Source: Modestobacter sp. VKM Ac-2985 (GTDB taxonomy: Bacteria; Actinomycetota; Actinomycetes; Mycobacteriales; Geodermatophilaceae). Taken from it: 64,000 nt of DNA. This document shows, piece by piece, positions 1-64,000 of the stretch. A program made the position numbers and the translations under genes. The notes under the pieces are model-generated. The model was not told where the DNA came from. It ran no database searches and saw only the letters and a program-made list of their open reading frames with translations. The stretch lies in contig NZ_JAPVBI010000003.1 of NCBI RefSeq assembly GCF_026967925.1, positions 561,070 through 625,069 on the forward strand, read 5' to 3'. Each line of letters starts with the position of its first letter. Position 1 is the first letter of the stretch.

Positions 1-466
1 CCACCCGCGTGTTGCCGAACGGGTCCAGCGCCGAGCCGGTGAGGGTGAAGTCGATCGACACCGGCCGGGTGACCGCCTTGATCGTGAGGTCGCCGGTGAC
101 GCGGTAGACGTCCCGGTCGACCTGCTCGACCGCGGTGGAGACGAAGACCATCTCGGGGTGCTGCTCGACGTCCAGGAAGTCGGCCGAGCGCAGGTGCGCG
201 TCGCGGTCCGGCGTCCCCGTGTCGATGCTGGCGGTGGCGATCCGCAGCCGGACGCTGCTGGCGGCCGGCGTGGCGGTGTCCAGGTGGGCGGTGCCGGAGA
301 ACTCGGTGAAGGCGCCCCGCACGGTGGTCACCATGGCGTGCCGGGCCCGGACCCCGATCCGGGTGTGCGTGACGTCGACGGTGTAGTCACCCGTCACGTC
401 GGCCAGGGCGCTGGTGGCGGCGTCGAAGTCCGTCGCGGCGCCCTCGGGTGCGCGGTGCTTGCCCAC
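1..466 (-). CDS. YceI family lipid-binding protein (3' end outside the window)
   Basis: About 155 N-terminal residues are visible. The family signature lies at residues 82-98: an IDTG stretch followed by RDAHLRS and ADFLD, then HPEMVFVS, the usual YceI core strand pattern. YceI proteins are lipocalin-like barrels that bind polyisoprenoid or amide lipids. There is no signal peptide here, so this copy is probably cytoplasmic, as many actinobacterial ones are. The start is a GTG at 466 with AGGAG 9 nt upstream. The protein is cut by the window edge and about 20-30 C-terminal residues are missing. Family assignment is firm; the ligand and role are unknown. Confidence 0.88.
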   Translation of the reverse strand, partial: MGKHRAPEGAATDFDAATSALADVTGDYTVDVTHTRIGVRARHAMVTTVRGAFTEFSGTAHLDTATPAASSVRLRIATASIDTGTPDRDAHLRSADFLDVEQHPEMVFVSTAVEQVDRDVYRVTGDLTIKAVTRPVSIDFTLTGSALDPFGNTRV

Positions 467-573
467 GGGTCAGCGCTCCTCGTCTCGGTGGTCCAACCCC
501 TCGATCCTCCCCGATGGTCCCCCGCCGGTGCACAGGAGGGCCTCCTGCCCGGTTCGCGGACACCGGCGCGGAC

Positions 574-613
574 GCAGCGAGGCCCGGGTCCAGCCGGACC
601 CGGGCCTCGCTGC
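574..613 (-). terminator. Rho-independent-type hairpin after the lytic enzyme gene
   Basis: Arms 574-591 and 596-613 are perfectly complementary over 18 bp around an AGCC loop. The hairpin lies 17 bp past the stop of the leftward gene at 631. There is no clear U-tract, as is common in GC-rich actinobacteria. Confidence 0.8.
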
Positions 614-630
614 GCACCGCCGCCGGTGGG

Positions 631-1536
631 TCAGTACCAGCCGGTGGCCTGCGAGTGCGCCCACGCGGCGCACGGCGAGCCGTAGCGGTTGTCGATGTAG
701 ATCAGCCCCGCGTCGATCTGCCGGTAGCCGTCCGACGTCTTGGCGATCCCGGTGCTCTTCCAGGTGGAGTCCAGGAACTGCGGGATGCCGTACGCGGTGC
801 TGTTCGGGTTCTGCGCGTTCGGGTTCCAGCCGCTCTCCTTGCCCCACAGGCGCTCCAGGCAGGAGAACTGCGCCTGGTCGCCGCCGAGCTTGCCCAGGGC
901 GTAGTCCTGGAACGAACCCGAACCGGACGAGGCGGCCGGAGCCGGCGCTGCCGGCGCCCTGGGGGCGCTGGCCGGGGCGGGCGTGGTCGCCGCGCGGGCG
1001 GCGGCCCGCTCGGCGGCCGCGGCCTCTGCCTCTGCCTCTGCCTGCGCCTCGGCGGCGGCCTGGGCCTCGGCGGCGATCCGCGCCTCTTCAGCGGCCTGTG
1101 CCTCGGCGGCAGCCTGGGCTGCCGCGGCTGCCTGGGCGTCGAGCACGGCCTGGTCGGCGGCGGCCTGCGCCTGCGCGGCGGCGGCCTGAGCGGCCTCGCG
1201 CTCGCTGCGGTTGGCGGCCAACTGGCCGAGCCGGTCGGCCAGCGGGCCGTCGACCAGGGCGGGCCCGGTCTGCTGCGCGCTCAGGTCGAGCTGGGCGGCG
1301 ACGCTCGCCGGTTCGACGGCGGCCTCGGCCCGGGCGTCGGGCTCGCCGGCGACGAGGACGTTGACCAAGATCGCCCCGGCCGCGGCGACGCCCAGGTACA
1401 GCGTGGGCCGGCGGAGGCCGCCCGGGGGCTGACGACGGGGCCGCCGGCCGACCGGGGCGCCGGTCGAGTGCACGGGGAGCACCTCGGTGGCGGGCAGCTG
1501 CTCGTCGGACGAGGACGCGGTGGTGCGACGGGACAT
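631..1536 (-). CDS. Secreted transglycosylase-like protein with Ala-rich coiled coil
   Basis: 301 aa. It has a cytoplasmic, Arg-rich N-terminus, one membrane segment (about 45-62) that could act as signal anchor, an Ala/Gln/Glu-rich coiled coil (about 105-185), an Ala/Pro linker and a lysozyme-fold domain (about 208-301). The domain has KESGW (Glu234, likely catalytic), AYGIPQ at 249-253 and a C-terminal GWY, as in the aggregation-promoting-factor/transglycosylase family. Cys226 and Cys289 may form a disulphide. It would cut peptidoglycan outside the cell. The ATG at 1536 has GGAG upstream. The 5' leader carries a ydaO-type riboswitch, so expression should respond to c-di-AMP. The domain call is firm; the exact bond cleaved is not. 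Confidence 0.88.
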   Translation of the reverse strand: MSRRTTASSSDEQLPATEVLPVHSTGAPVGRRPRRQPPGGLRRPTLYLGVAAAGAILVNVLVAGEPDARAEAAVEPASVAAQLDLSAQQTGPALVDGPLADRLGQLAANRSEREAAQAAAAQAQAAADQAVLDAQAAAAAQAAAEAQAAEEARIAAEAQAAAEAQAEAEAEAAAAERAAARAATTPAPASAPRAPAAPAPAASSGSGSFQDYALGKLGGDQAQFSCLERLWGKESGWNPNAQNPNSTAYGIPQFLDSTWKSTGIAKTSDGYRQIDAGLIYIDNRYGSPCAAWAHSQATGWY

Positions 1537-1557
1537 GAAGAGAGGGGCTCCGTGGGT

Positions 1558-1738
1558 CTTCCGTGGCCGCCTACCGAGTCAGCTGACGGGTTCGGGCGGG
1601 AAGTCGCCCTACCCAGCCGGGCGGGCGCCCGGGCGGGATTCACCCCAGTGGTGCGGTGGGTCCCCGGTTCGCTGCGTGCAGCGACTCGGCGGCATCCGGT
1701 GCGGGCTCCCCGGGTGGGGACGAGACGTCCGACCGGAC
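1558..1738 (-). promoter_or_regulatory. c-di-AMP riboswitch (ydaO/yuaA class)
   Basis: Read on the minus strand, the leader holds the conserved blocks of this class in order: GAACCGGGGACCC, then CTGGGGTGAATCC, then GTAGGGCGACTTCC, then CCGAACCCGTCAGCTGA followed by CTCGGTAGGC. In actinobacteria these elements precede cell-wall hydrolase genes and turn them off when c-di-AMP is high; this is established for the class and inferred here. Ends are approximate. This and the promoter account for the 330-bp gene-free stretch 1537-1866. Confidence 0.93.
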
Positions 1739-1744
1739 CCGGCC

Positions 1745-1774
1745 ACGGTAGAGGCCGCCACCTGGCCGTGACAA
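1745..1774 (-). promoter_or_regulatory. Promoter of the riboswitch-lytic enzyme transcript
   Basis: On the minus strand, -35 TTGTCA (1774-1769), an 18-bp spacer and -10 TACCGT (1750-1745) sit just upstream of the riboswitch. Both boxes are close to the actinobacterial housekeeping consensus and the predicted start site falls at the 5' edge of the aptamer. Confidence 0.6.
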
Positions 1775-1866
1775 TGCCCCGAGTCGCATTTCGTCGCCAT
1801 GTGCCACGTCTCCCATCCACCGGCGGGGCGGGGCAGCAGCAGTGGGACGGCTGGTGCAGGTGGGTC

Positions 1867-2514
1867 TCAGGGGAGCCGCCAGACCGTCGTCCGGCGCACC
1901 GCTCCCCCGGCGGCGTCCGGCACGTCGTACTCCGCCTGGGCCACCAGCCCCTCCTTCGGGACGTAGGCCCGTCCGGGGTCCCCCAGCAGGACGGTGGCCC
2001 CCTGCAGCCAGGCCGCGCCCAGGAAGGGCAGCACCCGGGCGGTCATCTCCCGGTCGTAGCAGACGTCGCCGGCCAAGACGACGTCGATCTCCGGGAGCTC
2101 CTCGTCGAGGACGTCCCCGACGACCTCGATCCCGGCGACCCCGTTGACCTCGGCGTTCAGCCCGACCGCGGTGTGCGAGTACGGGTCGACGTCGCTGGCC
2201 AGCACGCTGCTCGCCCCGGCCAGCAGGGCGGCGACGGCCACCAGCCCACTGCCGGCCCCCAGGTCCAGCACCCGGCGGCCGGCGACGAGCTCCGGGTGGT
2301 CGAGCACGTGCCGGGCCAGCGCCTGGCCGCCGGGCCAGGCCGCGGCCCAGAACGGCGGGTCCTCGCCGGCTCCGCCGCCCTCGGTCTCCATCGCCTCCCA
2401 GAGCGCGACGACGTCGTCGGCGACGTGCAGCTGCACCTCCGGGACGAGCGGCGGGCGGTCCAGCCGGGTGTGCGCCCGCAGGAACGCCGGTGGCACGGGG
2501 TGCTGGACCGCCAC
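1867..2514 (-). CDS. Class I SAM-dependent methyltransferase (Nnt1/ETFB-KMT-like)
   Basis: 215 aa from the GTG at 2514. The glycine-rich SAM motif VLDLGAGSGL is followed by an acidic residue at the end of the next strand (ASDVDP), then LAGDVCYD, which in the METTL20/ETF-beta lysine methyltransferase-like family replaces the NPPY motif. PFWAAAWPGG before the SAM motif is also typical of that family. The substrate is not predictable. The gene follows the universal stress protein by 5 bp and has no Shine-Dalgarno of its own, which suggests translational coupling. An upstream in-frame ATG at 2559 would overlap the stress gene and is less likely. Confidence 0.8.
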   Translation of the reverse strand: MAVQHPVPPAFLRAHTRLDRPPLVPEVQLHVADDVVALWEAMETEGGGAGEDPPFWAAAWPGGQALARHVLDHPELVAGRRVLDLGAGSGLVAVAALLAGASSVLASDVDPYSHTAVGLNAEVNGVAGIEVVGDVLDEELPEIDVVLAGDVCYDREMTARVLPFLGAAWLQGATVLLGDPGRAYVPKEGLVAQAEYDVPDAAGGAVRRTTVWRLP

Positions 2515-2519
2515 GCCGG

Positions 2520-3074
2520 TCAGGCCTTGTTCTGGCTGCGCACGACGGTGACCGGGCACGGGGCGTGCCGGGTGACCTGGTCGCTCACCGAGCCGAGGAG
2601 CAGCCCGGCGAAGCCGCCCCGCCCGCGGGCCCCGACCACCAGGAGGTCGGCGTGCTGCGCGGCCTCGATCAGCGACCGCACCGGCGCGGCGTGCACCACG
2701 TGGCAGGTGACCTGGCCGGCCCGCTCGGCGCCCAGCGCAGCCCGGACGTCGGCCTCCAGGTCGGCCTGCACCGCCTGCTCGTACTCACCGATCGGCGGGA
2801 CGTAGCCGAGCTCCCAGCTGGGCGGCTGGGGGGCGGTGGCGATCCGCCAGCCGCGGACGACGTGCAGCGGCCAGGAGGCGCGCTCGGCCAGCGTCGCCGC
2901 CCACTGCAGGGCCTCCTGCGCGCAGTCCGAGCCGTCGTGACCGACGACGACGCCACCCTCGACGGCGGCACGGGTCGACACCTGCCCCTCGACCCCGGCC
3001 AGTTCGGTGGCCGCCTCGTCCCGCTCGGCAGCGAGTGCTGCGTTCCCCGACCGGTCTGCTGGCTGCTGCGTCAA
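2520..3074 (-). CDS. Universal stress protein (UspA family)
   Basis: 184 aa with one Usp domain. The N-terminal strand GGVVVGHDGSDCA and the C-terminal ATP-binding pattern GARGRGGFAGLLLGSVS (G-2x-G-9x-G-S/T) are both present, followed by PCPVTVV. Usp proteins bind ATP and help survival under starvation, oxidative or redox stress. The start is unusual: a TTG at 3074 preceded by a perfect AGGAGG with a 6-nt spacer. A longer reading frame from 3251 exists but lacks a ribosome site and is low-complexity. About 45 residues before the domain are poorly conserved in kind. It is the first gene of a two-gene unit with the methyltransferase. Confidence 0.85.
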   Translation of the reverse strand: MTQQPADRSGNAALAAERDEAATELAGVEGQVSTRAAVEGGVVVGHDGSDCAQEALQWAATLAERASWPLHVVRGWRIATAPQPPSWELGYVPPIGEYEQAVQADLEADVRAALGAERAGQVTCHVVHAAPVRSLIEAAQHADLLVVGARGRGGFAGLLLGSVSDQVTRHAPCPVTVVRSQNKA

Positions 3075-3289
3075 CGCCGTCCTCCTGTGCTCGTGTGCTC
3101 GTGCTCCGCCGGTACCCGGCACCGGAGAGCCTCCCCCACCCGGCCGGTCGACGGCAGAGTCGGAGGGCCCGTTCCCACGTGTCGCCCGACCCGAGGGCTT
3201 CGGATCGCGCCGGAGGCCGCTCTGCTCTTCACTGATCATGAGCCGGCGCACGCCGGCAGGAGCGACTGGATCGAGGAGGAACGGCAGCC

Positions 3290-3682
3290 ATGGAGCACTT
3301 CACCATCGCCACCGTCGCCGAGGAGAGCGCCGACTTCCGTCGGGTGCTGTGGACCGGCGAGCACACCCAGCTGGTGATCATGACGATCCCGCCGGGTGGG
3401 GAGATCGGCGAGGAGGTGCACGAGGAGATCGACCAGATCCTCACCTTCGTCAGCGGCACCGGCCAGGCCGTCGTCGGCGGGCAGAAGAAGAACGTCGCCC
3501 AGGGTGACCTCGTCGTCGTCCCCGCCGGCAAGAAGCACAACTTCCTCAACACCGGGGTGAACCCGCTGGTGCTCTACACGGTCTACGGCCCGCCGGAGCA
3601 CGCCGACAAGGCGGTGCACAAGACCAAGGAGGAGGCCGACGAGCTCGAGGAGGCCGGCAAGGACGAGCCGCCGACCAGCTGA
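3290..3682 (+). CDS. Cupin domain protein
   Basis: 130 aa. The two cupin motifs are visible: PPGGEIGEEVHEEIDQILTFVSG (motif 1, with His and Glu ligands) and GDLVVVPAGKKHNFLN (motif 2, with His). The metal site looks intact, so a small metal-dependent enzyme or sensor is possible. The C-terminus is a charged Lys/Glu-rich tail with KTKEEADELEE. The ATG at 3290 has GGAGGAACGG upstream. It is read in the same direction as the Dyp peroxidase 25 bp downstream, so co-expression in peroxide defence is a reasonable inference. The substrate is unknown. Confidence 0.85.
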   Translation: MEHFTIATVAEESADFRRVLWTGEHTQLVIMTIPPGGEIGEEVHEEIDQILTFVSGTGQAVVGGQKKNVAQGDLVVVPAGKKHNFLNTGVNPLVLYTVYGPPEHADKAVHKTKEEADELEEAGKDEPPTS

Positions 3683-3707
3683 GGCCCGGCCGTGCCGGTC
3701 AGGCAGG

Positions 3708-4628
3708 GTGGACGGCGTGACGACGCAGCCGGGCATCTTCGCCCTCGGCACCCCTGAGCACTGCTATCTGGAGCTCGACCTCGAGCCCGGCTGCTCCGCC
3801 GAGGACCTGGTCCGCGGGGTGGCCGGGCTCACCGGTCCGCTGTCCTCCACCGGTGGGGTGAACCTGGTGGTCGGCTTCCGGCCGGAGCTGTGGGCCGCCG
3901 TCGCCCCGGACGACGCCCCGGCGGACGCCGCGAGCTGGACCGAGGACCTCGTCGGCGCCGGCCGTTACCGGATGCCGGCGACCCAGCACGACGCCTGGAT
4001 CTGGGTCGCCGGGGGCCACCGCACCGCGGTCTTCGACAACGCGCGCGCCGTACTGGCCGCCCTGGCCGGCGTCGCCCGGGTGGCCGCCGAGGTCACCGGC
4101 TGGCTGTACCGGCACGACCGTGACCTGACCGGCTTCATCGACGGCACCGAGAACCCCTCGCTGCTGACCGCCGCCGGGGTGGCGGCCGTGCCGGCCGGTG
4201 AGCCGGGCGCGGGGGCGAGCATCGTGCTGTACCAGGTGTGGCGGCACGACAGCGGGGCGTGGGAGTCCCTGGGCCAGCACGGCCAGGAGATGATGATCGG
4301 CCGGACCAAGCCCGACAGCGTCGAACTGCCCGCCGACGTGATGCTGCCGAGCGCGCACGTCGCCCGCACCACCGTCGAGGTGGACGGCGCGGAGCAGCAG
4401 ATCTTCCGGCGCAACGTCGCCTACGGCGGGGTCACCGACCACGGGACGGCGTTCGTCGGGTTCGCCCGCGACCAGTGGCGGCTCACCGAGATGCTCCGCC
4501 GGATGGCCGGGGCGACCGACGGGGTCCGGGACGGGCTGACCGGCTTCCTGACCCCACTCAGCGGGGCGTACTACACCTGCCCGTCGATCGACGCCCTCGC
4601 CCGGTTCGCGCCTCCCGGCGAGGAGTGA
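3708..4628 (+). CDS. Dyp-type peroxidase
   Basis: 306 aa haem peroxidase. The hallmark GXXDG motif appears as GFIDGTENPS around residue 142, with the distal catalytic Asp. SAHVARTT near residue 216 supplies the likely proximal haem His. The C-terminal barrel ends with MLRRM and TPLSGAYYTCP, as in the class. No Tat signal is present, so the enzyme is cytoplasmic or encapsulin cargo; no encapsulin gene is in view. The start is either GTG 3708 or GTG 3717; the latter has AGGCAGG at a better spacing. Dyp enzymes oxidise dyes, phenolics and Mn(II) with H2O2; the physiological substrate is unknown. Confidence 0.92.
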   Translation: MDGVTTQPGIFALGTPEHCYLELDLEPGCSAEDLVRGVAGLTGPLSSTGGVNLVVGFRPELWAAVAPDDAPADAASWTEDLVGAGRYRMPATQHDAWIWVAGGHRTAVFDNARAVLAALAGVARVAAEVTGWLYRHDRDLTGFIDGTENPSLLTAAGVAAVPAGEPGAGASIVLYQVWRHDSGAWESLGQHGQEMMIGRTKPDSVELPADVMLPSAHVARTTVEVDGAEQQIFRRNVAYGGVTDHGTAFVGFARDQWRLTEMLRRMAGATDGVRDGLTGFLTPLSGAYYTCPSIDALARFAPPGEE

Positions 4629-4777
4629 CGGCCACGGTGACGCGGGAGCCGGCACCGCCGGAGCCGGAGGGTGGTGACCCAGCGTGCTGGCTCGACCAGG
4701 TCTGCCCGGCATGCGGCCGGCTGACCGAGCGGCTGCCCTCGGGCCACTGCGCCGCCTGCGGGGAGCCCTGGGACTGA
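4625..4777 (+). CDS. Small zinc-ribbon-like protein
   Basis: 50 aa, overlapping the stop of the peroxidase gene by 4 bp (GTGA); an in-frame GTG at 4637 with GGAG 11 nt upstream is an alternative start. The second half has two CXXC knuckles, CPAC and CAAC, 15-20 residues apart, as expected for a tetra-Cys zinc site. The N-terminus is Pro/Glu-rich. Coding character is good (GC-rich third positions). Tight coupling to the peroxidase suggests a linked role, perhaps redox or metal sensing, but no function can be assigned. Confidence 0.65.
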   Translation: MTATVTREPAPPEPEGGDPACWLDQVCPACGRLTERLPSGHCAACGEPWD

Positions 4778-4902
4778 GCGTCCCCGAGGGGCACACCGGC
4801 CGTGGGAGCAGGTGAGCGAACGGGTCCCTGCCGGGTCTGGGCAGGGTGGCGCCGAGGACCTGTCCACCACTGCCGGCCGCCGGGTGCTGGCCGCCGAGCG
4901 AG

Positions 4903-5196
4903 TCAGGCGGCGGAGCTCCGGGCGACCTGGCTGCCGTACCAGCTGGTGAGCAGGTGCGCGCGGACCGAGGCGGGCAGCGCACCCCAGCGGAGCAGTGCCG
5001 CCCGGGCCGGGAGCGCGCTCGCCGCAGCCAGCTGGCCGAGCTCGCGGACCCGTTCCGGTCGCGGGCTGTGCGGTTTGCGATCGTGCAGCCCGGCGGCGAG
5101 CTGACTGTCGAAGGCCGCGAGGATGTCGGCCTGGTGCGCCGGGTCGAACCACTGAGGGCTCCGCGGCGAGCTCGCTGCGAGGTGATGACGGATCAC
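4903..5196 (-). CDS. Hypothetical protein, possible orphan
   Basis: 97 aa from a GTG at 5196. I do not recognise it. Third codon positions are almost all G or C, and the sequence has natural-looking helical stretches (WFDPAHQADILAAF, RVRELGQLAAASALPARAALL), which argues for a real gene. No clear ribosome site is visible and no operon partner is nearby. If it is not a gene, then 4778-5445 is gene-free apart from the short frame at 5344. No motif or membrane segment is apparent. Confidence 0.45.
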   Translation of the reverse strand: MIRHHLAASSPRSPQWFDPAHQADILAAFDSQLAAGLHDRKPHSPRPERVRELGQLAAASALPARAALLRWGALPASVRAHLLTSWYGSQVARSSAA

Positions 5197-5343
5197 GACG
5201 TGCTTATCGGCCCGTTGTGTGCTCCCTGTGACTCGACCAGGGGCACTGGATCCCCGGAGCTGCCGTTCTTCCTCTCTGGCCACTCGTGCCACGCACGCAC
5301 CAAGGCCCCGTCCAGGCGCCCGTTCTGTGAGCAGCAGGACCCG

Positions 5344-5424
5344 TCAGGCGATCTCCTCGCGCGCGCAGTGGACGCAGACGGCCGACCGCCCCTCCTCCGT
5401 GGCGGCCGCAGGCCACGACCTCAC
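5344..5424 (-). CDS. Possible 26-aa CXXC peptide
   Basis: A very short frame, GTG at 5424, ending in AVCVHCAREEIA. The CXXC pair and the strongly GC-biased third positions are the only support. There is no Shine-Dalgarno. It sits just downstream of the HNH gene on the same strand. It may be a micro-protein, a remnant of a longer zinc-ribbon gene, or chance. Confidence 0.25.
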   Translation of the reverse strand: MRSWPAAATEEGRSAVCVHCAREEIA

Positions 5425-5445
5425 GGCGACCGCAAGGCATGGGTC

Positions 5446-7218
5446 TCAGAACGGCGGCGGGTCGTGCGGGTCGGGTGGGCTCACGCCGCCGGTCAGCTGG
5501 CCGGCGCGGGACAGCCGGGGGCGCGGTGGTCGGAGGCCCGGTGGTCGGAGGTCGGGCGCGCGGTGGCTGGACGTGCGGAGGCCGGGTGGGCTGGACGTGC
5601 GGAGAGCGGGTGGTCGGGTGGTCCGGGTGACGCCGGAGGGGGTGGTGACCGACAGGGCGCCGTCGGCGGTCATGACGAACCGCCATCGGCGGGCGTGGGT
5701 CTTCAGCCGGTGGTGTCGCCGGCACAGGCAGCACAGGTTGGTGCAGTCGGTGGCCCCGCCGTCGCGGTGGGCGCAGACGTGGTCCAGGTCGGTGCGCGCC
5801 GCCGGCCGACGGCAGCCCGGATGCCGGCAGGTGCGGTCCCGGGCACGCACGTACCGCTGCTGGGCCGGGGTCGGGGTGTAGCGGTCGATCGGCGGTGGCC
5901 GGTCCAGCACCCCGCACCCGCAGTCCCGGTCGGGGTGCTCGGGGCAGCCGCGGCGGGCCAGCCGCTCCAGCTCCGGGCGGGTCACCGTCGCCCGCAGCGC
6001 CCCGGTGACCGGGTCGACCAGGTCGATGCCCAGCGTGCCGCCGGTCGGGGCCTGCAGCCCGCCGGGGCAGATCGCATCCAGCTGGACCAACAGCTCCCGC
6101 AGCTGCCCGGCGGTGATCGGCGCCCCGTCCACCGTCGCAGCATCCCGGTCATCGCACGGCGGCAGCCCGCCCTCGCCCGGCGCATGACCTCCATCCGGCC
6201 CGTGACCCTCCCCCGGCGCCTGGTGGCCTTCCTCGGGCGTGACGTGACCCTCACCCGACGGGGTCGGGCCGTCGAACGCGCCGGTGTGCACCGCCGGCAG
6301 CGGCGCCAGGACCCTGAGATGGGCGGTCACCGGCTCCCGGGTGGTGTCCCACGGGCGCAGGATCAGATCGGCCATCACCTGGGCGCGCAGCTGCCCGATC
6401 GGACGCCCGTCCCCGTCGGCCTTGGCCATCCGCGCATAGCCGTCCACCGTCTCCCGGCAGGCTGCAGCGACCGGCATCGGCAGGTCCGCCACCAACTGAC
6501 CCATCCCATCCGCGGTGGCCCGGGTCGTCACATCAGCACACCGCTCGGCCTTCTTACGCCGCCGATCCGCCGCCGCATCGTCCAACGCGATCAACGCCGC
6601 CGCCGCCCGCTCCTGCAACCGCACCGGCGTCTCCCCCGCCACCGCCCACCCCAGCGCCTGAGCCTCCACCTCGGCCACGACCGCCGGCTCGACCCCACCC
6701 CCAGCATCGACCGACTGACCACCCAACGCCTTCGCGATCGCCGTTGCCCGAGGTGGGTCGATCAGCGAATCAGCCAACGCCGCCCAGGTCGCCGGCAACT
6801 CACGCACCCACACCAGCGACCGCTCCGCCAACAGCGTCGCCGCCGTCCGGGAGATGCCCTTCAGCAGTGCCAGCTCATCGGCGAGGAACTCACCCACCCC
6901 CACCGGCACCCGATCCGGCAGCCACCCCTCCACCCCATGCCCCGGCTGCTCTTCGGTCAGGTCCCACTCCACCGGGCGACGCCGCGCCAACTCGGCCACC
7001 ACCACCGCCTCGTAGGCGGCCAGCTGTGCACCGATGTCCACCACCGCGCGCAGCTCCCCCGCCAGACCGGCATCGGACAACCCTGCCGGCGCCACCACCT
7101 CCGACAACCGCGTCCGACGCCGCGTCACCCCAGCAGGCACCGGATCCAGCTCAGCAGGGAGCCCCGGATCGGCCAGTGACACCGTCACCGCGACCCCGAA
7201 CCCGCCCGTCTCGAACAC
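5446..7218 (-). CDS. DUF222 / HNH endonuclease domain protein (13E12 family type)
   Basis: 590 aa. The N-terminal two thirds match the helical DUF222 pattern common in multi-copy actinobacterial proteins (LSDAGLAGELRAVVDIGAQL, then AALADSLIDPPRATAIAKAL). A low-complexity Gly/His/Glu/Pro insert lies near residues 300-340. The C-terminal HNH nuclease has CRHPGC, DLDHVCAHRDGG, TNLCCLCRRHH and LKTH, so the zinc and catalytic His residues are in place. A Pro/Arg/Thr-rich tail follows. These genes occur in many copies per genome and are often taken as mobile or selfish, but function is unknown. The GTG start has TAGGTT 6 nt upstream and no Shine-Dalgarno. Confidence 0.93.
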   Translation of the reverse strand: MFETGGFGVAVTVSLADPGLPAELDPVPAGVTRRRTRLSEVVAPAGLSDAGLAGELRAVVDIGAQLAAYEAVVVAELARRRPVEWDLTEEQPGHGVEGWLPDRVPVGVGEFLADELALLKGISRTAATLLAERSLVWVRELPATWAALADSLIDPPRATAIAKALGGQSVDAGGGVEPAVVAEVEAQALGWAVAGETPVRLQERAAAALIALDDAAADRRRKKAERCADVTTRATADGMGQLVADLPMPVAAACRETVDGYARMAKADGDGRPIGQLRAQVMADLILRPWDTTREPVTAHLRVLAPLPAVHTGAFDGPTPSGEGHVTPEEGHQAPGEGHGPDGGHAPGEGGLPPCDDRDAATVDGAPITAGQLRELLVQLDAICPGGLQAPTGGTLGIDLVDPVTGALRATVTRPELERLARRGCPEHPDRDCGCGVLDRPPPIDRYTPTPAQQRYVRARDRTCRHPGCRRPAARTDLDHVCAHRDGGATDCTNLCCLCRRHHRLKTHARRWRFVMTADGALSVTTPSGVTRTTRPPALRTSSPPGLRTSSHRAPDLRPPGLRPPRPRLSRAGQLTGGVSPPDPHDPPPF

Positions 7219-7392
7219 ACCCCGAACCTACGGAGAGGGTCTGACAGTTCTGGGCTGATGAGACGCCTCCTGGAGCACCCCGAGAACCGGAATCGGTGTC
7301 CTCCCGAGTCGACAACTCGTCGAGTCGACATCCCGACTCGGCGAGACAGCGAAACAAGATCGGACGACCCGCACGCGCCGCCGGTCGGCTGG

Positions 7393-8169
7393 TCAGAGCC
7401 CGCCGGCCACCCGCAGCACCGCGCCCGAGACGTAGCCGGCCTCCGGCCCCAGCAGCCAGGCGATCGCCGGCGCGATCTCGTCCGGTTCCCCGGGGCGACC
7501 CATCGGCACCCGGGCCGTCACCCGCTCCAGCCGACCGGCGTCGCCCGCGCCGGCGTGGATGTCGGTGCGGACCAGCCCCGGCGCCACCGCGTTGACCCGG
7601 ACCCCGTCGTCCGCGAGCTCCTTCGCCAGCCCCATGGTCAGCGCATCGACCCCCGCCTTCGCCGCCGCGTAGTGCACGTACTCGTGCGCCGAGCCCAGCG
7701 TCGCCGCACTGGAGGAGACGGTGACGATCGCCCCACCCGGCCCACCCCGCCGCCGGGACATGACCTGCGCCGCCCGGCGGACGCACAGGACGACGCCCAG
7801 CAGGTTCACGTCGATCACCCGTCGGACGACGTCCACGGGAGTGTCGGCCAGGTCGCCGAGGTGCGCGGTCAGACCGGCGTTGGCGACGAGCCCGGTCACC
7901 GGGCCCAGGTCGGCCGCTGCGGCGAAGAGCGCGTCGACGTCCTCGGGGTCGACGACGTCGGCGCGCACGGCGACCGCCCGCACGCCGAGGTCGCGCGCGG
8001 CGGTCACCACGGCCGCTGCCTCACCGCGGCCCGACAGGTACCCGACGACCAGATCGTGGCCCTGCCGGGCGAGGTGGACGGCGGTGGCCGCACCGATGCC
8101 GCGGCTGCCGCCGGTCACCACCGTGACCGGGCGGGACGGAGCAGACGGCGCGGGCGGCGGGGTGGACAC
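7393..8169 (-). CDS. SDR family NAD(P)-dependent oxidoreductase
   Basis: 258 aa classical short-chain dehydrogenase/reductase. The cofactor motif TGGSRGIG is at 19-26, NAG at 97-99, and the catalytic Ser near 153 with Tyr167 and Lys171 (YVHYAAAK). The C-terminus GYVSGAVLRVAGGL is usual for FabG-like members. NADPH preference is suggested by the Arg in the Gly motif, but the substrate is unknown. The GTG start has CAGGAT 6 nt upstream and no Shine-Dalgarno, so a leaderless mRNA is likely. It is divergent from the next gene with only 60 bp between them. Confidence 0.92.
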   Translation of the reverse strand: MSTPPPAPSAPSRPVTVVTGGSRGIGAATAVHLARQGHDLVVGYLSGRGEAAAVVTAARDLGVRAVAVRADVVDPEDVDALFAAAADLGPVTGLVANAGLTAHLGDLADTPVDVVRRVIDVNLLGVVLCVRRAAQVMSRRRGGPGGAIVTVSSSAATLGSAHEYVHYAAAKAGVDALTMGLAKELADDGVRVNAVAPGLVRTDIHAGAGDAGRLERVTARVPMGRPGEPDEIAPAIAWLLGPEAGYVSGAVLRVAGGL

Positions 8170-8229
8170 GCGGTGATCCTGCCGCGCCGCAGGCCGGGAC
8201 TGTCACCCCCGCCCGGCAGACTGGACGAC

Positions 8230-8826
8230 GTGGACAACAGCCCCGAGGCCGCCCTCCGGCGACTGCACCCGCTGCTGGTCGAGGTGCGCGACGCACTGCT
8301 CGGCGGCCTGAGCGTCAGCCGGGAGATCCACGCGGCGCACGGCTGGCAGCCGGCCGCCGACCGGCACCTGGACCACCAGCTGGTCCGCCGGGAGGCGATG
8401 GAGCGGCTGCGCCCCTACGCCGAGCACGACGACCACCCCTTCGGCACCCAGCTGGAGCTGCTCGACCCCGGCAACGAGAACCTCGGGCTGCCGATGAGCG
8501 GGCTGATCCTGCGCACCCCCACCGAGGTGCTGCGGGTGTGGCACTCCGACGACGGGGAGCTGCCGGCCGCCGACACCCAGGGCCTTCGTGACTTCTACCG
8601 GCAGGCACCGGTCGCCCAGCAGCGCCTGCAGCTGGCGATCGACGGCGCTCCCGACCTGCGCCGTCGCGACCACCTGGCGCTGCTGTGGGCCGACGCGCGC
8701 ACCCTCGACCGGGAGCCGGACCTGGTCCGTTTCGACCTCGTCCGTCCACGCGACTGGGCCGGGCGCCGGGTGGAGGTCGACTGGCGGGTGGGCCTGCTCG
8801 ACCTGCTCGGCCGGCGCGCAGCCTGA
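8230..8826 (+). CDS. Conserved-looking hypothetical protein
   Basis: 198 aa from GTG 8230. I do not recognise a named family. It is acidic, mixed alpha/beta, has no membrane segment or signal peptide, and has excellent codon bias. Helical N-terminal part (LRRLHPLLVEVRDALLGG), then GNENLGLPMSGLILRTPTEVLRVW and a C-terminal VRPRDWAGRRVEVDW. The start has CAGACT 7 nt upstream and no Shine-Dalgarno. It is divergent from the SDR gene and 82 bp ahead of the CitE-like gene, so joint regulation with either is possible. Confidence 0.75.
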   Translation: MDNSPEAALRRLHPLLVEVRDALLGGLSVSREIHAAHGWQPAADRHLDHQLVRREAMERLRPYAEHDDHPFGTQLELLDPGNENLGLPMSGLILRTPTEVLRVWHSDDGELPAADTQGLRDFYRQAPVAQQRLQLAIDGAPDLRRRDHLALLWADARTLDREPDLVRFDLVRPRDWAGRRVEVDWRVGLLDLLGRRAA

Positions 8827-8908
8827 CCACCCGGCGTCGGGCACCGGGAACGCCACCCCGCGGCACCCCCACGGAGACCGGCGCACCCCCGGCCCCCACA
8901 ATGTCCCG

Positions 8909-9745
8909 GTGCACAGAGGCAGGAACGTAGACCCCGGAATCGCGCGCTCGTGGCTGCTGGTCAACGGCGCCCGCACGGAACTGTTCGACGAGGCGCACGA
9001 ATCGCGCGCCGACCAGATCGTGCTGGACATCGAGGACGCGGTCGACCCGGCCCGCAAGCCCGATGCCCGGGCCGACGTCGTCGAGTGGCTCTCCGTCCCC
9101 GGCAACCGGGCCTGGGTGCGGATCAACGACCACGCGACCCCGTTCTGGACCGACGACGTCGCCGCGCTCGCCGGGCTCCCCGGCCTGGCCGGCGTGATGC
9201 TCGCCAAGACCGAGGCCGCCGAGCACGTCACGGAGACCTACGACCGGCTGGGCGGCGCCACCCCGGTGCTGGCCCTGGTCGAGTCGGCGCTGGGCATCGA
9301 GGAGGCCGTGCGGATCGCCTCGGCCCGTGGCGCCTTCCGGCTCGCCTTCGGCAGCGGTGACTACCGGCGCGACACCGGCACCAGCGCCGACGACCTGGCG
9401 ATGGCCTACCCGCGCTCCCGCCTGGTCATCGCCAGCCGCGTCGGTGGCCTGCCGGGCCCGATCGACGGCCCCACGGTCAGCGCCAGCCACCCGATCCTGC
9501 GCGAGCAGTCGGCGCTGACGGTCTCCCTCGGCCTCACCGGCAAGCTCTGCCTGCAGCTGGACCAGCTGCCGGTGATCAACGAGGTCATCAGCCCGGCTCC
9601 GTCGGACGTCGCCTGGGCCCGGGACTTCCTGGCCGACTTCGACGCCCGCGGCCAGGTCATCCGCGACGGCAGCGACCTGCCCCGCCTCGGCCGGGCCCGC
9701 AAGATCGAGAAGCTGGCCACCGCGTTCGGCGTCGAGCCCTCCTGA
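8909..9745 (+). CDS. HpcH/HpaI aldolase / citrate lyase beta-like (CitE-like) protein
   Basis: 278 aa TIM-barrel lyase of the CitE/malyl-CoA lyase group. Visible signatures are VLDIEDAVDP near residue 35 (Mg-binding acidic cluster), WVRIND, MLAKTEAAEHV, LVESALGIEEA and FGSGDYRRD. The family cleaves CoA thioesters of hydroxy-dicarboxylic acids to acetyl-CoA or propionyl-CoA plus a 2-oxo acid. Without a CitDF neighbour it is a stand-alone CitE-like enzyme with an unknown substrate. The GTG at 8909 has CACAAT 6 nt upstream and no ribosome site, implying a leaderless start. A hairpin follows at 9760. Confidence 0.88.
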   Translation: MHRGRNVDPGIARSWLLVNGARTELFDEAHESRADQIVLDIEDAVDPARKPDARADVVEWLSVPGNRAWVRINDHATPFWTDDVAALAGLPGLAGVMLAKTEAAEHVTETYDRLGGATPVLALVESALGIEEAVRIASARGAFRLAFGSGDYRRDTGTSADDLAMAYPRSRLVIASRVGGLPGPIDGPTVSASHPILREQSALTVSLGLTGKLCLQLDQLPVINEVISPAPSDVAWARDFLADFDARGQVIRDGSDLPRLGRARKIEKLATAFGVEPS

Positions 9746-9759
9746 TCCGACTGCCGCAG

Positions 9760-9790
9760 ACGGCCCCCTCCCGCACCGGGAGGGGGCCGT
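9760..9790. terminator. Bidirectional hairpin between convergent genes
   Basis: ACGGCCCCCTCCC pairs with GGGAGGGGGCCGT across a short loop. It lies between the stops of the CitE-like gene (9745) and the leftward methyltransferase (9798) and can serve both. Confidence 0.85.
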
Positions 9791-9797
9791 TCGCGTC

Positions 9798-10568
9798 TCA
9801 GGCCTCCCGGACGGCGACGACCACGGTGGCCGCCAGGTCGTCGTCCTCGACCACCCGGGCGGTCAGCCCCGCGGCGGCGCACGCAGCCCGGGTCGCCGGG
9901 GCCTGCTGCCGGCCCGTCTCGATGAGCAGCGCGCCGCCGGGTGCCAGCCAGTCCGACGCCGCCGCCACCACCCGGCGCTGCACGTCCAGCCCGTCGACGC
10001 CGCCGTCCAGCGCGATCCGCGCCTCGTGGTCGCGGGCCTCGGGGGGCATGAGCCCGATCGCGTCGGTCGGCACGTAGGGCGCGTTCGCCACCAGCACGTC
10101 GACCCGGCCGCGCAACGACACCGGCAGGGCGTCGTACAGGTCGCCGACGTAGACCGACCCGGACACGTTGCGCCGGGCGCAGCGGACGGCGACCGGGTCG
10201 AGGTCGGCCGCGTGCAGCTCGACCGAGGGGACGGCGACCGCCACCGCCGCCCCCACCGCACCGACCCCGCAGCACAGGTCCAGGACGACCGCCCCCGGCA
10301 CCGCCCGGGCCACCGCCTCCCGCACCAGCAGCCGGGTGCGCTGCCGGGGCACGAACACCCCCGGCTCGACCACGAACCTCAGCCCGCAGAACTCCGCCCA
10401 GCCCAGCACCTGCTCCAGCGGCTCGCCCGCCACCCGCCGCGCGACGAGGCCGTCGAGCTGGGAAGCGGACGCGGCGGCCCCCACCAGCAGCACCGCCTCG
10501 TCCTCGGCGAACACGCACCCCGCCGCGCGCAGCCGGGCGACGACAGCAGGATCCGGCGCGGTGGACAT
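9798..10568 (-). CDS. PrmC-related protein N5-glutamine methyltransferase
   Basis: 256 aa. It has the PrmC/HemK layout: a helical N-terminus, GEPLEQVLGWAEFCGLRF, VFVPRQRT, the SAM motif DLCCGVGAVG and the methylation motif NAPYVP. Canonical PrmC has NPPY; NAPY fits the PrmC-related paralogue group of actinobacteria rather than the release-factor enzyme itself. The target is therefore unsure. The start is ATG 10568; longer reading frames upstream are low-complexity. The divergent sigma-like gene starts 85 bp away. Confidence 0.85.
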   Translation of the reverse strand: MSTAPDPAVVARLRAAGCVFAEDEAVLLVGAAASASQLDGLVARRVAGEPLEQVLGWAEFCGLRFVVEPGVFVPRQRTRLLVREAVARAVPGAVVLDLCCGVGAVGAAVAVAVPSVELHAADLDPVAVRCARRNVSGSVYVGDLYDALPVSLRGRVDVLVANAPYVPTDAIGLMPPEARDHEARIALDGGVDGLDVQRRVVAAASDWLAPGGALLIETGRQQAPATRAACAAAGLTARVVEDDDLAATVVVAVREA

Positions 10569-10590
10569 CGGCGGCCAGTGTGCCGCCTGG

Positions 10591-10619
10591 CTGACGGAAC
10601 ACGATCGCCCCGATACGGT
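10591..10619 (+). promoter_or_regulatory. Promoter of the ECF-like sigma gene
   Basis: -35 CTGACG at 10591-10596, a 17-bp spacer, and -10 TACGGT at 10614-10619. A 5' leader of about 27 nt would precede the GTG at 10653. Confidence 0.5.
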
Positions 10620-10652
10620 GCCGCCAGCGACGGCGGACCGGGAGGGGTGGGC

Positions 10653-11435
10653 GTGGACCAGCGGCAGGACGGCTTCCCGGCGTTCGTCGCCGAGCACGAG
10701 CATCAGCTGCGCGGCACCGCGCTCCTCCTCACCGCCGACCCGGTGGAGGCCGACGACCTGCTGGTGGCGGCCCTGGCGCGGACGCACCGGCGCTGGCGGC
10801 GGCTCGGCTCGCCGGCGGCCGCGCTGACCGACGCCCGGGAGGCGCTGCTGTCGGCCGCCCTCGGCCACACGCGGCTCCCGGCGGCCGGTCGGGGCAGCGC
10901 GCTGGTCGCGGGACCTCAGCACGAGCCCGACCGGCGGTGGCTGCGGGCGCTCGCCGAGCTGGACGCGCGCACCCGGGCGGTGGCCGTGCTCCGGCTGCAC
11001 GAGGGCGAGGACGAGGACGCCGTCGCGATGCTGCTGGGCTGCTCACCCGCCGAGGTCGGGGCCGCCCTCGCCGACGCCCTGGTCACCCTGAGCCCCCTCC
11101 TCGTGGACGAGCCCGCACCGCCGACGGAGCCGGCCGACCCGGTCGTCGACCCGCAGCCGGCGCCGGCGGTCCCGGGCCGGCCAGGGCCCCCCGTCCCCAC
11201 CACGGACCCCACCGACCCGTACGCGATCTACCGCCGCCCGGGGACCCCGGCCCCGCGACCGGGCCTGCGGCCACCACCCCCGCCGTCGCCCGCCGCGTCG
11301 GCCGCAACGGCGCCCGCCTCGTCGGCCGGACCGGCCCGGTCCGCAGCCCCGACGGCCGGCTCGGTGCCCGGGCCGGCCGCCGCCCGGCCGCACCCGGACG
11401 ACGACCCGTACGCGATCTACCGGAGGCCGACATGA
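10653..11435 (+). CDS. ECF-like (SigE-type) sigma factor with Pro/Ala-rich repeat tail
   Basis: 260 aa. Residues 1-55 look like a degenerate sigma region 2 (FVAEHEHQLRGTALLLTADPVEADDLLVAAL), and residues about 90-150 like region 4 (ALAELDARTRAVAVLRLHEGEDEDAVAMLLGCSPAEV). The normal tryptophan-rich region-2 helix is weak, so promoter binding may be altered. The last 100 residues are Pro/Ala-rich and carry the motif DPYAIYRRP twice, once near residue 190 and again at the very end. The GTG start has GGAGG 7 nt upstream. The next gene overlaps by 4 bp and encodes a single-pass membrane protein, the usual place for an anti-sigma factor. Sigma assignment is probable, not certain. Confidence 0.7.
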   Translation: MDQRQDGFPAFVAEHEHQLRGTALLLTADPVEADDLLVAALARTHRRWRRLGSPAAALTDAREALLSAALGHTRLPAAGRGSALVAGPQHEPDRRWLRALAELDARTRAVAVLRLHEGEDEDAVAMLLGCSPAEVGAALADALVTLSPLLVDEPAPPTEPADPVVDPQPAPAVPGRPGPPVPTTDPTDPYAIYRRPGTPAPRPGLRPPPPPSPAASAATAPASSAGPARSAAPTAGSVPGPAAARPHPDDDPYAIYRRPT

Positions 11436-12469
11436 CCGCGGACGCCGGTCAGGCCGTCGCGGAGCGGTTGCGCCGGCTCGCCGAGGGCGCACACCCGGTG
11501 GACGACGGCCGCACGGCGGCCCGCGCCGTCGCGCTGGACCGGCACCGCCGGCGCCGGGGAGCCGGCTGGGGCGCCGGCGTCCTGGCCGTCGTGCTGCTGG
11601 TCTCCGGCGCCTCGTTCGCCCGCACGGCGGTGACCGCGGCACCGGCGGCGGGGACCCCGGTCCCGGCTCCGATCACGAGCGCGTACGCCGCGCCGACCCC
11701 GGGGCTGGTCGAGGCGCCCGTCCGCGGCTCGCTCGCCGACGACGAGGAGTTCCTGACCGCGATGGCGGGCGCCGACTGGACCGACCCGACCGCGCCGGAC
11801 GGCCAGTTGGTCGACTGGGGCGGACCGTCGCCGGACCCGGGCACCCAGCGGGTGGTGTACGCCGCCGACGTCCCCGGGGGTCACCGGTGGGCGGTGGTGG
11901 TCGCCCGCTCCGGCCCGAGCTGGATGTGGGCGTGGTTCGCCGGGCCGCGCGGCGCGGAGCCGGCGGAGATGAGCCTGACCATCGGCTCGGTGCCGCTCAT
12001 GTCGCAGGAGCAGCTGGTGCTGATGGACGGCTCGGAGGCGACCGGCCCGCTGGTGGTGCTGGGCGAGCCCGGCGTGGAGGCCGAGTACTCCCCCGCCCTC
12101 GAACGCATGCCCGGCGGCGACCTGGTGCGGGGCTACGACCTGCTGCCGATGATCGACGGGGTGCCGCTCGGCGTGGTCGTCACCCCGGTCCTCTGGAGCG
12201 CCGGGGAGGTGCGGACCAGCAACGGGTCGGCACAGCAGCCGCTGTTCCCGATGTTCGCGCGCCAGCCACCGTCGTGGCCGGTCTACCCGGCCGGACCGGT
12301 CGACGATGCCCTCGTCGCGCCCTGTCTGGAGACGATCGGTCTGCTCGTGGAGCTTGAGGACGACGGCTACCTGAGCTACGAGGACACGAGCTACCAGGAG
12401 TCGAGCAGCGCAGAGCTGGCGGCCCGGGAGCACCAGATCGCCGCCTGCTTCCGGGCCGCCGGACAGTGA
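11432..12469 (+). CDS. Single-pass membrane protein, putative anti-sigma partner
   Basis: 345 aa. A 45-residue cytoplasmic N-terminus (QAVAERLRRLAEGAHPVDD, then Arg-rich) precedes one membrane helix at about 46-66, then a long extracytoplasmic domain with DGSEATGPLVVLGEPG and paired Cys residues near the C-terminus (PCLETIG and IAACFRA). The short charged N-terminus resembles those of membrane proteins paired with SigE-type factors. ATG overlaps the sigma gene stop by 4 bp, so the two are translated together. Binding to the sigma factor is inferred from position only; the outer domain is not recognised. Confidence 0.7.
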   Translation: MTADAGQAVAERLRRLAEGAHPVDDGRTAARAVALDRHRRRRGAGWGAGVLAVVLLVSGASFARTAVTAAPAAGTPVPAPITSAYAAPTPGLVEAPVRGSLADDEEFLTAMAGADWTDPTAPDGQLVDWGGPSPDPGTQRVVYAADVPGGHRWAVVVARSGPSWMWAWFAGPRGAEPAEMSLTIGSVPLMSQEQLVLMDGSEATGPLVVLGEPGVEAEYSPALERMPGGDLVRGYDLLPMIDGVPLGVVVTPVLWSAGEVRTSNGSAQQPLFPMFARQPPSWPVYPAGPVDDALVAPCLETIGLLVELEDDGYLSYEDTSYQESSSAELAAREHQIAACFRAAGQ

Positions 12470-12473
12470 GTGC

Positions 12474-13262
12474 TCAGAGCTGCCGGTAGGCGGCGTCCGG
12501 GACGTCGGTGACGAACATGTGCCCCGGCGCGTGGGTGATCGCGAACGGCGGCCGGGATGCCATCAGCGCCGCCTGCGGCGTCACCCCGCACGCCCAGAAC
12601 ACCGGGACGTCGCCGTCCGCGAGCTCCACCGGGTCGCCGAAGTCGGGCCGGGCCAGGTCCGCGATGCCCAGCGCGGCCGGTGACCCGACGTGCACCGGTG
12701 CCCCGTGCACCTGCGGCATCCGCGCGGTCACCTGCACCGCGGTGGCCACCAGGTGCCCGGGCACCGGGCGCATCGACACCACCAGCGGCCCGGACAGCCG
12801 CCCGGCCGGACGGCACGCCCGGTCCGTGCGGTACATCGACACGTTCCGCCCCTGCTCGATGTTGCGCACCGGCACCCCGGCGTCCAGCAGGGCGGTCTCG
12901 AAGCTGAAGCTGCAACCGATCAGGAACGCCACCAGGTCCTCGCGCCAGAGGTCGGTCACGTCGGTGGGCTCGTCGACCAGGCCGCCGTCCCGCCAGACCC
13001 GGTAGCGCGGCAGGTCGGTGCGCAGGTCGGCGCCCGGGGCCAGCGGGGTCTCCCAGGAGCCCGCGTCGGTCACGTCCAGCAGCGGCACCGGCTGCGGGTT
13101 GCGCTGGCCGAACAGCAGCATGTCCCAGGCCCAGTCCCGGGGCAGGACGACGAGGTTCGCCTGGGTGTGCCCGGGTGCCCAGCCCGACGACGGCACGGCG
13201 AGCCCGCCACGGAACGCGGCGCGGGCGGCCGCGGGGTCGGCGGCGGGGACGATCGTGGTCAC
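12474..13262 (-). CDS. DUF1445 (YcsI) family putative hydro-lyase
   Basis: 262 aa. The family pattern is clear: [11 protein letters not shown] at the start, [33 protein letters not shown] and a C-terminal FWACGVTPQ and [10 protein letters not shown]. Members include mitochondrial D-glutamate cyclase, which interconverts D-glutamate and 5-oxo-D-proline, and bacterial YcsI, which sits with 5-oxoprolinase genes. Here it also lies beside PxpABC genes, so a role in 5-oxoproline or D-glutamate metabolism is likely. It follows the GntR gene by 2 bp, so the regulator and this enzyme share a transcript. It is convergent with the putative anti-sigma gene. Confidence 0.9.
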
Positions 13263-13264
13263 GG

Positions 13265-13972
13265 TCAGCTCCTCGGGTGTGCCCGATGGGCGGCCAGCAG
13301 CTCGGCCTCCGAGTCGTGCAGGTAGGCCTCCAGCTCCTTGGCCGCCTGCTCGACCTCACCGGCGGTCAGCAGGTCCAGCAGGGCACGGTTGCGGCTGACG
13401 TAGGGCTCGTGCAGCCGCTGCGGCACGGCGATGGCGTGGAAGGCGAGCCGCAGTTCGGCGAGCAGCCGGGCCGTCGTCTCGTCGATCCGGCGGCTCCCGG
13501 CCAGCGCCACGAGCTGCTGGTGGAAGCGCATGTTGGCGGTGCCGGCCGCACCCCAGTCGCCGCGCCGGGCGGCGTCCTCGCCGGCGGCGACGGCGGCGTG
13601 CAGCGGCCGCAGCCGGACGGCGTCCAGCCCCTCCAGCCGGCGGACGACGTCGCACTCGATCGTCCGCCGCAGCCGGTAGAGGTCGACCAGGTCGTCCTCG
13701 TCCAGCTCGGGCACGAAGACCCCGCGGTGCAGCCGGTGCACCAGCAGGCCCTCGTGGGTGAGCAGCCGGAACGCCTCGCGCAGCGTGTTCCGGCTGACGT
13801 GCAGGACCTCGACCAGCTGCTCCTCCGACAGCCGGGTGCCCGGCGGCAGGTCGCCCTCGATCACCCGGGAGCGGAGCAGCTCGGCGACCCGTTCGGCAGT
13901 GCTGGACCGGTCGAAGCTGCGCACCTCGTGCGCCACGGTGCGCAGCCAGGTGGTGTCGGCGGACTCGGGCAT
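13265..13972 (-). CDS. GntR/FadR-type transcriptional regulator (FCD domain)
   Basis: 235 aa. The winged-helix part (about 22-90) has [35 protein letters not shown]; the rest is an all-helical FCD ligand domain with the metal-type His/Asp pattern ([20 protein letters not shown]). It is divergent from the Nramp/Pxp operon, and a perfect FadR-family palindrome lies in that operon's promoter. It probably represses the operon until a ligand such as 5-oxoproline or a derivative binds. The ATG start has CAGGAT 6 nt upstream and no Shine-Dalgarno. Confidence 0.92.
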
Positions 13973-14028
13973 GCCGTCATCCTGCCGTCTCCGGATGTGT
14001 CCGCGCAGTTAAATGTCGTCCGATCCCC

Positions 14029-14058
14029 TTGAGGGATTGTTCAACAACTCTCTAGGTT
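14029..14058 (+). promoter_or_regulatory. Promoter with embedded FadR-type operator for the Nramp-Pxp operon
   Basis: -35 TTGAGG at 14029-14034 and -10 TAGGTT at 14053-14058 with an 18-bp spacer. The spacer contains TTGTTCAACAA at 14037-14047, a perfect palindrome that fits the FadR-subfamily consensus TNGTNNNACNA at every fixed position. Bound regulator would block the polymerase. Confidence 0.7.
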
Positions 14059-14118
14059 CGTCCGCCAAGGGCGCCAACCGACCACGGCAGGTGCCGTCCA
14101 CCCGACCTGGGAGCAGCC

Positions 14119-15354
14119 ATGGCCTCCACCCCTGCCGAGCCGTCCACCGCGCCCCCCGGGCGGCTGGCCTCGAGCACCCGCTCCACCCTGCTCGGCGCGA
14201 TGTTCCTGATGGCCACCTCGGCCATCGGCCCCGGCTTCATCACCCAGACGACCACCTTCACCGTGCAGCTGGGCGCGGCGTTCGCCTTCGCGATCGTCAT
14301 CTCGATCTTGATCGACATCGCGCTGCAGCTGAACGTCTGGCGGGTCATCGGCGTCAGCGGCCGGCGCGCGCAGGAGCTGGGCAACCTGGTCGCCCCGGGC
14401 CTGGGCTGGGTGATGGCCGCCTTCCTGCTGATCGGCGGGCTGGTGTTCAACATCGGCAACGTCAGCGGCGCGGGCCTGGGCACCAACGCCATGCTCGGGC
14501 TCGACCCCAAGCTCGGCGGGGCGCTGTCGGCGCTGATCGCCATCGGCATCTTCCTGAGCAAGCGCGCCGGGGTGGCGGTCGACCGGATCGTCGTCGTCCT
14601 CGGGCTGGTGATGATCGTGCTGACCACCTACGTCGCGATCACCTCCGGCCCACCGGTGGGCGAGGCGCTGCGCAACGTCGTGCTGCCCGAGGACATCGAC
14701 GTCCTGGCGATCACCACGCTGGTCGGCGGCACGATCGGCGGCTACATCGTCTACGCCGGCGCCCACCGGCTGCTCGACTCGGGCATCTCCGGCCCCGGCC
14801 GGGTCCGGGACATCACCCGCGGCTCCGTCACCGGCATCCTGATCACCGCCGTGATGCGGGTCGTGCTCTTCCTGGCGATCCTCGGCGTGGTCACCGGCGG
14901 CGCGGCGCTCGACCCGACCAACCAGGCGGCGTCCGCCTTCGAGCAGGCCGCCGGCGAGGTGGGCCTGCGGGTGTTCGGCATCGTGTTGTGGGCCGCGGCG
15001 ATCACCAGCGTCATCGGTGCCTCCTACACCTCGGTGTCCTTCGTGACCTCCCGGACGACGACCTCCGACCGCACCCGCACCCTGTTGGTCGTCGGCTTCA
15101 TCGCGTTCACCTCGCTGGTCTACGTGCTGATCGGCACCGCACCCACGACGCTGCTGGTCTTCGCCGGGGCGTTCAACGGGCTGCTGCTGCCGATCGGGAT
15201 CGCCGTCCTGCTCTGGGTGGCCACCCGACGCACCGACCTGCTCAACGGCTACCGCTACCCGCGCTGGCTGCTGGTCATCGGCTGGGTCGCCTGGCTGATC
15301 ACGCTGTACCTGGCGATCAACTCGATCCGTCCGGTCATCGACCTGTTCGCGTGA
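14119..15354 (+). CDS. Nramp-related transporter (YcsG-like)
   Basis: 411 aa with about 11 membrane helices. The first helix has [11 protein letters not shown] where metal-transporting Nramp proteins have DPGN, so the classical metal-binding Asp is absent. The same variant accompanies YcsF/YcsI genes in other bacteria (ycsG of Bacillus subtilis). Uptake of 5-oxoproline or another organic acid is therefore more likely than Mn2+ transport; this is inference. ATG 14119 has GGGAGCAGCC just upstream. It is the first gene of a unit that runs without gaps over 14 bp to 18281. Confidence 0.88.
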
Positions 15355-15368
15355 GGGAGGCTGTCGAC

Positions 15369-16130
15369 ATGACCCGTGTGGACCTGAACTCCGACCTCGG
15401 CGAGGGCTTCGGCCAGTGGACGCTCGGCGACGACGACGCGCTCCTGGGCGTGGTCACCAGCGCCAACGTCGCCTGCGGCTTCCACGCCAGTGACGCCTCG
15501 ATCATGCGGCGGGTCTGCGCGAAGGCCGTCGAGTCCGGCGTGGCGATCGGCGCCCAGGTCGGCTACCGCGACCTGCCGGGCTTCGGCCGGCGGTTCATCG
15601 ACGTGGAGCCCGAGGCGCTGACCGCCGACGTCGCCTACCAGATCGGCGCGCTGGAGGGCTTCGCCCGGATCGCCGGCGACCGGGTGCGCTACGTCAAGCC
15701 GCACGGCGCGCTCTACAACGCGATCGTGCACCACGAGGAGCAGGCGGCTGCGGTGGTCGCGGCCGTCGTCGCCTACGACCGGACGCTGCCGGTGCTCGGC
15801 CTGCCCGGGTCGGTGTGGCTGCGGCTGGCCGCCGAGGCGGGGCTGACCGTGGTGCACGAGGCGTTCGCCGACCGCGCCTACACCCCGGCGGGCACCCTGG
15901 TGTCCCGCCGGCTCCCGGGCGCGGTGCTGCACGACCCGGCCGAGATCGCCGCCCGGTGCGTGGCCATGGCCACCGGCGAGCCGATCACCGACGTCGAGGG
16001 TGGCGAGCTGACCCTGCAGCCCGGGTCGATCTGCGTGCACGGCGACACCCCGGGTGCCGTGGAGATCGCCCGGCAGGTGCGTGCGGCGCTGACCACGGCG
16101 GGGGTCGAGCTGGCCCCCTTCACCGGCTGA
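15369..16130 (+). CDS. pxpA: 5-oxoprolinase subunit PxpA (LamB/YcsF family)
   Basis: 253 aa. The N-terminal signature [48 protein letters not shown], and the C-terminal [12 protein letters not shown] are all present and the length is normal. With PxpB and PxpC it forms an ATP-dependent enzyme that opens 5-oxo-L-proline to glutamate. Start ATG 15369 has GAGGGAGG about 9 nt upstream. It lies 14 bp after the transporter gene. The assignment is firm because all three subunits follow in order. Confidence 0.95.
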
Positions 16131-16759
16131 TGCGGCTGCTCCCCAGCGGGAGCGCCGCCCTGCTCGTCGAGCTGGACGGGCTGGACGACGTGCTGGCGCT
16201 GTACGCCGCGCTCAGCGCCCACCCGCCGCACGGGGTGGTCGACGTCGTCCCGGCCGCCCGCACGGTGCTGCTGATGACCGACCCTGCGGTCACCACCCTG
16301 GCCGCGGTCGCCGACGCCGTGCGGGCGACGACCCCGCGCCCGGACGTGCAGGCACTCGGCGACCGGATCGAGCTGCCGGTGCACTACGACGGCGCCGACC
16401 TGAGCGACGCCGCCGAGCTGCTCGGCCTCACCCCGGCCGGGCTGGTCGAGCGGCACACCGGCGCCGAGTGGACGGTGGCCTTCTGTGGCTTCGCCCCCGG
16501 CTTCGGCTACCTCACCGAGCCCGGCGGGCAGTGGGACGTGCCCCGCCGGGCCACCCCGCGCACCAAGGTGCCCCCCGGTTCGGTGGCGCTGGCCGGGGAG
16601 TTCAGCGGTGTCTACCCGCGCGAGTCACCCGGCGGCTGGCAGCTGATCGGCCGCACCGACGTCGCCGTGTTCGACCTCGGCCGCGAGCCGGCCGCGCTGC
16701 TCCGACCGGGCACCCGGGTGCGATTCGTGGCGGTCTCCCAGGGAGAGGTGTCCCGATGA
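16130..16759 (+). CDS. pxpB: 5-oxoprolinase subunit PxpB (KipI-like)
   Basis: 209 aa. The KipI pattern is present: an N-terminal LLPSGSAALLVEL, then a central HTGAEWTVAFCGFAPGFGYL, PRRATPRTKVPPGSVALAG and YPRESPGGWQLIGRT. The protein forms a complex with PxpC in 5-oxoprolinase. The ATG overlaps the pxpA stop by one base (TGATG), so translation is coupled. In Bacillus the homologue KipI was first described as an inhibitor of the sporulation kinase KinA; no such kinase is expected here. Confidence 0.95.
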   Translation: MRLLPSGSAALLVELDGLDDVLALYAALSAHPPHGVVDVVPAARTVLLMTDPAVTTLAAVADAVRATTPRPDVQALGDRIELPVHYDGADLSDAAELLGLTPAGLVERHTGAEWTVAFCGFAPGFGYLTEPGGQWDVPRRATPRTKVPPGSVALAGEFSGVYPRESPGGWQLIGRTDVAVFDLGREPAALLRPGTRVRFVAVSQGEVSR

Positions 16760-17601
16760 GCCTGACCGTGCTGGCCACCGGGCCACTGACCACCGTGCAG
16801 GACCTCGGCCGCCCCGGTCAGGCCGCCCTGGGCATCGGCCGCTCCGGCGTCTGCGACCGGGCCTCGGCCGCGCTGGCCAACCGGCTGGTCGGCAACCGCG
16901 CCGACGCCGCGGTGCTCGAGGTGACCTTCGGCGGGCTCGCCGTCCGCGCCGAGGCCGACCTGCTCGTGGTGACCGCCGGGGCGCGCTGCCCCGGCGCCCC
17001 GCACGCCGCCCCGACGGTGCTGCGCCGGGGACAGGAGCTGCGGCTCGGTCCCCCGGCCAGCGGGCTGCGCACCTACCTGGCGGTCCGCGGCGGCATCGCC
17101 GTCCCGCCGGTGCTGGGCTCGCGGGCCACCGACGTCCTGGCCGGTCTCGGCCCTGCGGTGGTCGCCGCCGGCGACGGGCTGCCGGTCGGCGAGCCGGTGG
17201 ACCCGGCCCCCGGGGTCGACCTGGCCCCGGTGCCCGAGCCGGTCGCCGGTGAGCTCACCGTCGGTGTGCTGCCCGGCCCGCGGGCCGACTGGTTCGGCGA
17301 CGCCGGCTGGGCGGCGCTCACCGGGCAGGCCTGGGCGGTCACCAGCGAGAGCAACCGGGTCGGCCTGCGGCTGGACGGCACGCCGCTGGACCGGCTGCGC
17401 GCCGGGGAGCTGCCCAGCGAGGGGATGGTCCGCGGGGCGCTGCAGGTGCCGCCGTCCGGGCTGCCGGTGCTGTTCCTCGCCGACCACCCGGTGACCGGCG
17501 GCTACCCGGTGATCGGGTACGTGACCGACGCCGACGTCGACCGGTGCGCGCAGCTCCGGCCCGGCCAGGCCCTGCGGCTGCGCCCGGGCAGCCTGCCATG
17601 A
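16756..17601 (+). CDS. pxpC: 5-oxoprolinase subunit PxpC (KipA-like)
   Basis: 281 aa, slightly short for the family. Signatures are TGPLTTVQDLGRPG at the N-terminus, GVCDRASAALANRLVGN, LEVTFGG, YLAVRGGI, LGSRATD and SNRVGLRLDG. It overlaps pxpB by 4 bp (ATGA). PxpC resembles the C-terminal half of urea amidolyase-type carboxyltransferases and is thought to bind the ATP-activated substrate with PxpB. All three Pxp subunits are intact, so the organism should use 5-oxoproline as carbon or nitrogen source or detoxify it. Confidence 0.95.
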   Translation: MSLTVLATGPLTTVQDLGRPGQAALGIGRSGVCDRASAALANRLVGNRADAAVLEVTFGGLAVRAEADLLVVTAGARCPGAPHAAPTVLRRGQELRLGPPASGLRTYLAVRGGIAVPPVLGSRATDVLAGLGPAVVAAGDGLPVGEPVDPAPGVDLAPVPEPVAGELTVGVLPGPRADWFGDAGWAALTGQAWAVTSESNRVGLRLDGTPLDRLRAGELPSEGMVRGALQVPPSGLPVLFLADHPVTGGYPVIGYVTDADVDRCAQLRPGQALRLRPGSLP

Positions 17602-18281
17602 CGGTCACCGAGCTCGGCCGGGCGAGCGGCCCGCACGGCGAGGTCGTCCTGCGCCGGCGCACCGTCGAGGACGGCAGCACGCACCTCGAGCTGATCGTGG
17701 ACGGCGTCTTCGCGATGGACGACGTGGACACCTCCACCGAGCGGGCGCTGGCGACCGAGGCGCTGGCCCGCTGCACCGGCGACCGGCTCCGGGTGCTGGT
17801 CGGCGGGCTGGGCCTGGGCTGGACCGCCGCCACCGCCCTGGCCGACCCCCGGGTGGCCGCGGTCGACGTGGCGGAGCTGCAGGGTGCGTTGGTGCGGTGG
17901 GCCGGCCGCGGCCTGCTGCCCGCGCTGGGCGGCGCCGACCGGCGGCTGAGGCTGCACGTGACCGACGTGGCCGACCACCTCGCCGGCTCCCCCGGCCGCT
18001 ACGACGCGGTGCTGCTGGACGTCGACAACGGCCCGGCGTTCCTGGTGCACCGGACGAACGCGCCGCTGTACGAGGAGGCCGGGCTGGCCACCGCGGTCGC
18101 CGCGCTGCGGCCCGGTGGCGTGCTGGCCGTCTGGGCGAGCGATCCCGTGCCGGAGCTGGCCGACCGGCTCGGCGGGCTGCCCGGCGCGGCCGACGTCGAG
18201 CACCTGGTGCTGCCGGTGCAGCGTGACGGCCGGCGCTTCGACCACGCGATCACCGTCGCCCGCCGGGCCGGCTCGAGCTGA
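17598..18281 (+). CDS. Spermidine synthase-like methyltransferase fold protein
   Basis: 227 aa. The Rossmann motif appears as VLVGGLGLGWTAATAL, followed by VDVAELQGALVRWA and LLDVDNGPAFLVH. This is the spermine/spermidine synthase-like fold; the usual GGGDG is GGLGLG, so ordinary putrescine aminopropyl transfer is doubtful. It overlaps pxpC by 4 bp, which ties it to 5-oxoproline use, an association I do not know from the classical ycs/kip locus. The function is unknown. It ends 4 bp before the stop of a convergent transporter gene. Confidence 0.8.
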   Translation: MTVTELGRASGPHGEVVLRRRTVEDGSTHLELIVDGVFAMDDVDTSTERALATEALARCTGDRLRVLVGGLGLGWTAATALADPRVAAVDVAELQGALVRWAGRGLLPALGGADRRLRLHVTDVADHLAGSPGRYDAVLLDVDNGPAFLVHRTNAPLYEEAGLATAVAALRPGGVLAVWASDPVPELADRLGGLPGAADVEHLVLPVQRDGRRFDHAITVARRAGSS

Positions 18282-18285
18282 CCGG

Positions 18286-19635
18286 TCACCGGTCCTGGCG
18301 CGGCGCCTCAGCGTAGGCGGACCGGCCGCGCAGCCGGGCGTTCACCGCGGTGACCAGGGGCACCATGACGACGCCGTCCCGGGCCATCCGGGCGCGCAGG
18401 TGCCGCCGGTGCCTCACCACCCCGTACAGGCCGATGGCCCAGAAGGCGTACTGCACGGCGAAGGCCGCCCGGAACGCGTCCAGCGAGTAGTCGGTGGAGC
18501 TGCCGGGGGTCATCGCGTCGAGCACGAAGCCGATCGCCAGCACGGTGCACAGCGAGGCGAAGAAGCCGCCGACGTTGACCACCCCGGTCGCACTGCCCGA
18601 CCGCTCGACCGGGTTCTCGGTGCGGGCGTAGTCGAAGCCGATCATCGAACCCGGCCCGTTGGTGCCCAGCACGACGACCAGCACGACGAGCAGCCACATC
18701 GGCGACCGGCCCGGCCACAGCAGCACGACGGTCCAGATGGCAGCGGTGACGGTGAGGATGCCGAAGACCAGGTTGGACCGGCGCAGCGGCCAGCGCCCGA
18801 CCAGCCGGCCCAGCAGCGGGCCGAACGCCATCCCGACCAGGACCAGGAGGGTCAACAGCCCGGCCGCCGCCCCGGGCGTCAACCCCTGCCCGAGGGTCAG
18901 GAACGGGTAGCCCCAGAGCAGCACGAACACCGTGCCGGAGAACTGGGTGACCAGGTGGGTGTACAGCCCGATCCGGGTGCCCGGCTCCCGCCAGGCAGCG
19001 GCCAGGTTCGCCCGGACGGCGGCCATCCCGGGCGCCGTCGGGGCGGGGGTGCCGGGCGGGGCGTCGCGCAGGGCGACCACCACCAGGACGCCGACCAGCA
19101 CGCTGACGGCGGCGGCGCCCAGGAAGGTGGGCGTCCAGCCGGCGGTGTGCAGCAGCGCGACCAGTGGGTAGGCGGCCACGATCTGGCCGACCTGGCCGAG
19201 GATCCCGGTGAGCTGGGTGACCACCGGGACGGTGCGTCCGGGGAACCACAGCGGCACCAGCCGGAGCACGCTGATGAAGGTCATCGCGTCCCCGGCACCG
19301 ACGAGCACCCGGGCGGCGATCGCGGTGGGCACGTCGCTGGCCAGCGCCAGCACCAGCTGCCCGACCGCCATGGTCGCTGCGCCGGCGACGATCATCCGCC
19401 GCGAGCCGAACCGGTCCAGCAGGACGCCGACCGGCACCTGCAGGCCCGCGTAGACGGTCAGCTGCAGCACCAGGAACAGCGAGATCGCCGAGGCCCCGGC
19501 AGAGAACCGCTCCTGCGCCTCGACCCCGGCGACCCCGAGCGAGGCGCGGTGGAAGATCGCGACCGCGTAGGCCAGCAGGCCGATCAGCCAGATCACGTAG
19601 GCGCGGGAGGGCGTCCGGATCGCTGACTCAGTCAC
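18286..19635 (-). CDS. MFS transporter
   Basis: 449 aa with 12 predicted membrane helices. The loop 2-3 motif is RFGSRRM and the helix-4 arginine region is AARVLVGAGDAMTFI. LRLVPLWFPGRTVPVVTQLTG is typical of the nitrate/organic-acid/sugar-phosphate-like MFS proteins of actinobacteria. The substrate is not predictable. The start is uncertain: GTG 19635 begins at VTESAIRTPSRAY, while GTG 19665 would add ten residues; neither has a good ribosome site. It is convergent with the Pxp operon and separated from the GH13 gene by 57 bp. Confidence 0.85.
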   Translation of the reverse strand: MTESAIRTPSRAYVIWLIGLLAYAVAIFHRASLGVAGVEAQERFSAGASAISLFLVLQLTVYAGLQVPVGVLLDRFGSRRMIVAGAATMAVGQLVLALASDVPTAIAARVLVGAGDAMTFISVLRLVPLWFPGRTVPVVTQLTGILGQVGQIVAAYPLVALLHTAGWTPTFLGAAAVSVLVGVLVVVALRDAPPGTPAPTAPGMAAVRANLAAAWREPGTRIGLYTHLVTQFSGTVFVLLWGYPFLTLGQGLTPGAAAGLLTLLVLVGMAFGPLLGRLVGRWPLRRSNLVFGILTVTAAIWTVVLLWPGRSPMWLLVVLVVVLGTNGPGSMIGFDYARTENPVERSGSATGVVNVGGFFASLCTVLAIGFVLDAMTPGSSTDYSLDAFRAAFAVQYAFWAIGLYGVVRHRRHLRARMARDGVVMVPLVTAVNARLRGRSAYAEAPRQDR

Positions 19636-19692
19636 GTACAGGGACGACGCCGTCCCACCCGCCACGCTTCCCGAACCGGGCTGTGCACTTCC

Positions 19693-21015
19693 TCACCCGG
19701 CCAGGATGGCCCACCCGTGCGCCGGGAGCGAGACGGCCGCGCGGTCGGTGCCCGGCTGCTCCACGGCACCCGCTCCGGCCAGCAGCTCCCCCGCCCCGCC
19801 GGCCGGCAGCGTCGCCTCGCCGTCCGCCAGGTTCAGCGCCACCACCAGCCGCTGCCCGTCGCCGGCCACGGCATAGCTGAGCTGCCGGTTGTCCCGGTGC
19901 AGCGGCGTGACCCGGGCGGTGTGCAGCCAGCGGTGCCGCCGGCGCAGCCCGATCAGCTCCTGGTGCAGCCGGCGGGTGGGCTCGCCGAAGGGCGCCAGCT
20001 CCTCCGGCGAGTCGGGGAACGGCGGCCGGACGGCGTCGTCCCCGCCGGCCCGGTCCTCCTTGACCCCGGTGAAGGCCTGCTCGTCGCCGGCGTAGACCGA
20101 CGGCGTGCCGCCCACGGTGAACAGCACCGCCAGCGCGTGCGGCAGGTGGCGGACGTCGTCGAGCCGGCTGGCGATCCGGGTGACGTCGTGGTTGCCGACG
20201 AAGGTCAGCGGCACGAACGTGTCCAGGAACCCGTCGTGCCGGCCGAGCGCGTGCGCCAGCTCGTGCAGGTTGCCGTCGTTGAGCGAGCTCCAGATCGCCT
20301 TCCACAGCTCGTACTGGGTGACTGCGTCCATCGTCGACTCCCGCACCACCTGCGCGTAGTCGCCGTGGATCACCTCACCGACCAGGTAGGCGTCCGGGTG
20401 CTGCTCGCGCACCCGGGGCAGCACGGTCGCCCAGAACGAGGACGGGACGGCGTAGGCGGCGTCCAGTCGCCAGCCGTCGGCGCCGCGGTCCAGCCAGTGC
20501 GTCATCACCTCGGTCACCCAGTCGGCGACCACGGGGGCGGAGTGGTCGAGGGCGACCAGCTGGCCGTGGCCCTCGAAGGTGTCGTACTCCGGGACGACGC
20601 CGGGCTGCCAGCCGTCCGGCCAGCGCAGCCGGAACCAGGCCGCCGAGGGCGCGTCGGGCCCCCGGTCGACGACCGCCTGGAACGCCGGGTGCTCGCGGCC
20701 GACGTGGTTGAACACCCCGTCCAGGAGCACCCGCAGGCCGCGCGCGTGGGCAGCGTCCACCAGCTCGTCGAAGTCGTCGTCGTCGCCCAGCCGCGGGTCG
20801 ATCCGACCGTGGTCGACGGTGTCGTAGCCGTGCGTGCTCGAGGCGAACACCGGGCCCAGGGCCAGGCCGTTGGCGCCTAGCTCTACCGCGTAGTCCAGCC
20901 AGGCGGTGAGCCGGTCCAGCCGGTGCGTCACGACGTCGGTCGCCTCTCGTTCGGCGCCCACGAACCCCAACGGGTAGACGTGCCACCACACCGCATCCTG
21001 CACCCAGCTCGGCAT
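19693..21015 (-). CDS. GH13 alpha-amylase family glycoside hydrolase
   Basis: 440 aa. The four GH13 regions are present: LLDGVFNHV (about 97-105), DGWRLDAAY with nucleophile Asp185, VGEVIH with acid/base Glu214, and FVGNHD with Asp277. No signal peptide, so it acts inside the cell, probably on maltodextrins, trehalose or short alpha-glucans. It is short for the family and has a C-terminal beta domain (LVVALNLADGEATLPA). The ATG at 21015 is preceded by AAGGAG with a good spacing; a longer frame upstream is low-complexity and is rejected. Confidence 0.93.
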   Translation of the reverse strand: MPSWVQDAVWWHVYPLGFVGAEREATDVVTHRLDRLTAWLDYAVELGANGLALGPVFASSTHGYDTVDHGRIDPRLGDDDDFDELVDAAHARGLRVLLDGVFNHVGREHPAFQAVVDRGPDAPSAAWFRLRWPDGWQPGVVPEYDTFEGHGQLVALDHSAPVVADWVTEVMTHWLDRGADGWRLDAAYAVPSSFWATVLPRVREQHPDAYLVGEVIHGDYAQVVRESTMDAVTQYELWKAIWSSLNDGNLHELAHALGRHDGFLDTFVPLTFVGNHDVTRIASRLDDVRHLPHALAVLFTVGGTPSVYAGDEQAFTGVKEDRAGGDDAVRPPFPDSPEELAPFGEPTRRLHQELIGLRRRHRWLHTARVTPLHRDNRQLSYAVAGDGQRLVVALNLADGEATLPAGGAGELLAGAGAVEQPGTDRAAVSLPAHGWAILAG

Positions 21016-21137
21016 CCCGCTCCTTCGTCGTCGACCTCCACCAGCACCGGCGACGCTACCCAGCGGCCGGCACCGGTACGCCGCTGGGCGGAAGAGGGAC
21101 CCCCTCTCCTGTGCAGGACGCAACTAGCGTCGCCGGC

Positions 21138-22571
21138 GTGAGCGCTCCTCCTGTGTCGCCGGCCCGGCCTGCCCTCGTGCCGGTGCTGGTCTACCTCGCC
21201 ATGCTCGTCGCGGTCATCAGCAGCCTCGGGGCGCCGCTGGTCCCGGCGATCGCCGCGGCCAACGACGTCTCGATCACCAGCGCGCAGTGGTCGCTCACCA
21301 TCACGCTGGTGGTCGGCGCGGTGGCCACGCCGGTGATCGGGCGGCTGGGCGACGGCCGGCACCGGCGCACGGTGGTGCTCGTCGTCCTCACCGTGGTGCT
21401 GCTGGGCAACGTGCTCGCCGCGCTGCCGCTGGGCCTGGGCTGGCTGATCGCCGGCCGTGGGCTGCAGGGGGTCGGTCTGGGGCTGACCCCGCTCGCGATC
21501 GCCACCGCCCGCACCGCACTGACCGGGGAACGGTCCCGGTCCACGGTCGCGGCGCTGTCGGTGACCGTCGCCGCCGGTGTCGGTCTGGGGTACCCGCTGA
21601 CCGGGGCGATCGCCGAGCTCGGCGGCGTGCACGCCGCCTTCTGGTTCGGCGCCGGCGCCAGCGTGCTGGCGCTGGCCGCCGCGGCCCTGGTGTACCCGCC
21701 CTCGCCCGACGTGCCGCCCCGCCGGCTCGACGTCGCCGGCGCCGTGCTGCTCGGGATCGCGCTGTCCACCGGGCTGCTGGCCCTCGGCGAGGCCGGCACC
21801 TGGGGCTGGACCTCGCCCTCGGTGCTCGGGCTGGCCGCCGTCGCCGTCCTCGCCCTGGTCGCCTGGGTGGTGTGGCAGCTGCGCGCGGAGGCCCCGCTGG
21901 TGGACCTGCGACTGGCCCGCGGCCGGGTCCCGGCGACCGCGCACGGCGCCGCCCTGCTCGTCGGCCTGGCCAACTACCTGCTGCTGTCCTCGGTGCCCCG
22001 GCTGGCGCAGACCCCGGAGTCCACCGGCTACGGCTTCGGCACCTCGATCGTGGTGGCCGGGCTGGTCCTGCTGCCGTTCTCGGTCGCCAGCTTCCTGGCC
22101 AGCCGGGTCGGCCGGCCGCTGGACCGTGCCGCCGGGCCGCGGGTGGTCCTGCCGGCCGGCGCCCTCGTCCTGCTGCTGGGCACGGTGCTGTTCGGCCTGG
22201 TGCGCGAGGAGCTGTGGCAGCTGTTCGTCGCGATGGCGGTCGCCGGGTTCGGCGTGGGCCTCACCTTCGCGGCACTGCCCGGGCTCATCGTCGGCGCCGT
22301 GCCGGCCGGGGAGACCGGCAGTGCGATGAGCCTGAACCAGGTGCTGCGCTACGTCGGGTTCGCCCTCGGCAGCGCGCTGAGCGCGACGGTGCTGGAGGCG
22401 CTCACCCCGGCCGGTGCCGACACCCCGCCGTCCAGCGGCTACACCGCGCTCGCCGCGATCGGCTGCGGGGCGTGCCTCGCGCTGGCGGTGCTGACCGCCT
22501 TCCTGCCCGGCCGGGCCCGCGCTGCCGACCCGGTCCCCGCGTCCGTCCCTGCCGCCGCCGCGACCGAGTGA
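21138..22571 (+). CDS. MFS drug transporter (DHA2/EmrB-QacA type)
   Basis: 477 aa with 13-14 membrane helices. Motif A appears as GRLGDGRHRRTVV and motif C as AAGVGLGYPLTGAIAE; AGRGLQGVGLGLTPLAIATAR lies between them. Members export drugs or dyes with protons. The GTG start has TAGCGT 7 nt upstream and no Shine-Dalgarno, so the mRNA is probably leaderless. It is convergent with the RND pump gene and the two share a terminator. Confidence 0.9.
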   Translation: MSAPPVSPARPALVPVLVYLAMLVAVISSLGAPLVPAIAAANDVSITSAQWSLTITLVVGAVATPVIGRLGDGRHRRTVVLVVLTVVLLGNVLAALPLGLGWLIAGRGLQGVGLGLTPLAIATARTALTGERSRSTVAALSVTVAAGVGLGYPLTGAIAELGGVHAAFWFGAGASVLALAAAALVYPPSPDVPPRRLDVAGAVLLGIALSTGLLALGEAGTWGWTSPSVLGLAAVAVLALVAWVVWQLRAEAPLVDLRLARGRVPATAHGAALLVGLANYLLLSSVPRLAQTPESTGYGFGTSIVVAGLVLLPFSVASFLASRVGRPLDRAAGPRVVLPAGALVLLLGTVLFGLVREELWQLFVAMAVAGFGVGLTFAALPGLIVGAVPAGETGSAMSLNQVLRYVGFALGSALSATVLEALTPAGADTPPSSGYTALAAIGCGACLALAVLTAFLPGRARAADPVPASVPAAAATE

Positions 22572-22625
22572 GCAGTTCCGGTCGCCGACACGCGTGGACA
22601 CGCCGTGGACGGCGACCGGAACTGC
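22572..22625. terminator. Shared hairpin between MFS and RND genes
   Basis: Perfect 15-bp arms GCAGTTCCGGTCGCC and its complement at 22572-22586 and 22611-22625 flank a 24-nt loop, placed between two convergent stops. Confidence 0.8.
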
Positions 22626-22633
22626 ACTCGGCG

Positions 22634-25600
22634 TCAGGCCGGCTGCAGCTCCTCCTCCACCGCCGGCTCCGACTGCCCGGCACCTGCGCGCTTCGCCGCC
22701 CGCCGCTCGCGGCGGGTCTCCAGCGAGGTGTAGAGCACCGGCACCAGCAGCAGGGTCAGCACCGTGGAGCTGATCAGCCCGCCGATCACGACCAGGGCCA
22801 GCGGCTGGGAGATGAACACCCCGCCGCCGGTGAGCCCGAACGCCATCGGGGTCAACGCCAGCACCGTGGCCGCCGCCGTCATCACGATCGGCCGCAGCCG
22901 CTGGCGGGCCCCCTCGCTGACCGCCTCGGCCAGCGGGCGGCCGCGCTCGCGGTACTGGTTGACCAGGTCGATCAGCACGATCGCGTTGGTCACCACGATG
23001 CCGATCAGCATGAGCACGCCGATCAGCGCCGGGACGCCCAGCGGGGTACCGGTGACCAGCAGCATCAGCAGCGCGCCGGTCGCGGCGAACGGCACGGAGA
23101 CGAGCAGGATGAACGGCTGGGCCAGGCTGCGGAAGGTCGCCACCATCACCAGGTAGACGATCACCACCGCGATCACCAGCGCCAGGCCCAGGTCGGCGAA
23201 GGCCTCGCCCTGGTCGGCGGCGACACCGCCGATCGACACCTCGGCGCCGGCCGGCAGCTCCAGGTCGTCGATCGCCGCCTGCAGCTCGGTGGTGAGCGCA
23301 CCGAGGTCGGTGCCGGCCGGGGTCGCCGACACGGTGGCGCTCCGCTCGCCGTCGACCCGGCTGATCGAGCTCGGTGCCTGCTCCTCCTCGACGGTCGCCA
23401 GCTGGGTGAGCGGCACCAGGCCCCCGGCCGTCGGCAGCACGACCGAGCGGAGCTGCTCGACGGTCTCCGGGGCCTGCACCGGGTCCAGGTAGACCGGGGT
23501 GCTCGCGTCGTCGACGTCGATCTCCCCCAGCGGGACGGCGTTGGTCAGCCCGGCCAGGGTGCGGGTCACCTGCGCCTGGGTCAGCCCGGCCTCCGCCGCC
23601 GCGACCGGGTCGACGTCGACCCGGACCACCGGCAGCCCGGCCGACAGGTCGTTGGTGACGTCGGTGGCCCCGGGGACCTCGGACACGGCCTGCTGCACCT
23701 GGTCGGCCGCGTCGGCCAGCACGTCGGCGTCCGCCGCCTGGACCAGCACGTCGACCGTGGAGCTGCCGAACCCGGAGCCGGCCGCGGCCACCGTCACGTC
23801 ACCGACGTCGGCGAGGTCCCCGGCGACCGTCCGGATCTCCGCCCGGGTCTCCTCGGGGTCGCCGTCCTCGGCCAGGGTCAACGAGAACGTCGCCGTGGGC
23901 GTGCCACCGCCCCCGCTGAACGCGGCGAACCCGCCGGCCGAGCCCACCGTGGTCTGCACGGTCTCCACCCCGGCCAGCTCCCCGAGCGCCTCCTCCAGCA
24001 CGCGGGCCCGCTCGTCCTGCGCGGCCAGGCTGGTGCCGGCCGGGTAGGCGGCGGTCACGGTGACGGTGTCCTCGCCGGCGTCACCGATGAAGTTCGTCTG
24101 CAGCAGCGGGGTGAGCGCCAGCGTGCCGACGAAGACGGCGAGCGCGCCGGCGACGGTCCAGCGGCGGTGCGCCAGCACGCCGCGCAGCGCGGGGACGTAC
24201 AGCCGCTGCAGCCAGGTGCGCCGTTCCGCCGCCTCGGCCTCCTCCCGCTCCCGGGCCAGCTCGGCGGTCTCCTCGCGGTCGGTCTCCGGCGCCTTCAGGA
24301 ACGCCGAGGCGATGACCGGGACGATGGTCAGCGAGACGACCAGGGAGGCGAGGAGGGCGATCGCGACGGTGAGCGCGAAGGGGCGGAACAGCTCGCCGAC
24401 CAATCCTCCGACCAGCGCGATCGGCAGGAACACCGCGGCGGTGGCGATGGTGGAGGAGGTGATCGCCCCGGCCACCTCGCGGACGCCGCCGAGGATCGCC
24501 CTGGTGCGCCCCTCGCCGTAGGACAGGTGCCGCTTGATGTTCTCGATGACCACGATCGAGTCGTCGACCACCCGGCCGATCGAGACGGTCAGCGCGCCCA
24601 GGGTGAGGATGTTCAGCGAGAAGCCGGCCACCTGCAGGCCGATGAAGGTGACGCACAGCGACACCGGGATCGAGATCGCCGAGATCAGCGTGGAGCGCAC
24701 GGAGCCCAGGAAGACCAGGATCACGACCAGGGCGAACAGCAGCCCCAGCCCGCCCTCGGTGGCCAGGCCCTCGATCGACTCCTCGATGAACGGCGCCTGG
24801 TCGAACACCACGGCGACCGTGCTGCCCTCGCCCAGCAGCTCGCGCACCTGCGGCACCAGGTCGGCCACGGCGTTGGAGATGTCGACGGTGTTGCCGTCCG
24901 GCGTCTGGGTGAGCCCGACGGAGAGCGCGGGCTGCCCGTCGACCCGCGAGTAGGACGTCGCCGGCGCCTCGCCCAGCTCGACCGTGGCGACCTCGCCCAG
25001 CGGGACGACGGCACCGTCGGCGCCGGTCAGCGGGACGGCGCGGAGCTCCTCGACCGAGGTCAGCCGGTCACCGGCCTGCACCGAGAGGGTCTGCTCCCCC
25101 TCGGTCACCGTGCCGGCGGGCAGCACCACCCCGTTCTCCTCCAGCACCGTGGTCACCGCGGCGGCCGGGATGCCGGCGGCCGCGAGCGCGGCCGGGTCGA
25201 GCGTGATCTGCACCCGGGGCTCGCTGGCCCCGGTGACCGTCACGTCGCGGACGCCCTCGACCTGCTCGAACAGCGGGACGACGACTGCCTCGATGCGGTC
25301 GGACAGGGCGGCGGCGTCACCCGGCGCGGCGATCGCCAGCTGCAGGACCGGGAGGTCGGCCAGTGACCCGGCGAGCACCTGCGGCTCGACGTCGGCGGGG
25401 AGCTGGGCCTGCACCCGGCTGACCGCGGTCTGCAGCGCGGCGGTGGCCCGGTCCAGGTCGGACCCGTACTCCAGCTCGACGGTGACCGTGCCCAGCCCGG
25501 TGCTGGCCGTGGAGGTGGTGGCGACCACGCCGTCCACGGTGCTGATCGCCTGCTCGATCGGCTGCACGACCTGGCGCTCCACCACGTCGGGGGATGCGCC

Positions 25601-25759
25601 GGGCTGGGCAGCGACGACGGCCGCTGCGGGGATCTCCAGGCTGGGGATCAGCTCCTGCTTCAGCGAGCCGGCCGAGATCAGCCCGAACACGAGCACCGCG
25701 ATGGTGGCCAGCGCCACCAGGGCTCGGTTGCGCAGGGACAGGACGGCGAGACGGGACAC
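22634..25759 (-). CDS. RND efflux transporter permease (AcrB/SwrC-like)
   Basis: 1041 aa, full length for the HAE family. It has the duplicated layout: helix 1 then a large outer domain, six helices, a second helix and outer domain, and five helices. Signatures include PGASPDVVERQVVQPIEQAIS, GRVVDDSIVVIENIKRHL (helix 4 region) and the C-terminal GIVVTNAIVLIDLVNQYRERG. Expected substrates are drugs, lipids or detergents. No membrane fusion protein gene is near, as in Gram-positive SwrC. The start is GTG 25759 with GGAGG 5 nt upstream. It is divergent from a MarR gene with a shared palindrome, so it is probably repressed by it. Confidence 0.92.
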   Translation of the reverse strand: MSRLAVLSLRNRALVALATIAVLVFGLISAGSLKQELIPSLEIPAAAVVAAQPGASPDVVERQVVQPIEQAISTVDGVVATTSTASTGLGTVTVELEYGSDLDRATAALQTAVSRVQAQLPADVEPQVLAGSLADLPVLQLAIAAPGDAAALSDRIEAVVVPLFEQVEGVRDVTVTGASEPRVQITLDPAALAAAGIPAAAVTTVLEENGVVLPAGTVTEGEQTLSVQAGDRLTSVEELRAVPLTGADGAVVPLGEVATVELGEAPATSYSRVDGQPALSVGLTQTPDGNTVDISNAVADLVPQVRELLGEGSTVAVVFDQAPFIEESIEGLATEGGLGLLFALVVILVFLGSVRSTLISAISIPVSLCVTFIGLQVAGFSLNILTLGALTVSIGRVVDDSIVVIENIKRHLSYGEGRTRAILGGVREVAGAITSSTIATAAVFLPIALVGGLVGELFRPFALTVAIALLASLVVSLTIVPVIASAFLKAPETDREETAELAREREEAEAAERRTWLQRLYVPALRGVLAHRRWTVAGALAVFVGTLALTPLLQTNFIGDAGEDTVTVTAAYPAGTSLAAQDERARVLEEALGELAGVETVQTTVGSAGGFAAFSGGGGTPTATFSLTLAEDGDPEETRAEIRTVAGDLADVGDVTVAAAGSGFGSSTVDVLVQAADADVLADAADQVQQAVSEVPGATDVTNDLSAGLPVVRVDVDPVAAAEAGLTQAQVTRTLAGLTNAVPLGEIDVDDASTPVYLDPVQAPETVEQLRSVVLPTAGGLVPLTQLATVEEEQAPSSISRVDGERSATVSATPAGTDLGALTTELQAAIDDLELPAGAEVSIGGVAADQGEAFADLGLALVIAVVIVYLVMVATFRSLAQPFILLVSVPFAATGALLMLLVTGTPLGVPALIGVLMLIGIVVTNAIVLIDLVNQYRERGRPLAEAVSEGARQRLRPIVMTAAATVLALTPMAFGLTGGGVFISQPLALVVIGGLISSTVLTLLLVPVLYTSLETRRERRAAKRAGAGQSEPAVEEELQPA

Positions 25760-25816
25760 GCGTTCCTCCACGGCCGGGGCCGGTGTCGGGAGTGGACTTC
25801 CCGGCCAGCTTGCCCC

Positions 25817-25843
25817 GAGTAGTTAGCTCCGAGCAAACTACTC
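25817..25843. promoter_or_regulatory. MarR operator between marR and the RND pump gene
   Basis: A 27-bp inverted repeat: arm GAGTAGTTAGCTC at 25817-25829, a central C, and arm GAGCAAACTACTC at 25831-25843. Twelve of 13 arm positions pair. It is the only AT-richer patch in the 117-bp divergent region. Confidence 0.75.
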
Positions 25844-25876
25844 TCCACGCCGACGACCCTCTTGGAGGAGGCGACG

Positions 25877-26386
25877 ATGACCACCGAGCCCGCTCTGCCC
25901 GATCCCGAGGACGTGCCCGACGACTGGCCCGAGGGCTGGCGTGACCTCCCCAGCGAGGTGCTGGCGGTGCTGTGCCTCGGCGCGCAGGTCGGCGACTACA
26001 GCATGCGCCGCCGCCTCGGGCCGCTGCTGGACACCCCGCTCACCCTCCAGCAGCTGCGGGGGCTGACCTTCCTGGTGATCGAGGAGTCGATGACCCCGCA
26101 GCACCTCAGCGAGCTGCTGGAGGTGAGCCCGGCGACCATCACCGGCCTGGTCGACCGGCTGGTCCGCGCCGGCATGGTCGACCGGACACCGGACAGCCGG
26201 GACGGCCGGGGCCGGGTGCTCACCCCCACCCGGGCCGGAGCCCGGGTGGTCCGGCAGCTGATGGCCTCGGACGTGGAGACCGACGCCGCCGTGCTGCAGG
26301 CGCTGCGCCCGGCCGAGCTCGCCGCGCTCCAGGAGGGGCTCGCCGGCGTCCTGCGGGTCCTGCGCGCCCAGGACGACGAGGGCTGA
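25877..26386 (+). CDS. MarR family transcriptional regulator
   Basis: 169 aa. The winged helix-turn-helix spans about residues 55-125: LTLQQLRGLTFLVIEES, MTPQHLSELLEVSPATITGLVDRLVRAGMVDR, then the wing DSRDGRGRVLTPT. Flanking helices would form the dimer. The N-terminus is acidic and Pro-rich. ATG 25877 has GGAGGAGG upstream; an earlier ATG at 25862 overlaps that site and is less likely. MarR proteins lose DNA binding on meeting phenolics or drugs, so it likely de-represses the divergent RND pump. Confidence 0.92.
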   Translation: MTTEPALPDPEDVPDDWPEGWRDLPSEVLAVLCLGAQVGDYSMRRRLGPLLDTPLTLQQLRGLTFLVIEESMTPQHLSELLEVSPATITGLVDRLVRAGMVDRTPDSRDGRGRVLTPTRAGARVVRQLMASDVETDAAVLQALRPAELAALQEGLAGVLRVLRAQDDEG

Positions 26387-26410
26387 TCCGACCCCGCCCC
26401 TCGCGACCGG

Positions 26411-26827
26411 TCAGGCGGTGCGCGCCTCCAGCAGCGCGGTCATCTCCGGCAGGTCGAAGAACTGCGCCGTCGCCCGGGCACTGGGCTGGCCGTGGTCCGG
26501 GTCGGCCCCAGCGGCCAGCAGGTGGCGCACCGTCTCGGCCGACTGCTTGAAGACGGCGGCGGCCAGCGCCGTCTGCCCCCGGTCGTTCACCCGGGCGTGG
26601 TCCGCCCCGCGCTCCAGCAGGGCCGCCACCGTCGACGCCCGGCCCTGGTAGGCGGAGAGGATGAGCAGCGTGTCGCCCTTGTCGTTCGTGAGGTTGGCCG
26701 GCACCCCGGCGTCGAGGTAGTCCACCAGCTGCTCGGTGTCGCCCTCCCGCGCCAGGTCGAAGACCTTCGCGGCGAGCGCGATGACGCCCGGGTCGATGGG
26801 CTGCTGAGGAGGCTGCGGCTCGGTCAC
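26411..26827 (-). CDS. Ankyrin repeat protein
   Basis: 138 aa with three to four ankyrin repeats, for example LAREGDTEQLVDYLDAGVPAN, NDKGDTLLILSAYQGRASTV, ERGADHARVNDRGQTALAAA and LLAAGADPD. No signal peptide or membrane segment. It would be a protein-interaction module; the partner is unknown. In many bacteria such genes sit next to catalase, but here the catalase is 10 kb away. The GTG start has TACGCT 7 nt upstream and no Shine-Dalgarno. It reads in the same direction as the hydrolase gene upstream, 43 bp away. Confidence 0.88.
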   Translation of the reverse strand: MTEPQPPQQPIDPGVIALAAKVFDLAREGDTEQLVDYLDAGVPANLTNDKGDTLLILSAYQGRASTVAALLERGADHARVNDRGQTALAAAVFKQSAETVRHLLAAGADPDHGQPSARATAQFFDLPEMTALLEARTA

Positions 26828-26870
26828 GCCACCGAGCGTAGGGGCCCGGCGGCGTGACCCGGCCGTCAGT

Positions 26871-27623
26871 TCAGGAGCGGCTCACCCGGTCGGCCAGGGC
26901 GAGCACGTGCCGCCAGGCGTCCTGGCAGGCCTCGGTCCACTCGGCGGAGGACCGGTCGAAGAACGAGTGCGGCGCCCCCTCGTAGACGACCTCGTCGACG
27001 TCGGCCCCGGCCGCGCGCATCCGGGCGGCCAGCTCCCGCTGCTCGGCCACCGGGGTGGCGCTGTCCGCCCCGGCGATGATCATGACGACCGGCTTCTGGG
27101 CGCCGTCCGCAGCGTCGCCCACCAGGCTCGGCCGGCCGTAGAACCCCGCACTGCCGGCCAGGTCCAGGTCGCCGGCCGACTGGCGCCAGGCGTGGCTGCC
27201 ACCGAAGCAGAACCCCACGGTCACCACCGGCAGCGCCGGGTCGGTGCGGCTGCGCAGGTACTCGATCCCGGCGGTGGTGTCCGCGTCCACGCCGGCCGGC
27301 GTGGTCTGCGGGATGTGCGCCTGCCAGTCGAAGTCCTCCTCGCGGGTGCCGTTCTCGGCGATCCCCGCCGTGCGGCCGAACCAGTCGACGGCAACCGCGG
27401 CCAGCCCCGCCTCGGCGAACCGCTCGGCCAGGGCGACGTAGTAGGGGTGGAGGCCCCGGATGTCGGGGAGGAGGACCACCCCGGCGCGCGGGGCGGTGGC
27501 CGGCGCGGCGTAGGCGGCGGAGAACCGGGTGCCGTCGGCGGCGGTCAGCGTGAGGGTGCCCCGTTCCGCGACGGGCCCGACGGTGGGCGGCGCGGGCGGG
27601 CGGCTGTCGTGGTCGTGGCACAT
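26871..27623 (-). CDS. Dienelactone hydrolase family protein
   Basis: 250 aa alpha/beta hydrolase. The catalytic triad is visible: Cys139 in VGFCFGG, Asp187 in IAGAD and His219 in GAPHSFFDR. VVLLPDIRGLHPYY and VDWFGRT are usual for the family. The N-terminus MCHDHDSRPP with several His/Cys/Asp is odd and could bind metal. Carboxymethylenebutenolidase acts in catechol ortho-cleavage, but many homologues have other substrates. ATG 27623 is chosen because the upstream extension is repetitive and encodes the tandem repeat at 27652. Confidence 0.9.
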   Translation of the reverse strand: MCHDHDSRPPAPPTVGPVAERGTLTLTAADGTRFSAAYAAPATAPRAGVVLLPDIRGLHPYYVALAERFAEAGLAAVAVDWFGRTAGIAENGTREEDFDWQAHIPQTTPAGVDADTTAGIEYLRSRTDPALPVVTVGFCFGGSHAWRQSAGDLDLAGSAGFYGRPSLVGDAADGAQKPVVMIIAGADSATPVAEQRELAARMRAAGADVDEVVYEGAPHSFFDRSSAEWTEACQDAWRHVLALADRVSRS

Positions 27624-27651
27624 GCCGACGTGTCTACCGCCGCCCTGTGCA

Positions 27652-27689
27652 GCGCGCAGCGGGAGTGTCCCTGCGGCGCGCAGCGGGAG
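27652..27689. repeat. 24-bp-period tandem duplication
   Basis: GCGCGCAGCGGGAG occurs at 27652-27665 and again at 27676-27689, 24 bp apart, with partly matching spacers. It lies in the 67-bp gap between two genes read leftward. Likely a slippage duplication; no role is evident. Confidence 0.6.
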
Positions 27690-27690
27690 C

Positions 27691-28290
27691 TCAGCCCCGG
27701 TCGTCCTTGCCGCCGGTGTCGCCGCCCCCGCCGTCCCCGTTGCCGTTGTCGGCGGCGTGGTCCGGTGCGCTCGGGTCGCCACCGAAGACGCTCGCCGCGA
27801 CGTCCCGGCGCACCTCGGTGGCCCAGTCGTGCTGGCGGTTGGCCTGCTGGATCAGCCGGTCGAGCAGGGCGGCGTCGATCCGGCTGTCCACGGTGGCGGC
27901 GATCCGCAACGTCTCCAGGCCGCTGCGCTTGCCCCGCACCGCGGAGGCGAGGAACTCGAACTCGACCAGGTCGCTGGACGGGGACCGGCTGAGCAGGTGC
28001 CCGTTCAGCTTCGCCCGGCTCGCCTTCTCCGCGATCCAGGTGGCCACCTGCTTGTACTGGCGCACCGGGAAGCCCAGCGCCTGCGCGACCCCGGTGATCG
28101 CGGCCTTCTCCTCACGGAGCTCGTCGAGCAGCTGGCGGAGGGGCTGCTCGCGCTCCGTCCCGCGGTGCACCCCGATCATCCGGGAGACCAGCTCGATGCC
28201 ACCGGCGGCCGCAGCGAGGTGGTCGTTGACGTAGACGGCCAGCAGCTCTGGGTGGGACACGGAACTGGTCGGTGCCGGGGTCTGGGTCAC
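27691..28290 (-). CDS. Hypothetical mostly helical protein
   Basis: 199 aa from GTG 28290, which has AGGAG 8 nt upstream. I do not recognise the family. The first 165 residues predict long amphipathic helices (PELLAVYVNDHLAAAAGGIELVS, LRQLLDELREEKAAITGVAQAL, LIQQANRQHDWATEVRRDVAA), like a four-helix bundle; a few Glu/His pairs could bind metal, but this is speculation. The C-terminus is Gly/Asp/Asn-rich and disordered. No signal or membrane segment. Confidence 0.75.
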   Translation of the reverse strand: MTQTPAPTSSVSHPELLAVYVNDHLAAAAGGIELVSRMIGVHRGTEREQPLRQLLDELREEKAAITGVAQALGFPVRQYKQVATWIAEKASRAKLNGHLLSRSPSSDLVEFEFLASAVRGKRSGLETLRIAATVDSRIDAALLDRLIQQANRQHDWATEVRRDVAASVFGGDPSAPDHAADNGNGDGGGGDTGGKDDRG

Positions 28291-28379
28291 GGGTTCTCCT
28301 CGCAGGCAGGGCCGGTTTCCGGCCTCCCCATCATGTCCGGTGACCATCGGTTCGACACCCGGCCCCCTCGGGCGGGGGG

Positions 28380-28592
28380 TCAGCGGCGGTTCCGCCGGTT
28401 CCAGCTGGTCCACGAGTTGTCCCGGATGAAGGGGTTGACGACCTCGGCGTCCCGCCGGCCCTCCCGGACCTCGCGCCAGACGTCGGAGTGGTGCAGCGAG
28501 CGGGACCCGCGCCGGCGGGCCGAGTGGTCCATCCACCAGGCAGCCCCGAGCAGGAGGGTCACCGCGACGCCGACCGTCACCCAGAAGACCAT
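28380..28592 (-). CDS. Small single-pass membrane protein
   Basis: 70 aa. One N-terminal helix (about 3-22, VFWVTVGVAVTLLLGAAWWM) is followed by a strongly basic, Arg/Trp-rich cytoplasmic tail ending NRRNRR. By the positive-inside rule the tail is cytoplasmic. No family recognised. It stands 89 bp upstream of the helical protein on the same strand. Confidence 0.65.
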   Translation of the reverse strand: MVFWVTVGVAVTLLLGAAWWMDHSARRRGSRSLHHSDVWREVREGRRDAEVVNPFIRDNSWTSWNRRNRR

Positions 28593-28637
28593 GGCCCATC
28601 CTGACCGATCGGGGGGCTCCGTACCTCGATCGTCCGG

Positions 28638-28658
28638 ATCTCATCTGTGAGATAGCGT
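28638..28658 (+). promoter_or_regulatory. Palindrome overlapping the -10 box of the HTH-MurA gene
   Basis: ATCTCA (28638-28643) and TGAGAT (28648-28653) form a perfect inverted repeat with a 4-bp centre. The right arm runs into the -10-like TAGCGT at 28653-28658, which is 8 nt before the ATG. This fits an operator for the XRE-type domain encoded by the same gene. Confidence 0.55.
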
Positions 28659-28666
28659 GGCCCGCG

Positions 28667-30211
28667 ATGACGCTGACCGAGGAGACGACGACCCAGTCCC
28701 TGCGCCAGATCGGTGCGCTCGTCCGGGACGCCCGGCGCCACCACGGACTCACCCAGCAGCAGCTGGGCGAGCGCCTGGGCACCAGCCAGAGCGCGATCGC
28801 CCGGATCGAGCAGGGCAACCAGAACCTCACCCTGGAGCTGCTCGGCCGGCTGTCGGCCGCGCTGGACAGCGAGCTGATCACCGTCGGCCGCAGCGGCCCC
28901 ACCCACCTGCGGGTCAGCGGCGGCAGACCCCTGTCGGGCAGCGTCACGGTGAAGTCGTCGAAGAACGCAGCAGTGGCGCTGCTGTGCGCCGCGCTGCTCA
29001 ACCGCGGCCGGACGACGCTGCGCAACGTCTCCCGCATCGTCGAGGTCGACCGGATCCTGGACGTGCTGACCTCGATCGGTGTCTCCGCCACCTGGGACGC
29101 CGCCGGCCGGGACCTCACCCTCGTCGTCCCCGAACAGCTCGACCTCTCCGCCATCGACGCCGACGCGGCCCGTCGCACGCGCAGCATCATCATGTTCCTG
29201 GGGCCACTGCTGCACCGGGCCGAGGACTTCCGGCTCCCCTACGCCGGCGGCTGCGACCTGGGCACCCGCACCGTCGAGCCGCACATGATCGCGCTGCGCC
29301 CCTTCGGCCTGGAGGTCGAGGCGCACGCCGGGGAGTACCGGGCGACGGTGGCCCCGCCCGTGGCGCGGGACCGGACGATCGTGCTGACCGAGCGCGGGGA
29401 CACGGTGACGGAGAACGCGCTGCTGGCCGCCGCCCGGCACGACGGGACGACCACGATCCGCAACGCCAGCCCGAACTACATGGTCCAGGACCTCTGCCTG
29501 TACCTGGAGCTGCTCGGCGTGCAGATCGAGGGCTTCGGGACCACGACCCTGGTGGTCACCGGCAAGCCCGTGCTCGACGCCGACGTCGACTACCCGCTCT
29601 CGGAGGACCCGGTGGAGGCGATGAGCCTGCTGACCGCCGGGATCGTCACCGGCTCGGAGCTCACCGTGCGCCGGGCGCCGATCGAGTTCCTGGAGATCGA
29701 GCTGGCGATCCTCGGCGAGATGGGGCTGCAGTTCGACCTGTCCCCGGAGTACCCGGCCGACAACGGGCGCACCCGGCTCGTCGACATCACCCTGCACCCC
29801 TCCCAGCTGCGGGCGCCCATCGACAAGGTGCACCCGATGCCCTTCCCGGGGCTCAACATCGACAACCTGCCCTTCTTCGCGGTGATCGCCGCGACGGCCA
29901 CGGGCAGCACGCTGATCCACGACTGGGTCTACGACAACCGGGCGATCCACCTCTCCGACCTGACCCGGCTGGGCGCCGACGTGCGGCTGCTCGACCCGCA
30001 CCGGGTGCTGGTGGAGGGGCCGACGCGCTGGTCGGCAGCGGAGATCGTCTGCCCGCCCGCGCTGCGCCCGGCGGTCTGCATCCTGCTGGCGATGCTGGCG
30101 GCCAAGGGCGACTCGGTGCTGCGCAACGTGGACATCATCGCCCGCGGCTACGAGCAGCTCTACGAGCGACTGGTCGAGATGGGCGCCCAGATCGAGGTCT
30201 TCACCGACTGA
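28667..30211 (+). CDS. XRE helix-turn-helix fused to MurA-like enolpyruvyl transferase
   Basis: 514 aa. Residues about 13-70 are an XRE/Cro-type HTH (IGALVRDARRHHGLTQQQL, then TSQSAIARIEQGN). Residues about 80-514 are a full UDP-GlcNAc enolpyruvyl transferase barrel. Active-site features match MurA: Lys99-Asn100 (KNAA), Cys196 in AGGCDLGTR at the right distance for the PEP-binding Cys, and DNRAIHLSDLTRLGA with the late Arg. The Asp loop is altered to PGLNIDNLPF. It may be an active second MurA, or a regulator that senses cell-wall precursors through the enzyme fold. Leaderless-type start. A terminator follows. Confidence 0.88.
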   Translation: MTLTEETTTQSLRQIGALVRDARRHHGLTQQQLGERLGTSQSAIARIEQGNQNLTLELLGRLSAALDSELITVGRSGPTHLRVSGGRPLSGSVTVKSSKNAAVALLCAALLNRGRTTLRNVSRIVEVDRILDVLTSIGVSATWDAAGRDLTLVVPEQLDLSAIDADAARRTRSIIMFLGPLLHRAEDFRLPYAGGCDLGTRTVEPHMIALRPFGLEVEAHAGEYRATVAPPVARDRTIVLTERGDTVTENALLAAARHDGTTTIRNASPNYMVQDLCLYLELLGVQIEGFGTTTLVVTGKPVLDADVDYPLSEDPVEAMSLLTAGIVTGSELTVRRAPIEFLEIELAILGEMGLQFDLSPEYPADNGRTRLVDITLHPSQLRAPIDKVHPMPFPGLNIDNLPFFAVIAATATGSTLIHDWVYDNRAIHLSDLTRLGADVRLLDPHRVLVEGPTRWSAAEIVCPPALRPAVCILLAMLAAKGDSVLRNVDIIARGYEQLYERLVEMGAQIEVFTD

Positions 30212-30218
30212 GAACGGA

Positions 30219-30242
30219 CCACCAGAATGGCCATTCTGGTGG
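30219..30242. terminator. Palindromic hairpin between convergent genes
   Basis: A perfect 24-nt palindrome (CCACCAGAATGG and its complement) lies 8 bp after the HTH-MurA stop and 8 bp before the stop of the leftward gene; flanking GAGAACGG/CCGCTCTC extends the stem loosely. It can also be a dyad binding site. Confidence 0.7.
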
Positions 30243-30249
30243 CCCGCTC

Positions 30250-30792
30250 TCAGTCGCGGAGGAGGACCGCGACGCCGACGCAGCCGAGGGCCCAGAGGCC
30301 GCTGGCCAGCGTGCCGATGATGAACCGCTCGGACGCGACCGGTGCCTTCAGCTCGTTGAACCGGCCGAGCCCCTTCACCGCGATCAGCACGGCGAGCCCC
30401 TCGGCGAACCCGGCCAGCACGGTGACCGCGATGGCGGTGCGCTCCAGCACGCCGATCCAGGCGCCACCCCGGAGCACCTCCGGGTCCGAGGCGCGCCGCC
30501 GCCCCGGCACCCGGTCGGGGTCGGCGGCCCGGAGGACGGCGGTGGCCACCGGACCCCCGCCCAGCGCGGCCGAGGCGACCGCCAGCAACTGACCGCCGAT
30601 CGCCACCCCGTCCCCGACCCGGCCCGCCCGCCAGGCGAGCGCGGCTGCGGTGCCCAGCAGCAGCACCAGCAGCACCCCGCCGAAGCGGCTGTCCCGCCGG
30701 TCGCTCTGCGGGGTCAGCGCTCCTCCGGCCAGGACCAGGACACCGAGGACCACGAGGGCGGCGATGCCCATCCCACCGCCCACTTCGCTCAT
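30250..30792 (-). CDS. Small integral membrane protein linked to SatD-like gene
   Basis: 180 aa with four likely membrane helices (about 6-22, 33-52, 57-78 and a C-terminal pair near 115-180, LERTAIAVTVLAGFAEGLAVLIAVKGL and IIGTLASGLWALGCVGVAVLL). The middle loop is Arg/Asp-rich. The ATG overlaps the stop of the SatD-like gene by 4 bp (ATGA). No catalytic motif is evident. The pairing of a SatD-like DNA-binding protein with a small membrane protein suggests a two-part system, function unknown. Confidence 0.75.
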   Translation of the reverse strand: MSEVGGGMGIAALVVLGVLVLAGGALTPQSDRRDSRFGGVLLVLLLGTAAALAWRAGRVGDGVAIGGQLLAVASAALGGGPVATAVLRAADPDRVPGRRRASDPEVLRGGAWIGVLERTAIAVTVLAGFAEGLAVLIAVKGLGRFNELKAPVASERFIIGTLASGLWALGCVGVAVLLRD

Positions 30793-31373
30793 CCCGCCGC
30801 CCGGGCCAGCAGACGGGCCGCCGTCGGGTGCAGGTCCCGCTCGACGTCCCACAGGCCGGCGCCCAGCCGCTGACCCACCGCCTGCCGGGTCACCCCGAGC
30901 TCGGTGGCCGCCTGGGCCTGGGTGCGCCCGGCCTCGACCAGCTCGATCGCCTCCCACGCCTGGTCGCTGCGCCGCTCGACCAGGACGGCCAGCGCGCTCA
31001 GCACCGCCTGCGCGTCGGCGGCCGACTCGGGTGCCGCCCCCCGCACGGCCAGCCGGACGGGACGGCGCTTGGCCGCCTCGACAGCGGCCCGGGCTGCCAC
31101 GAACGCCGGGCCCGCCCCCGCCCGGGTGCTGCCCGGCAGCGGCGTGTGCACCGGGCCGGCCCCGATCCCGACACTCCACCCCCCGTCCCGCAGCAGCCTG
31201 CGGACGACGCCGACCACCACCACCGGGTCGTCGAGCAGGCCCTGGAACTCGTCACCGGCGGTGCGCTCGAAGCGCAGCACGGTGGGCACGTCGGCGAGTG
31301 CGCTCAGCACCCCGGGCACCCGGTCCGGGTTGCTGCGGCTGTCCCGCTGGTCGACCGTGAGCACGAAGGGCAT
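30789..31373 (-). CDS. SatD-like protein with C-terminal helix-turn-helix
   Basis: 194 aa. The N-terminus LTVDQRDSRS, then RTAGDEFQGLLDD and GIGAGPVHTPL, fits the SatD family, whose fold resembles nucleotide cyclase domains. The C-terminal 50 residues, AGRTQAQAATELGVTRQAVGQRL, form an HTH like sigma region 4. So it is a putative DNA-binding sensor. An inverted repeat AGCTTGC-N10-GCAAGCT overlaps its predicted promoter, consistent with autoregulation. SatD was named from a Streptococcus acid-tolerance locus; the role here is unknown. Confidence 0.78.
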   Translation of the reverse strand: MPFVLTVDQRDSRSNPDRVPGVLSALADVPTVLRFERTAGDEFQGLLDDPVVVVGVVRRLLRDGGWSVGIGAGPVHTPLPGSTRAGAGPAFVAARAAVEAAKRRPVRLAVRGAAPESAADAQAVLSALAVLVERRSDQAWEAIELVEAGRTQAQAATELGVTRQAVGQRLGAGLWDVERDLHPTAARLLARAAG

Positions 31374-31387
31374 GGCGCAAGCCCATC

Positions 31388-31411
31388 AGCTTGCACGAGT
31401 GAAAGCAAGCT
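31388..31411 (-). promoter_or_regulatory. Inverted repeat in the SatD-like gene promoter
   Basis: AGCTTGC (31388-31394) and GCAAGCT (31405-31411) are perfect 7-bp arms separated by 10 bp. On the minus strand a TTGCTT -35 box lies in one arm and a TGGGCT -10-like box sits 6 nt before the ATG at 31373. Confidence 0.5.
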
Positions 31412-31452
31412 CTTGACCTTGTCGGCGTGGCGGGCTGATCCGCAGCTTCTGG

Positions 31453-31917
31453 TCAGGACCCGGCCGGAGCCGGCGGGAAGCCACCGGTGGCGACCGGCCC
31501 CCACCGCTCGATCGTCACCCGGAGCAGCGCCTTGCCCTGGCGCTGCATCGCCGCCCGGTACTCGTCCCAGTCGGGGTGCTCACCGCTGATCGACCGGAAG
31601 TAGTCGACCAGCGGGTCGAGCGCCGCGGGCAGGTCCAACACCTCGGCCTGGCCGTCGACCTGCACCCAGGGGCCGTCGAAGTCGTCGGATAGCACGCAGA
31701 GCGAGACCCGGGGGTCGCGCCGGGCGTTGACCGCCTTGGCCCGCTGCGGGTAGGTGGAGACCACCACCCGCCCCTGGTCGTCGACGCCACAGGTCACCGG
31801 GGACAGCTGCGGGTTCCCGTCGCTGCGGCGGGTGAGCAGCAGTGCCTTGTGCCGGGGGCGCAGGAAGGCGAGCAGTTCGTCGCGGTCGACGCGGTCAGCG
31901 GTGGCGGTCTTCGGCAT
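31453..31917 (-). CDS. PPOX-class F420-dependent oxidoreductase
   Basis: 154 aa split-barrel flavin/deazaflavin protein. Typical stretches are LAFLRPRHKALLLTRRSDGNPQLSPVTCGVD, VVVSTYPQRAKAVNARRDPRVSLCVLSD and GPWVQVDGQAEVLDLP. The Lys-Ala-Asn-Arg pattern is usual for the F420-type subgroup, which is abundant in actinobacteria. The substrate is unknown. The ATG start has TAGGTT 6 nt upstream and no Shine-Dalgarno. It is divergent from the AI-2E transporter gene. Confidence 0.88.
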   Translation of the reverse strand: MPKTATADRVDRDELLAFLRPRHKALLLTRRSDGNPQLSPVTCGVDDQGRVVVSTYPQRAKAVNARRDPRVSLCVLSDDFDGPWVQVDGQAEVLDLPAALDPLVDYFRSISGEHPDWDEYRAAMQRQGKALLRVTIERWGPVATGGFPPAPAGS

Positions 31918-32032
31918 GCCGGGAACCTACGACGTGCCTCCGACCGTCCGCGCTCCGACGTCGGCCCGCACTCCGCACAGGATCACGTCCAGCCGATCGG
32001 TGGGACCCGGCCGGGTGTGCTGGGATCACACC

Positions 32033-33346
32033 ATGCCCGACGAACGCCACGCCGCCCCCGCCGCCGAGACCCCCGAGGACGAGCACGGCAGGGACACCGG
32101 CGCGAGCCGGGCCACCACCGACAGCGCACAGGAGACCGGCCCCGAGACCGACGAGAACGAGGTCGGCACCACCCGGGCGCCGATCCCCGGCCCGGAAAGG
32201 GCCCGGCGCCTGCAGGCCGCGAGCCGCCGGGTGGCGATCGTCTCGGGCGAGCTGATCCTCATCGTCATCGCCCTGCTCATCGTCGGGCGGGTCATCGGCG
32301 AGCTGTGGGTGGTCCTGCTCCCCGTCGTCCTCGCGCTGCTGTTCACCACCGTGCTGTGGCCGGTCACCCGCTTCCTGCGCGACCACGCCTGGCCTGCGGC
32401 GCTGGCCTCGCTGGTCGTCCTGCTGCTCTTCCTCGGCGCGTTCGGCGGGATCATCGCCGTCATCGCGCCCCAGGTGGTCGGCCAGGTCGAGGACGTCGCC
32501 GACGGCGTGACCGAGGGCCTGGAGCAGGTGCAGGACTACCTCGCCGGCCCGCCGTTCAACATCGACGACGAGCAGATCGGCAACGCCGTCAACTCCATCA
32601 TCGACTCGGTGCAGAGCAACGCGCAGAACATCGCCGGCTACGCCGTCACGACCGCGACCACGATCGGCGGCCTGCTGATCAACCTGGTGCTGGCCCTCGT
32701 GCTGACCTTCTTCTTCCTCAAGGACGGCCCGAGGTGGGTCCCGTGGCTGGCGGCGCAGACCGGCCCGCAGGCCGCCCCGCACGTCGCGGCGCTGTCGATG
32801 AAGACCTGGCGCACGCTGTCGGAGTTCATCCGCCAGCAGGCCATCGTCGGTTTCGTGGACGCCTTCTTCATCGGCGTCGGGCTGCTCGTGCTCGGCGTGC
32901 CGTTGGTGGTGCCGCTGGCCGTGCTGACCTTCTTCGGTGCGTTCATCCCGATCATCGGTGCCTTCGTCGCCGGGGGCTTCGCCGTCCTCATCGCGCTGGT
33001 CGACAGCGGCCTGACCACGGCGCTGATCGTCCTGGGGCTGATCATCGTGGTGCAGCAGATCGAGGGGAACGTGCTGCAGCCGATCCTGCAGGGCCGCGGA
33101 CTGAACCTGCACGCCGCCGTGGTGATCCTGGCGGTGACCGCCGGGGCCAGCCTGGCCGGGATCATCGGGGCGTTCCTGGCGGTGCCGGTGGCCGCGCTGA
33201 TCGCGGTCGCCTACCGCTACGGCCGCGACGTGCTGGACGGCAACAACCCCGAGGTCGACGACGACGGCATGCGAGGGCAGCTGACCCGCGACTCCTCCGG
33301 GACCCACCTGGTGCGTGAGCCGGCCGACTCGGCCGCCGACAGCTGA
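32033..33346 (+). CDS. AI-2E family transporter
   Basis: 437 aa. About 60 acidic N-terminal residues precede eight membrane helices. Family marks are LLPVVLALLFTTVLWPVTRFL, FFFLKDGPRWVPWL, IRQQAIVGFVDAFFIGVGLLVLGVPL and QQIEGNVLQPILQGRGLNLH. The family includes AI-2 exporters and Na+/H+ antiporters, so the cargo cannot be named. ATG 32033 is preceded by TGGGAT at 6 nt and no Shine-Dalgarno. The long Glu/Asp-rich N-terminus is longer than usual. Confidence 0.9.
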   Translation: MPDERHAAPAAETPEDEHGRDTGASRATTDSAQETGPETDENEVGTTRAPIPGPERARRLQAASRRVAIVSGELILIVIALLIVGRVIGELWVVLLPVVLALLFTTVLWPVTRFLRDHAWPAALASLVVLLLFLGAFGGIIAVIAPQVVGQVEDVADGVTEGLEQVQDYLAGPPFNIDDEQIGNAVNSIIDSVQSNAQNIAGYAVTTATTIGGLLINLVLALVLTFFFLKDGPRWVPWLAAQTGPQAAPHVAALSMKTWRTLSEFIRQQAIVGFVDAFFIGVGLLVLGVPLVVPLAVLTFFGAFIPIIGAFVAGGFAVLIALVDSGLTTALIVLGLIIVVQQIEGNVLQPILQGRGLNLHAAVVILAVTAGASLAGIIGAFLAVPVAALIAVAYRYGRDVLDGNNPEVDDDGMRGQLTRDSSGTHLVREPADSAADS

Positions 33347-33441
33347 CCACGCTCCCCCGGCCGGGGGACGATGGGAATGCACCGGCCGTCCGCGGGGCTG
33401 GTGACCACGTGCAGCCCGACCAGCCGTCAGGAGGACGCCCC

Positions 33442-34395
33442 GTGCCGCAGCGACCGGAGGACCTCGTCGAGGTGCTCCCCGAGGCCCAGCCCTTCCTCGC
33501 CCGTGAGGCAGCGGTGTCCGCGCCCGAGCAGCGCTCGGCCCTGGTGCTCGTCCACGACCTGGCCGGTGAGTTCGACGCCGCGCACGCGGGTGCGCTCACC
33601 GGAGCCCACCTGCTCGACGCGCTGCCGAACCGGCTCATCGCCCGTTTCGACGTCGACGCGCTGGTCGACTACCGGGGCCACCGGCCGCGGATGACGTTCT
33701 CCGGTGACCGGTACGTGTCGATCTCCTCCCCCGAGATCGGGCTGTACGCGCTGGAGGACGACGGCGGGACCCCCTTCCTGCTGCTGCACGGCGCCGAGCC
33801 CGACCACGCCTGGGAGCGGTTCATCGCTGCCGTGCTGCAGCTGGTCGACCGGTTGGGCGTGACCTCCGCCGTCGCGCTGCACGCCATCCCGATGCCGGTG
33901 CCGCACACCCGCCCGGTGACCGTGACCGCGCACGCGACGCGGCGGCAGCTGATCGAGTCCTATCCGCTGTACTGGGGGGAGATGCGGATCCCCGCGAGCG
34001 TCGGTGCGTTGCTGGAGCTGCGGCTCGGCGAGGCCGGCGTCGACGCACTGGGCATCGCTGCGCACGTCCCGCACTACCTGACCCAGGCCACCTACCCGGC
34101 GGCCTCGCTCACCCTGCTGGAGCACCTGACGCGGCTCACCGGCCTGCACGTGCCGGTGGAGACGCTGCGCGAGGCGGCCGAGGCGCACCGCACCGAGGTC
34201 GACGAACAGATCGCGCGCTCGAGCGAGAACACCGCGGTGGTCAACGCCCTGGAGGAGCAGTTCGACTCCTTCGCGGCCTCCCGCGAGGAGACCGGGCTGC
34301 TCGGGTTCAGTGGCGAGATGCCCACCGGCGACGAGCTCGGCGCGCAGATCGAGCGGTTCCTCGCCGAGCAGGACAACGACCGCCCCACCGACTGA
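33442..34395 (+). CDS. PAC2 family protein (proteasome assembly chaperone-like)
   Basis: 317 aa from GTG 33442 with AGGAGG 7 nt upstream. PAC2 features are RFDVDALVDYRGHRPRM, LLLHGAEPDHAWERFIAAVL, the strand-rich VALHAIPMPVPHTRPVTVTAH, and LGIAAHVPHYL, then an acidic C-terminal helix. In eukaryotes the fold assembles 20S proteasomes. In actinobacteria, which have 20S proteasomes, the role is unproven. The gene is 95 bp after the AI-2E gene in the same direction. Confidence 0.88.
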   Translation: MPQRPEDLVEVLPEAQPFLAREAAVSAPEQRSALVLVHDLAGEFDAAHAGALTGAHLLDALPNRLIARFDVDALVDYRGHRPRMTFSGDRYVSISSPEIGLYALEDDGGTPFLLLHGAEPDHAWERFIAAVLQLVDRLGVTSAVALHAIPMPVPHTRPVTVTAHATRRQLIESYPLYWGEMRIPASVGALLELRLGEAGVDALGIAAHVPHYLTQATYPAASLTLLEHLTRLTGLHVPVETLREAAEAHRTEVDEQIARSSENTAVVNALEEQFDSFAASREETGLLGFSGEMPTGDELGAQIERFLAEQDNDRPTD

Positions 34396-34460
34396 CGCCC
34401 CGGGTCAGCCGGCGACCACCCGGGCCACCGCCAGCAACCCGCCCACCGTCTCCCTGACGC

Positions 34461-34802
34461 TCAGGCCGGGAGCTTCGCCACCGTCAGCAGGACGACGGAG
34501 TCCTCGAGGGCCTCTAGGGCGTGCCGCTCGACCGGGACGGCGAGCAGCTGGCCCTTCCCGAGCTCCTGCGGGGCGGCGGTGGAGGTCAGCCGGACCCGCC
34601 CCTCCAGCACCAGCAGGGTCGCCTCGCCGGGGTTCTCGTGCTCGGCGAGCCCCGCACCCCCGCGCAGTGCGATCACGGTCTGCCGCAGCGTCGCCTCGTG
34701 GCCGCCGTGGACCGTGTGCGCCGCCCGGCCGCTGTGCGCGCCGGCCGCCGCAGCGGCCAGGTCACGGGTCATCTCCGACACGTCCTGTGGTTCGCCGTTC
34801 AT
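34461..34802 (-). CDS. Cupin domain protein
   Basis: 113 aa. The cupin core is AEHENPGEATLLVLEGRVRL (motif 1 with His/Glu) and GKGQLLAVPVERHALEALEDSVVLL (motif 2 with His). An Ala-rich helix precedes it (MTRDLAAAAAGAHSG). It resembles small cupins annotated as LuxR- or AraC-linked proteins, but no DNA-binding part is present. ATG 34802 has GAGAGGA upstream. It is divergent from the flavohemoprotein gene across 278 bp, in which I see no clear promoter or operator. Confidence 0.8.
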   Translation of the reverse strand: MNGEPQDVSEMTRDLAAAAAGAHSGRAAHTVHGGHEATLRQTVIALRGGAGLAEHENPGEATLLVLEGRVRLTSTAAPQELGKGQLLAVPVERHALEALEDSVVLLTVAKLPA

Positions 34803-35080
34803 GCGCGTCCTCTCCACCGTCCGGGACCTCGGACGCCGGCAGGGCCCACGCCCGGTGCGGGGACCGGGTCCGGCACCGCACCGGACCATGCCCGCTGCCT
34901 GCCGGTCGTGGCAACCCGTTCGGTCGGCGCCGGACCTCACCGCGGGTCCCGACCGGAGCCCCCACCGCCGGTGATGACCAAAGACCTGCTGCGGAACCGC
35001 GCGGCCCCCACCAGACTCGGGGTGCCCCCGCCCACCGGGACCCGGTGGCGGGAAGAGGACGACCCCGACGCAAGGAGCTC

Positions 35081-36340
35081 ATGTTGCTGTCCGATCGATC
35101 ACGTCCGGTCATCGAGGCGACCCTGCCGGTCGTCGCCGAGAACATCGAGGAGATCGCCCGGCGCTTCTACGCGCACCTGTTCGGCGCCCACCCGGAGCTG
35201 CTCGACGGGACGTTCAACCGCGGCAACCAGGCCGAGGGCACCCAGCAGGTCGCCCTGGCCGGCTCGGTCGCCGTCTTCGCCAGCGCACTCGTCCAGGACC
35301 CGGAGCAGGTCCCCGAGCACCTGCTGGCCCGGATCGCGCACAAGCACGCATCCCTGGGCATCACCCCGGCGCAGTACGACGTCGTCCACGACAACCTGTT
35401 CTGGGCGATCGTCGACGTGCTCGGTGAGGCCGTCACCCCGGAGGTGGCCGCAGCCTGGGACGAGGTCTACTGGCTGATGGCCTACGCGCTGATCAACATG
35501 GAGCGCGGCCTCTACAGCTCCCGCGGGGTGCGGCCGGAGACGGTCTGGCGCGAGTGGGAGGTCGCGGAGAAGACCGCGGAGACCGCCGACGTCGTCACCT
35601 TCCGGGTGAAGCGGATCGACGACCGGCTGGTGAAGACCTCCCTGCCCGGCCAGTACGTGTCGGTGAAGATGCTGATGCCCGACGGCGTCCACCAGCCCCG
35701 GCAGTACAGCCTGACCCGGGCCGACGACGGCGAGCACCGCCAGTTCTCGGTCAAGCGGGTGCGCGGCGGCGACAAGCCCGACGGCGAGGTCTCGAACCTG
35801 CTGTGCGACCAGGTCCAGGTCGGCGACGTGCTGACGATGTCGCTGCCGTTCGGGGACGTCGTCCTCGACGACTCCGGCCGCCCGGTGGTCTTCGCCAGCG
35901 CCGGCATCGGGATCACCCCGATGGCCGGGATGATCTCGCACCTGACCACCGCCGGGTCACGGCTGCCGATCACCCTGCTGCACGCCGATCTCGACGAGAG
36001 CTCCTTCGCCCTCCGCGAGCAGGTCAGCGCCGATGTCCAGCAGCTGCCCAACGCGTCCATGCACGTCTGGTACGAGCAGGGTGCGGACAGCTCGCTGCCC
36101 GTCACCGGCGTGCACGCCGGGATGATGGACCTCGACGCCCTCGACCTGCCGGAGGGCGCCGCGTACTACCTGTGCGGTGCGCTGCCGTTCATGCGGGCCG
36201 TGCGCAGCGCGCTCATCGACCGCGGCGTGCCGGGCCGGGACATCCAGTACGAGGTGTTCGGCCCCGACCTGTGGCAGGCCGACCTGGCCGCCGAGCCGAC
36301 GCCGGACGCCACCGCCCACCCGGTCGCCGCGCAGGCCTGA
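35081..36340 (+). CDS. hmp: Flavohemoprotein, nitric oxide dioxygenase
   Basis: 419 aa, full length. The globin domain (1-140) has Tyr30 at B10, Gln55 at E7 and the proximal His in RIAHKHASLGI. The FAD domain (150-255) has RQYSLTRA and the NAD domain (256-400) has ASAGIGITPM, YYLCGALPFM and a C-terminal YEVFGPDLW. It converts NO and O2 to nitrate at the expense of NAD(P)H. ATG 35081 sits close to AAGGAG (3-nt spacer); a TTG 3 nt later would have better spacing. An 18-bp hairpin ends the gene. Confidence 0.95.
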   Translation: MLLSDRSRPVIEATLPVVAENIEEIARRFYAHLFGAHPELLDGTFNRGNQAEGTQQVALAGSVAVFASALVQDPEQVPEHLLARIAHKHASLGITPAQYDVVHDNLFWAIVDVLGEAVTPEVAAAWDEVYWLMAYALINMERGLYSSRGVRPETVWREWEVAEKTAETADVVTFRVKRIDDRLVKTSLPGQYVSVKMLMPDGVHQPRQYSLTRADDGEHRQFSVKRVRGGDKPDGEVSNLLCDQVQVGDVLTMSLPFGDVVLDDSGRPVVFASAGIGITPMAGMISHLTTAGSRLPITLLHADLDESSFALREQVSADVQQLPNASMHVWYEQGADSSLPVTGVHAGMMDLDALDLPEGAAYYLCGALPFMRAVRSALIDRGVPGRDIQYEVFGPDLWQADLAAEPTPDATAHPVAAQA

Positions 36341-36357
36341 CCAGCCCCGGCACAGCA

Positions 36358-36397
36358 CTGCGGGCCGCGTCCGGGAACTCCCGGACGCGGCCCGCAG
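36358..36397. terminator. 18-bp stem terminator after hmp
   Basis: Arms 36358-36375 and 36380-36397 pair perfectly around an AACT loop. It lies between the stops of hmp and the convergent catalase gene. Confidence 0.9.
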
Positions 36398-36442
36398 GTG
36401 GTGCGGTGGGGCGGTCAGCCCCGGTGGGTCATCGAGCCCAGG

Positions 36443-38110
36443 TCACGTCGCCAGGACGACGTGCTCGTTGGGCACGCAGTGCGTCATCGTCAGATCCGAG
36501 ACGTCGCGCGGGCCGTTCTTGCCCAGGTTGGCCGCACGCTGCAGCTCCGCCTCGGTGAGCGTCTGGGTCTGCAGCGGCGGCATCCCCCGGACGTCGTCCG
36601 CGCTGATGCCCAGGCCCTCGCCGACCCGCTGGCCCAGCTCGTCCTCGACCATGAACAGGTGCCACATCATCCGCTCCTGGATCGGCCGGTCGCACTGCGA
36701 CAGGTTGGCGATCAGGTTGGCGACGAGGTCGTCCTGCTCCCACTGCTCGGACAGCAGGTAGCGCTGGCCGGCCTGGGTGTAGTCGTCGGTGCGCTCGATC
36801 CGCTTGCGGGTCAGCCGGCCGGTGATCTCCGGGCCCTGCTCGTCGTGCGCGGGGGCCTGGCCCTCACGCAGGCCGCCCAGGATCGACGGCTCGTAGTTGA
36901 CGTGCGGGTTCTGCCCCGGACCCAGGTCCACGCCGTAGGCCATCGCCCCGTCGCGCTGGTTGGTGGCGACCTTCGCGCCCTTGGGCTGGTTCACCGGCAG
37001 CTGCAGGTAGTTCGGGCCCACCCGGTAGCGCTGGGTGTCGGAGTAGGAGAACGTCCGGCCGACCAGCATCTTGTCGTCGGAGAAGTCCAGCCCGTCGACG
37101 AGCACCCCGGTGCCGAAGGCGATCTGCTCGCTCTCGGTGAAGAAGTCCTGCGGCGTGCGGTTCAGCGTCAGGGTGCCGACCTTGCGCAGCGGGAACTCGT
37201 TCTCCGGCCACACCTTGGTGTCGTCCAGCGGGTCGAAGTCCAGCTCCGGGTGGTCGTGGTCGTCCATCAGCTGGACGTGCAGGTCCCAGGACGGGAACTC
37301 GCCGCGCTCGATGGCCTCGTAGAGGTCCTTCGTGTGCACGCCGAGCTCACGACCCTGCGCGACCGCGGCGTCGGCCTCGGTCCAGGACTTGACGCCCTGC
37401 TTGGGCAGCCAGTGGTACTTGACCAGCGTGGTCTCACCGGCGGCGTTGACCCACTTGTAGGTGTTCACGCCGAAGCCCTGCATGGTGCGGTAGCTCGCCG
37501 GCAGGCCGCGGGGGCTCAGGACCAGCGTCATCATGTGCAGCGCCTCGGGCGACTGCGACCAGAAGTCGAAGACCCGGTTGGCGACCTGGCGCTCGAAGGT
37601 GACCGGGTCGGGCTTCTGCGAGTGGATGAAGTCGGGGAACTTGATGGCGTCCCGGATGAAGAAGACACCCAGGTTGTTGCCGACGAGGTCCCAGTTGCCG
37701 TCCTCGGTGTAGAACTTCACCGCGAAGCCGCGCGGGTCGCGGGCCGCCTCCGAGGAGTCCCGGCCACCGGCGACGGTGGAGAAGCGCAGCGCGACCTCGG
37801 TCTCCTTGCCCTTCTCCTGGAAGAGCTTGGCCCGGGTGTACCTGCTGATCGGCTCGTCGCCGACGGTGCCGTCGGCCACGAAGACGCCGAAGGCGGTGGC
37901 ACCACGGGCGTGCACGACGCGCTCCGGGATGCGCTCCCGGTCGAAGTGGCTGATCTTCTCCAGGAACTGGTAGTTCTCCAGCGTGGCCGGGCCACGCGAG
38001 CCCACCGTGCGCTGGTTCTGGTTGTCGTAGACCGGGTGTCCCTGACGGTTGGTCAGGACGGCCCGGTCTGCCTCAGTGGCCGCAGGGCCCTGCGATGCGA
38101 CGTCGGTCAT
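36443..38110 (-). CDS. Haem catalase (monofunctional)
   Basis: 555 aa. The distal active site is [11 protein letters not shown] with His67, the Asn is in [14 protein letters not shown], and the proximal haem ligand Tyr is in [17 protein letters not shown]. Also present are [28 protein letters not shown] and the NADPH-type region near the Tyr. It breaks down H2O2. The length is between small- and large-subunit classes; no C-terminal GATase-like domain. The ATG overlaps the stop of the Fur gene by 4 bp, so regulator and enzyme are co-translated. Expression is probably derepressed by peroxide through Fur/PerR. Confidence 0.95.
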
Positions 38111-38577
38111 GCGCTCACTCCTTCTTCGATGGCACTGCTCGTTCCGTACCCGTTCGTTCCGCGTGACACCTGGCAGTCCGCGCAGAGTCCCCAGAAGACG
38201 ACCTCGGCCTCGTCCACGGCGAAGCCCGCCGCGTCCGAGGGCGCCAGGCAGGGCGCCTGGCCCACGACGCAGTCGACGTCGGCGATCAGGCCACACCCCC
38301 GGCAGACCAGGTGGTGGTGGTTGTCGCCGACCCGCAGCTCGTACAGCGCCGGCCCACCGGCCGGCTCGATGCGGCGGGCGAGCCCGCTCCCCACCAGGGC
38401 CTTGAGCACCCCGTAGACCGCCTGGGGCGAGATCGAGGGGTGGACCGTGCGCGCGGCGGTGGCGATGGTCTCGGCGTCGACGTGCGGGTGCTCGGCGAGT
38501 ACCCCGAGCACGGACAGTCGCGGCCGCGTGACACGCAGCCCCGCCGTCCGCAGCTGCTCTGCCCAGGTCGTCTCCAT
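38107..38577 (-). CDS. Fur family regulator (PerR/CatR/FurA-like)
   Basis: 156 aa. The winged helix spans 1-80 ([46 protein letters not shown]). The structural zinc site is two CXXC pairs, Cys92/Cys95 and Cys132/Cys135, and the sensing site has the HHH cluster at 87-89. The operon with catalase supports a peroxide-sensing role as with mycobacterial FurA-KatG or Streptomyces CatR-CatA. ATG 38577 has a TTGACT -10-like box 8 nt upstream, so the transcript is probably leaderless. Confidence 0.9.
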
Positions 38578-38585
38578 CAGCAACC

Positions 38586-38615
38586 AGTCAACCCCGCTTC
38601 CTTGACCAGGTCAAG
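38586..38615 (-). promoter_or_regulatory. Promoter with inverted repeat ahead of the fur-catalase operon
   Basis: CTTGACC-A-GGTCAAG (38601-38615) is a perfect 7-bp-arm palindrome. On the minus strand its TTGACC is a -35 box, followed by a 17-bp spacer and a TTGACT -10-like box at 38591-38586. A regulator bound here would cover the -35. Confidence 0.6.
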
Positions 38616-38669
38616 AAAACAGACCCGTGCCCCCGCTCACGGGCAGGCTCGCGGCGGGGCCGCCCGGTG

Positions 38670-39545
38670 CTACGCGAAGACGATCGTGCGGTCGCCCTCG
38701 ACGACGACGCGGTCCTCCACGTGCCAGGTGACCGCCTGGGCCAGCACCTGGCGCTCCACGTAGCGACCGATCCGGCGCATGTCCTCGACCGTGGCGCGGT
38801 GGTCGACCCGGGCCACCTCCTGCTCGATGATCGGGCCGGCGTCCAGCTCCGCGGTCACGTAGTGCGCGGTCGCCCCGATCAGCTTCACGCCGCGGTCGTG
38901 GGCGGCCCGGTACGGGTTCGCGCCGACGAAGGCCGGCAGGAAGCTGTGGTGGATGTTGATCAGCCGCTCCGGGAAGCGGCTGCAGAAGTCGGCCGAGACG
39001 ATCTGCATGTACCGGGCCAGCACGACCAGGTCGACGTCCCCGATCAGCTCCAGGGCGCGGGCCTCGGCGGCGTCCTTGGTGTCGGGGGTGACCGGCACGT
39101 GGTGGAACGGCACCCCGTGGGCCCGGGCCACCGGCTCCAGGTCGGGGTGGTTGGAGACGACGGCGGCGATCTCGGCCCGCAGGTCACCGGCGTCGACCCG
39201 GTAGAGCAGCTCCTGCAGCACGTGGTCGGCCTTGGAGACGAAGACCGCCAGTCGCGGGGTGTGCGCGGCCTCGGTCAGCCGCCAGGTGAACTGCCACTCC
39301 CCCGCCAGGTCGGCGAGGGCCGCCTCCAGCTCGGTGCGGCGGGTCGCCAGGTCGGCGAGGACGAACTCCAGCCGCAGGGTGAACGTGCCGCCCTGCGGGT
39401 CCGAGGAGTGCTGCTGGGACTCGGTGATGTTGGCGCCGGCCTCGGCCATCAGCCCGGAGAGCACCGCGACGATGCCCGGCCGGTCGGGGCAGCGGACGAC
39501 CAGCCGCCCGAGGTCGGTGGTGTGGGGCTCCTGTGGCGCTGGCAT
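38670..39545 (-). CDS. purU: Formyltetrahydrofolate deformylase
   Basis: 291 aa. An N-terminal ACT domain (about 12-90, VVRCPDRPGIVAVLSGLMAEAGANI) precedes the formyltransferase-like catalytic domain with VVSNHPDLEP, RYMQIVS, INIHHSFLPAFVGANPY (Asn/His) and LDAGPIIEQEV (Asp). It releases formate from 10-formyl-THF to balance one-carbon pools. ATG 39545 has a GATCAT -10-like box 7 nt upstream. It follows the NHEJ polymerase gene by 48 bp on the same strand; whether it is cotranscribed is unclear. Confidence 0.94.
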   Translation of the reverse strand: MPAPQEPHTTDLGRLVVRCPDRPGIVAVLSGLMAEAGANITESQQHSSDPQGGTFTLRLEFVLADLATRRTELEAALADLAGEWQFTWRLTEAAHTPRLAVFVSKADHVLQELLYRVDAGDLRAEIAAVVSNHPDLEPVARAHGVPFHHVPVTPDTKDAAEARALELIGDVDLVVLARYMQIVSADFCSRFPERLINIHHSFLPAFVGANPYRAAHDRGVKLIGATAHYVTAELDAGPIIEQEVARVDHRATVEDMRRIGRYVERQVLAQAVTWHVEDRVVVEGDRTIVFA

Positions 39546-39593
39546 GCGCCAGATGATCTCAACGTCCACGCGCCGCACCGCTGGGTGGGTCGG

Positions 39594-40508
39594 TCAGGGC
39601 AGGACGGCGCGGGTGCGGGCGGCGACGTCGAACAGGTCGCCGTGCTCGGCGACCCGGGCCAGGACGTCGTCGGTCCGGAAGCGGACCGACTCCGGGTCAC
39701 CGCCCTCGCGCACCGCGTCGACCTCGGCCCAGCGCAGCGGGGTGGAGACCGTGGCCAACGGCCGGGCCCGCAGCGAGTAGGGCGCGACCGTCGTCTTCGC
39801 GGTGTTGTTCTGACTCCAGTCGACCAGCACCTTCCCGGGCCGCAGCGCCTTCTCCATCCGCCAGACGACCTCCTCGGGCGTCTGGCGGCTGAGCTCCTGG
39901 GCCAGGGCCTTGGCGTACCGGCTGGGGTGCTCCTTGTCGGCGCACTCGATCGGGGCGTAGACCTGCATGCCCTTGGAACCCGAGGTCTTGACCACCGGGT
40001 CCAGCCCGTCGGCGACGAGCCGCTCCCGCAGCCGGTGGGCCACCTGCGCGCACTCCACCACCCCGGTGCCCGGGCCGGGGTCCAGGTCGAGCACCAGCAG
40101 GTCGGGCAGCTGCGCCACGCCGGCGTCGTCGACGCGCCACTGCGGCACGTGCACCTCCAGCGCGGCCAGGTTGGCCGACCACGCCAGGTCGGGGACTGCG
40201 GAGAGCAGCACCATGTCCAGCGTCTCCCGTCCGCGGGACGAGCCGGGCGAGGGCACCGTCACCGAGCGGACCCACTCGGGGGCGTGCCGGGCGCTGTTCT
40301 TCTCGAAGAACGCCGTGCCCTCGACGCCGGACGGCCAGCGGGTGAAGGTGACCGGTCGGTGCGCCACGTGCGGGAGCAGCACCGGCGCGATCCGCACGTA
40401 GTAGTCGATGACCTGGGCCTTGGTGAACCCCACCTCCGGGAACAGCACCTTCTCCAGGTTGGAGACCTCCAGCTGGCGGCCCTCGATCTGCACCCGCTGC
40501 CGGCTCAC
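39594..40508 (-). CDS. NHEJ polymerase/primase (LigD polymerase domain)
   Basis: 304 aa stand-alone PolDom. Signatures: NLEKVLFPEVGFTKAQVIDYY at the N-terminus, FFEKN, the metal-binding Asp pair in VLDLDPGPGT, VKTSGSKGMQVYAPI, and VLVDWSQNNTAKTTVAPYSLRARP. It adds nucleotides at double-strand break ends. Its GTG overlaps the ligase gene stop by 4 bp. In mycobacteria these domains are fused in one LigD; here they are split into two genes, as in many other actinobacteria. Confidence 0.92.
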   Translation of the reverse strand: MSRQRVQIEGRQLEVSNLEKVLFPEVGFTKAQVIDYYVRIAPVLLPHVAHRPVTFTRWPSGVEGTAFFEKNSARHAPEWVRSVTVPSPGSSRGRETLDMVLLSAVPDLAWSANLAALEVHVPQWRVDDAGVAQLPDLLVLDLDPGPGTGVVECAQVAHRLRERLVADGLDPVVKTSGSKGMQVYAPIECADKEHPSRYAKALAQELSRQTPEEVVWRMEKALRPGKVLVDWSQNNTAKTTVAPYSLRARPLATVSTPLRWAEVDAVREGGDPESVRFRTDDVLARVAEHGDLFDVAARTRAVLP

Positions 40509-41989
40509 CCGGGCTCCACCACGACGTCGGCCGGGGCCAGGTCCTCGCGCAGCCCGCGCCAGGCCGGGTGCCGCAGCTTGCCCTCACGGGTCCACTCGGT
40601 GAACACGACCTCGCCGACCAGCGCCGGCTCGACCCAGTGCGCGTCCCGGGTCACCTCGCGCGGCAACGCCCCGTCGAAGGGGGCGGACACCCGTGGGGTG
40701 AGCAGCGGCTCGAGGTCGGCCAGCGCCTTCGCGGTGAAGCCGGTGCCCACGTGCCCGGCGAAGACCAGCCGGCCCTCCTCGTCGTGCACCCCGAGCAGCA
40801 GGGAGCCGATGCCGCCGGCCCGCCGCCCTGCCCCGGGGCGCCAGCCGCCGACGACGACCGACTGGGTGCGGAGGTTCTTGGCCTTGCGCCAGTCCGGTCC
40901 GCGACCACCGGGCCGGTAGACGGAGTCCAGCCGCTTGGCGACGACGCCCTCCAGCCCGTTCTCCCGGCTGGCCGCCTGCACCTGCCGCCCCACGCCGGCG
41001 GTGTCACCGCGGAACCAGGGAGTGGTCACCCAGCGGCCACCGGTCAGGCCGAGCGCGTCCAGCCGGGCCCGCCGCTCGGTGTAGGGCAGGCCGAGCAGCG
41101 CCTCCCCGTCCCAGGCCAGCAGGTCGAAGACCAGGTAGCTGACCGGGGCGGCCGCCGCCAGCCGGGTCACCTCGGGCCCGCTGCGGTGCATCCGGCCCTG
41201 CAGCAGCCCGAAGTCCGGCCGACCCTGCGCGTCCATCGCCACGACCTCGCCGTCGAGCACGGCGTCGTGCGCCGCGAGCACCGCCGGCAGCGCCCCGAGC
41301 TCGGGGTAGGTCGCCGTCACGTCGTTGCCGCTGCGCGCCCGCAGCCGCAGCCGCCCGCCGCGCGCGTGTGCCAGCGCCCGGACGCCGTCCCACTTGAACT
41401 CGTAGCCCCAGCGCAGGTCGTCGTCGCGAGGCAGCTCGCCGATCGCGGCGAGCATCGGGGGGAGGTCCTCGGGCACCCCGTCGGCCACCGGGCCAGCGGT
41501 CACCGGGTCGGGGTCCAGCCTGCGCAGGGCCCAGCTGCCGTCGGGCAGCCGGAACAGCACGTACCGGCCGGTCAGCCGCTGCCCGTCGAACGCCACGGTG
41601 ACGTGGTCGTCGGTCCAGGTCTCGGTGGCGTAGCGGCCGGCGTCCCAGATGGTCGAGATCCCGCCGCCGTACTCGCCGGCGGCGATGGTGCCGGAGAAGG
41701 ACGCGTACTCCAGCGGGTGGTCCTCGGTCGGGACGGCGAGCCGGTTCACGCCCGGCTCGGTCGGCGGGCCCTTCGGCACCGCCCAGCTCTTCAGCACGCC
41801 CCCACGTTCCAGCCGCAGGTCCCAGTGCACGCGCTCGCCCGTGCGGCCGCGCGGCGTGCGGTGCTCGTGGACGACGAAGGTGTCGTCGTCGCCCACCGGC
41901 AACGGCTGCCCGGCCGGCGGGACCGGCTCGGCCGTGCGGGTCGGGTCGCGCTTGGCCCGGTAGGAGGCCAGCGGATCGGCGGCGGCCAC
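40505..41989 (-). CDS. ATP-dependent DNA ligase with 3'-phosphoesterase domain (LigD-like)
   Basis: 494 aa. Residues about 35-150 are the 3'-phosphoesterase domain (VVHEHRTPR, HWDLRLE, SWAVPKGP), and about 175-490 the ligase: adenylation Lys199 in YEFKWDGVR, then DGEVVAMD, YLVFDLLAWDG, GLEGVVAKRLDS and a C-terminal OB fold (GHVGTGFTAKAL). It heals and seals double-strand breaks with Ku and the split polymerase. Start GTG 41989 lies 6 bp after ku. Both catalytic domains look intact. Confidence 0.94.
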   Translation of the reverse strand: MAAADPLASYRAKRDPTRTAEPVPPAGQPLPVGDDDTFVVHEHRTPRGRTGERVHWDLRLERGGVLKSWAVPKGPPTEPGVNRLAVPTEDHPLEYASFSGTIAAGEYGGGISTIWDAGRYATETWTDDHVTVAFDGQRLTGRYVLFRLPDGSWALRRLDPDPVTAGPVADGVPEDLPPMLAAIGELPRDDDLRWGYEFKWDGVRALAHARGGRLRLRARSGNDVTATYPELGALPAVLAAHDAVLDGEVVAMDAQGRPDFGLLQGRMHRSGPEVTRLAAAAPVSYLVFDLLAWDGEALLGLPYTERRARLDALGLTGGRWVTTPWFRGDTAGVGRQVQAASRENGLEGVVAKRLDSVYRPGGRGPDWRKAKNLRTQSVVVGGWRPGAGRRAGGIGSLLLGVHDEEGRLVFAGHVGTGFTAKALADLEPLLTPRVSAPFDGALPREVTRDAHWVEPALVGEVVFTEWTREGKLRHPAWRGLREDLAPADVVVEPG

Positions 41990-41995
41990 CGCGGG

Positions 41996-43003
41996 TCAGG
42001 CGGTCTTGCGGGGGCGGGTCGCGCGCTTGGCCGGCTTGGCCGGCGCGTCGTCCTCTGCCGCGGCGGCCTTCTTCGGCGCCGCCTTCCGGGCCGGGGCCTT
42101 CTTCGCCGGGGCCTTCTCCCCGGCGGCCGCCTTCTTCGCCGGTGCCTTGCGCGCCGTCGTCTTCCTCGCCGGGGCCTGGTCGTCCGCGTCGTCCCCGTTG
42201 CTGTCGTCCGACCCGGCTGCGGGGGTGCTGCCGCCGGCGCGTTCGACGCTGCGCCGCAGCGCGCTCATCAGGTCGACCACCGCGCCGCCGCCGTCGTCGG
42301 CGGTCTCGGGCGCGGGCTGGACCTCACCGCCGGACTGCTTGGCCTCCAGCAGCGCGGTCATCGCCTCGCGGTAGTCGTCGGTGAACTGGGTGGCGTCGAA
42401 GTCCCCGGCCATCGTGGAGATCAGCGACTCGGCCATCGCCAGCTCCTGCGGCCGGACCGGCACCTCCTCGTCGAGGAAGGTGAAGGCGGGCCGGCGGATC
42501 TCGTCGGGCCAGCGCATGGTGTGCAGCACCAGCACGCCCTCGCGGACCCGCAGCGCGGCCAGCGACTCCCGCTGCCGGATGGCGATCTTGGTGATCGCCA
42601 CCTGGCCGGCGTTCTCCAGTGCGGTGCGCAGCAGCACGTAGGGGCGGGTCGCGACGCCGTCGGGCTCCAGGTAGTACGTCTTCTCGAAGTGGATCGGGTC
42701 GATCTGCTCCTGGTCGACGAACTGGAGCACCTCGATCTCGTGCGTGGTGCCCAGCGGGAGCTGGTCGAAGTCCTCGTCGGTCAGCACGACCAGCTGGCCG
42801 TCGGGCAGCTCGTAGCCCTTGGCGATGTCGCCGTACTCCAGCTCCTCGCCGTCGACCGAGCAGACCCGCCGGTACTTGACCCGGCCGCCGTCGGCCTTGT
42901 GCACCTGGTGGAACCGGATGTCGTGGTCCTCGGTGGCCGAGTACAGCTTGACCGCGATGCTGACCAGACCGAAGGAGACCGCGCCGCGCCAGATCGACCG
43001 CAT
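41996..43003 (-). CDS. ku: Ku, DNA double-strand break end-binding protein
   Basis: 335 aa. The Ku core (1-255) begins MRSIWRGAVSFGLVSIAVKL and includes VKYRRVCSVDGEEL, IEVLQFVD, YYLEPDG and VLVLHTMRWPDEIR. The C-terminus (about 270-335) is a long Ala/Lys/Pro tail rich in KKA/ARK repeats, histone-H1-like, longer than in minimal bacterial Ku; such tails help threading and DNA binding. ATG 43003 has GGAGGCGGTC upstream, and a -10-like TATCCT is about 55 nt further up. It leads the ku-ligase-polymerase operon. Confidence 0.94.
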   Translation of the reverse strand: MRSIWRGAVSFGLVSIAVKLYSATEDHDIRFHQVHKADGGRVKYRRVCSVDGEELEYGDIAKGYELPDGQLVVLTDEDFDQLPLGTTHEIEVLQFVDQEQIDPIHFEKTYYLEPDGVATRPYVLLRTALENAGQVAITKIAIRQRESLAALRVREGVLVLHTMRWPDEIRRPAFTFLDEEVPVRPQELAMAESLISTMAGDFDATQFTDDYREAMTALLEAKQSGGEVQPAPETADDGGGAVVDLMSALRRSVERAGGSTPAAGSDDSNGDDADDQAPARKTTARKAPAKKAAAGEKAPAKKAPARKAAPKKAAAAEDDAPAKPAKRATRPRKTA

Positions 43004-43198
43004 GACCGCCTCCTGTCCGCGGGGTCCGGTGACGCCCGCCGCCTCGACAAGATCACAGGATAGGTGCCCGGATGCCTGCGCGGCAGCCCGAGACGGTCAC
43101 GCACCGCAGCGCCTCACCCGGTCGGGGAACCCGGCCACGACGTCACGCCGCGGATCACCGACGGACGGCGGCCACGCAGCGTGACGCCTGACCCGGGG

Positions 43199-43789
43199 TC
43201 AGACCTCCTGGCCGGTGATGCTCCCGGCGTCCTCGTCCTCGCCGGGACGCAGCCCGCCGTTCTGGATGGCGTCGTAGACGAACTGCAGGACGTCGGAGCC
43301 GGCCACCATCGTCATGGTCAGGGCCGCCAGCCGGGTCGCCCGCGGTGCGGTGACGTAGCTGAGCACGAAACCGGTGCCGACCCACTGGGCCATGCAGAAC
43401 GGGCAGGTCAGCAGCTCCCCCACCGCGTGCTTGACGCCCCCGTGCTCGCGCACCTCCTCGGCGACCTCGGCCTCGCCCGACGTCCCCTGGTAGCTGACGA
43501 ACGGCGCGCGCACCGGGGCGGTGACCGGGTCCTTGGCGATCCGCCGGGCCAGCCGGAAGGTGCCGACGGTCAACAGGACGGCGTCCCCCAGGGGGATCCG
43601 GCTGGGCAGCTCGCGCCCCGACACCCGGATCGCCGTCGCCGCCGCGCCCACCAGGCCCATGTAGACGCTCATCGCACCCAGGTCCGCGGCCAGCGGCCGG
43701 GCCTCTCCCTGCGTGTACTCCTCCTGCTGGGTGCGGGCCCAGCGGCGGACCGGTCGCCCGATCCGCTGCACCTCGTCTGTGATCGCCAT
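43199..43789 (-). CDS. DUF1360 membrane protein
   Basis: 196 aa. The DUF1360 pattern is visible: LTVGTFRLARRIAKDPVTAPVRAPFV, the Cys motif LLTCPFCMAQWVG, and GSDVLQFVYDAI near the end. Three membrane helices are likely (about 38-55, 68-85, 138-158 with the CPFC loop between). In Bacillus a DUF1360 protein is part of the spore coat; in actinobacteria its role is unknown. ATG 43789. It lies divergently from the acidic protein gene. Confidence 0.85.
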   Translation of the reverse strand: MAITDEVQRIGRPVRRWARTQQEEYTQGEARPLAADLGAMSVYMGLVGAAATAIRVSGRELPSRIPLGDAVLLTVGTFRLARRIAKDPVTAPVRAPFVSYQGTSGEAEVAEEVREHGGVKHAVGELLTCPFCMAQWVGTGFVLSYVTAPRATRLAALTMTMVAGSDVLQFVYDAIQNGGLRPGEDEDAGSITGQEV

Positions 43790-43843
43790 GCCGCGCCGGT
43801 ACCCGCACCCCCCGGTGCCATGCGGCGGGGGGATCGGGATCAC

Positions 43844-43868
43844 GCATGCCCGGCAGGGCCTCGGGTAG
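43844..43868 (+). promoter_or_regulatory. Possible SigB/SigF-type promoter
   Basis: GCAT at 43844-43847 and GGGTAG at 43863-43868 with a 15-bp spacer loosely fit the Streptomyces SigB pattern GNNT-N14-16-GGGTAY, about 95 bp ahead of the acidic stress-type protein gene. The match is partial. Confidence 0.3.
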
Positions 43869-43963
43869 GGGCCGACCACGACGCCGGTCACCCGACCGGC
43901 TCCCCCGTCCCCCGGACGGACGAGCGCGCCCGCCCCTGCGGCGCGCAGAACGGAGGCACTCCC

Positions 43964-44482
43964 ATGACCGACCCGGACCGCGCCGCCCGCGACTCAGCAC
44001 TCAACGACGCCGAGTTCCCCGACGACGAGCGTGGGCTCACCGGCACGGCGGACGGCCCCCGCGGCGATGTCGGCCCCGAGGGTCAGACCGCTCGCGACGT
44101 CTTCCCCGAGGACAACGGCATCCCCGAGGTCTCCCAGGACGACAGCCCGACCATGGCCCGCGCCGAGGACCCGGAGTTCGCACCCGAGCCCGGCGACCGC
44201 CAGCACCAGGCCGTCGACTTCGGGACGACGGCACGCGAGGAGTCCGAGGGCGAGCCGCTGAGCGGCCGGCTGGAGCGGGAGGTCCCGGACGACGCACCCG
44301 ACGTGCGCCCCGCCGAGGACCCGGACCGGGCCGTCGCCCAGCTCGACCAGGACGAGGACACCGACCGGCTCAGCGACTCCGGGACCAACCGCACCGGCGA
44401 CGACGTCGAGGCGTTCGCCGACGCGCCGGTCGGTGGCGAGGGCCCCGAGGAGAGCGCGGTCCACGTCGTCGAGGGCACCTGA
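43964..44482 (+). CDS. Acidic disordered protein, DUF5709-like
   Basis: 172 aa, about a third Asp and Glu, no membrane segment. It has the short phrases GEPLSGRLEREVPDDAP and NRTGDDVEAFAD seen in DUF5709-type actinobacterial proteins, which occur with stress genes. Disorder is expected throughout. ATG 43964 has GGAGG 8 nt upstream. Function unknown; stress induction by SigF is a guess from the nearby genes and the weak promoter match. Confidence 0.75.
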   Translation: MTDPDRAARDSALNDAEFPDDERGLTGTADGPRGDVGPEGQTARDVFPEDNGIPEVSQDDSPTMARAEDPEFAPEPGDRQHQAVDFGTTAREESEGEPLSGRLEREVPDDAPDVRPAEDPDRAVAQLDQDEDTDRLSDSGTNRTGDDVEAFADAPVGGEGPEESAVHVVEGT

Positions 44483-44737
44483 GCCCTTCCGTCGCCCGCG
44501 ACCGGCCGGGCCTGGCCGGCCCGCGAGCGGTTGAGCACTGGATTGGTGCCGCGATCATGACGCGGCTAGGTTGGGCGCCACGGTTGAGCAGCCAGCCGTG
44601 GCCTGCCCGAGAGCTCCTCGGGGGGCGTTCACGAACCTCGGTGTCCCGGGCCGCGTCTGGACCGGACGGTGTACCGCGTACATTGTCCGGGCATCCGCGT
44701 GCCCGCCAGGCATCGCCGCTGAGAGGAGCTGCAGTCC

Positions 44738-45136
44738 GTGACCTCATCCGACTCACCCGCCGAGGGCTCGCGCGACGTGTCAGCCCCGGCTGACTCGAAC
44801 GACGCGCCCTTCGACGACGTGATCACGCTGTCGACGTCCACCGACGACGACGGCACGGTCACCGTGACGGTCGTCGGCGAGGTCGACACCTTCACCGCAC
44901 CCGTCCTGCGGGCGTCCCTGGACACCCAGCTCGAGCAGCAGCCGACCGCACTGGTCATCGACCTGTGCGGTGTCCAGTTCCTCGGCTCGGCCGGTCTGGC
45001 CGTGCTCGTGGAGACCCAGAAGTCGGCGCGCTCCCGCGACGTCGGCCTGCGACTGGTGGCCAACACCCGCGCCGTGACCCGGCCGCTCGAGGTCACCGGC
45101 CTCATCGACCTGTTCACGATCGCCGAGAAGGCCTGA
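44738..45136 (+). CDS. STAS-domain anti-sigma factor antagonist (RsbV-like)
   Basis: 132 aa. The STAS core (about 28-130) has VTVVGEVDTFTAPVLRASL and the phosphorylation loop VQFLGSAGLAVLV; the Ser in GSAGL is the expected target. A 25-residue acidic N-terminus precedes it. In partner-switching, the unphosphorylated protein binds an RsbW-type anti-sigma factor. UsfX and SigF genes are 1.4 kb downstream, so it could act there. The GTG start has AGGAG 9 nt upstream; a possible -10 TACATT is at 44679-44684. Confidence 0.9.
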   Translation: MTSSDSPAEGSRDVSAPADSNDAPFDDVITLSTSTDDDGTVTVTVVGEVDTFTAPVLRASLDTQLEQQPTALVIDLCGVQFLGSAGLAVLVETQKSARSRDVGLRLVANTRAVTRPLEVTGLIDLFTIAEKA

Positions 45137-45155
45137 CCTCAGGGCCTCGCCCGGT

Positions 45156-45198
45156 ACGACGACGGCGCTCCACCTCCGGGGTGGGGCGCCGTCGTCGT
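45156..45198. terminator. Hairpin between STAS and topoisomerase genes
   Basis: ACGACGACGGCGC (45156-45168) pairs with GCGCCGTCGTCGT (45186-45198), with CCACC/GGTGG inside. Serves the two convergent genes. Confidence 0.85.
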
Positions 45199-45213
45199 GT
45201 CCGGGGTCGTTCC

Positions 45214-46221
45214 TCAGGCGCTGAGCAGCTGGCAGACCGCCGCCTCGATCTTCCGCTGCGCGGTCCGGTCGTCCGGGGCCTGCGCGGCGTCCGACAGTGC
45301 CTCGGCGACCGTCTCGCCGTGCTCGTAGCGGTCGACCACGCGAGGGTCGACGTAGCTGTTCTTGCAGACCGTCGGAGTGTTGCCCAACTGCTCGGAGACC
45401 TTGACGTAGGCCTCGCGTACCGCCCGCTTGCGCGCCGTCCGGCTGTTCGGCGTGGGTGTCTCGGCCAGTGTGGCGGCCATCATCACCGTCGCGGTCCAGG
45501 TGCGGAAGTCCTTGGCGGTGATCTCGGCCCCGCTGACCTCCTTGAGGAAGGCGTTCACCTCGTCGCTGGTCACGTCGTGCCAGCTCCCGTCCGCCAACCG
45601 GTAGCCCAGGAGCTCCTCGCCCTCGTCCGCCGGCCGGTCCAGCAGCTGCCGGACGACGGTCGCGGTCGGCCGGTCGAGCAGCTCGACCTCCCGGTCGATG
45701 CCGCCCTTGGCGGTGTAGTGGAAGAAGACCCGCTCCCCGCGCACCTCGACGTGCTCGCGGCGCAGCGTGGCCAGTCCGTAGGTGCCGTTGTCCTCCGCGT
45801 ACTGCTCGCTGCCCACCCGGAAGGCGCCGAGGTCCAGCAGCCGGACGGCGCAGGCCAGCACCCGCTCGCGGTTGAGCCCGCGGGTGCGCAGCGCGGTCGC
45901 CACCTCGTCCCGGACGTCGGGCAGCTGGTGGGAGATCTCCAGCACCCGCTCGTGCTTGGCGGCGTCCCGCTTGACCCGCCACTCCTCGTGGTAGCGGTAC
46001 TGCCGTCGCCCGGCGGCGTCGGTGCCGACGGCCTGGATGTGACCGTTGGGCCACGGACAGATCCAGACGTCCTTCCAGGCCGGGGGGATCGCCAGCGCCC
46101 GCAACCGGTCCAGCCGGTCGTCCCTGATCGGGACACCGGCCTCGTCGAGGTAGGAGAAGCCCTTCCCGGCGCGTCGCCGGGTCCAGCCCGGGGCGTGCAC
46201 GTCACTGCGCCGGAGTCTCAC
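45214..46221 (-). CDS. DNA topoisomerase IB
   Basis: 335 aa, usual size for the short bacterial/poxvirus-like type. It has KGFSYLDEAGVPI and IPPAWKDVWICPWPNGHIQAVG at the N-terminus, the Arg/Lys site FFHYTAKGG, ITAKDFRTWTATV, and the active-site Tyr290 in KNSYVDPRVV. It relaxes supercoils by nicking one strand through a 3'-phosphotyrosine. The start is GTG 46221; a longer frame lacks family similarity. It lies between the STAS gene and SigF and may be part of the stress set only by position. Confidence 0.93.
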   Translation of the reverse strand: MRLRRSDVHAPGWTRRRAGKGFSYLDEAGVPIRDDRLDRLRALAIPPAWKDVWICPWPNGHIQAVGTDAAGRRQYRYHEEWRVKRDAAKHERVLEISHQLPDVRDEVATALRTRGLNRERVLACAVRLLDLGAFRVGSEQYAEDNGTYGLATLRREHVEVRGERVFFHYTAKGGIDREVELLDRPTATVVRQLLDRPADEGEELLGYRLADGSWHDVTSDEVNAFLKEVSGAEITAKDFRTWTATVMMAATLAETPTPNSRTARKRAVREAYVKVSEQLGNTPTVCKNSYVDPRVVDRYEHGETVAEALSDAAQAPDDRTAQRKIEAAVCQLLSA

Positions 46222-46306
46222 GCCGAAGGGATGTGCACCACCGGGTGCGCTCAAACACGACCGGTCACCACCTCCCACCGCGGCCCGCCCCCGATCGGCG
46301 AACCGG

Positions 46307-46332
46307 GTTTGACAGCGCGCCCCAACGGGCAA
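46307..46332 (+). promoter_or_regulatory. Putative SigF-type promoter ahead of usfX-sigF
   Basis: GTTT at 46307-46310, 16-bp spacer, GGGCAA at 46327-46332, against the SigF/SigB consensus GTTT-N15-17-GGGTAT. Autoregulation of the operon is known for SigF in mycobacteria. Two mismatches in the -10. Confidence 0.5.
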
Positions 46333-46503
46333 CGCAGCCAGGCGGTCGGTCTACCGTCAAGGGAGCCGGGTTCGGCCCGGGCACCCGTCGCGGAGCGGCC
46401 GTTCGTCGCTCGCGCTCCGTCCTGGAGCCGCGGGCGGGTGCGCGAAGATGGACAGCCGCGCTCCCGTCCGGGAGCGCGGGGACGACGAAGGAGCGAACGA
46501 CGC

Positions 46504-47001
46504 ATGGTCGACACGACGGGCGCCGCCACCGGCGAGCGGCGCACCGAGCGGCTGGAGCTGCGGGTCCCCACCTCGCCCACCCAGCTGCCCGCGGTGCGGG
46601 CGATGACCGGTGACCTGGCGATGCGGATGGACTTCGACCTCGATGCGGTGGAGGACCTCCGCCTCGCCGTCGACGAGGCCTGCGCCACGCTGTCCTCCGT
46701 CGCCCTCGGCGACGCACCGCTGACGGTCGTGTTCGAGGCGGCCCGCGACGGCCTGCGGATCGATGCCTGGGTGCCCACGGCTCCCGGCGTGGACGTGCCG
46801 CGGGACGGTTTCGGCTGGGCGGTGCTGCACACGCTGGTCGACACGGTCGAGGCCGGACCGAGCAACCAGTCGGTCGTGGTTGCCGGCAACGGCCAGGCCA
46901 CGCCGGTCGCCTGCATCAGCCTGGTCAAGCAGCTGCGGCGCTACAGCGCGATCGACGCCCTGACCGAGCAGTCCGACCCCGACGTGTCGGTCGCACGGTG
47001 A
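46504..47001 (+). CDS. Anti-sigma factor, UsfX/RsbW-like
   Basis: 165 aa. It follows the mycobacterial UsfX pattern: VEDLRLAVDEACATLSSVAL, then FGWAVLHTLVDTVEAG. The GHKL ATP-binding motifs are degraded: the N-box Asn is replaced by Thr (EACAT) and the D-X-G-X-G box by AWVPTAPG. Like UsfX it should bind SigF, but nucleotide-driven kinase switching may be lost. ATG 46504 has AAGGAG 10 nt upstream. It overlaps the sigma gene by 4 bp (GTGA), the standard layout of the pair. Confidence 0.88.
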   Translation: MVDTTGAATGERRTERLELRVPTSPTQLPAVRAMTGDLAMRMDFDLDAVEDLRLAVDEACATLSSVALGDAPLTVVFEAARDGLRIDAWVPTAPGVDVPRDGFGWAVLHTLVDTVEAGPSNQSVVVAGNGQATPVACISLVKQLRRYSAIDALTEQSDPDVSVAR

Positions 47002-47984
47002 CCCGGTCGGCTGCTCCGGACTCCCCGGCTGCCGACGACGCCGTCCTCGGCCCGGGCGAGCCCACCGGGTCCCCGAACCCGGCCACCGAGACCCCTGCGG
47101 GCGCCGGCGCTGCCCCGGAGACCGAGATGACGACGGAACCCACGGAGACGACCCCGGCGGACTCCTCCGCCGACACCCCCGCGGTCGCCCCGGAGGCGGC
47201 CGCCGAGCCGGTGCCGATGTCGGACAACCGGAAGCGGGCTGAACGCACCGCGCCGCTGTTCGCCGAGCTCGCGACCCTGGACAAGGGCGACCCTCGCCGG
47301 GAGCGGCTGCGGGAGATCCTGGTCGAGGAGCACCTGCCGCTGGTCCGGCACTTCGCCCGCCGGTTCAGCAACCGCGGCGAGCCGTTCGACGACCTGCTCC
47401 AGGTCGGCACCCTCGGCCTCATCGCGGCGATCGACCGGTTCGACCCGGGTCGCGGGGTGGAGTTCCTCTCCTTCGCCGTGCCGACGATCACCGGGGAGAT
47501 CAAGCGGCACTTCCGCGACCAGGGCTGGTCGGTGCGGGTGCCGCGGCGACTGCAGGAGCTGCACCTCTCGCTGAACGCGGCGGTCAGTGAGCTGTCCCAG
47601 AAGAACGGGCACGCACCCACGCCGTCCGAGCTCGCCGAGCACCTCGGCATCCCCCGGGCGGAGGTCCTCGAGGGCCTCGCGGTGGCCAACGCCTACCGCA
47701 GCAGCTCGTTGGACGAGCGCCTCTCCGGTGAGGAGGACTCCCCCACCCTGGCGGCGACGCTCGGCGAGGAGGACGCCGCCCTGGAGGGCGTGGAGTACCG
47801 CGAGTCGCTGCAGCCGCTGCTGGCCACCATCCCGCCGCGTGAGCGCCGCATCCTGATCCTGCGGTTCTTCGGCAACATGACCCAGTCGCAGATCGCCGCG
47901 GACATCGGCATCTCCCAGATGCACGTGTCCCGGCTGCTCAGCCAGACCCTGGCCAAGCTCCGCGAGGGCCTGCTCAAGGACTAG
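46998..47984 (+). CDS. sigF: RNA polymerase sigma factor SigF/SigB-type
   Basis: 328 aa. Region 2 has VRHFARRFSNRGEPFDDLLQVGTLGLIAAIDRFDP and FLSFAVPTITGEIKRHFRDQGWSVRVPRRLQEL; region 3 TPSELAEHLGIPRAEVLEGL; region 4 PPRERRILILRFFGNMTQSQIAADIGISQMHVSRLLSQTL. It directs the general stress response. The first 73 residues are a Pro/Thr/Glu-rich extension; M44 (47127) or M74 (47217) are possible inner starts, M74 giving a core of usual length. The GTG overlap with usfX favours the long form. A strong hairpin follows. Confidence 0.93.
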   Translation: MTRSAAPDSPAADDAVLGPGEPTGSPNPATETPAGAGAAPETEMTTEPTETTPADSSADTPAVAPEAAAEPVPMSDNRKRAERTAPLFAELATLDKGDPRRERLREILVEEHLPLVRHFARRFSNRGEPFDDLLQVGTLGLIAAIDRFDPGRGVEFLSFAVPTITGEIKRHFRDQGWSVRVPRRLQELHLSLNAAVSELSQKNGHAPTPSELAEHLGIPRAEVLEGLAVANAYRSSSLDERLSGEEDSPTLAATLGEEDAALEGVEYRESLQPLLATIPPRERRILILRFFGNMTQSQIAADIGISQMHVSRLLSQTLAKLREGLLKD

Positions 47985-47995
47985 GGCCCTGGACG

Positions 47996-48032
47996 ACACC
48001 GGCCGGCACCCCCACGGGGTGCCGGCCGGTGT
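47996..48032. terminator. 17-bp stem terminator after sigF
   Basis: Arms 47996-48012 and 48016-48032 pair perfectly around CAC. Also in place for the convergent SPFH gene, whose stop is at 48048. Confidence 0.9.
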
Positions 48033-48047
48033 GCTGTCCGGTGCGAC

Positions 48048-49310
48048 TCAGCGCTGCTGGTCGCCGGGCGGTCCGTCCATCGGCGGTTCCAGCTCCGCCG
48101 GGCGGTTGCGCGGGTCGGCGGCCGGGCCGCTCTCCTGCACGTCCTGCTTGACCTGGGACAGCGGCGGTGGCTTGGGGATCTGCGGCGCCGTCTCCCCGGC
48201 CTGGTCGGCGATGCTGGACAGCGAGATCTTCGCCTCGGGCTGCTCGGCGGCCGGCGGCAGGTTCGAGTCGAACCAGTTGCTGGTGTCCAGCGAGGACGCC
48301 GGCGGCTGGGTCGCACCGGCGGCCTGTCCGCCGGAGGGTGCGTCGACGTCCAGCCAGCTGCGCTGCCCCTCGCCGTCGTCCCCGCCGCCCAGCTTGGACA
48401 GCCCCTCCAGCGCCTTGCTGAACTCGCTGGGCACGATCCACATCTTGTTGGCGTCGCCCTGGGCGATCTTCGGCAGCGTCTGCAGGTACTGGTAGGCCAG
48501 CAGCCCCTGGTCGGGCTTGCCGTCGTGGATGGCCTGGAACACCGTCTCGATGCTCTTCGCCTGACCCTGCGCCTGCAGGAAGAGCGCGGCGCGCTCACCC
48601 TCGGCGCGCAGGATCCGGCTCTGCCGCTCGGCCTCGGCGTCCAGGATCGCGGCCTGCTTCTTGCCCTCGGCGGAGAGGATCGAGGCGGCCTTCTGGCCCT
48701 CGGCGGTGGTGATCGCCGACTGCCGCTGACCCTCGGCGGTGAGGATGACCGCGCGCTTGTCGCGGTCGGCCCGCATCTGCTTCTCCATCGAGTCCTGGAT
48801 GGACGGCGGCGGGTCGATCGCCTTGATCTCGACCCGGGCCACCCGCAGGCCCCACGGGCCGGTCGTGCCGTCGAGCACGGTGCGCAGCTGGGAGTTGATG
48901 CCGTCCCGGCCGGTCAGCGCGCCCTCCAGGTTCAGCCCACCGACGACGTTGCGCAGCGTCGTGGTGGTCAGCTGCTCCATGCCGGTGATGTAGTTCGCGA
49001 TCCCGTAGACCGCCAGGCGCGGGTCGGTGACCTGGAAGTAGACGACGGTGTCGATGCCGACCTGCAGGTTGTCGGCGGTGATCACCGGCTGCGGCGGGAA
49101 GGAGATGACCTGCTCGCGCAGGTCGATCGTCGCGCGCACCCGGTCGACGAACGGCACGAGCAGCGCCAGACCGGGCGAGAGGGTGCGGCTGTACCGGCCC
49201 AGGCGCTCGACCACCTTCGCCTGCGCCTGGGGGACGATCGTCACGCTCTTGGCCAGGATGAAGGCCACGAGCACGGCGATCACGATCAGAGCGATCAGGG
49301 CGGGTTCCAC
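48048..49310 (-). CDS. SPFH/Band 7 domain protein (paraslipin/QmcA-like)
   Basis: 420 aa. One N-terminal membrane helix (about 4-24), then the Band 7 domain (SVTIVPQAQAKVVERLGRYSRTLSPGLALLVPFVD, VYFQVTDPRLAVYGIANY, RVARVEIKAIDPPPSIQDSMEKQMRADRDKRA) and a helical repeat stretch AEGQRQSAI/AEGQKAASI/AEGKKQAAI/AEAERQSRI. The C-terminal 130 residues are Pro/Asp-rich. It scaffolds membrane microdomains. The NfeD gene precedes it on the same strand by 101 bp, the classic partner. Confidence 0.93.
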   Translation of the reverse strand: MEPALIALIVIAVLVAFILAKSVTIVPQAQAKVVERLGRYSRTLSPGLALLVPFVDRVRATIDLREQVISFPPQPVITADNLQVGIDTVVYFQVTDPRLAVYGIANYITGMEQLTTTTLRNVVGGLNLEGALTGRDGINSQLRTVLDGTTGPWGLRVARVEIKAIDPPPSIQDSMEKQMRADRDKRAVILTAEGQRQSAITTAEGQKAASILSAEGKKQAAILDAEAERQSRILRAEGERAALFLQAQGQAKSIETVFQAIHDGKPDQGLLAYQYLQTLPKIAQGDANKMWIVPSEFSKALEGLSKLGGGDDGEGQRSWLDVDAPSGGQAAGATQPPASSLDTSNWFDSNLPPAAEQPEAKISLSSIADQAGETAPQIPKPPPLSQVKQDVQESGPAADPRNRPAELEPPMDGPPGDQQR

Positions 49311-49411
49311 GAGGGCGGTGCTCCGTTCCTAGGAGTGGTGCGGCGAACCGATCCTCCCCCGTCCGGCTTCCCTCTGGCACCCCTGGGGCCCCGGGTCACC
49401 CGATCGCGGGC

Positions 49412-49843
49412 TCAGAGGTGGCTGACGTAGGCGATCGGGCCCTCGATCTGCACGATGCGGACCTCGGCGCCGACCTCGTAGGCCTCGTCGTCGAGCAGGG
49501 TCCGGGCGGTCCACTCGTCGTCGCCGAGGCGGATGCGCCCCTCGGTGTTGTCCACACGCCGGCTGACCACGGCCTCGCGGCCGACGTAGGTCGCGACGCC
49601 GTCGATCTGCTCGGGGGTGCGGTCGACCAGATGCCGCTTGGCGACCGGCCGGACGAACACGAGCAGCCCGGCCGAGACGACGATGAACGCGACCAGCTGG
49701 AGCCACACCGCTCCGCCCAGCAGTGCGACGGCCACCCCGCCCAGTGCGCCACCGGCGAACATCAGCAGGACCAGGTCGAGGCTGGCGACCTCACCGGCCG
49801 CGAACAGGCCTGAGGCGATCAACCAGAGCAACCAGGCGGGCAC
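49412..49843 (-). CDS. NfeD family membrane protein
   Basis: 143 aa. Two to three helices at 3-75 (LLWLIASGLFAAGEVAS, LVLLMFAGGALGGVAVALL, LQLVAFIVVSAGLLVFVRPVA) then a soluble OB-fold domain with GREAVVSRRVDNTEGRIRLGDDEWTARTL. This is the short NfeD1b type, without the ClpP-like protease domain. It works with the SPFH protein at the membrane. GTG 49843 has CAGACT 6 nt upstream, suggesting leaderless translation. Confidence 0.9.
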   Translation of the reverse strand: MPAWLLWLIASGLFAAGEVASLDLVLLMFAGGALGGVAVALLGGAVWLQLVAFIVVSAGLLVFVRPVAKRHLVDRTPEQIDGVATYVGREAVVSRRVDNTEGRIRLGDDEWTARTLLDDEAYEVGAEVRIVQIEGPIAYVSHL

Positions 49844-49957
49844 ACTCCGAGTCTGGCACGACGAGGCGCCATCCCGCCGCCGTCCCACGCGCGGCGGCGG
49901 CACCGGGATGACCGGTCTGTGCCGCACGGTGGCGGAACCGTCGTAGCCTCGTTCACC

Positions 49958-50698
49958 GTGCACGACATCGCCGCCGGCCGGTTCGCCGTCTGGGCCACCG
50001 CCTGGCTCACCGGCCGCAGTTCCTACGACGAGGCGCTCGACGTCCTGCTGGGCGAGACCGCCCACCGGGTCGTCGGGCTGCCCGGCACCGACGAGGCGGT
50101 ACCGCTGGGCTGGGCGCTGAGCGCGCTGCGCGGGCTGGGTGAGCAACGGCTGCGGCTGGTGCTGCCGGTCCCCGGCGACACCCGCGGCCTGCCCGCGGTG
50201 CCGGACCTGGTCGCGCTCGGCCTGGAGTCCGGGCAGGCCGCCGTGGGCTCCCGGCTCGCCCTGGTCCCGGAGGCGCTGGGGCCCGAGGCCGTCTCCTGGA
50301 CAGCGGTCCCTCTCGACGGTGCCCCGCCCCTGGCGCCGCCGGTGGAGGGCAACCTGCGGGCGGTCTCCGGCGCGCTGGACCTCACCGTCGGCGATGCGGC
50401 CCGCACGCTCGCCTCGCTGGACCTGGCGCGCTGGAACCCCGAGGTCCCCGGCCTGCTGGCCGGGCTGGCCCGCACGGTCCACGCCCCGGGTCTGCCGGCC
50501 GACCACGACCCGGTGGCGCTGTCGGTGCTGGGCCGGGCGCAGCGGTTGGCGCAGGTGCTGGACCTGGCGATGGCCGACGCACCGGGGGCCGCGGTCACCC
50601 ACGCCCAGGCAGCGGCCCGCGACGAGGCGCTGCGTCCGCTGGCCACCGCCGTCCGCGAGGCGACGGTGGCGGCCTACAACTGGGTCCCGAGGAGCTGA
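49958..50698 (+). CDS. Conserved hypothetical actinobacterial protein
   Basis: 246 aa, no membrane segment. It is Ala/Leu/Val/Pro-rich with no catalytic motif I recognise; phrases are AVWATAWLTGRSSYDEALDVLLG, LGEQRLRLVLPVPGDTRGLP and AARDEALRPLATAVREATVAAYNWV. The layout suggests an all-protein alpha/beta fold without a named domain. GTG 49958 has TAGCCT 8 nt upstream and no Shine-Dalgarno. It lies divergently from nfeD. Confidence 0.8.
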   Translation: MHDIAAGRFAVWATAWLTGRSSYDEALDVLLGETAHRVVGLPGTDEAVPLGWALSALRGLGEQRLRLVLPVPGDTRGLPAVPDLVALGLESGQAAVGSRLALVPEALGPEAVSWTAVPLDGAPPLAPPVEGNLRAVSGALDLTVGDAARTLASLDLARWNPEVPGLLAGLARTVHAPGLPADHDPVALSVLGRAQRLAQVLDLAMADAPGAAVTHAQAAARDEALRPLATAVREATVAAYNWVPRS

Positions 50699-50705
50699 GC
50701 TGCGG

Positions 50706-50777
50706 CGCTCTCGCGCCGTTCCACCCGCTCTGACGCCGCTGCAAGGGCGGCAGAGCGGGTGGGGGTGCGCGAGAGCG
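50706..50777. terminator. Long nested hairpin between convergent genes
   Basis: Outer arms CGCTCTCGCGC (50706-50716) and complement (50767-50777); inner arms CCACCCGCTCTG (50721-50732) and complement (50751-50762); small central pairing. Stem over 23 bp with a bulge, larger than needed for termination. Confidence 0.75.
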
Positions 50778-50780
50778 GGC

Positions 50781-51950
50781 TCAGGCCGCCGGGCGGGTGG
50801 GGCGCTGCACGAAGCAGCAGCTGGCCGGGCAGTTGGTGCCCAGCCGGGGCTCCCCGCCGGACCGTCGCTCGGCCAGCAGCTCCCGCAGCGACGCCACGAA
50901 CGCCGGGTGAGTGCCCGCGGTCGCCGCCCGGGCGAAGGTCAGGCCCAGCTCGCCGGCGGTCTCCTCGGCCTCGTTGTCCAGGTCCCAGATGACCTCGAGG
51001 TGGTCGGAGATGAAGCCGACCGGGAAGAGGACGACGGCGGTCTCCCCCGACTCGGCCAGCGCCCGCAGGTGGTCGTTCACGTCCGGCTCCAGCCACGGCA
51101 CCGACGGCGGCCCGCTGCGGCTCTGCCACACCAGGTCGAAGCCCCGCCCCGGTGCCGCCGCCTCGACGACCAGCTCGGCGGCCCGCTGCAGCTCGGCTTC
51201 GTAGGCCCCGCCGTCCGGCCCGGCCACCGCGGCCATCGCGTCCGGGATGCTGTGCGCGGTCGCCACCAGCCGGGCGGTACCGCGGACCTCCTCGGGCAGC
51301 GAGGCGATCGCGGCGGCCAGCGCCTCGGCGTTGGCCTGGACGAAGCCCGGCGCGTCGAAGTAGTGCGGCAGCTTCTCGGCGGTGGGGCCGGTCGGCGCGG
51401 TGGGGTCGAGCTCCAGCGCGACGCGAGCCCGGGCGACGTCCTCGTGGTACTGCCGGCAGCCGGAGAACGAGGCGTAGGCCGAGGTGGCGAGCACGTAGGC
51501 GTGCTCGATGCCGTCGGTGGCCATCTGCCGCCAGGCGTCCTCGACGTAGGGCGCCCAGTTGCGGTTGCCCCAGTACACCGGCAGGTCGATGCCCGCGCCG
51601 GCGAGCTCGGCCTCCAGCGCGGCGACCAGCGCCTTGTTCTGGTCGTTGATCGGGCTCACGCCGCCGAAGTGGTGGTAGTGCTCGGCGACGGCCTCCAGCC
51701 GCTCGGGCGGGATGCCCCGGCCGCGGGTGACGTTGAGCAGGAACGGCATCACGTCGTCGTGGCCCTCGGGGCCACCGAAGCCGAGCACCAGCAGCGCCTC
51801 GCGGCGCCCGGCCGGGGCCGGCTCGGCCGAGGGGGCCACGCCGCCGTTGTTGCGCACGGCCAGCGACGGTTCCTGGTCGGGCTCCTGGCCGGGAGGGGTG
51901 AGGGAGGCACCTGCCGGGAGGGGGTGCCGGGGGCTTGCGAGGTCGGTCAC
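50781..51950 (-). CDS. cpfC: Ferrochelatase, actinobacterial coproporphyrin type with Fe-S cysteines
   Basis: 389 aa. Catalytic His is in VATAHSIPDAM and the Glu in SDHLEVIWDLDNEA; HFGGVSPIN and WGNRNWAPYV are family marks. Three Cys close the protein (TNCPASCCF) and one more is internal (FSGCRQYHED), the pattern of actinobacterial ferrochelatases that hold a [2Fe-2S] cluster. In actinobacteria it inserts iron into coproporphyrin III. About 60 N-terminal residues are extra. GTG 51950 is 7 bp after the fabI stop, in the fabG-fabI-ferrochelatase operon. Confidence 0.94.
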   Translation of the reverse strand: MTDLASPRHPLPAGASLTPPGQEPDQEPSLAVRNNGGVAPSAEPAPAGRREALLVLGFGGPEGHDDVMPFLLNVTRGRGIPPERLEAVAEHYHHFGGVSPINDQNKALVAALEAELAGAGIDLPVYWGNRNWAPYVEDAWRQMATDGIEHAYVLATSAYASFSGCRQYHEDVARARVALELDPTAPTGPTAEKLPHYFDAPGFVQANAEALAAAIASLPEEVRGTARLVATAHSIPDAMAAVAGPDGGAYEAELQRAAELVVEAAAPGRGFDLVWQSRSGPPSVPWLEPDVNDHLRALAESGETAVVLFPVGFISDHLEVIWDLDNEAEETAGELGLTFARAATAGTHPAFVASLRELLAERRSGGEPRLGTNCPASCCFVQRPTRPAA

Positions 51951-51957
51951 GAGACCG

Positions 51958-52724
51958 TCATACCCCCACGGCGTGGAACCCGCCGTCGACGTGCACGATC
52001 TCACCCGTCGTGGCCGGGAACCAGTCCGAGAGCAGCGCCGTGACGGCCTTGCCGGCCGGCTCGGTGTCGGTGACCGACCAGCCCAGCGGCGCGCGACCCT
52101 CCCAGGCCTCCTCGAACTGGGCGCTGCCCGGGATCGACTTCATCGCCATGGTGCGCAGCGGGCCGGCGGCGACCAGGTTGACCCGGACGCCCTCGGGGCC
52201 CAGCTCACGGGCCAGGTAGCGGGAGGTCGACTCCAGGGCCGCCTTGGCCGCGCCCATCCAGCCGTAGACCGGCCACGCGACGGTGGCGTCGAAGGTCAGG
52301 CCGACCACCGAGGCGGTGTCGCCGAACAGCGGGCGGCAGGCCTGGGTGAGCGAGGCCAACGACCAGGACGAGACCTGGAACGCCGTCGCCGCGTGCTCCC
52401 ACGCCACCTCCGGGAAGCCGTCGCCCATCGCCTCCTGTGGCGCGAAGCCGATGGAGTGGACGACGCCGTCCAGACCGTCGACGTGCTCGCGCAGCCGGTC
52501 GGCCAGCGTGGCCAGGTGCTCGGTGTCCGTCACGTCCAGCTCGACCACCGCCGCCTCCTGCGGCAGCCGCTTGGCGATCCGCTGGCACAGCGACAGCGCC
52601 CGGCCGAAGTTGGACAGGACGACGGTGGCGCCCTGCTCCTGCGCGAGGCGCGCGACCGAGAACGCGATCGACTGCTCGGTCAGCACGCCGGCGACCAGGA
52701 TCTTCTTGCCGTCCAGAATGCCCA

Positions 52725-52725
<1 letters not shown>
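51958..52725 (-). CDS. fabI: Enoyl-[acyl-carrier-protein] reductase (InhA type)
   Basis: 255 aa. The cofactor loop is VAGVLTEQSIAFSVAR, and the active site has Phe145 (LTFDATV), Tyr154 and Lys161 (VYGWMGAAKAAL). This spacing matches InhA. It does the last reduction of fatty-acid elongation with NADH. The ATG overlaps the fabG stop by one base (TGATG). Motifs for isoniazid-type inhibitor binding are conserved in kind, but no prediction of drug response is made. Confidence 0.95.
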
Positions 52726-53474
<749 letters not shown>

Positions 53475-53538
53475 CTAGTCGGTGGGCCCACGTCACACCG
53501 GACGAGCCCCGGAGCCGATCGCGTCGCAGACTGGCCGG

Positions 53539-53829
53539 GTGACGTCGTCCCCGACCGGCCCGCGGGGCCTCGTCCGGCTGCTGAACACCGCCGACGGGCG
53601 GGCGCTGTGCCTGGCCGGCGCGGTGGACGCCGACGTCGTCCTGGCGTTCCAGCATCGCTACGGCCGCGAGCCGGTACGGGTCGACGTGATCGACGCCGGG
53701 TCGGTGACCTCGCTGTCCGGCGCCGCGCTGGAGCTCGTCCGCGACCACCTGGACGTCGCCGCCCTGGGCGGGCGGACGGTCACGCTCCGGCGGTCCCCTG
53801 CCTTCGGCCGGCTGCTCCAGCAGACCTGA
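53539..53829 (+). CDS. Small STAS-like protein
   Basis: 96 aa from GTG 53539. The pattern LVRLLNTADGRALCLAGAVDADVVLAF, VRVDVIDAGSVTSLSGAALELVRDHL and GGRTVTLRRSPAFGRLL fits a STAS fold, with Ser in SLSGA at the usual phosphorylation loop. It may be an anti-sigma antagonist homologue, but no RsbW is adjacent. CAGACT sits 6 nt upstream of the start, with no Shine-Dalgarno. It is convergent with the MFS gene. Confidence 0.75.
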   Translation: MTSSPTGPRGLVRLLNTADGRALCLAGAVDADVVLAFQHRYGREPVRVDVIDAGSVTSLSGAALELVRDHLDVAALGGRTVTLRRSPAFGRLLQQT

Positions 53830-53882
53830 CCCGGCGCGGGCGGGGGGCCGGCGCGACACAGGCCCCGCCCCGGCCGATCAGG

Positions 53883-55118
53883 TCAGTACGCCGCCACCGC
53901 CGTCGGCCGGGCCAGTCGGACGCCGACCGCGGCAACCACGGACAGCGCGCCGAGCACCGTGAGCGCGGACCCGAGACCGTCCAGCGCGCCGCTGAGCGCC
54001 AGCACCACCAGCGGGCAGACGAACTGGCCGAGGAACAGCGCCGACGTCCAGACCCCGGTGGCCCGGCCACGCTGCTCGAAGCCCAACGAGCCGAGCGCCC
54101 AGCTGAGCAGCGCCGGGAGCAGCAGCCCGTTGCCCAGCCCGGTGACGACCGCGCAGACCGCCACCACCGACACCGAGGACGCCATCGCCAGACCGAGCAG
54201 GCCCAGCCCCGAGAGGAGGAAGGCCACCGGGATGGTGACGACCGGCCCCAGCCGGGTGAGCCGGCCGAAGGCGAACGCGCCCGCCGCGGTGCCCAGCGAG
54301 CCGATCGCGCTGACCGCGCCGATCGTGCCGGTGGACTCGACGCCCAGGTCGTCGAGCTTGAACGACAGCTCCACGATCAGCACGTAGAAGACCAGGCCAC
54401 CGAAGAGGGTCACGCCCACCGGTGCAGCCAGCTGGTGCCAGGGCAGCGCGGGGAGCTTCCCGATGCGCGCAGCTGAGCCGGCCGCCGGCTGCCAGATGTG
54501 CCGGGCAGCCAGGACGGCGAGCGGCAGGCTCACCGCGTACAGCCAGAACGGGGCCCGCCAGCTGCTCTCCCCCAGTGCGCCGCCCAGCCCGAAGAAGAGC
54601 GTCGCCGCGAGGGTGGTGCACACGACCTGGTAGCCGAAGTAGCGCTCCCGCTCCGGGCCGGAGAAGTAGTCGGCCAGCAGGGTGGTGCAGCAGGTCATGA
54701 TCGCCGCCTCGGTCAGCCCGACGAGCACCCGGCTGGCCACGATGAGCTCCAGCGAGTCCAGCCAGAGCGGCGCCGTGCCCACCACGGCGTAGGCGACCAG
54801 GGCACCGACGAGCAGGCGCTTGCGGCCCACCCGGTCGACGATGCGGCCGGCGATCATCGCGGTCAGCCCGATCACCAGGGCGGGCGCGGTGAGCACGATC
54901 GGTGCCAGCGCCTGCACCCCCGGCGTACCGGCGAAGGCGTCCTCGATCGCGGGCAGCACCGGCGCCAGCAGGACCGAGCCGAGCACGGCCAGGCAGCTGG
55001 ACAGCAGGAGCACCGCGACCTGCGGGCGCCCGGCGGGGCGACCGGTGACGGGGTCGACGGCCCGGCCCGCGCCGGGCGGTTCGGACAGCCGTAGGCGGCT
55101 CGGTGCGGACTCGGACAC
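53883..55118 (-). CDS. MFS transporter, probably tied to the aromatic operon
   Basis: 411 aa, 12 helices. Motif A is GRIVDRVGRKRLL; helix 4 has ASRVLVGLTEAAIMTC; helix 7-8 loop FGRLTRLGPVV. It lies 85 bp downstream of the LysR gene on the same strand, so it likely shares its regulation and could import the aromatic substrate degraded by the rightward operon. GTG 55118 has GAGGAG 6 nt upstream. The substrate is inferred from position only. Confidence 0.85.
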   Translation of the reverse strand: MSESAPSRLRLSEPPGAGRAVDPVTGRPAGRPQVAVLLLSSCLAVLGSVLLAPVLPAIEDAFAGTPGVQALAPIVLTAPALVIGLTAMIAGRIVDRVGRKRLLVGALVAYAVVGTAPLWLDSLELIVASRVLVGLTEAAIMTCCTTLLADYFSGPERERYFGYQVVCTTLAATLFFGLGGALGESSWRAPFWLYAVSLPLAVLAARHIWQPAAGSAARIGKLPALPWHQLAAPVGVTLFGGLVFYVLIVELSFKLDDLGVESTGTIGAVSAIGSLGTAAGAFAFGRLTRLGPVVTIPVAFLLSGLGLLGLAMASSVSVVAVCAVVTGLGNGLLLPALLSWALGSLGFEQRGRATGVWTSALFLGQFVCPLVVLALSGALDGLGSALTVLGALSVVAAVGVRLARPTAVAAY

Positions 55119-55203
55119 GGGCGTCTCCTCGGGTTCAGCGCCGGTCGGCGGTGACCGGCATCACTGACCGAGGAGTGTCAGGACCGCGCCGGGCGAGCGG
55201 AAA

Positions 55204-56160
55204 TCACTTCTCCTGGGGTCGGCCATCAGCCGTGTCGATTCCCAGTGGACCGTCGACAGCCTGTCGGGCGGCCCGGGCGATGACGTCGCGCAGGTAGCGG
55301 TGCTCGGGGTCGTCGTCCAGCGCCGGGTGCCACCACATGGCCTCCACCAGCGGGCCGGCCTCGAACGGGCAGGACAGGGCGCGGATCCCGACGCCGAGCG
55401 GGAGCATGTCCACCAGCCGCCGTTGCAGCAACGCGATCCGATTGCTGCCGGCGACCAGGGTCGGCACGGTGATGAAGTCCTCGGTCACCACCTGCACCCG
55501 CGGTTCGATCCCGAGCATCCGCATCTGCCGCGCGGCCGGGGTGGAGGCGGTCTGCCCGTGGTAGGTCACCACCCACGGCAGCGTCCGCAGGTGCTCCACG
55601 GTGAGCCCCTCCTCGGCCACGGGGTTGTCCGAGGACACCACGCACACCCACTCGTCGCGGTAGAGGTCCTGGTGGGACAGGTCGCTGACGAAGCCGTGCG
55701 GCAGCAGCATCACGTCGGCGCCCAGCAGCGTCTGCTCCGCCCGCTCGACCAGGGCCGGTGAGTGCGGGGTGAGGCGCAGCCGGGTGTGCGGCGCCTCCTC
55801 ACCCAGCAGCCCGGCGAGGGTGTCGCCCAGGACGATCACCACGTAGTCGCTGACCAGCACGGTGAACTCCCGCGTCGAGGACGACGGGTCGAACTCCGGC
55901 TGTGCGGTGAACACCCGCTCCGCCCCGGCCAGCGCCAACCGGGACAGCTCCCGCAGTTGGACGGCGAGCGGGGTCAGCCGGTACTCGTTCCCCGTCCGGG
56001 TCAGCAGCTCGTCGTCGAAGTGCCGGCGGAGCCGGGCCAGCGACGCCGACAGCGCCGGCTGGCTCAGGCCCATCCGCGCCGCGGCCCGGGTCACGCTCCG
56101 CTCCTGCAGGAGGGCGTCGAGGGAGACCAGCAGGTTGAGGTCCAGCCGGGCCAGGTTCAT
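55204..56160 (-). CDS. LysR family transcriptional regulator
   Basis: 318 aa. The winged helix is at 1-60 (LARLDLNLLVSLDALLQERSVTRAAARMGLSQPALSASLARLR) and the rest is the periplasmic-binding-like effector domain. It is of the NodD/LinR-like group by its N-terminus. Divergent from the catabolic operon across 107 bp, which points to control of that operon by an aromatic inducer. The ATG has GATACT 8 nt upstream. A weak ATCAG-N14-CTGAT repeat in the gap (56194-56217) is a candidate site. Confidence 0.92.
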   Translation of the reverse strand: MNLARLDLNLLVSLDALLQERSVTRAAARMGLSQPALSASLARLRRHFDDELLTRTGNEYRLTPLAVQLRELSRLALAGAERVFTAQPEFDPSSSTREFTVLVSDYVVIVLGDTLAGLLGEEAPHTRLRLTPHSPALVERAEQTLLGADVMLLPHGFVSDLSHQDLYRDEWVCVVSSDNPVAEEGLTVEHLRTLPWVVTYHGQTASTPAARQMRMLGIEPRVQVVTEDFITVPTLVAGSNRIALLQRRLVDMLPLGVGIRALSCPFEAGPLVEAMWWHPALDDDPEHRYLRDVIARAARQAVDGPLGIDTADGRPQEK

Positions 56161-56267
56161 GGACAGGGAGTATCCACGCCGTCTATGCCGCCCATCAGCA
56201 CTCTCGTCTTCCCTGATCGCTCGCCGTCGCCGAACGTCACGTGGGTCGCTTCAAGGAGGAAACCGAC

Positions 56268-57269
56268 GTGACCCACGACGCACCGACCGAGCTCGACCGC
56301 TCCGACCCGGAGTCCGCCATCGCCGTGGCTGCGAAGCGCTGCTCCAACTGGGGCCGCTGGGGCGCCGACGACGTCCTCGGCACGCTGAACTTCCTCGACG
56401 AGGCCAAGCGCCTGGAGGGCGCCCGCCTGGTCCGGCGCGGGGCGAGCTTCTCCCTCGCCCAGTCCTTCGACATGAACGGCCCGCAGAAGGGCTGGCGGCG
56501 ACGCACGAACCCGGTGCACACGATGCTGGACACCGGCACCGACGCCGAGCGCGGTGTGCAGGGCTTCCCGCACGGCATCGGCGGAGCCGATGACGTCATC
56601 TCGATGCCGCTGCAGGCCTCCACCCAGTGGGACGGGCTCGGCCACATCTTCGACCACGGCATGGCCTGGAACGGCCGCCGCGCGGGCGACGTGGTCACCA
56701 GCGCGGGCGACGCGGTCACCGGCATCGAGACCGCCGCCTCGCTCCTCGCCGGCCGCGGCGTCCTGCTGGACGTCGGCCGGGCGCTGGGCACCGACGGCGA
56801 GCTGCCCGACGGCTTCGCCATCACCACCGCGCACCTCGCCGCCACGATCGCGGCGCAGGGCGAGACCGCCCGGGTCGGCCGTGGCGACCTGCTGCTGGTG
56901 CGCACCGGCCGGCTGGCCCGTGCCCGGCGCGACATCGCCGAGGGCCGCGGCTGGGGCGACTACGCCGGCGGCGACGCCCCCGGCCTGTCGTTCACCACAG
57001 CCGACTGGCTTCACGGCACCGAGATCGCCGGCATCGCCACGGACACCTGGGGTCTCGAGGTGCGGCCCAACGAGTTCGACGTGGCCTTCCAACCCCTGCA
57101 CCAGGTCTGCATCCCGAACATCGGGCTGTTCCTCGGCGAGATGTGGGACCTCGACGCGCTCGCCGCCGACTGCGCGGCCGACGGCGTCTGGGAGTTCTTC
57201 CTCACCGCCGCGCCCCTGCCCGTGACCGGCGCCGTCGGTGCACCGGTCAACCCCATCGCGGTCAAGTGA
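56268..57269 (+). CDS. Cyclase family protein (kynurenine formamidase-like fold)
   Basis: 333 aa. The metal motif of the family appears as STQWDGLGHIFDHG (in place of HSGTHXDXXXH), with RGVLLDVGRAL, GDLLLVRTGR and a late PNIGLFLGEMW. Members hydrolyse amides or lactones with Zn or Mn. GTG 56268 has AAGGAGG upstream. It is the first of five genes read together (gaps 13, 21, overlap, 16 bp), so it probably acts in the same pathway, maybe on a lactone or amide intermediate or on the entry compound. Confidence 0.85.
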   Translation: MTHDAPTELDRSDPESAIAVAAKRCSNWGRWGADDVLGTLNFLDEAKRLEGARLVRRGASFSLAQSFDMNGPQKGWRRRTNPVHTMLDTGTDAERGVQGFPHGIGGADDVISMPLQASTQWDGLGHIFDHGMAWNGRRAGDVVTSAGDAVTGIETAASLLAGRGVLLDVGRALGTDGELPDGFAITTAHLAATIAAQGETARVGRGDLLLVRTGRLARARRDIAEGRGWGDYAGGDAPGLSFTTADWLHGTEIAGIATDTWGLEVRPNEFDVAFQPLHQVCIPNIGLFLGEMWDLDALAADCAADGVWEFFLTAAPLPVTGAVGAPVNPIAVK

Positions 57270-57282
57270 CGAAGGAGTCCCC

Positions 57283-58413
57283 GTGCCCGCAGTGAACAAC
57301 GTCCTGGTGGTCGGCAGCGGCCTGGCCGGGGCAGCAACCGCCGTCCACCTGGCCGGCCGCGGTGTCGCCGTCGACCTGATCGAGATCACGCCGGACGTCG
57401 CCGCCGTCGGCTCCGGCATCACCCTCCAGGGCAACGCGCTGCGGGAGCTGCGCGCCCTCGGCGTCTGGGAGCAGGTCGAGGCGGCCGGCTACGCCTTCGA
57501 CGTCACCGGGATCCGGGCCCCCGACCCGCACGGTTCCGTGGTCGCGGAGATCCCGGACGCGAAGACCGGCGGCCCCGACCTGCCCGCGGCGATGGGCATG
57601 CCCCGTCCGGAGCTCGCCCGGATCCTGTGCGACCGGGCCACCGAGGTCGGGGTGGAGGTGCGCTTCGGGACGACGTTCACCGACCTCGCCCAGGACGAGG
57701 CCGGCGTCGACGTCACCTTCTCCGACCACTCGACCCACCGCTACGACCTGGTGGTCGGCGCCGACGGCCTCCGGTCCTGGACCCGCCGAGCCCTGGGGAT
57801 CAACCTGGAGACCCGGTCGATCGGGATGGGCATCTGGCGGGCGTTCGGCCCGCGTCCGGCCAGCGTCACGCGTACGGACCTGTACTACGGCGGGCCGTCG
57901 TTCATCGCCGGCTACTGCCCCACCAGCGACGACTCGCTCTACGCCTACATCGTCGAGCCCGCCCAGGACCGCAGCGGCCTCACCCCGGACGAGCAGCTGG
58001 CCACCATGCGGGAGCTGTCGGAGGCCTACCACGGCCCGTGGGACGAGATCCGCGAGACGCTCACCGACCCCTCGCGGGTCAACTACACCTGGTTCGAGAC
58101 CCACGTGCTCGACGAGCCGTGGAACCGCGGCCGCGTCGTGCTGATCGGCGACGCCGCGCACACCTGCCCGCCGACCATCGCGCAGGGCGGCGCGATGGCC
58201 CTGGAGGACGCCGTCGTCCTGGCCGAGCTGCTCACCGAGCGGACCGCGCTGGACCAGGACCTCTGGGACGCCTTCCACGCCCGGCGGTACGAGCGCGCGA
58301 AGACCGTCGTCGACGCCTCCAACACCCTCGCCCAGTGGCAGCTCGACCACGTGCAGGGCGACGCGCCGGCGCTCTTCCGCCGGATCGCCGTGCTCACCAG
58401 CCAGCCCGCCTGA
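57283..58413 (+). CDS. FAD-dependent aromatic hydroxylase
   Basis: 376 aa class A flavin monooxygenase. VVGSGLAGAATAVHLA (FAD Gly motif near residues 8-23), the mid DLVVGADGLRSWTR motif, and GDAAHTCPPTIAQGGAMALEDA (FAD ribityl contact) are all present. It would add a hydroxyl group to the ring to give a catechol-type or hydroquinone-type diol for the next enzyme. It is in the salicylate/3-hydroxybenzoate hydroxylase-like group. GTG 57283 has AAGGAG upstream. Confidence 0.9.
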   Translation: MPAVNNVLVVGSGLAGAATAVHLAGRGVAVDLIEITPDVAAVGSGITLQGNALRELRALGVWEQVEAAGYAFDVTGIRAPDPHGSVVAEIPDAKTGGPDLPAAMGMPRPELARILCDRATEVGVEVRFGTTFTDLAQDEAGVDVTFSDHSTHRYDLVVGADGLRSWTRRALGINLETRSIGMGIWRAFGPRPASVTRTDLYYGGPSFIAGYCPTSDDSLYAYIVEPAQDRSGLTPDEQLATMRELSEAYHGPWDEIRETLTDPSRVNYTWFETHVLDEPWNRGRVVLIGDAAHTCPPTIAQGGAMALEDAVVLAELLTERTALDQDLWDAFHARRYERAKTVVDASNTLAQWQLDHVQGDAPALFRRIAVLTSQPA

Positions 58414-58434
58414 GACAAGCGGAAGGACCCACCC

Positions 58435-59376
58435 ATGACACAGCAGCGCCTGATCACCCACCTCCGGCACGTCGACCTGGCCGTGCCCGACTTCGACACG
58501 CAGCTCGACTTCTACTCCGGCACCTGGGGCCTGAGCACCGAGCACACCGACTCGGGTCTGGCCTTCCTCGCCGCTGAGGGCTCCCCGGAGCAGTACATCG
58601 TGCGGCTGCGGCAGTCGGCCGACAAGCGGGTCGACCTGATCTCCTTCGGCACAGCCACCGCCGCCGACGTCGACACGCTCGCCGGGCAGCTCGCGGCCGA
58701 CGGGGTGCACCTGATCGGGGAGCCGGACACGCTGCAGACCCCCGGCGGTGGCTACGGCTTCCGGTTCTTCGACAACGAGGGCCGGACCGTCGAGATCAGC
58801 TCCGACGTCGCCGTGCGGCAGCACCGGACGGTCGAGGAGGGCGAGTCGATCCCGGTGCGGCTGAGCCACGTCGTCCTCAACTCCGCCGACCCGGAGGGCA
58901 CCGTCGCCTTCTACGGGAAGCACCTGGCCTTCGCCCTGTCCGACACCCTGGTGCATCCACGGATGGGCAGCATGATGTGGTTCCTGCGCACCAACGCCTG
59001 GCACCACAGCATGGCGGTCGCCCGCGGTCCGCACCCCTCTCTGCACCACGCCTCCTTCGAGCTTCGCGGCATCGACGAGTACATGCGCGGCACCGGCCGG
59101 CTGCTGCGGCAGGGCGTGGAGAAGATCTGGGGCCCGGGTCGGCACCTGGCCGGCAACAACACCTTCAGCTACTTCCTCGACCCGCACGGCAACACCGTCG
59201 AGTACACGACGGAGCTCGAGGTGCTGGACGAGGACACCTGGCACCCGCACGTCTACGACTTCAGCAACCCCGAGGTGTCCGACCAGTGGGGCACCGCCAA
59301 CGCGATGAACGAGTTCGTCGCCCAGCGCTCGTTCAACGACCCGGACCGGGGCCTGTTCGTGGCCCCGCCGGTCTGA
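58435..59376 (+). CDS. VOC-fold extradiol ring-cleavage dioxygenase
   Basis: 313 aa, two-domain type I extradiol enzyme. The active C-terminal domain keeps the Fe(II) ligands His145 (RLSHVVLN), His204 or His205 (SLHHASFEL) and Glu256 (GNTVEYTTELE), plus Tyr246 and the GPGRHLAGNN loop. It should open a catechol next to its hydroxyls. It follows the hydroxylase by 21 bp and overlaps the FAH gene by one base, the expected order for a meta-cleavage path. The ring substrate is unknown. Confidence 0.92.
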   Translation: MTQQRLITHLRHVDLAVPDFDTQLDFYSGTWGLSTEHTDSGLAFLAAEGSPEQYIVRLRQSADKRVDLISFGTATAADVDTLAGQLAADGVHLIGEPDTLQTPGGGYGFRFFDNEGRTVEISSDVAVRQHRTVEEGESIPVRLSHVVLNSADPEGTVAFYGKHLAFALSDTLVHPRMGSMMWFLRTNAWHHSMAVARGPHPSLHHASFELRGIDEYMRGTGRLLRQGVEKIWGPGRHLAGNNTFSYFLDPHGNTVEYTTELEVLDEDTWHPHVYDFSNPEVSDQWGTANAMNEFVAQRSFNDPDRGLFVAPPV

Positions 59377-60338
59377 TGCGGTTCGCCACCTGGGCACACG
59401 CCGGGTCGGTCCAGGCGGGCGTCGTGTCCGACGCCGGCGTCCACGCCTTCCCTTCCGGGATCTCCGTGCTGGACCTGGTGCGGGCCGGGTTGCCCGCCGC
59501 GTTGGAGGCCGGCGCCGCCGCGCTGGACGGCCCGTCGGTCGCGCTGGCCGACGTCCGGCTGCTCCCCCCGCTCGAGGCACCGACGGTGCGTGACTTCGTC
59601 GCGTTCGAGGAGCACGTCGAGGGCGTGGTCGCGGGGATGGGACAGGGCGGCGGCGTGGTGCCCGAGTGGTACGAGGCGCCCACCTTCTACTTCACCAACC
59701 CGTACGCCCTCATCGGCGCGCACGACGACGTCGCCGTCCCGCCCGGTTCGCAGCGGTTCGACTTCGAGCTCGAGGTCGCCGTCGTGGTGGGACGGGACGG
59801 CGCCTCGCTGACGCCGGAGCAGGCCCGCGAGCACGTCTTCGGCTACACCGTCCTCAACGACTGGTCGGCCCGGGACCTGCAGGCCCGGGAGATGCGGGTG
59901 AACCTCGGCCCGGCCAAGGGCAAGGACTCGGCCACGACCCTCGGCCCCTGGCTGGTCACCGCCGACGAACTGGAGCCGTACCGGGACGACGACGGCTTCC
60001 TCGCCCTGGACATGCGGGTGCGCGTGAACGACGTCGAGATCGGCCAGGACCTGCTGTCCAACATGGGCTGGCCGTTCGAGGAGCTCATCGCCTACGCCGC
60101 CCGCGGCACCGTCGTCCGCGCCGGCGACGTGCTCGGCTCGGGCACCTGCGGCAACGGCGGCTGCCTGGCCGAGCTGTGGGGCCGCCGCGGTGACCAGGCC
60201 CCGCCGCCGCTGCGACCCGGCGACGTCGTGGAGATGACCGTCGAGGGCATCGGCACCATCCGAAACCGCGTCGTCCCCGGGGTGCAGCTGCCGCCGGCGG
60301 CCCCGGCCCGCCCGCGCACCCGCCAGCGCACCACCTGA
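59376..60338 (+). CDS. Fumarylacetoacetate hydrolase family protein
   Basis: 320 aa. The metal site is FDFELEVAVVVG (Glu residues) and NDWSARDLQAREM (Asp), with PVRDF-type TVRDFVAFEEHV and a late GDVLGSGTCGNGG. Members hydrate or cleave ring-fission products, for example 2-hydroxypenta-2,4-dienoate hydratases or acylpyruvases. The ATG overlaps the dioxygenase stop (TGATG). The C-terminus has about 25 extra Pro/Arg residues. Confidence 0.92.
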   Translation: MRFATWAHAGSVQAGVVSDAGVHAFPSGISVLDLVRAGLPAALEAGAAALDGPSVALADVRLLPPLEAPTVRDFVAFEEHVEGVVAGMGQGGGVVPEWYEAPTFYFTNPYALIGAHDDVAVPPGSQRFDFELEVAVVVGRDGASLTPEQAREHVFGYTVLNDWSARDLQAREMRVNLGPAKGKDSATTLGPWLVTADELEPYRDDDGFLALDMRVRVNDVEIGQDLLSNMGWPFEELIAYAARGTVVRAGDVLGSGTCGNGGCLAELWGRRGDQAPPPLRPGDVVEMTVEGIGTIRNRVVPGVQLPPAAPARPRTRQRTT

Positions 60339-60354
60339 CCGGAAGAGAGACACC

Positions 60355-61539
60355 GTGTTCGAGTACTTCCCCACCGGCCCCTACACCTGGAACCTCGGCG
60401 TCGTCGCGACGCTGAACTCCGGCGGCCTGATCGACGAGGTGGACCGGGCCTGCCGGCCGATCAAGGACGCCGCGAACGCCGGCGAGGACACCGGGACCCC
60501 GGACTTCCTCCGCGCCTGGCGGGCGCTGACCGACCAGCTCGCCGGCCAGGCCGAGGAGGCGGAGAAGGCCGGGCACACCCGCACCGCCGGCCAGCTGTGG
60601 TCCCGGGCCAGCAACTACCTGGCCCAGGCCGAGCGGATGCTCTCCCACGCCGACCCGAACCGGGTGCCCACCTACCGGCGGATGCTGGAGATCGCGCAGA
60701 AGGCGTTCGAGCTGCACAGCCCGCGGGTCAGCCGGGTGGAGATCCCGTACGAGGACACCACGCTGCCGGCGTACTTCAGCGCCGCCCCCGCCACCGACGA
60801 CGGGCCGGCCCCGGTCGTCGTCCTGGTCAACGGGCTGGACTCCACCAAGGAGCACATGTACGCCTCGGACCACTGGGCGGAGCTGGCCGCCCGCGGCATC
60901 TCCTGCCTGATGCTCGACCAGCCCGGCACCGGTGAGGCGCTGCGCCTGCAGGGGCTCACCGCCCGGATCGACACCGAGGTGTGGGCGGGCGCTGCCGTCG
61001 ACTGGCTGGAGTCCCGCACCGACGTCGACGCGGCCCGCATCGGCATCGTCGGCTGGTCGCTGGGCGGCTACTACGCCCCGCGCGCGGCGGCCTTCGAGAA
61101 GCGCTTCGCCCTCTGTGTGGCCTGGGGCGCCAACCACGACTGGGGTGCGGTGCAGCGCCGCCGGCGGGAGCGTGAGGGCGAGCGCCCTGTCCCCCACTAC
61201 TGGGAGCACGTGCTGTGGGTCTGGGGTCACGACGGCGACGAGGACCACCTCGACGCCTTCCTCGACTTCGCCGACGCGGTGAACCTCGACGGCGTGGTCG
61301 AGCAGATCACCGTGCCGTTCCTCGTCGCCCACGGCGCCGACGACCGGCAGATCCCGGTGGCCATGGCGCACCGCTCCTACGAGCAGGCGGTCAACTCCCC
61401 CAAGCGGGAGCTGCGCGTCTTCACCGCCGAGGAGGGGGCCACCGAGCACATCGGCCTGGACCACCTCTCCCACGTCAGCACCTACATCGCCGACTGGGTC
61501 GCCGACACCTTCGCCGAGCACCAGGGCGCCCGCGGCTGA
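60355..61539 (+). CDS. Alpha/beta hydrolase with N-terminal helical cap (C-C bond hydrolase-like)
   Basis: 394 aa. About 125 helical residues precede the hydrolase domain. Nucleophile Ser235 is in GWSLGGYY, the acid Asp in HGADDRQIP (about 329), and the His in ATEHIGLDHLSHV. The architecture matches the FrsA/2,6-dihydroxypseudooxynicotine hydrolase group, which cut C-C bonds next to an aromatic or dienone carbonyl. It would act on the ring-opened product or on a side-chain ketone of the substrate. GTG 60355 has GGAAGAGAG upstream. Last gene of the operon. Confidence 0.88.
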   Translation: MFEYFPTGPYTWNLGVVATLNSGGLIDEVDRACRPIKDAANAGEDTGTPDFLRAWRALTDQLAGQAEEAEKAGHTRTAGQLWSRASNYLAQAERMLSHADPNRVPTYRRMLEIAQKAFELHSPRVSRVEIPYEDTTLPAYFSAAPATDDGPAPVVVLVNGLDSTKEHMYASDHWAELAARGISCLMLDQPGTGEALRLQGLTARIDTEVWAGAAVDWLESRTDVDAARIGIVGWSLGGYYAPRAAAFEKRFALCVAWGANHDWGAVQRRRREREGERPVPHYWEHVLWVWGHDGDEDHLDAFLDFADAVNLDGVVEQITVPFLVAHGADDRQIPVAMAHRSYEQAVNSPKRELRVFTAEEGATEHIGLDHLSHVSTYIADWVADTFAEHQGARG

Positions 61540-61548
61540 GAGCGGCTG

Positions 61549-61579
61549 GGGGCCGTACGCCCGCGAGCGGAACGGCCCC
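61549..61579 (+). terminator. Weak hairpin after the aromatic operon
   Basis: GGGGCCGT (61549-61556) pairs with ACGGCCCC (61572-61579) across a 15-nt loop, 10 bp past the last stop. Confidence 0.45.
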
Positions 61580-61689
61580 GCACCGGCGACCGCGGGCGCA
61601 CACTGGTCACACGCGCCGAGACGGGATCCTGCGCAGGACGGGTGCAGCGCCGGCGGCGCGACGATCCCGGCGGACCGCTGGAGCTGGCC

Positions 61690-62856
61690 GTGCACGATCA
61701 GAGCGGGAACGGGCAGGCGGGGTTGCTCGACGCCATCCGCGCGAGGCGCCAGGGCGTCCACGCCTACGTCGACGAGAAGGCCCCCGCCAGCTCGCGGCTG
61801 TCGACGATCAGCATCGTCAGCAGCGCGGTCGCGGCGGCGCTGACGGCCGGACCGGCGCTGGGCGGGACGAGCTTCGCCGAGACGGTGCAGGACGGCCTGT
61901 CCCTGGACCGGTCGCAGACGGTGTGGCGGGTGCTGTGCTTCGCCGCACTGGCGGTGTCCCTGACGGCCGCGATCTCGGCCAACCTGAACAAGGCCAACGA
62001 CCTGACCGCCCGGCTGGCCGCGGCGGAGACGGCCGGCGCGTTGCTGGACGGCCTGGACGCCCGGCTGCGGTTCGGCGGGCTGGCGGTCGCCGACGCCGCC
62101 GCGGAGTACCGGGAGATCGTGGCCACGATCCCCTTCGTCCGAGAGGTGTGGCAGGACCGGGGAACGGGGTCACCCGCGGGGGGCGGTGGCGCGCGGGCCG
62201 GCCGGCGGTGGACGGACTCCGCGGCGCGCCTGGCGGTCGTCCCGATCGTGGCCGCCGTCCTGCTGCTCGCCGTGCTCGTCGGGCTCGCCCGAGGCCTGTC
62301 CGGGGCGGCGGCGGAGCCCGGTCCGGCAGCGCCTCCGGCACCGACCGCCCCGCCGGCGCCGACGGCCGGGCCGGCTCCCTCCCCCACGGCTGCCGTGGGC
62401 GAAGCCGTGTTCGGCGGGCGGACGGCGGAGGCGGGGATCAGCCTGGCCATCGTGACCGGGGACGGGGAGGCGGCCGCGTACCTGTGCGACGGCCGGGCGA
62501 TCGAGGCCTGGCTGACGGGCACGGTCGTCGGTGACCGCCTGGCGCTGACCGGGCGGGACGGCGCCACCCTGACCGGCACCGTCAGCGGCGAGCTGGTCTC
62601 GGGGGAGGTCAGCACGCCGGACGTGACGACCCCGTTCGTGGCGCGGGCGGCGGAGGAGCCGGCCGGGGTCTACCGGGCGGACGTCCAGGTGGACGGGGCC
62701 GACACCCGGGTCGGCTGGGCCGTGCTCCCGGACGGCAGCCAGGTCGGGATCGTGAGCCTCGGCGGCGCGCAGGCCCCCGCACCGCCCCTCGACCTGGACG
62801 ACCGCACCTTCCGGCTGGACGGAGAGCTGTACGAGGCTCAGCGCCTGCTCCCCTGA
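61690..62856 (+). CDS. Three-pass membrane protein with Pro-rich linker and outer beta domain
   Basis: 388 aa. A helical N-terminus (ARRQGVHAYVDEKAPASSRL) leads to helices 1 and 2 (about 36-58 and 80-100), a cytoplasmic helical loop (LNKANDLTARLAAAETAGALLDGL), helix 3 (about 178-200), a Pro/Ala linker and a strand-rich domain of about 150 residues (AEAGISLAIVTGDGEAAAYLCDGRAIEAWLTG, RTFRLDGELYEAQRLLP). The first part resembles SLATT-type two-helix membrane domains in layout only. No family is recognised with confidence. GTG 61690 has GGAG 7 nt upstream; GTG 61642 is an alternative. Confidence 0.72.
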   Translation: MHDQSGNGQAGLLDAIRARRQGVHAYVDEKAPASSRLSTISIVSSAVAAALTAGPALGGTSFAETVQDGLSLDRSQTVWRVLCFAALAVSLTAAISANLNKANDLTARLAAAETAGALLDGLDARLRFGGLAVADAAAEYREIVATIPFVREVWQDRGTGSPAGGGGARAGRRWTDSAARLAVVPIVAAVLLLAVLVGLARGLSGAAAEPGPAAPPAPTAPPAPTAGPAPSPTAAVGEAVFGGRTAEAGISLAIVTGDGEAAAYLCDGRAIEAWLTGTVVGDRLALTGRDGATLTGTVSGELVSGEVSTPDVTTPFVARAAEEPAGVYRADVQVDGADTRVGWAVLPDGSQVGIVSLGGAQAPAPPLDLDDRTFRLDGELYEAQRLLP

Positions 62857-62903
62857 GGCCGGGGTCGCCGGCCCTGGCACCGCTGCCGGCCCGGTGCGTC
62901 CGC

Positions 62904-64000
62904 TCAGGGGACCGGCAGCTGGTGGGCCAGCCGGTCGGCGAGGGTCAGCCCGGTCAGCACCGGGTTGGCCGAGCCGACGGTCGGGAAGGCGGCCTGGTCG
63001 CAGCTGTAGGCGTTGGCGAGATGGTGGAACCGGCCCAGTGGGTCGGTCACCGACGTCGCGGGGTCCTCGCCCATCCACAGCGTCCCGGACTCGTGGTGGG
63101 TCGTGCCCAGCCCGCGGTGCCACTCCGGGAACGGCCGCTCCAGCGGGAAGGGCTGGCCCTGCCAGCCGCCGTCGTACCGGTACTGGATGCGACCGGGCCC
63201 GTCCGCCAGGTGCTGAGCCAGCGCGAGCGCGGCCACGTCCATCTCCCGCCAGGTCTGCTGGTCGGCGCCGGAGGCCACCAGGTGCACGAACGCGCGGGGG
63301 ACGCCGAACTCGTCGTGCTCGAACGGGCTGAGGTCGATCCAGCTGCGGTCCGGGTGCGGCACGGGCGTCCCGGCGTCACCGGTCATCTCCGCCACGCCGC
63401 GCAGGGTCAGCGGCACCCACTGCGGGTCGGGGTCGGCCAGGTGCGCCTCGAGCTCCTCCACGTCGGGCACCATCGTGAAGAGCAGGTCGTCGGAGTCGCC
63501 ACGGCTGGTCGAGGCGGTCAGCTGCAGGTGGAACGCCCCGGTCTGCGCCTGCCCGCGGACCAGCAGGGCAGCGGTCTGGACCCGGTCGCCCACCGGTCCG
63601 AGGGCGTCCCGGTGGACCCGCACGGCGAAGTCACTGCGCAGGTGGGCCATGAGGTTGCGCCCCATCAGCGGCGTCGGGAACGAGTGCAGAGCCAGCCGGG
63701 TGCTCTCGATCGCACCGGCGGCCAGCACCACCGAGCAGTCCGCCCCGAGGTCGAGCAGCTGCCGGTCCCCGGCCACCTCCACCTCGACGGTGTGCACCCG
63801 GCCGCCGCCGGCGTGCAGCGCGACGACGTGCGCCCGCGGGACCACGAACAGGCGGCGCGCGGCGTCGGAGCCGCCCGACGAGCGCACGTCCCGGCGCACC
63901 ATGTCGATCAGCAGCGGGAGGCTGCTGAACTTGTCGAAGCCGAACAGCCCGGAGACCGGGGAGCTCCCCTGGACGGCCAGCGGCGCCGGCTCCGCCGCGG
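62904..64000 (-). CDS. GMC family oxidoreductase, C-terminal part (5' end outside the window)
   Basis: About 365 residues are visible; the FAD-binding N-terminus is cut by the window edge. It has VVLAAGAIESTRLALHSF, the C-terminal catalytic region GTTHHESGTLWMGEDPATSVTDPLGRFH with the His pair, and NAYSCDQAAFPTVGSANPVLTGLTLADRLA. GMC enzymes oxidise alcohols (cholesterol, choline, glucose and others) with FAD. The long middle insert is typical of the larger glucose-methanol-choline/cellobiose-like members. The substrate is unknown. Confidence 0.9.
   Translation of the reverse strand, partial: AAEPAPLAVQGSSPVSGLFGFDKFSSLPLLIDMVRRDVRSSGGSDAARRLFVVPRAHVVALHAGGGRVHTVEVEVAGDRQLLDLGADCSVVLAAGAIESTRLALHSFPTPLMGRNLMAHLRSDFAVRVHRDALGPVGDRVQTAALLVRGQAQTGAFHLQLTASTSRGDSDDLLFTMVPDVEELEAHLADPDPQWVPLTLRGVAEMTGDAGTPVPHPDRSWIDLSPFEHDEFGVPRAFVHLVASGADQQTWREMDVAALALAQHLADGPGRIQYRYDGGWQGQPFPLERPFPEWHRGLGTTHHESGTLWMGEDPATSVTDPLGRFHHLANAYSCDQAAFPTVGSANPVLTGLTLADRLAHQLPVP

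Follow-up and report, generated by a model that had tools for sequence, protein, structure and literature searches.

The gene studied here, on the forward strand at 28667-30211 of the window (the whole 64-kb stretch of DNA that was analysed), appears to encode an active UDP-GlcNAc enolpyruvyl transferase with a repressor built into it and a putative 16-bp operator over its own -10 box; we give this reading a probability of about 0.83. In the mechanism that we propose for this protein, HTH-MurA, a dimer of the N-terminal helix-turn-helix (HTH) domain would bind the palindrome over the -10 box, and the bound protein would block its own transcription, by which the amount of the first cell-wall enzyme would be held at a set level. 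HTH-MurA would serve as the only MurA in many Actinomycetes and beside an ordinary MurA in others. The window organism, a Klenkia-like member of Geodermatophilaceae, belongs to the latter and, since it has another MurA, the activity of its HTH-MurA is argued from kinship.

Domain architecture and active site

The gene starts with ATG and encodes a protein of 514 amino acids. Its two Pfam matches, HTH_3 at residues 19-69 (28721-28873, forward strand; 47.3 bits against a cut-off of 23) and EPSP_synthase at residues 84-502 (153.9 bits, cut-off 22.8), confirm the claim of a preliminary description of this DNA that an XRE-type domain is joined to a MurA barrel. That description had called the barrel nearly complete; the EPSP-synthase fold extends over the whole length, and the MurA barrel is complete at residues 78-514 (28898-30208, forward strand). 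The structure model has helices at residues 30-37, 41-48, and 56-66 and, together with the Pfam domain, places the recognition helix at about T39 to E48 (TSQSAIARIE). A strong hairpin lies across the stop codon (30206-30255, forward strand; -35.6 kcal/mol, z -8.4), and none of 200 shuffles was equally stable. It is possibly a terminator, though it has no T run; the sigma-70 scan and the terminator scan returned no sites.

HTH-MurA shares with MurA (TIGR01072/NF006873) the whole fold and nine catalytic and PEP residues. Lys99, Asn100, and Cys196 are present as first described and align with K22, N23, and C115 of Escherichia coli MurA. Among relatives (n = 226, two copies that are cut short being left out), the equivalents of E. 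coli K22, N23, R91, C115, R120, D305, R331, R371, and R397 are invariant (226/226). The loop PGLNIDNLPF had been singled out as a departure from MurA, and it is unlike that of other MurA proteins; yet its catalytic Asp, D399 (E. coli D305), is kept in all 226.

UDP-binding and further positions differ from MurA in every HTH-MurA: K160 is replaced by E, S162 by G, V163 by D, G164 by T, E188 by N, D369 by P, and D49 by E. In addition to the N-terminal HTH and the putative operator of its own, the family is unlike MurA in its nucleotide loop (ERGDT in place of x-x-S-V-G) and in the Pro that stands for D369. Because P464 and G-D-T replace D369 and S162-V163-G164 in 226 of 226 relatives, we file HTH-MurA as a divergent MurA subfamily and not as standard MurA. 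Its profile scores are 297.4 bits with the NCBIfam equivalog TIGR01072, under the cut-off of 392.7, and 309.2 bits with the broader NF006873, over the cut-off of 297.

The palindrome over the -10 box

The suggestion that the gene is autoregulated is well supported by conservation. The putative operator is the perfect inverted repeat ATCTCATCTGTGAGAT (ATCTCA-N4-TGAGAT) at 28638-28653, an exact match that is conserved in relatives. It overlaps the -10 box, as had been described: the last T of the repeat opens the TANNNT hexamer TAGCGT (28653-28658, forward strand), which ends 8 nt upstream of the ATG. The exactness of the palindrome stands, but its distance from the start codon, given earlier as 14 bp, is 13 bases. 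Given so short a distance to the ATG, a leaderless mRNA is probable. The placing over the -10 box points to a repressor site, and for this reason we take the sign of control to be repression rather than activation. Within the window, ATCTCA-N4-TGAGAT with up to two mismatches matches once (0.27 expected).

To the 246 loci with a homologue we added the window and removed two loci without an N-terminus and 17 duplicates, which left 228 distinct upstream stretches of up to 220 nt each. The best match to the palindrome has no mismatch in 100 stretches, one in 71, two in 50, three in three, and at least five in four. The palindrome with up to two mismatches is therefore present upstream of HTH-MurA in 221 of 228 distinct relatives, a level reached in only one of 1140 shuffled upstream stretches and in none of 228 stretches within the gene. 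A TANNNT hexamer starts at the last T of the palindrome in 201 of these 221 relatives, and base-by-base conservation of the upstream region is highest at ATCTCA, at TGAGAT, and at TA...T. The first in-frame start codon lies 8-20 nt past the palindrome in 181 of the 221 (median, 12), which again suggests leaderless mRNA; the spacing differs between taxa, which argues that the palindrome is not kept as coding sequence. HTH-MurA thus combines two marks of an XRE-type autorepressor, an HTH_3 domain and a conserved palindrome over its own promoter. Two Cellulomonas loci have two palindromes 64 bp apart ahead of the gene.

The preliminary description had further allowed for control of other genes and proposed a genome search for more copies of the palindrome. 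That search found no second exact copy: ATCTCA-N4-TGAGAT occurs once in the 4.7-Mb genome of the window organism. With up to two mismatches there are 23 places, against three for the reversed control pattern, so that the relaxed pattern is unspecific on its own. The near copies comprise one place with one mismatch and 21 with two, and a -10 box is absent beside the nine of these 22 that were examined. The sole one-mismatch copy (contig C1, 1456644-1456659), one of the nine, lies in a prophage-like stretch.

In 24 relatives, up to one mismatch gives 85 places, against four for the reversed control. Among the matches listed, 13 of 22 genomes have an exact copy, which is at HTH-MurA in 12 and elsewhere in one (G533). 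The off-gene set among the matches listed holds 57 places with up to one mismatch (leaving out G502, G171, and three places of G539), and not one of them is flanked by TANNNT, whether before or after the repeat. Although 54 of the 57 lie inside an ORF of at least 150 codons, this measure is weak at such a G+C content, where 110 of the 171 real sites do the same; the -10 box, not the ORF location, is the telling difference between real sites and off-gene copies. Control of other genes is accordingly not supported, and we reject a regulon of several genes on the single exact copy in the window organism's genome and the lack of a -10 box at all 57 off-gene places among the matches listed.

Variation in the HTH gives a further view of the site. 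The palindrome is missing in all four members whose recognition helix lacks TSQSA (G139, G543, G668, and G670, of one genus), while G669 of the same genus keeps both helix and palindrome. Where Gly replaces S42, the sites of 16 out of 16 members read AACTCA-N4-TGAGTT, compared with three of 207 members with SQS. It is suggestive that helix and operator change together. However, the co-changes represent few evolutionary events, the loss of the palindrome being that of a single clade, and we do not count them as proof: a tree-based covariation analysis gave three supported independent pairs, of which one changed in the same direction, none in the opposite direction, and two showed no difference, so that helix/operator covariation as a statistical proof was dropped as not significant once kinship is counted. 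Three members whose helix is ruined are otherwise intact and keep all nine catalytic and PEP residues; two of the three, G543 and G670, lack any other MurA. In this clade the enzyme, to judge from its residues, is what outlived the operator.

These data also bear on the possibility that the palindrome belongs to another regulator, the HTH acting elsewhere or merely holding dimers together. The N-terminal domain sequence is kept even in members with a ruined recognition helix, and for Streptomyces coelicolor a DmdR1 site has been predicted somewhere within this gap, SCO5998-SCO5999 (PMC12161575). On the other side, the palindrome accompanies HTH-MurA in 224 of 228 relatives (up to three mismatches) whatever the neighbours, and no neighbour gene travels along with HTH-MurA, the widest cluster being present at 13 of 68 loci. 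The palindrome is lost where the recognition helix is ruined, and there is no other promoter-like copy among the off-gene places examined. We consider a foreign regulator improbable, and binding by the protein's own HTH the better account.

Distribution and the MurA complement of carriers

We found HTH-MurA in 114 out of 394 genomes sampled from the Actinomycetes (26 of 138 genera), a sizeable share in which MurA is fused to an apparent repressor of its own. Carriers include Blastococcus, Geodermatophilus, Oerskovia, Cellulomonas, Promicromonospora, Aeromicrobium, Mumia, Brachybacterium, Mycetocola, Kitasatospora, and many Streptomyces. In a search of the phylum, HTH-MurA occurs only inside the class among the matches listed; three phylum hits whose alignment starts ahead of the MurA domain (L347-L349) are, to judge by alignment, MurA proteins with no recognisable HTH-MurA N-terminus. 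A quick tree with 60 rows, which carries a long-branch warning, unites the 19 HTH-MurA proteins with full support on a long stem, as a branch separate from the other MurA proteins. We regard HTH-MurA as an old family.

MurA proteins were counted in each genome with TIGR01072 at E 1e-40; this replaced an earlier search at E 1e-80, which had found MurA in 10 of 30 genomes and the Asp type only. In 40 of the 114 carriers of the class sample this count gave a single MurA, which is HTH-MurA. There is likewise no other MurA in six of the 18 carriers of a second set, namely Rarobacter faecitabidus, Serinibacter arcticus, three Aeromicrobium, and Mumia quercus. These 46 genomes represent 44 distinct ones, two occurring twice by coordinates. 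With a wider Pfam model, each of the 46 has exactly one other EPSP-fold protein, which is not scored as MurA. Since bacteria that contain peptidoglycan need MurA, the HTH-MurA of these genomes should be enzymatically active, and neither its loop ERGDTVTEN nor P464 can preclude the use of UDP-GlcNAc.

It had been suggested as a possibility that the protein binds without catalysis, the MurA fold being a catalytically dead sensor that takes up UDP-GlcNAc merely to control DNA binding. The changed UDP loop and the D369P replacement would fit such a sensor, as would the second MurA of the window genome. This is contradicted by the nine residues, which no relative among 226 has changed, and by the 44 distinct genomes in which no other MurA was found; on these grounds we rejected it, and its remaining likelihood is very small. 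Equally small is the chance that HTH-MurA is an enolpyruvyl transferase for another acceptor, in the manner of NikO (4fqd), which has the same fold. The reading that we retain is that of an active UDP-GlcNAc enolpyruvyl transferase.

The preliminary description had also advised a search for a canonical MurA in the window genome, and there is one, an ordinary MurA in which Asp stands where the catalytic Cys would be. Companion MurA proteins are of two main types, position 115 being Asp in Geodermatophilaceae and in some other groups but Cys in Streptomyces and the kin of Cellulomonas; one companion (L294) has an unusual loop. Some genomes in which HTH-MurA is absent at the limit used for the class survey have a second MurA-like match, suggesting further paralogues, and a third match in Streptomyces griseofuscus (G857:C2:200580) likewise suggests a further MurA paralogue.

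The HTH-MurA copies of G139, G571, and G479 are divided between two frames, truncated, or without an N-terminus. In G571 and G479, where a second MurA is present, the reading frame found for HTH-MurA is truncated, which fits its being dispensable beside the second enzyme. In G139 the gene lies in two frames but there is no other MurA, so the break may be an assembly error.

Possible ligand control and related systems

The preliminary description had suggested that the protein could sense UDP-GlcNAc or PEP. A stronger form of self-repression would make HTH-MurA a ligand-gated trigger enzyme, in which DNA binding responds to a substrate or product bound in the MurA domain and the supply of precursor sets transcription. 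Throughout the class the two domains remain fused, and MurA closes on its substrates, both of which favor such a switch. Against it, conservation is among the lowest in the protein at the linker (residues 70-80), none of whose 11 columns is invariant, and the one clade without palindrome and recognition helix still has the enzyme, so the two parts can work apart. We hold ligand gating to be possible, at somewhat under an even chance. More specifically, closing on UDP-GlcNAc and PEP, or the Cys196-PEP adduct held by UDP-MurNAc, may free or tighten the HTH, such that precursor demand sets murA transcription; this we think rather doubtful. If it were true, the reactive Cys196 would in the window organism be found only in the Cys-type HTH-MurA and not in its Asp-type companion.

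As far as the sequences go, a self-repressor that measures just its own amount explains the observations. A single protein and a 16-bp site would suffice to test such transcriptional feedback at the entry of the pathway, and the clade that has lost recognition helix and site and kept the enzyme offers a natural comparison.

The autogenous enzyme-repressors BirA, PutA, and NadR resemble HTH-MurA in that each is both a metabolic enzyme and a DNA-binding repressor. They have known ligand switches and pathway genes as their targets, whereas the one promoter site found for HTH-MurA is its own. The HTH part of HTH-MurA matches PRK08154 in a profile search, and regulators of the PRK08154/BzdR type likewise have an XRE HTH followed by an enzyme fold. 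In these regulators the fused shikimate-kinase-like domain serves as a sensor, in contrast to the HTH-MurA family, which must include active enzymes.

A search of the full-text literature, beyond whose scope most subscription papers lie, returned no description of the HTH or the palindrome of this MurA, and neither appears in the available parts of PMC12161575, PMC8346170, PMC12565409, and PMC4255298. SCO5998 of S. coelicolor, called MurA2 (PMC12161575), is treated just as an enzyme in the portions seen of PMC12161575 and PMC8346170, with HTH and palindrome unmentioned. It has a SigB-dependent promoter (PMC8346170), and this promoter recurs 250-400 nt upstream of HTH-MurA at seven of eight Streptomyces loci, with 1-8 mismatches out of 46. 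SCO5998 is therefore, judging by this upstream match, almost surely the same gene as HTH-MurA. The SigB promoter, together with the predicted DmdR1 site, indicates that other regulators act there too in Streptomyces.
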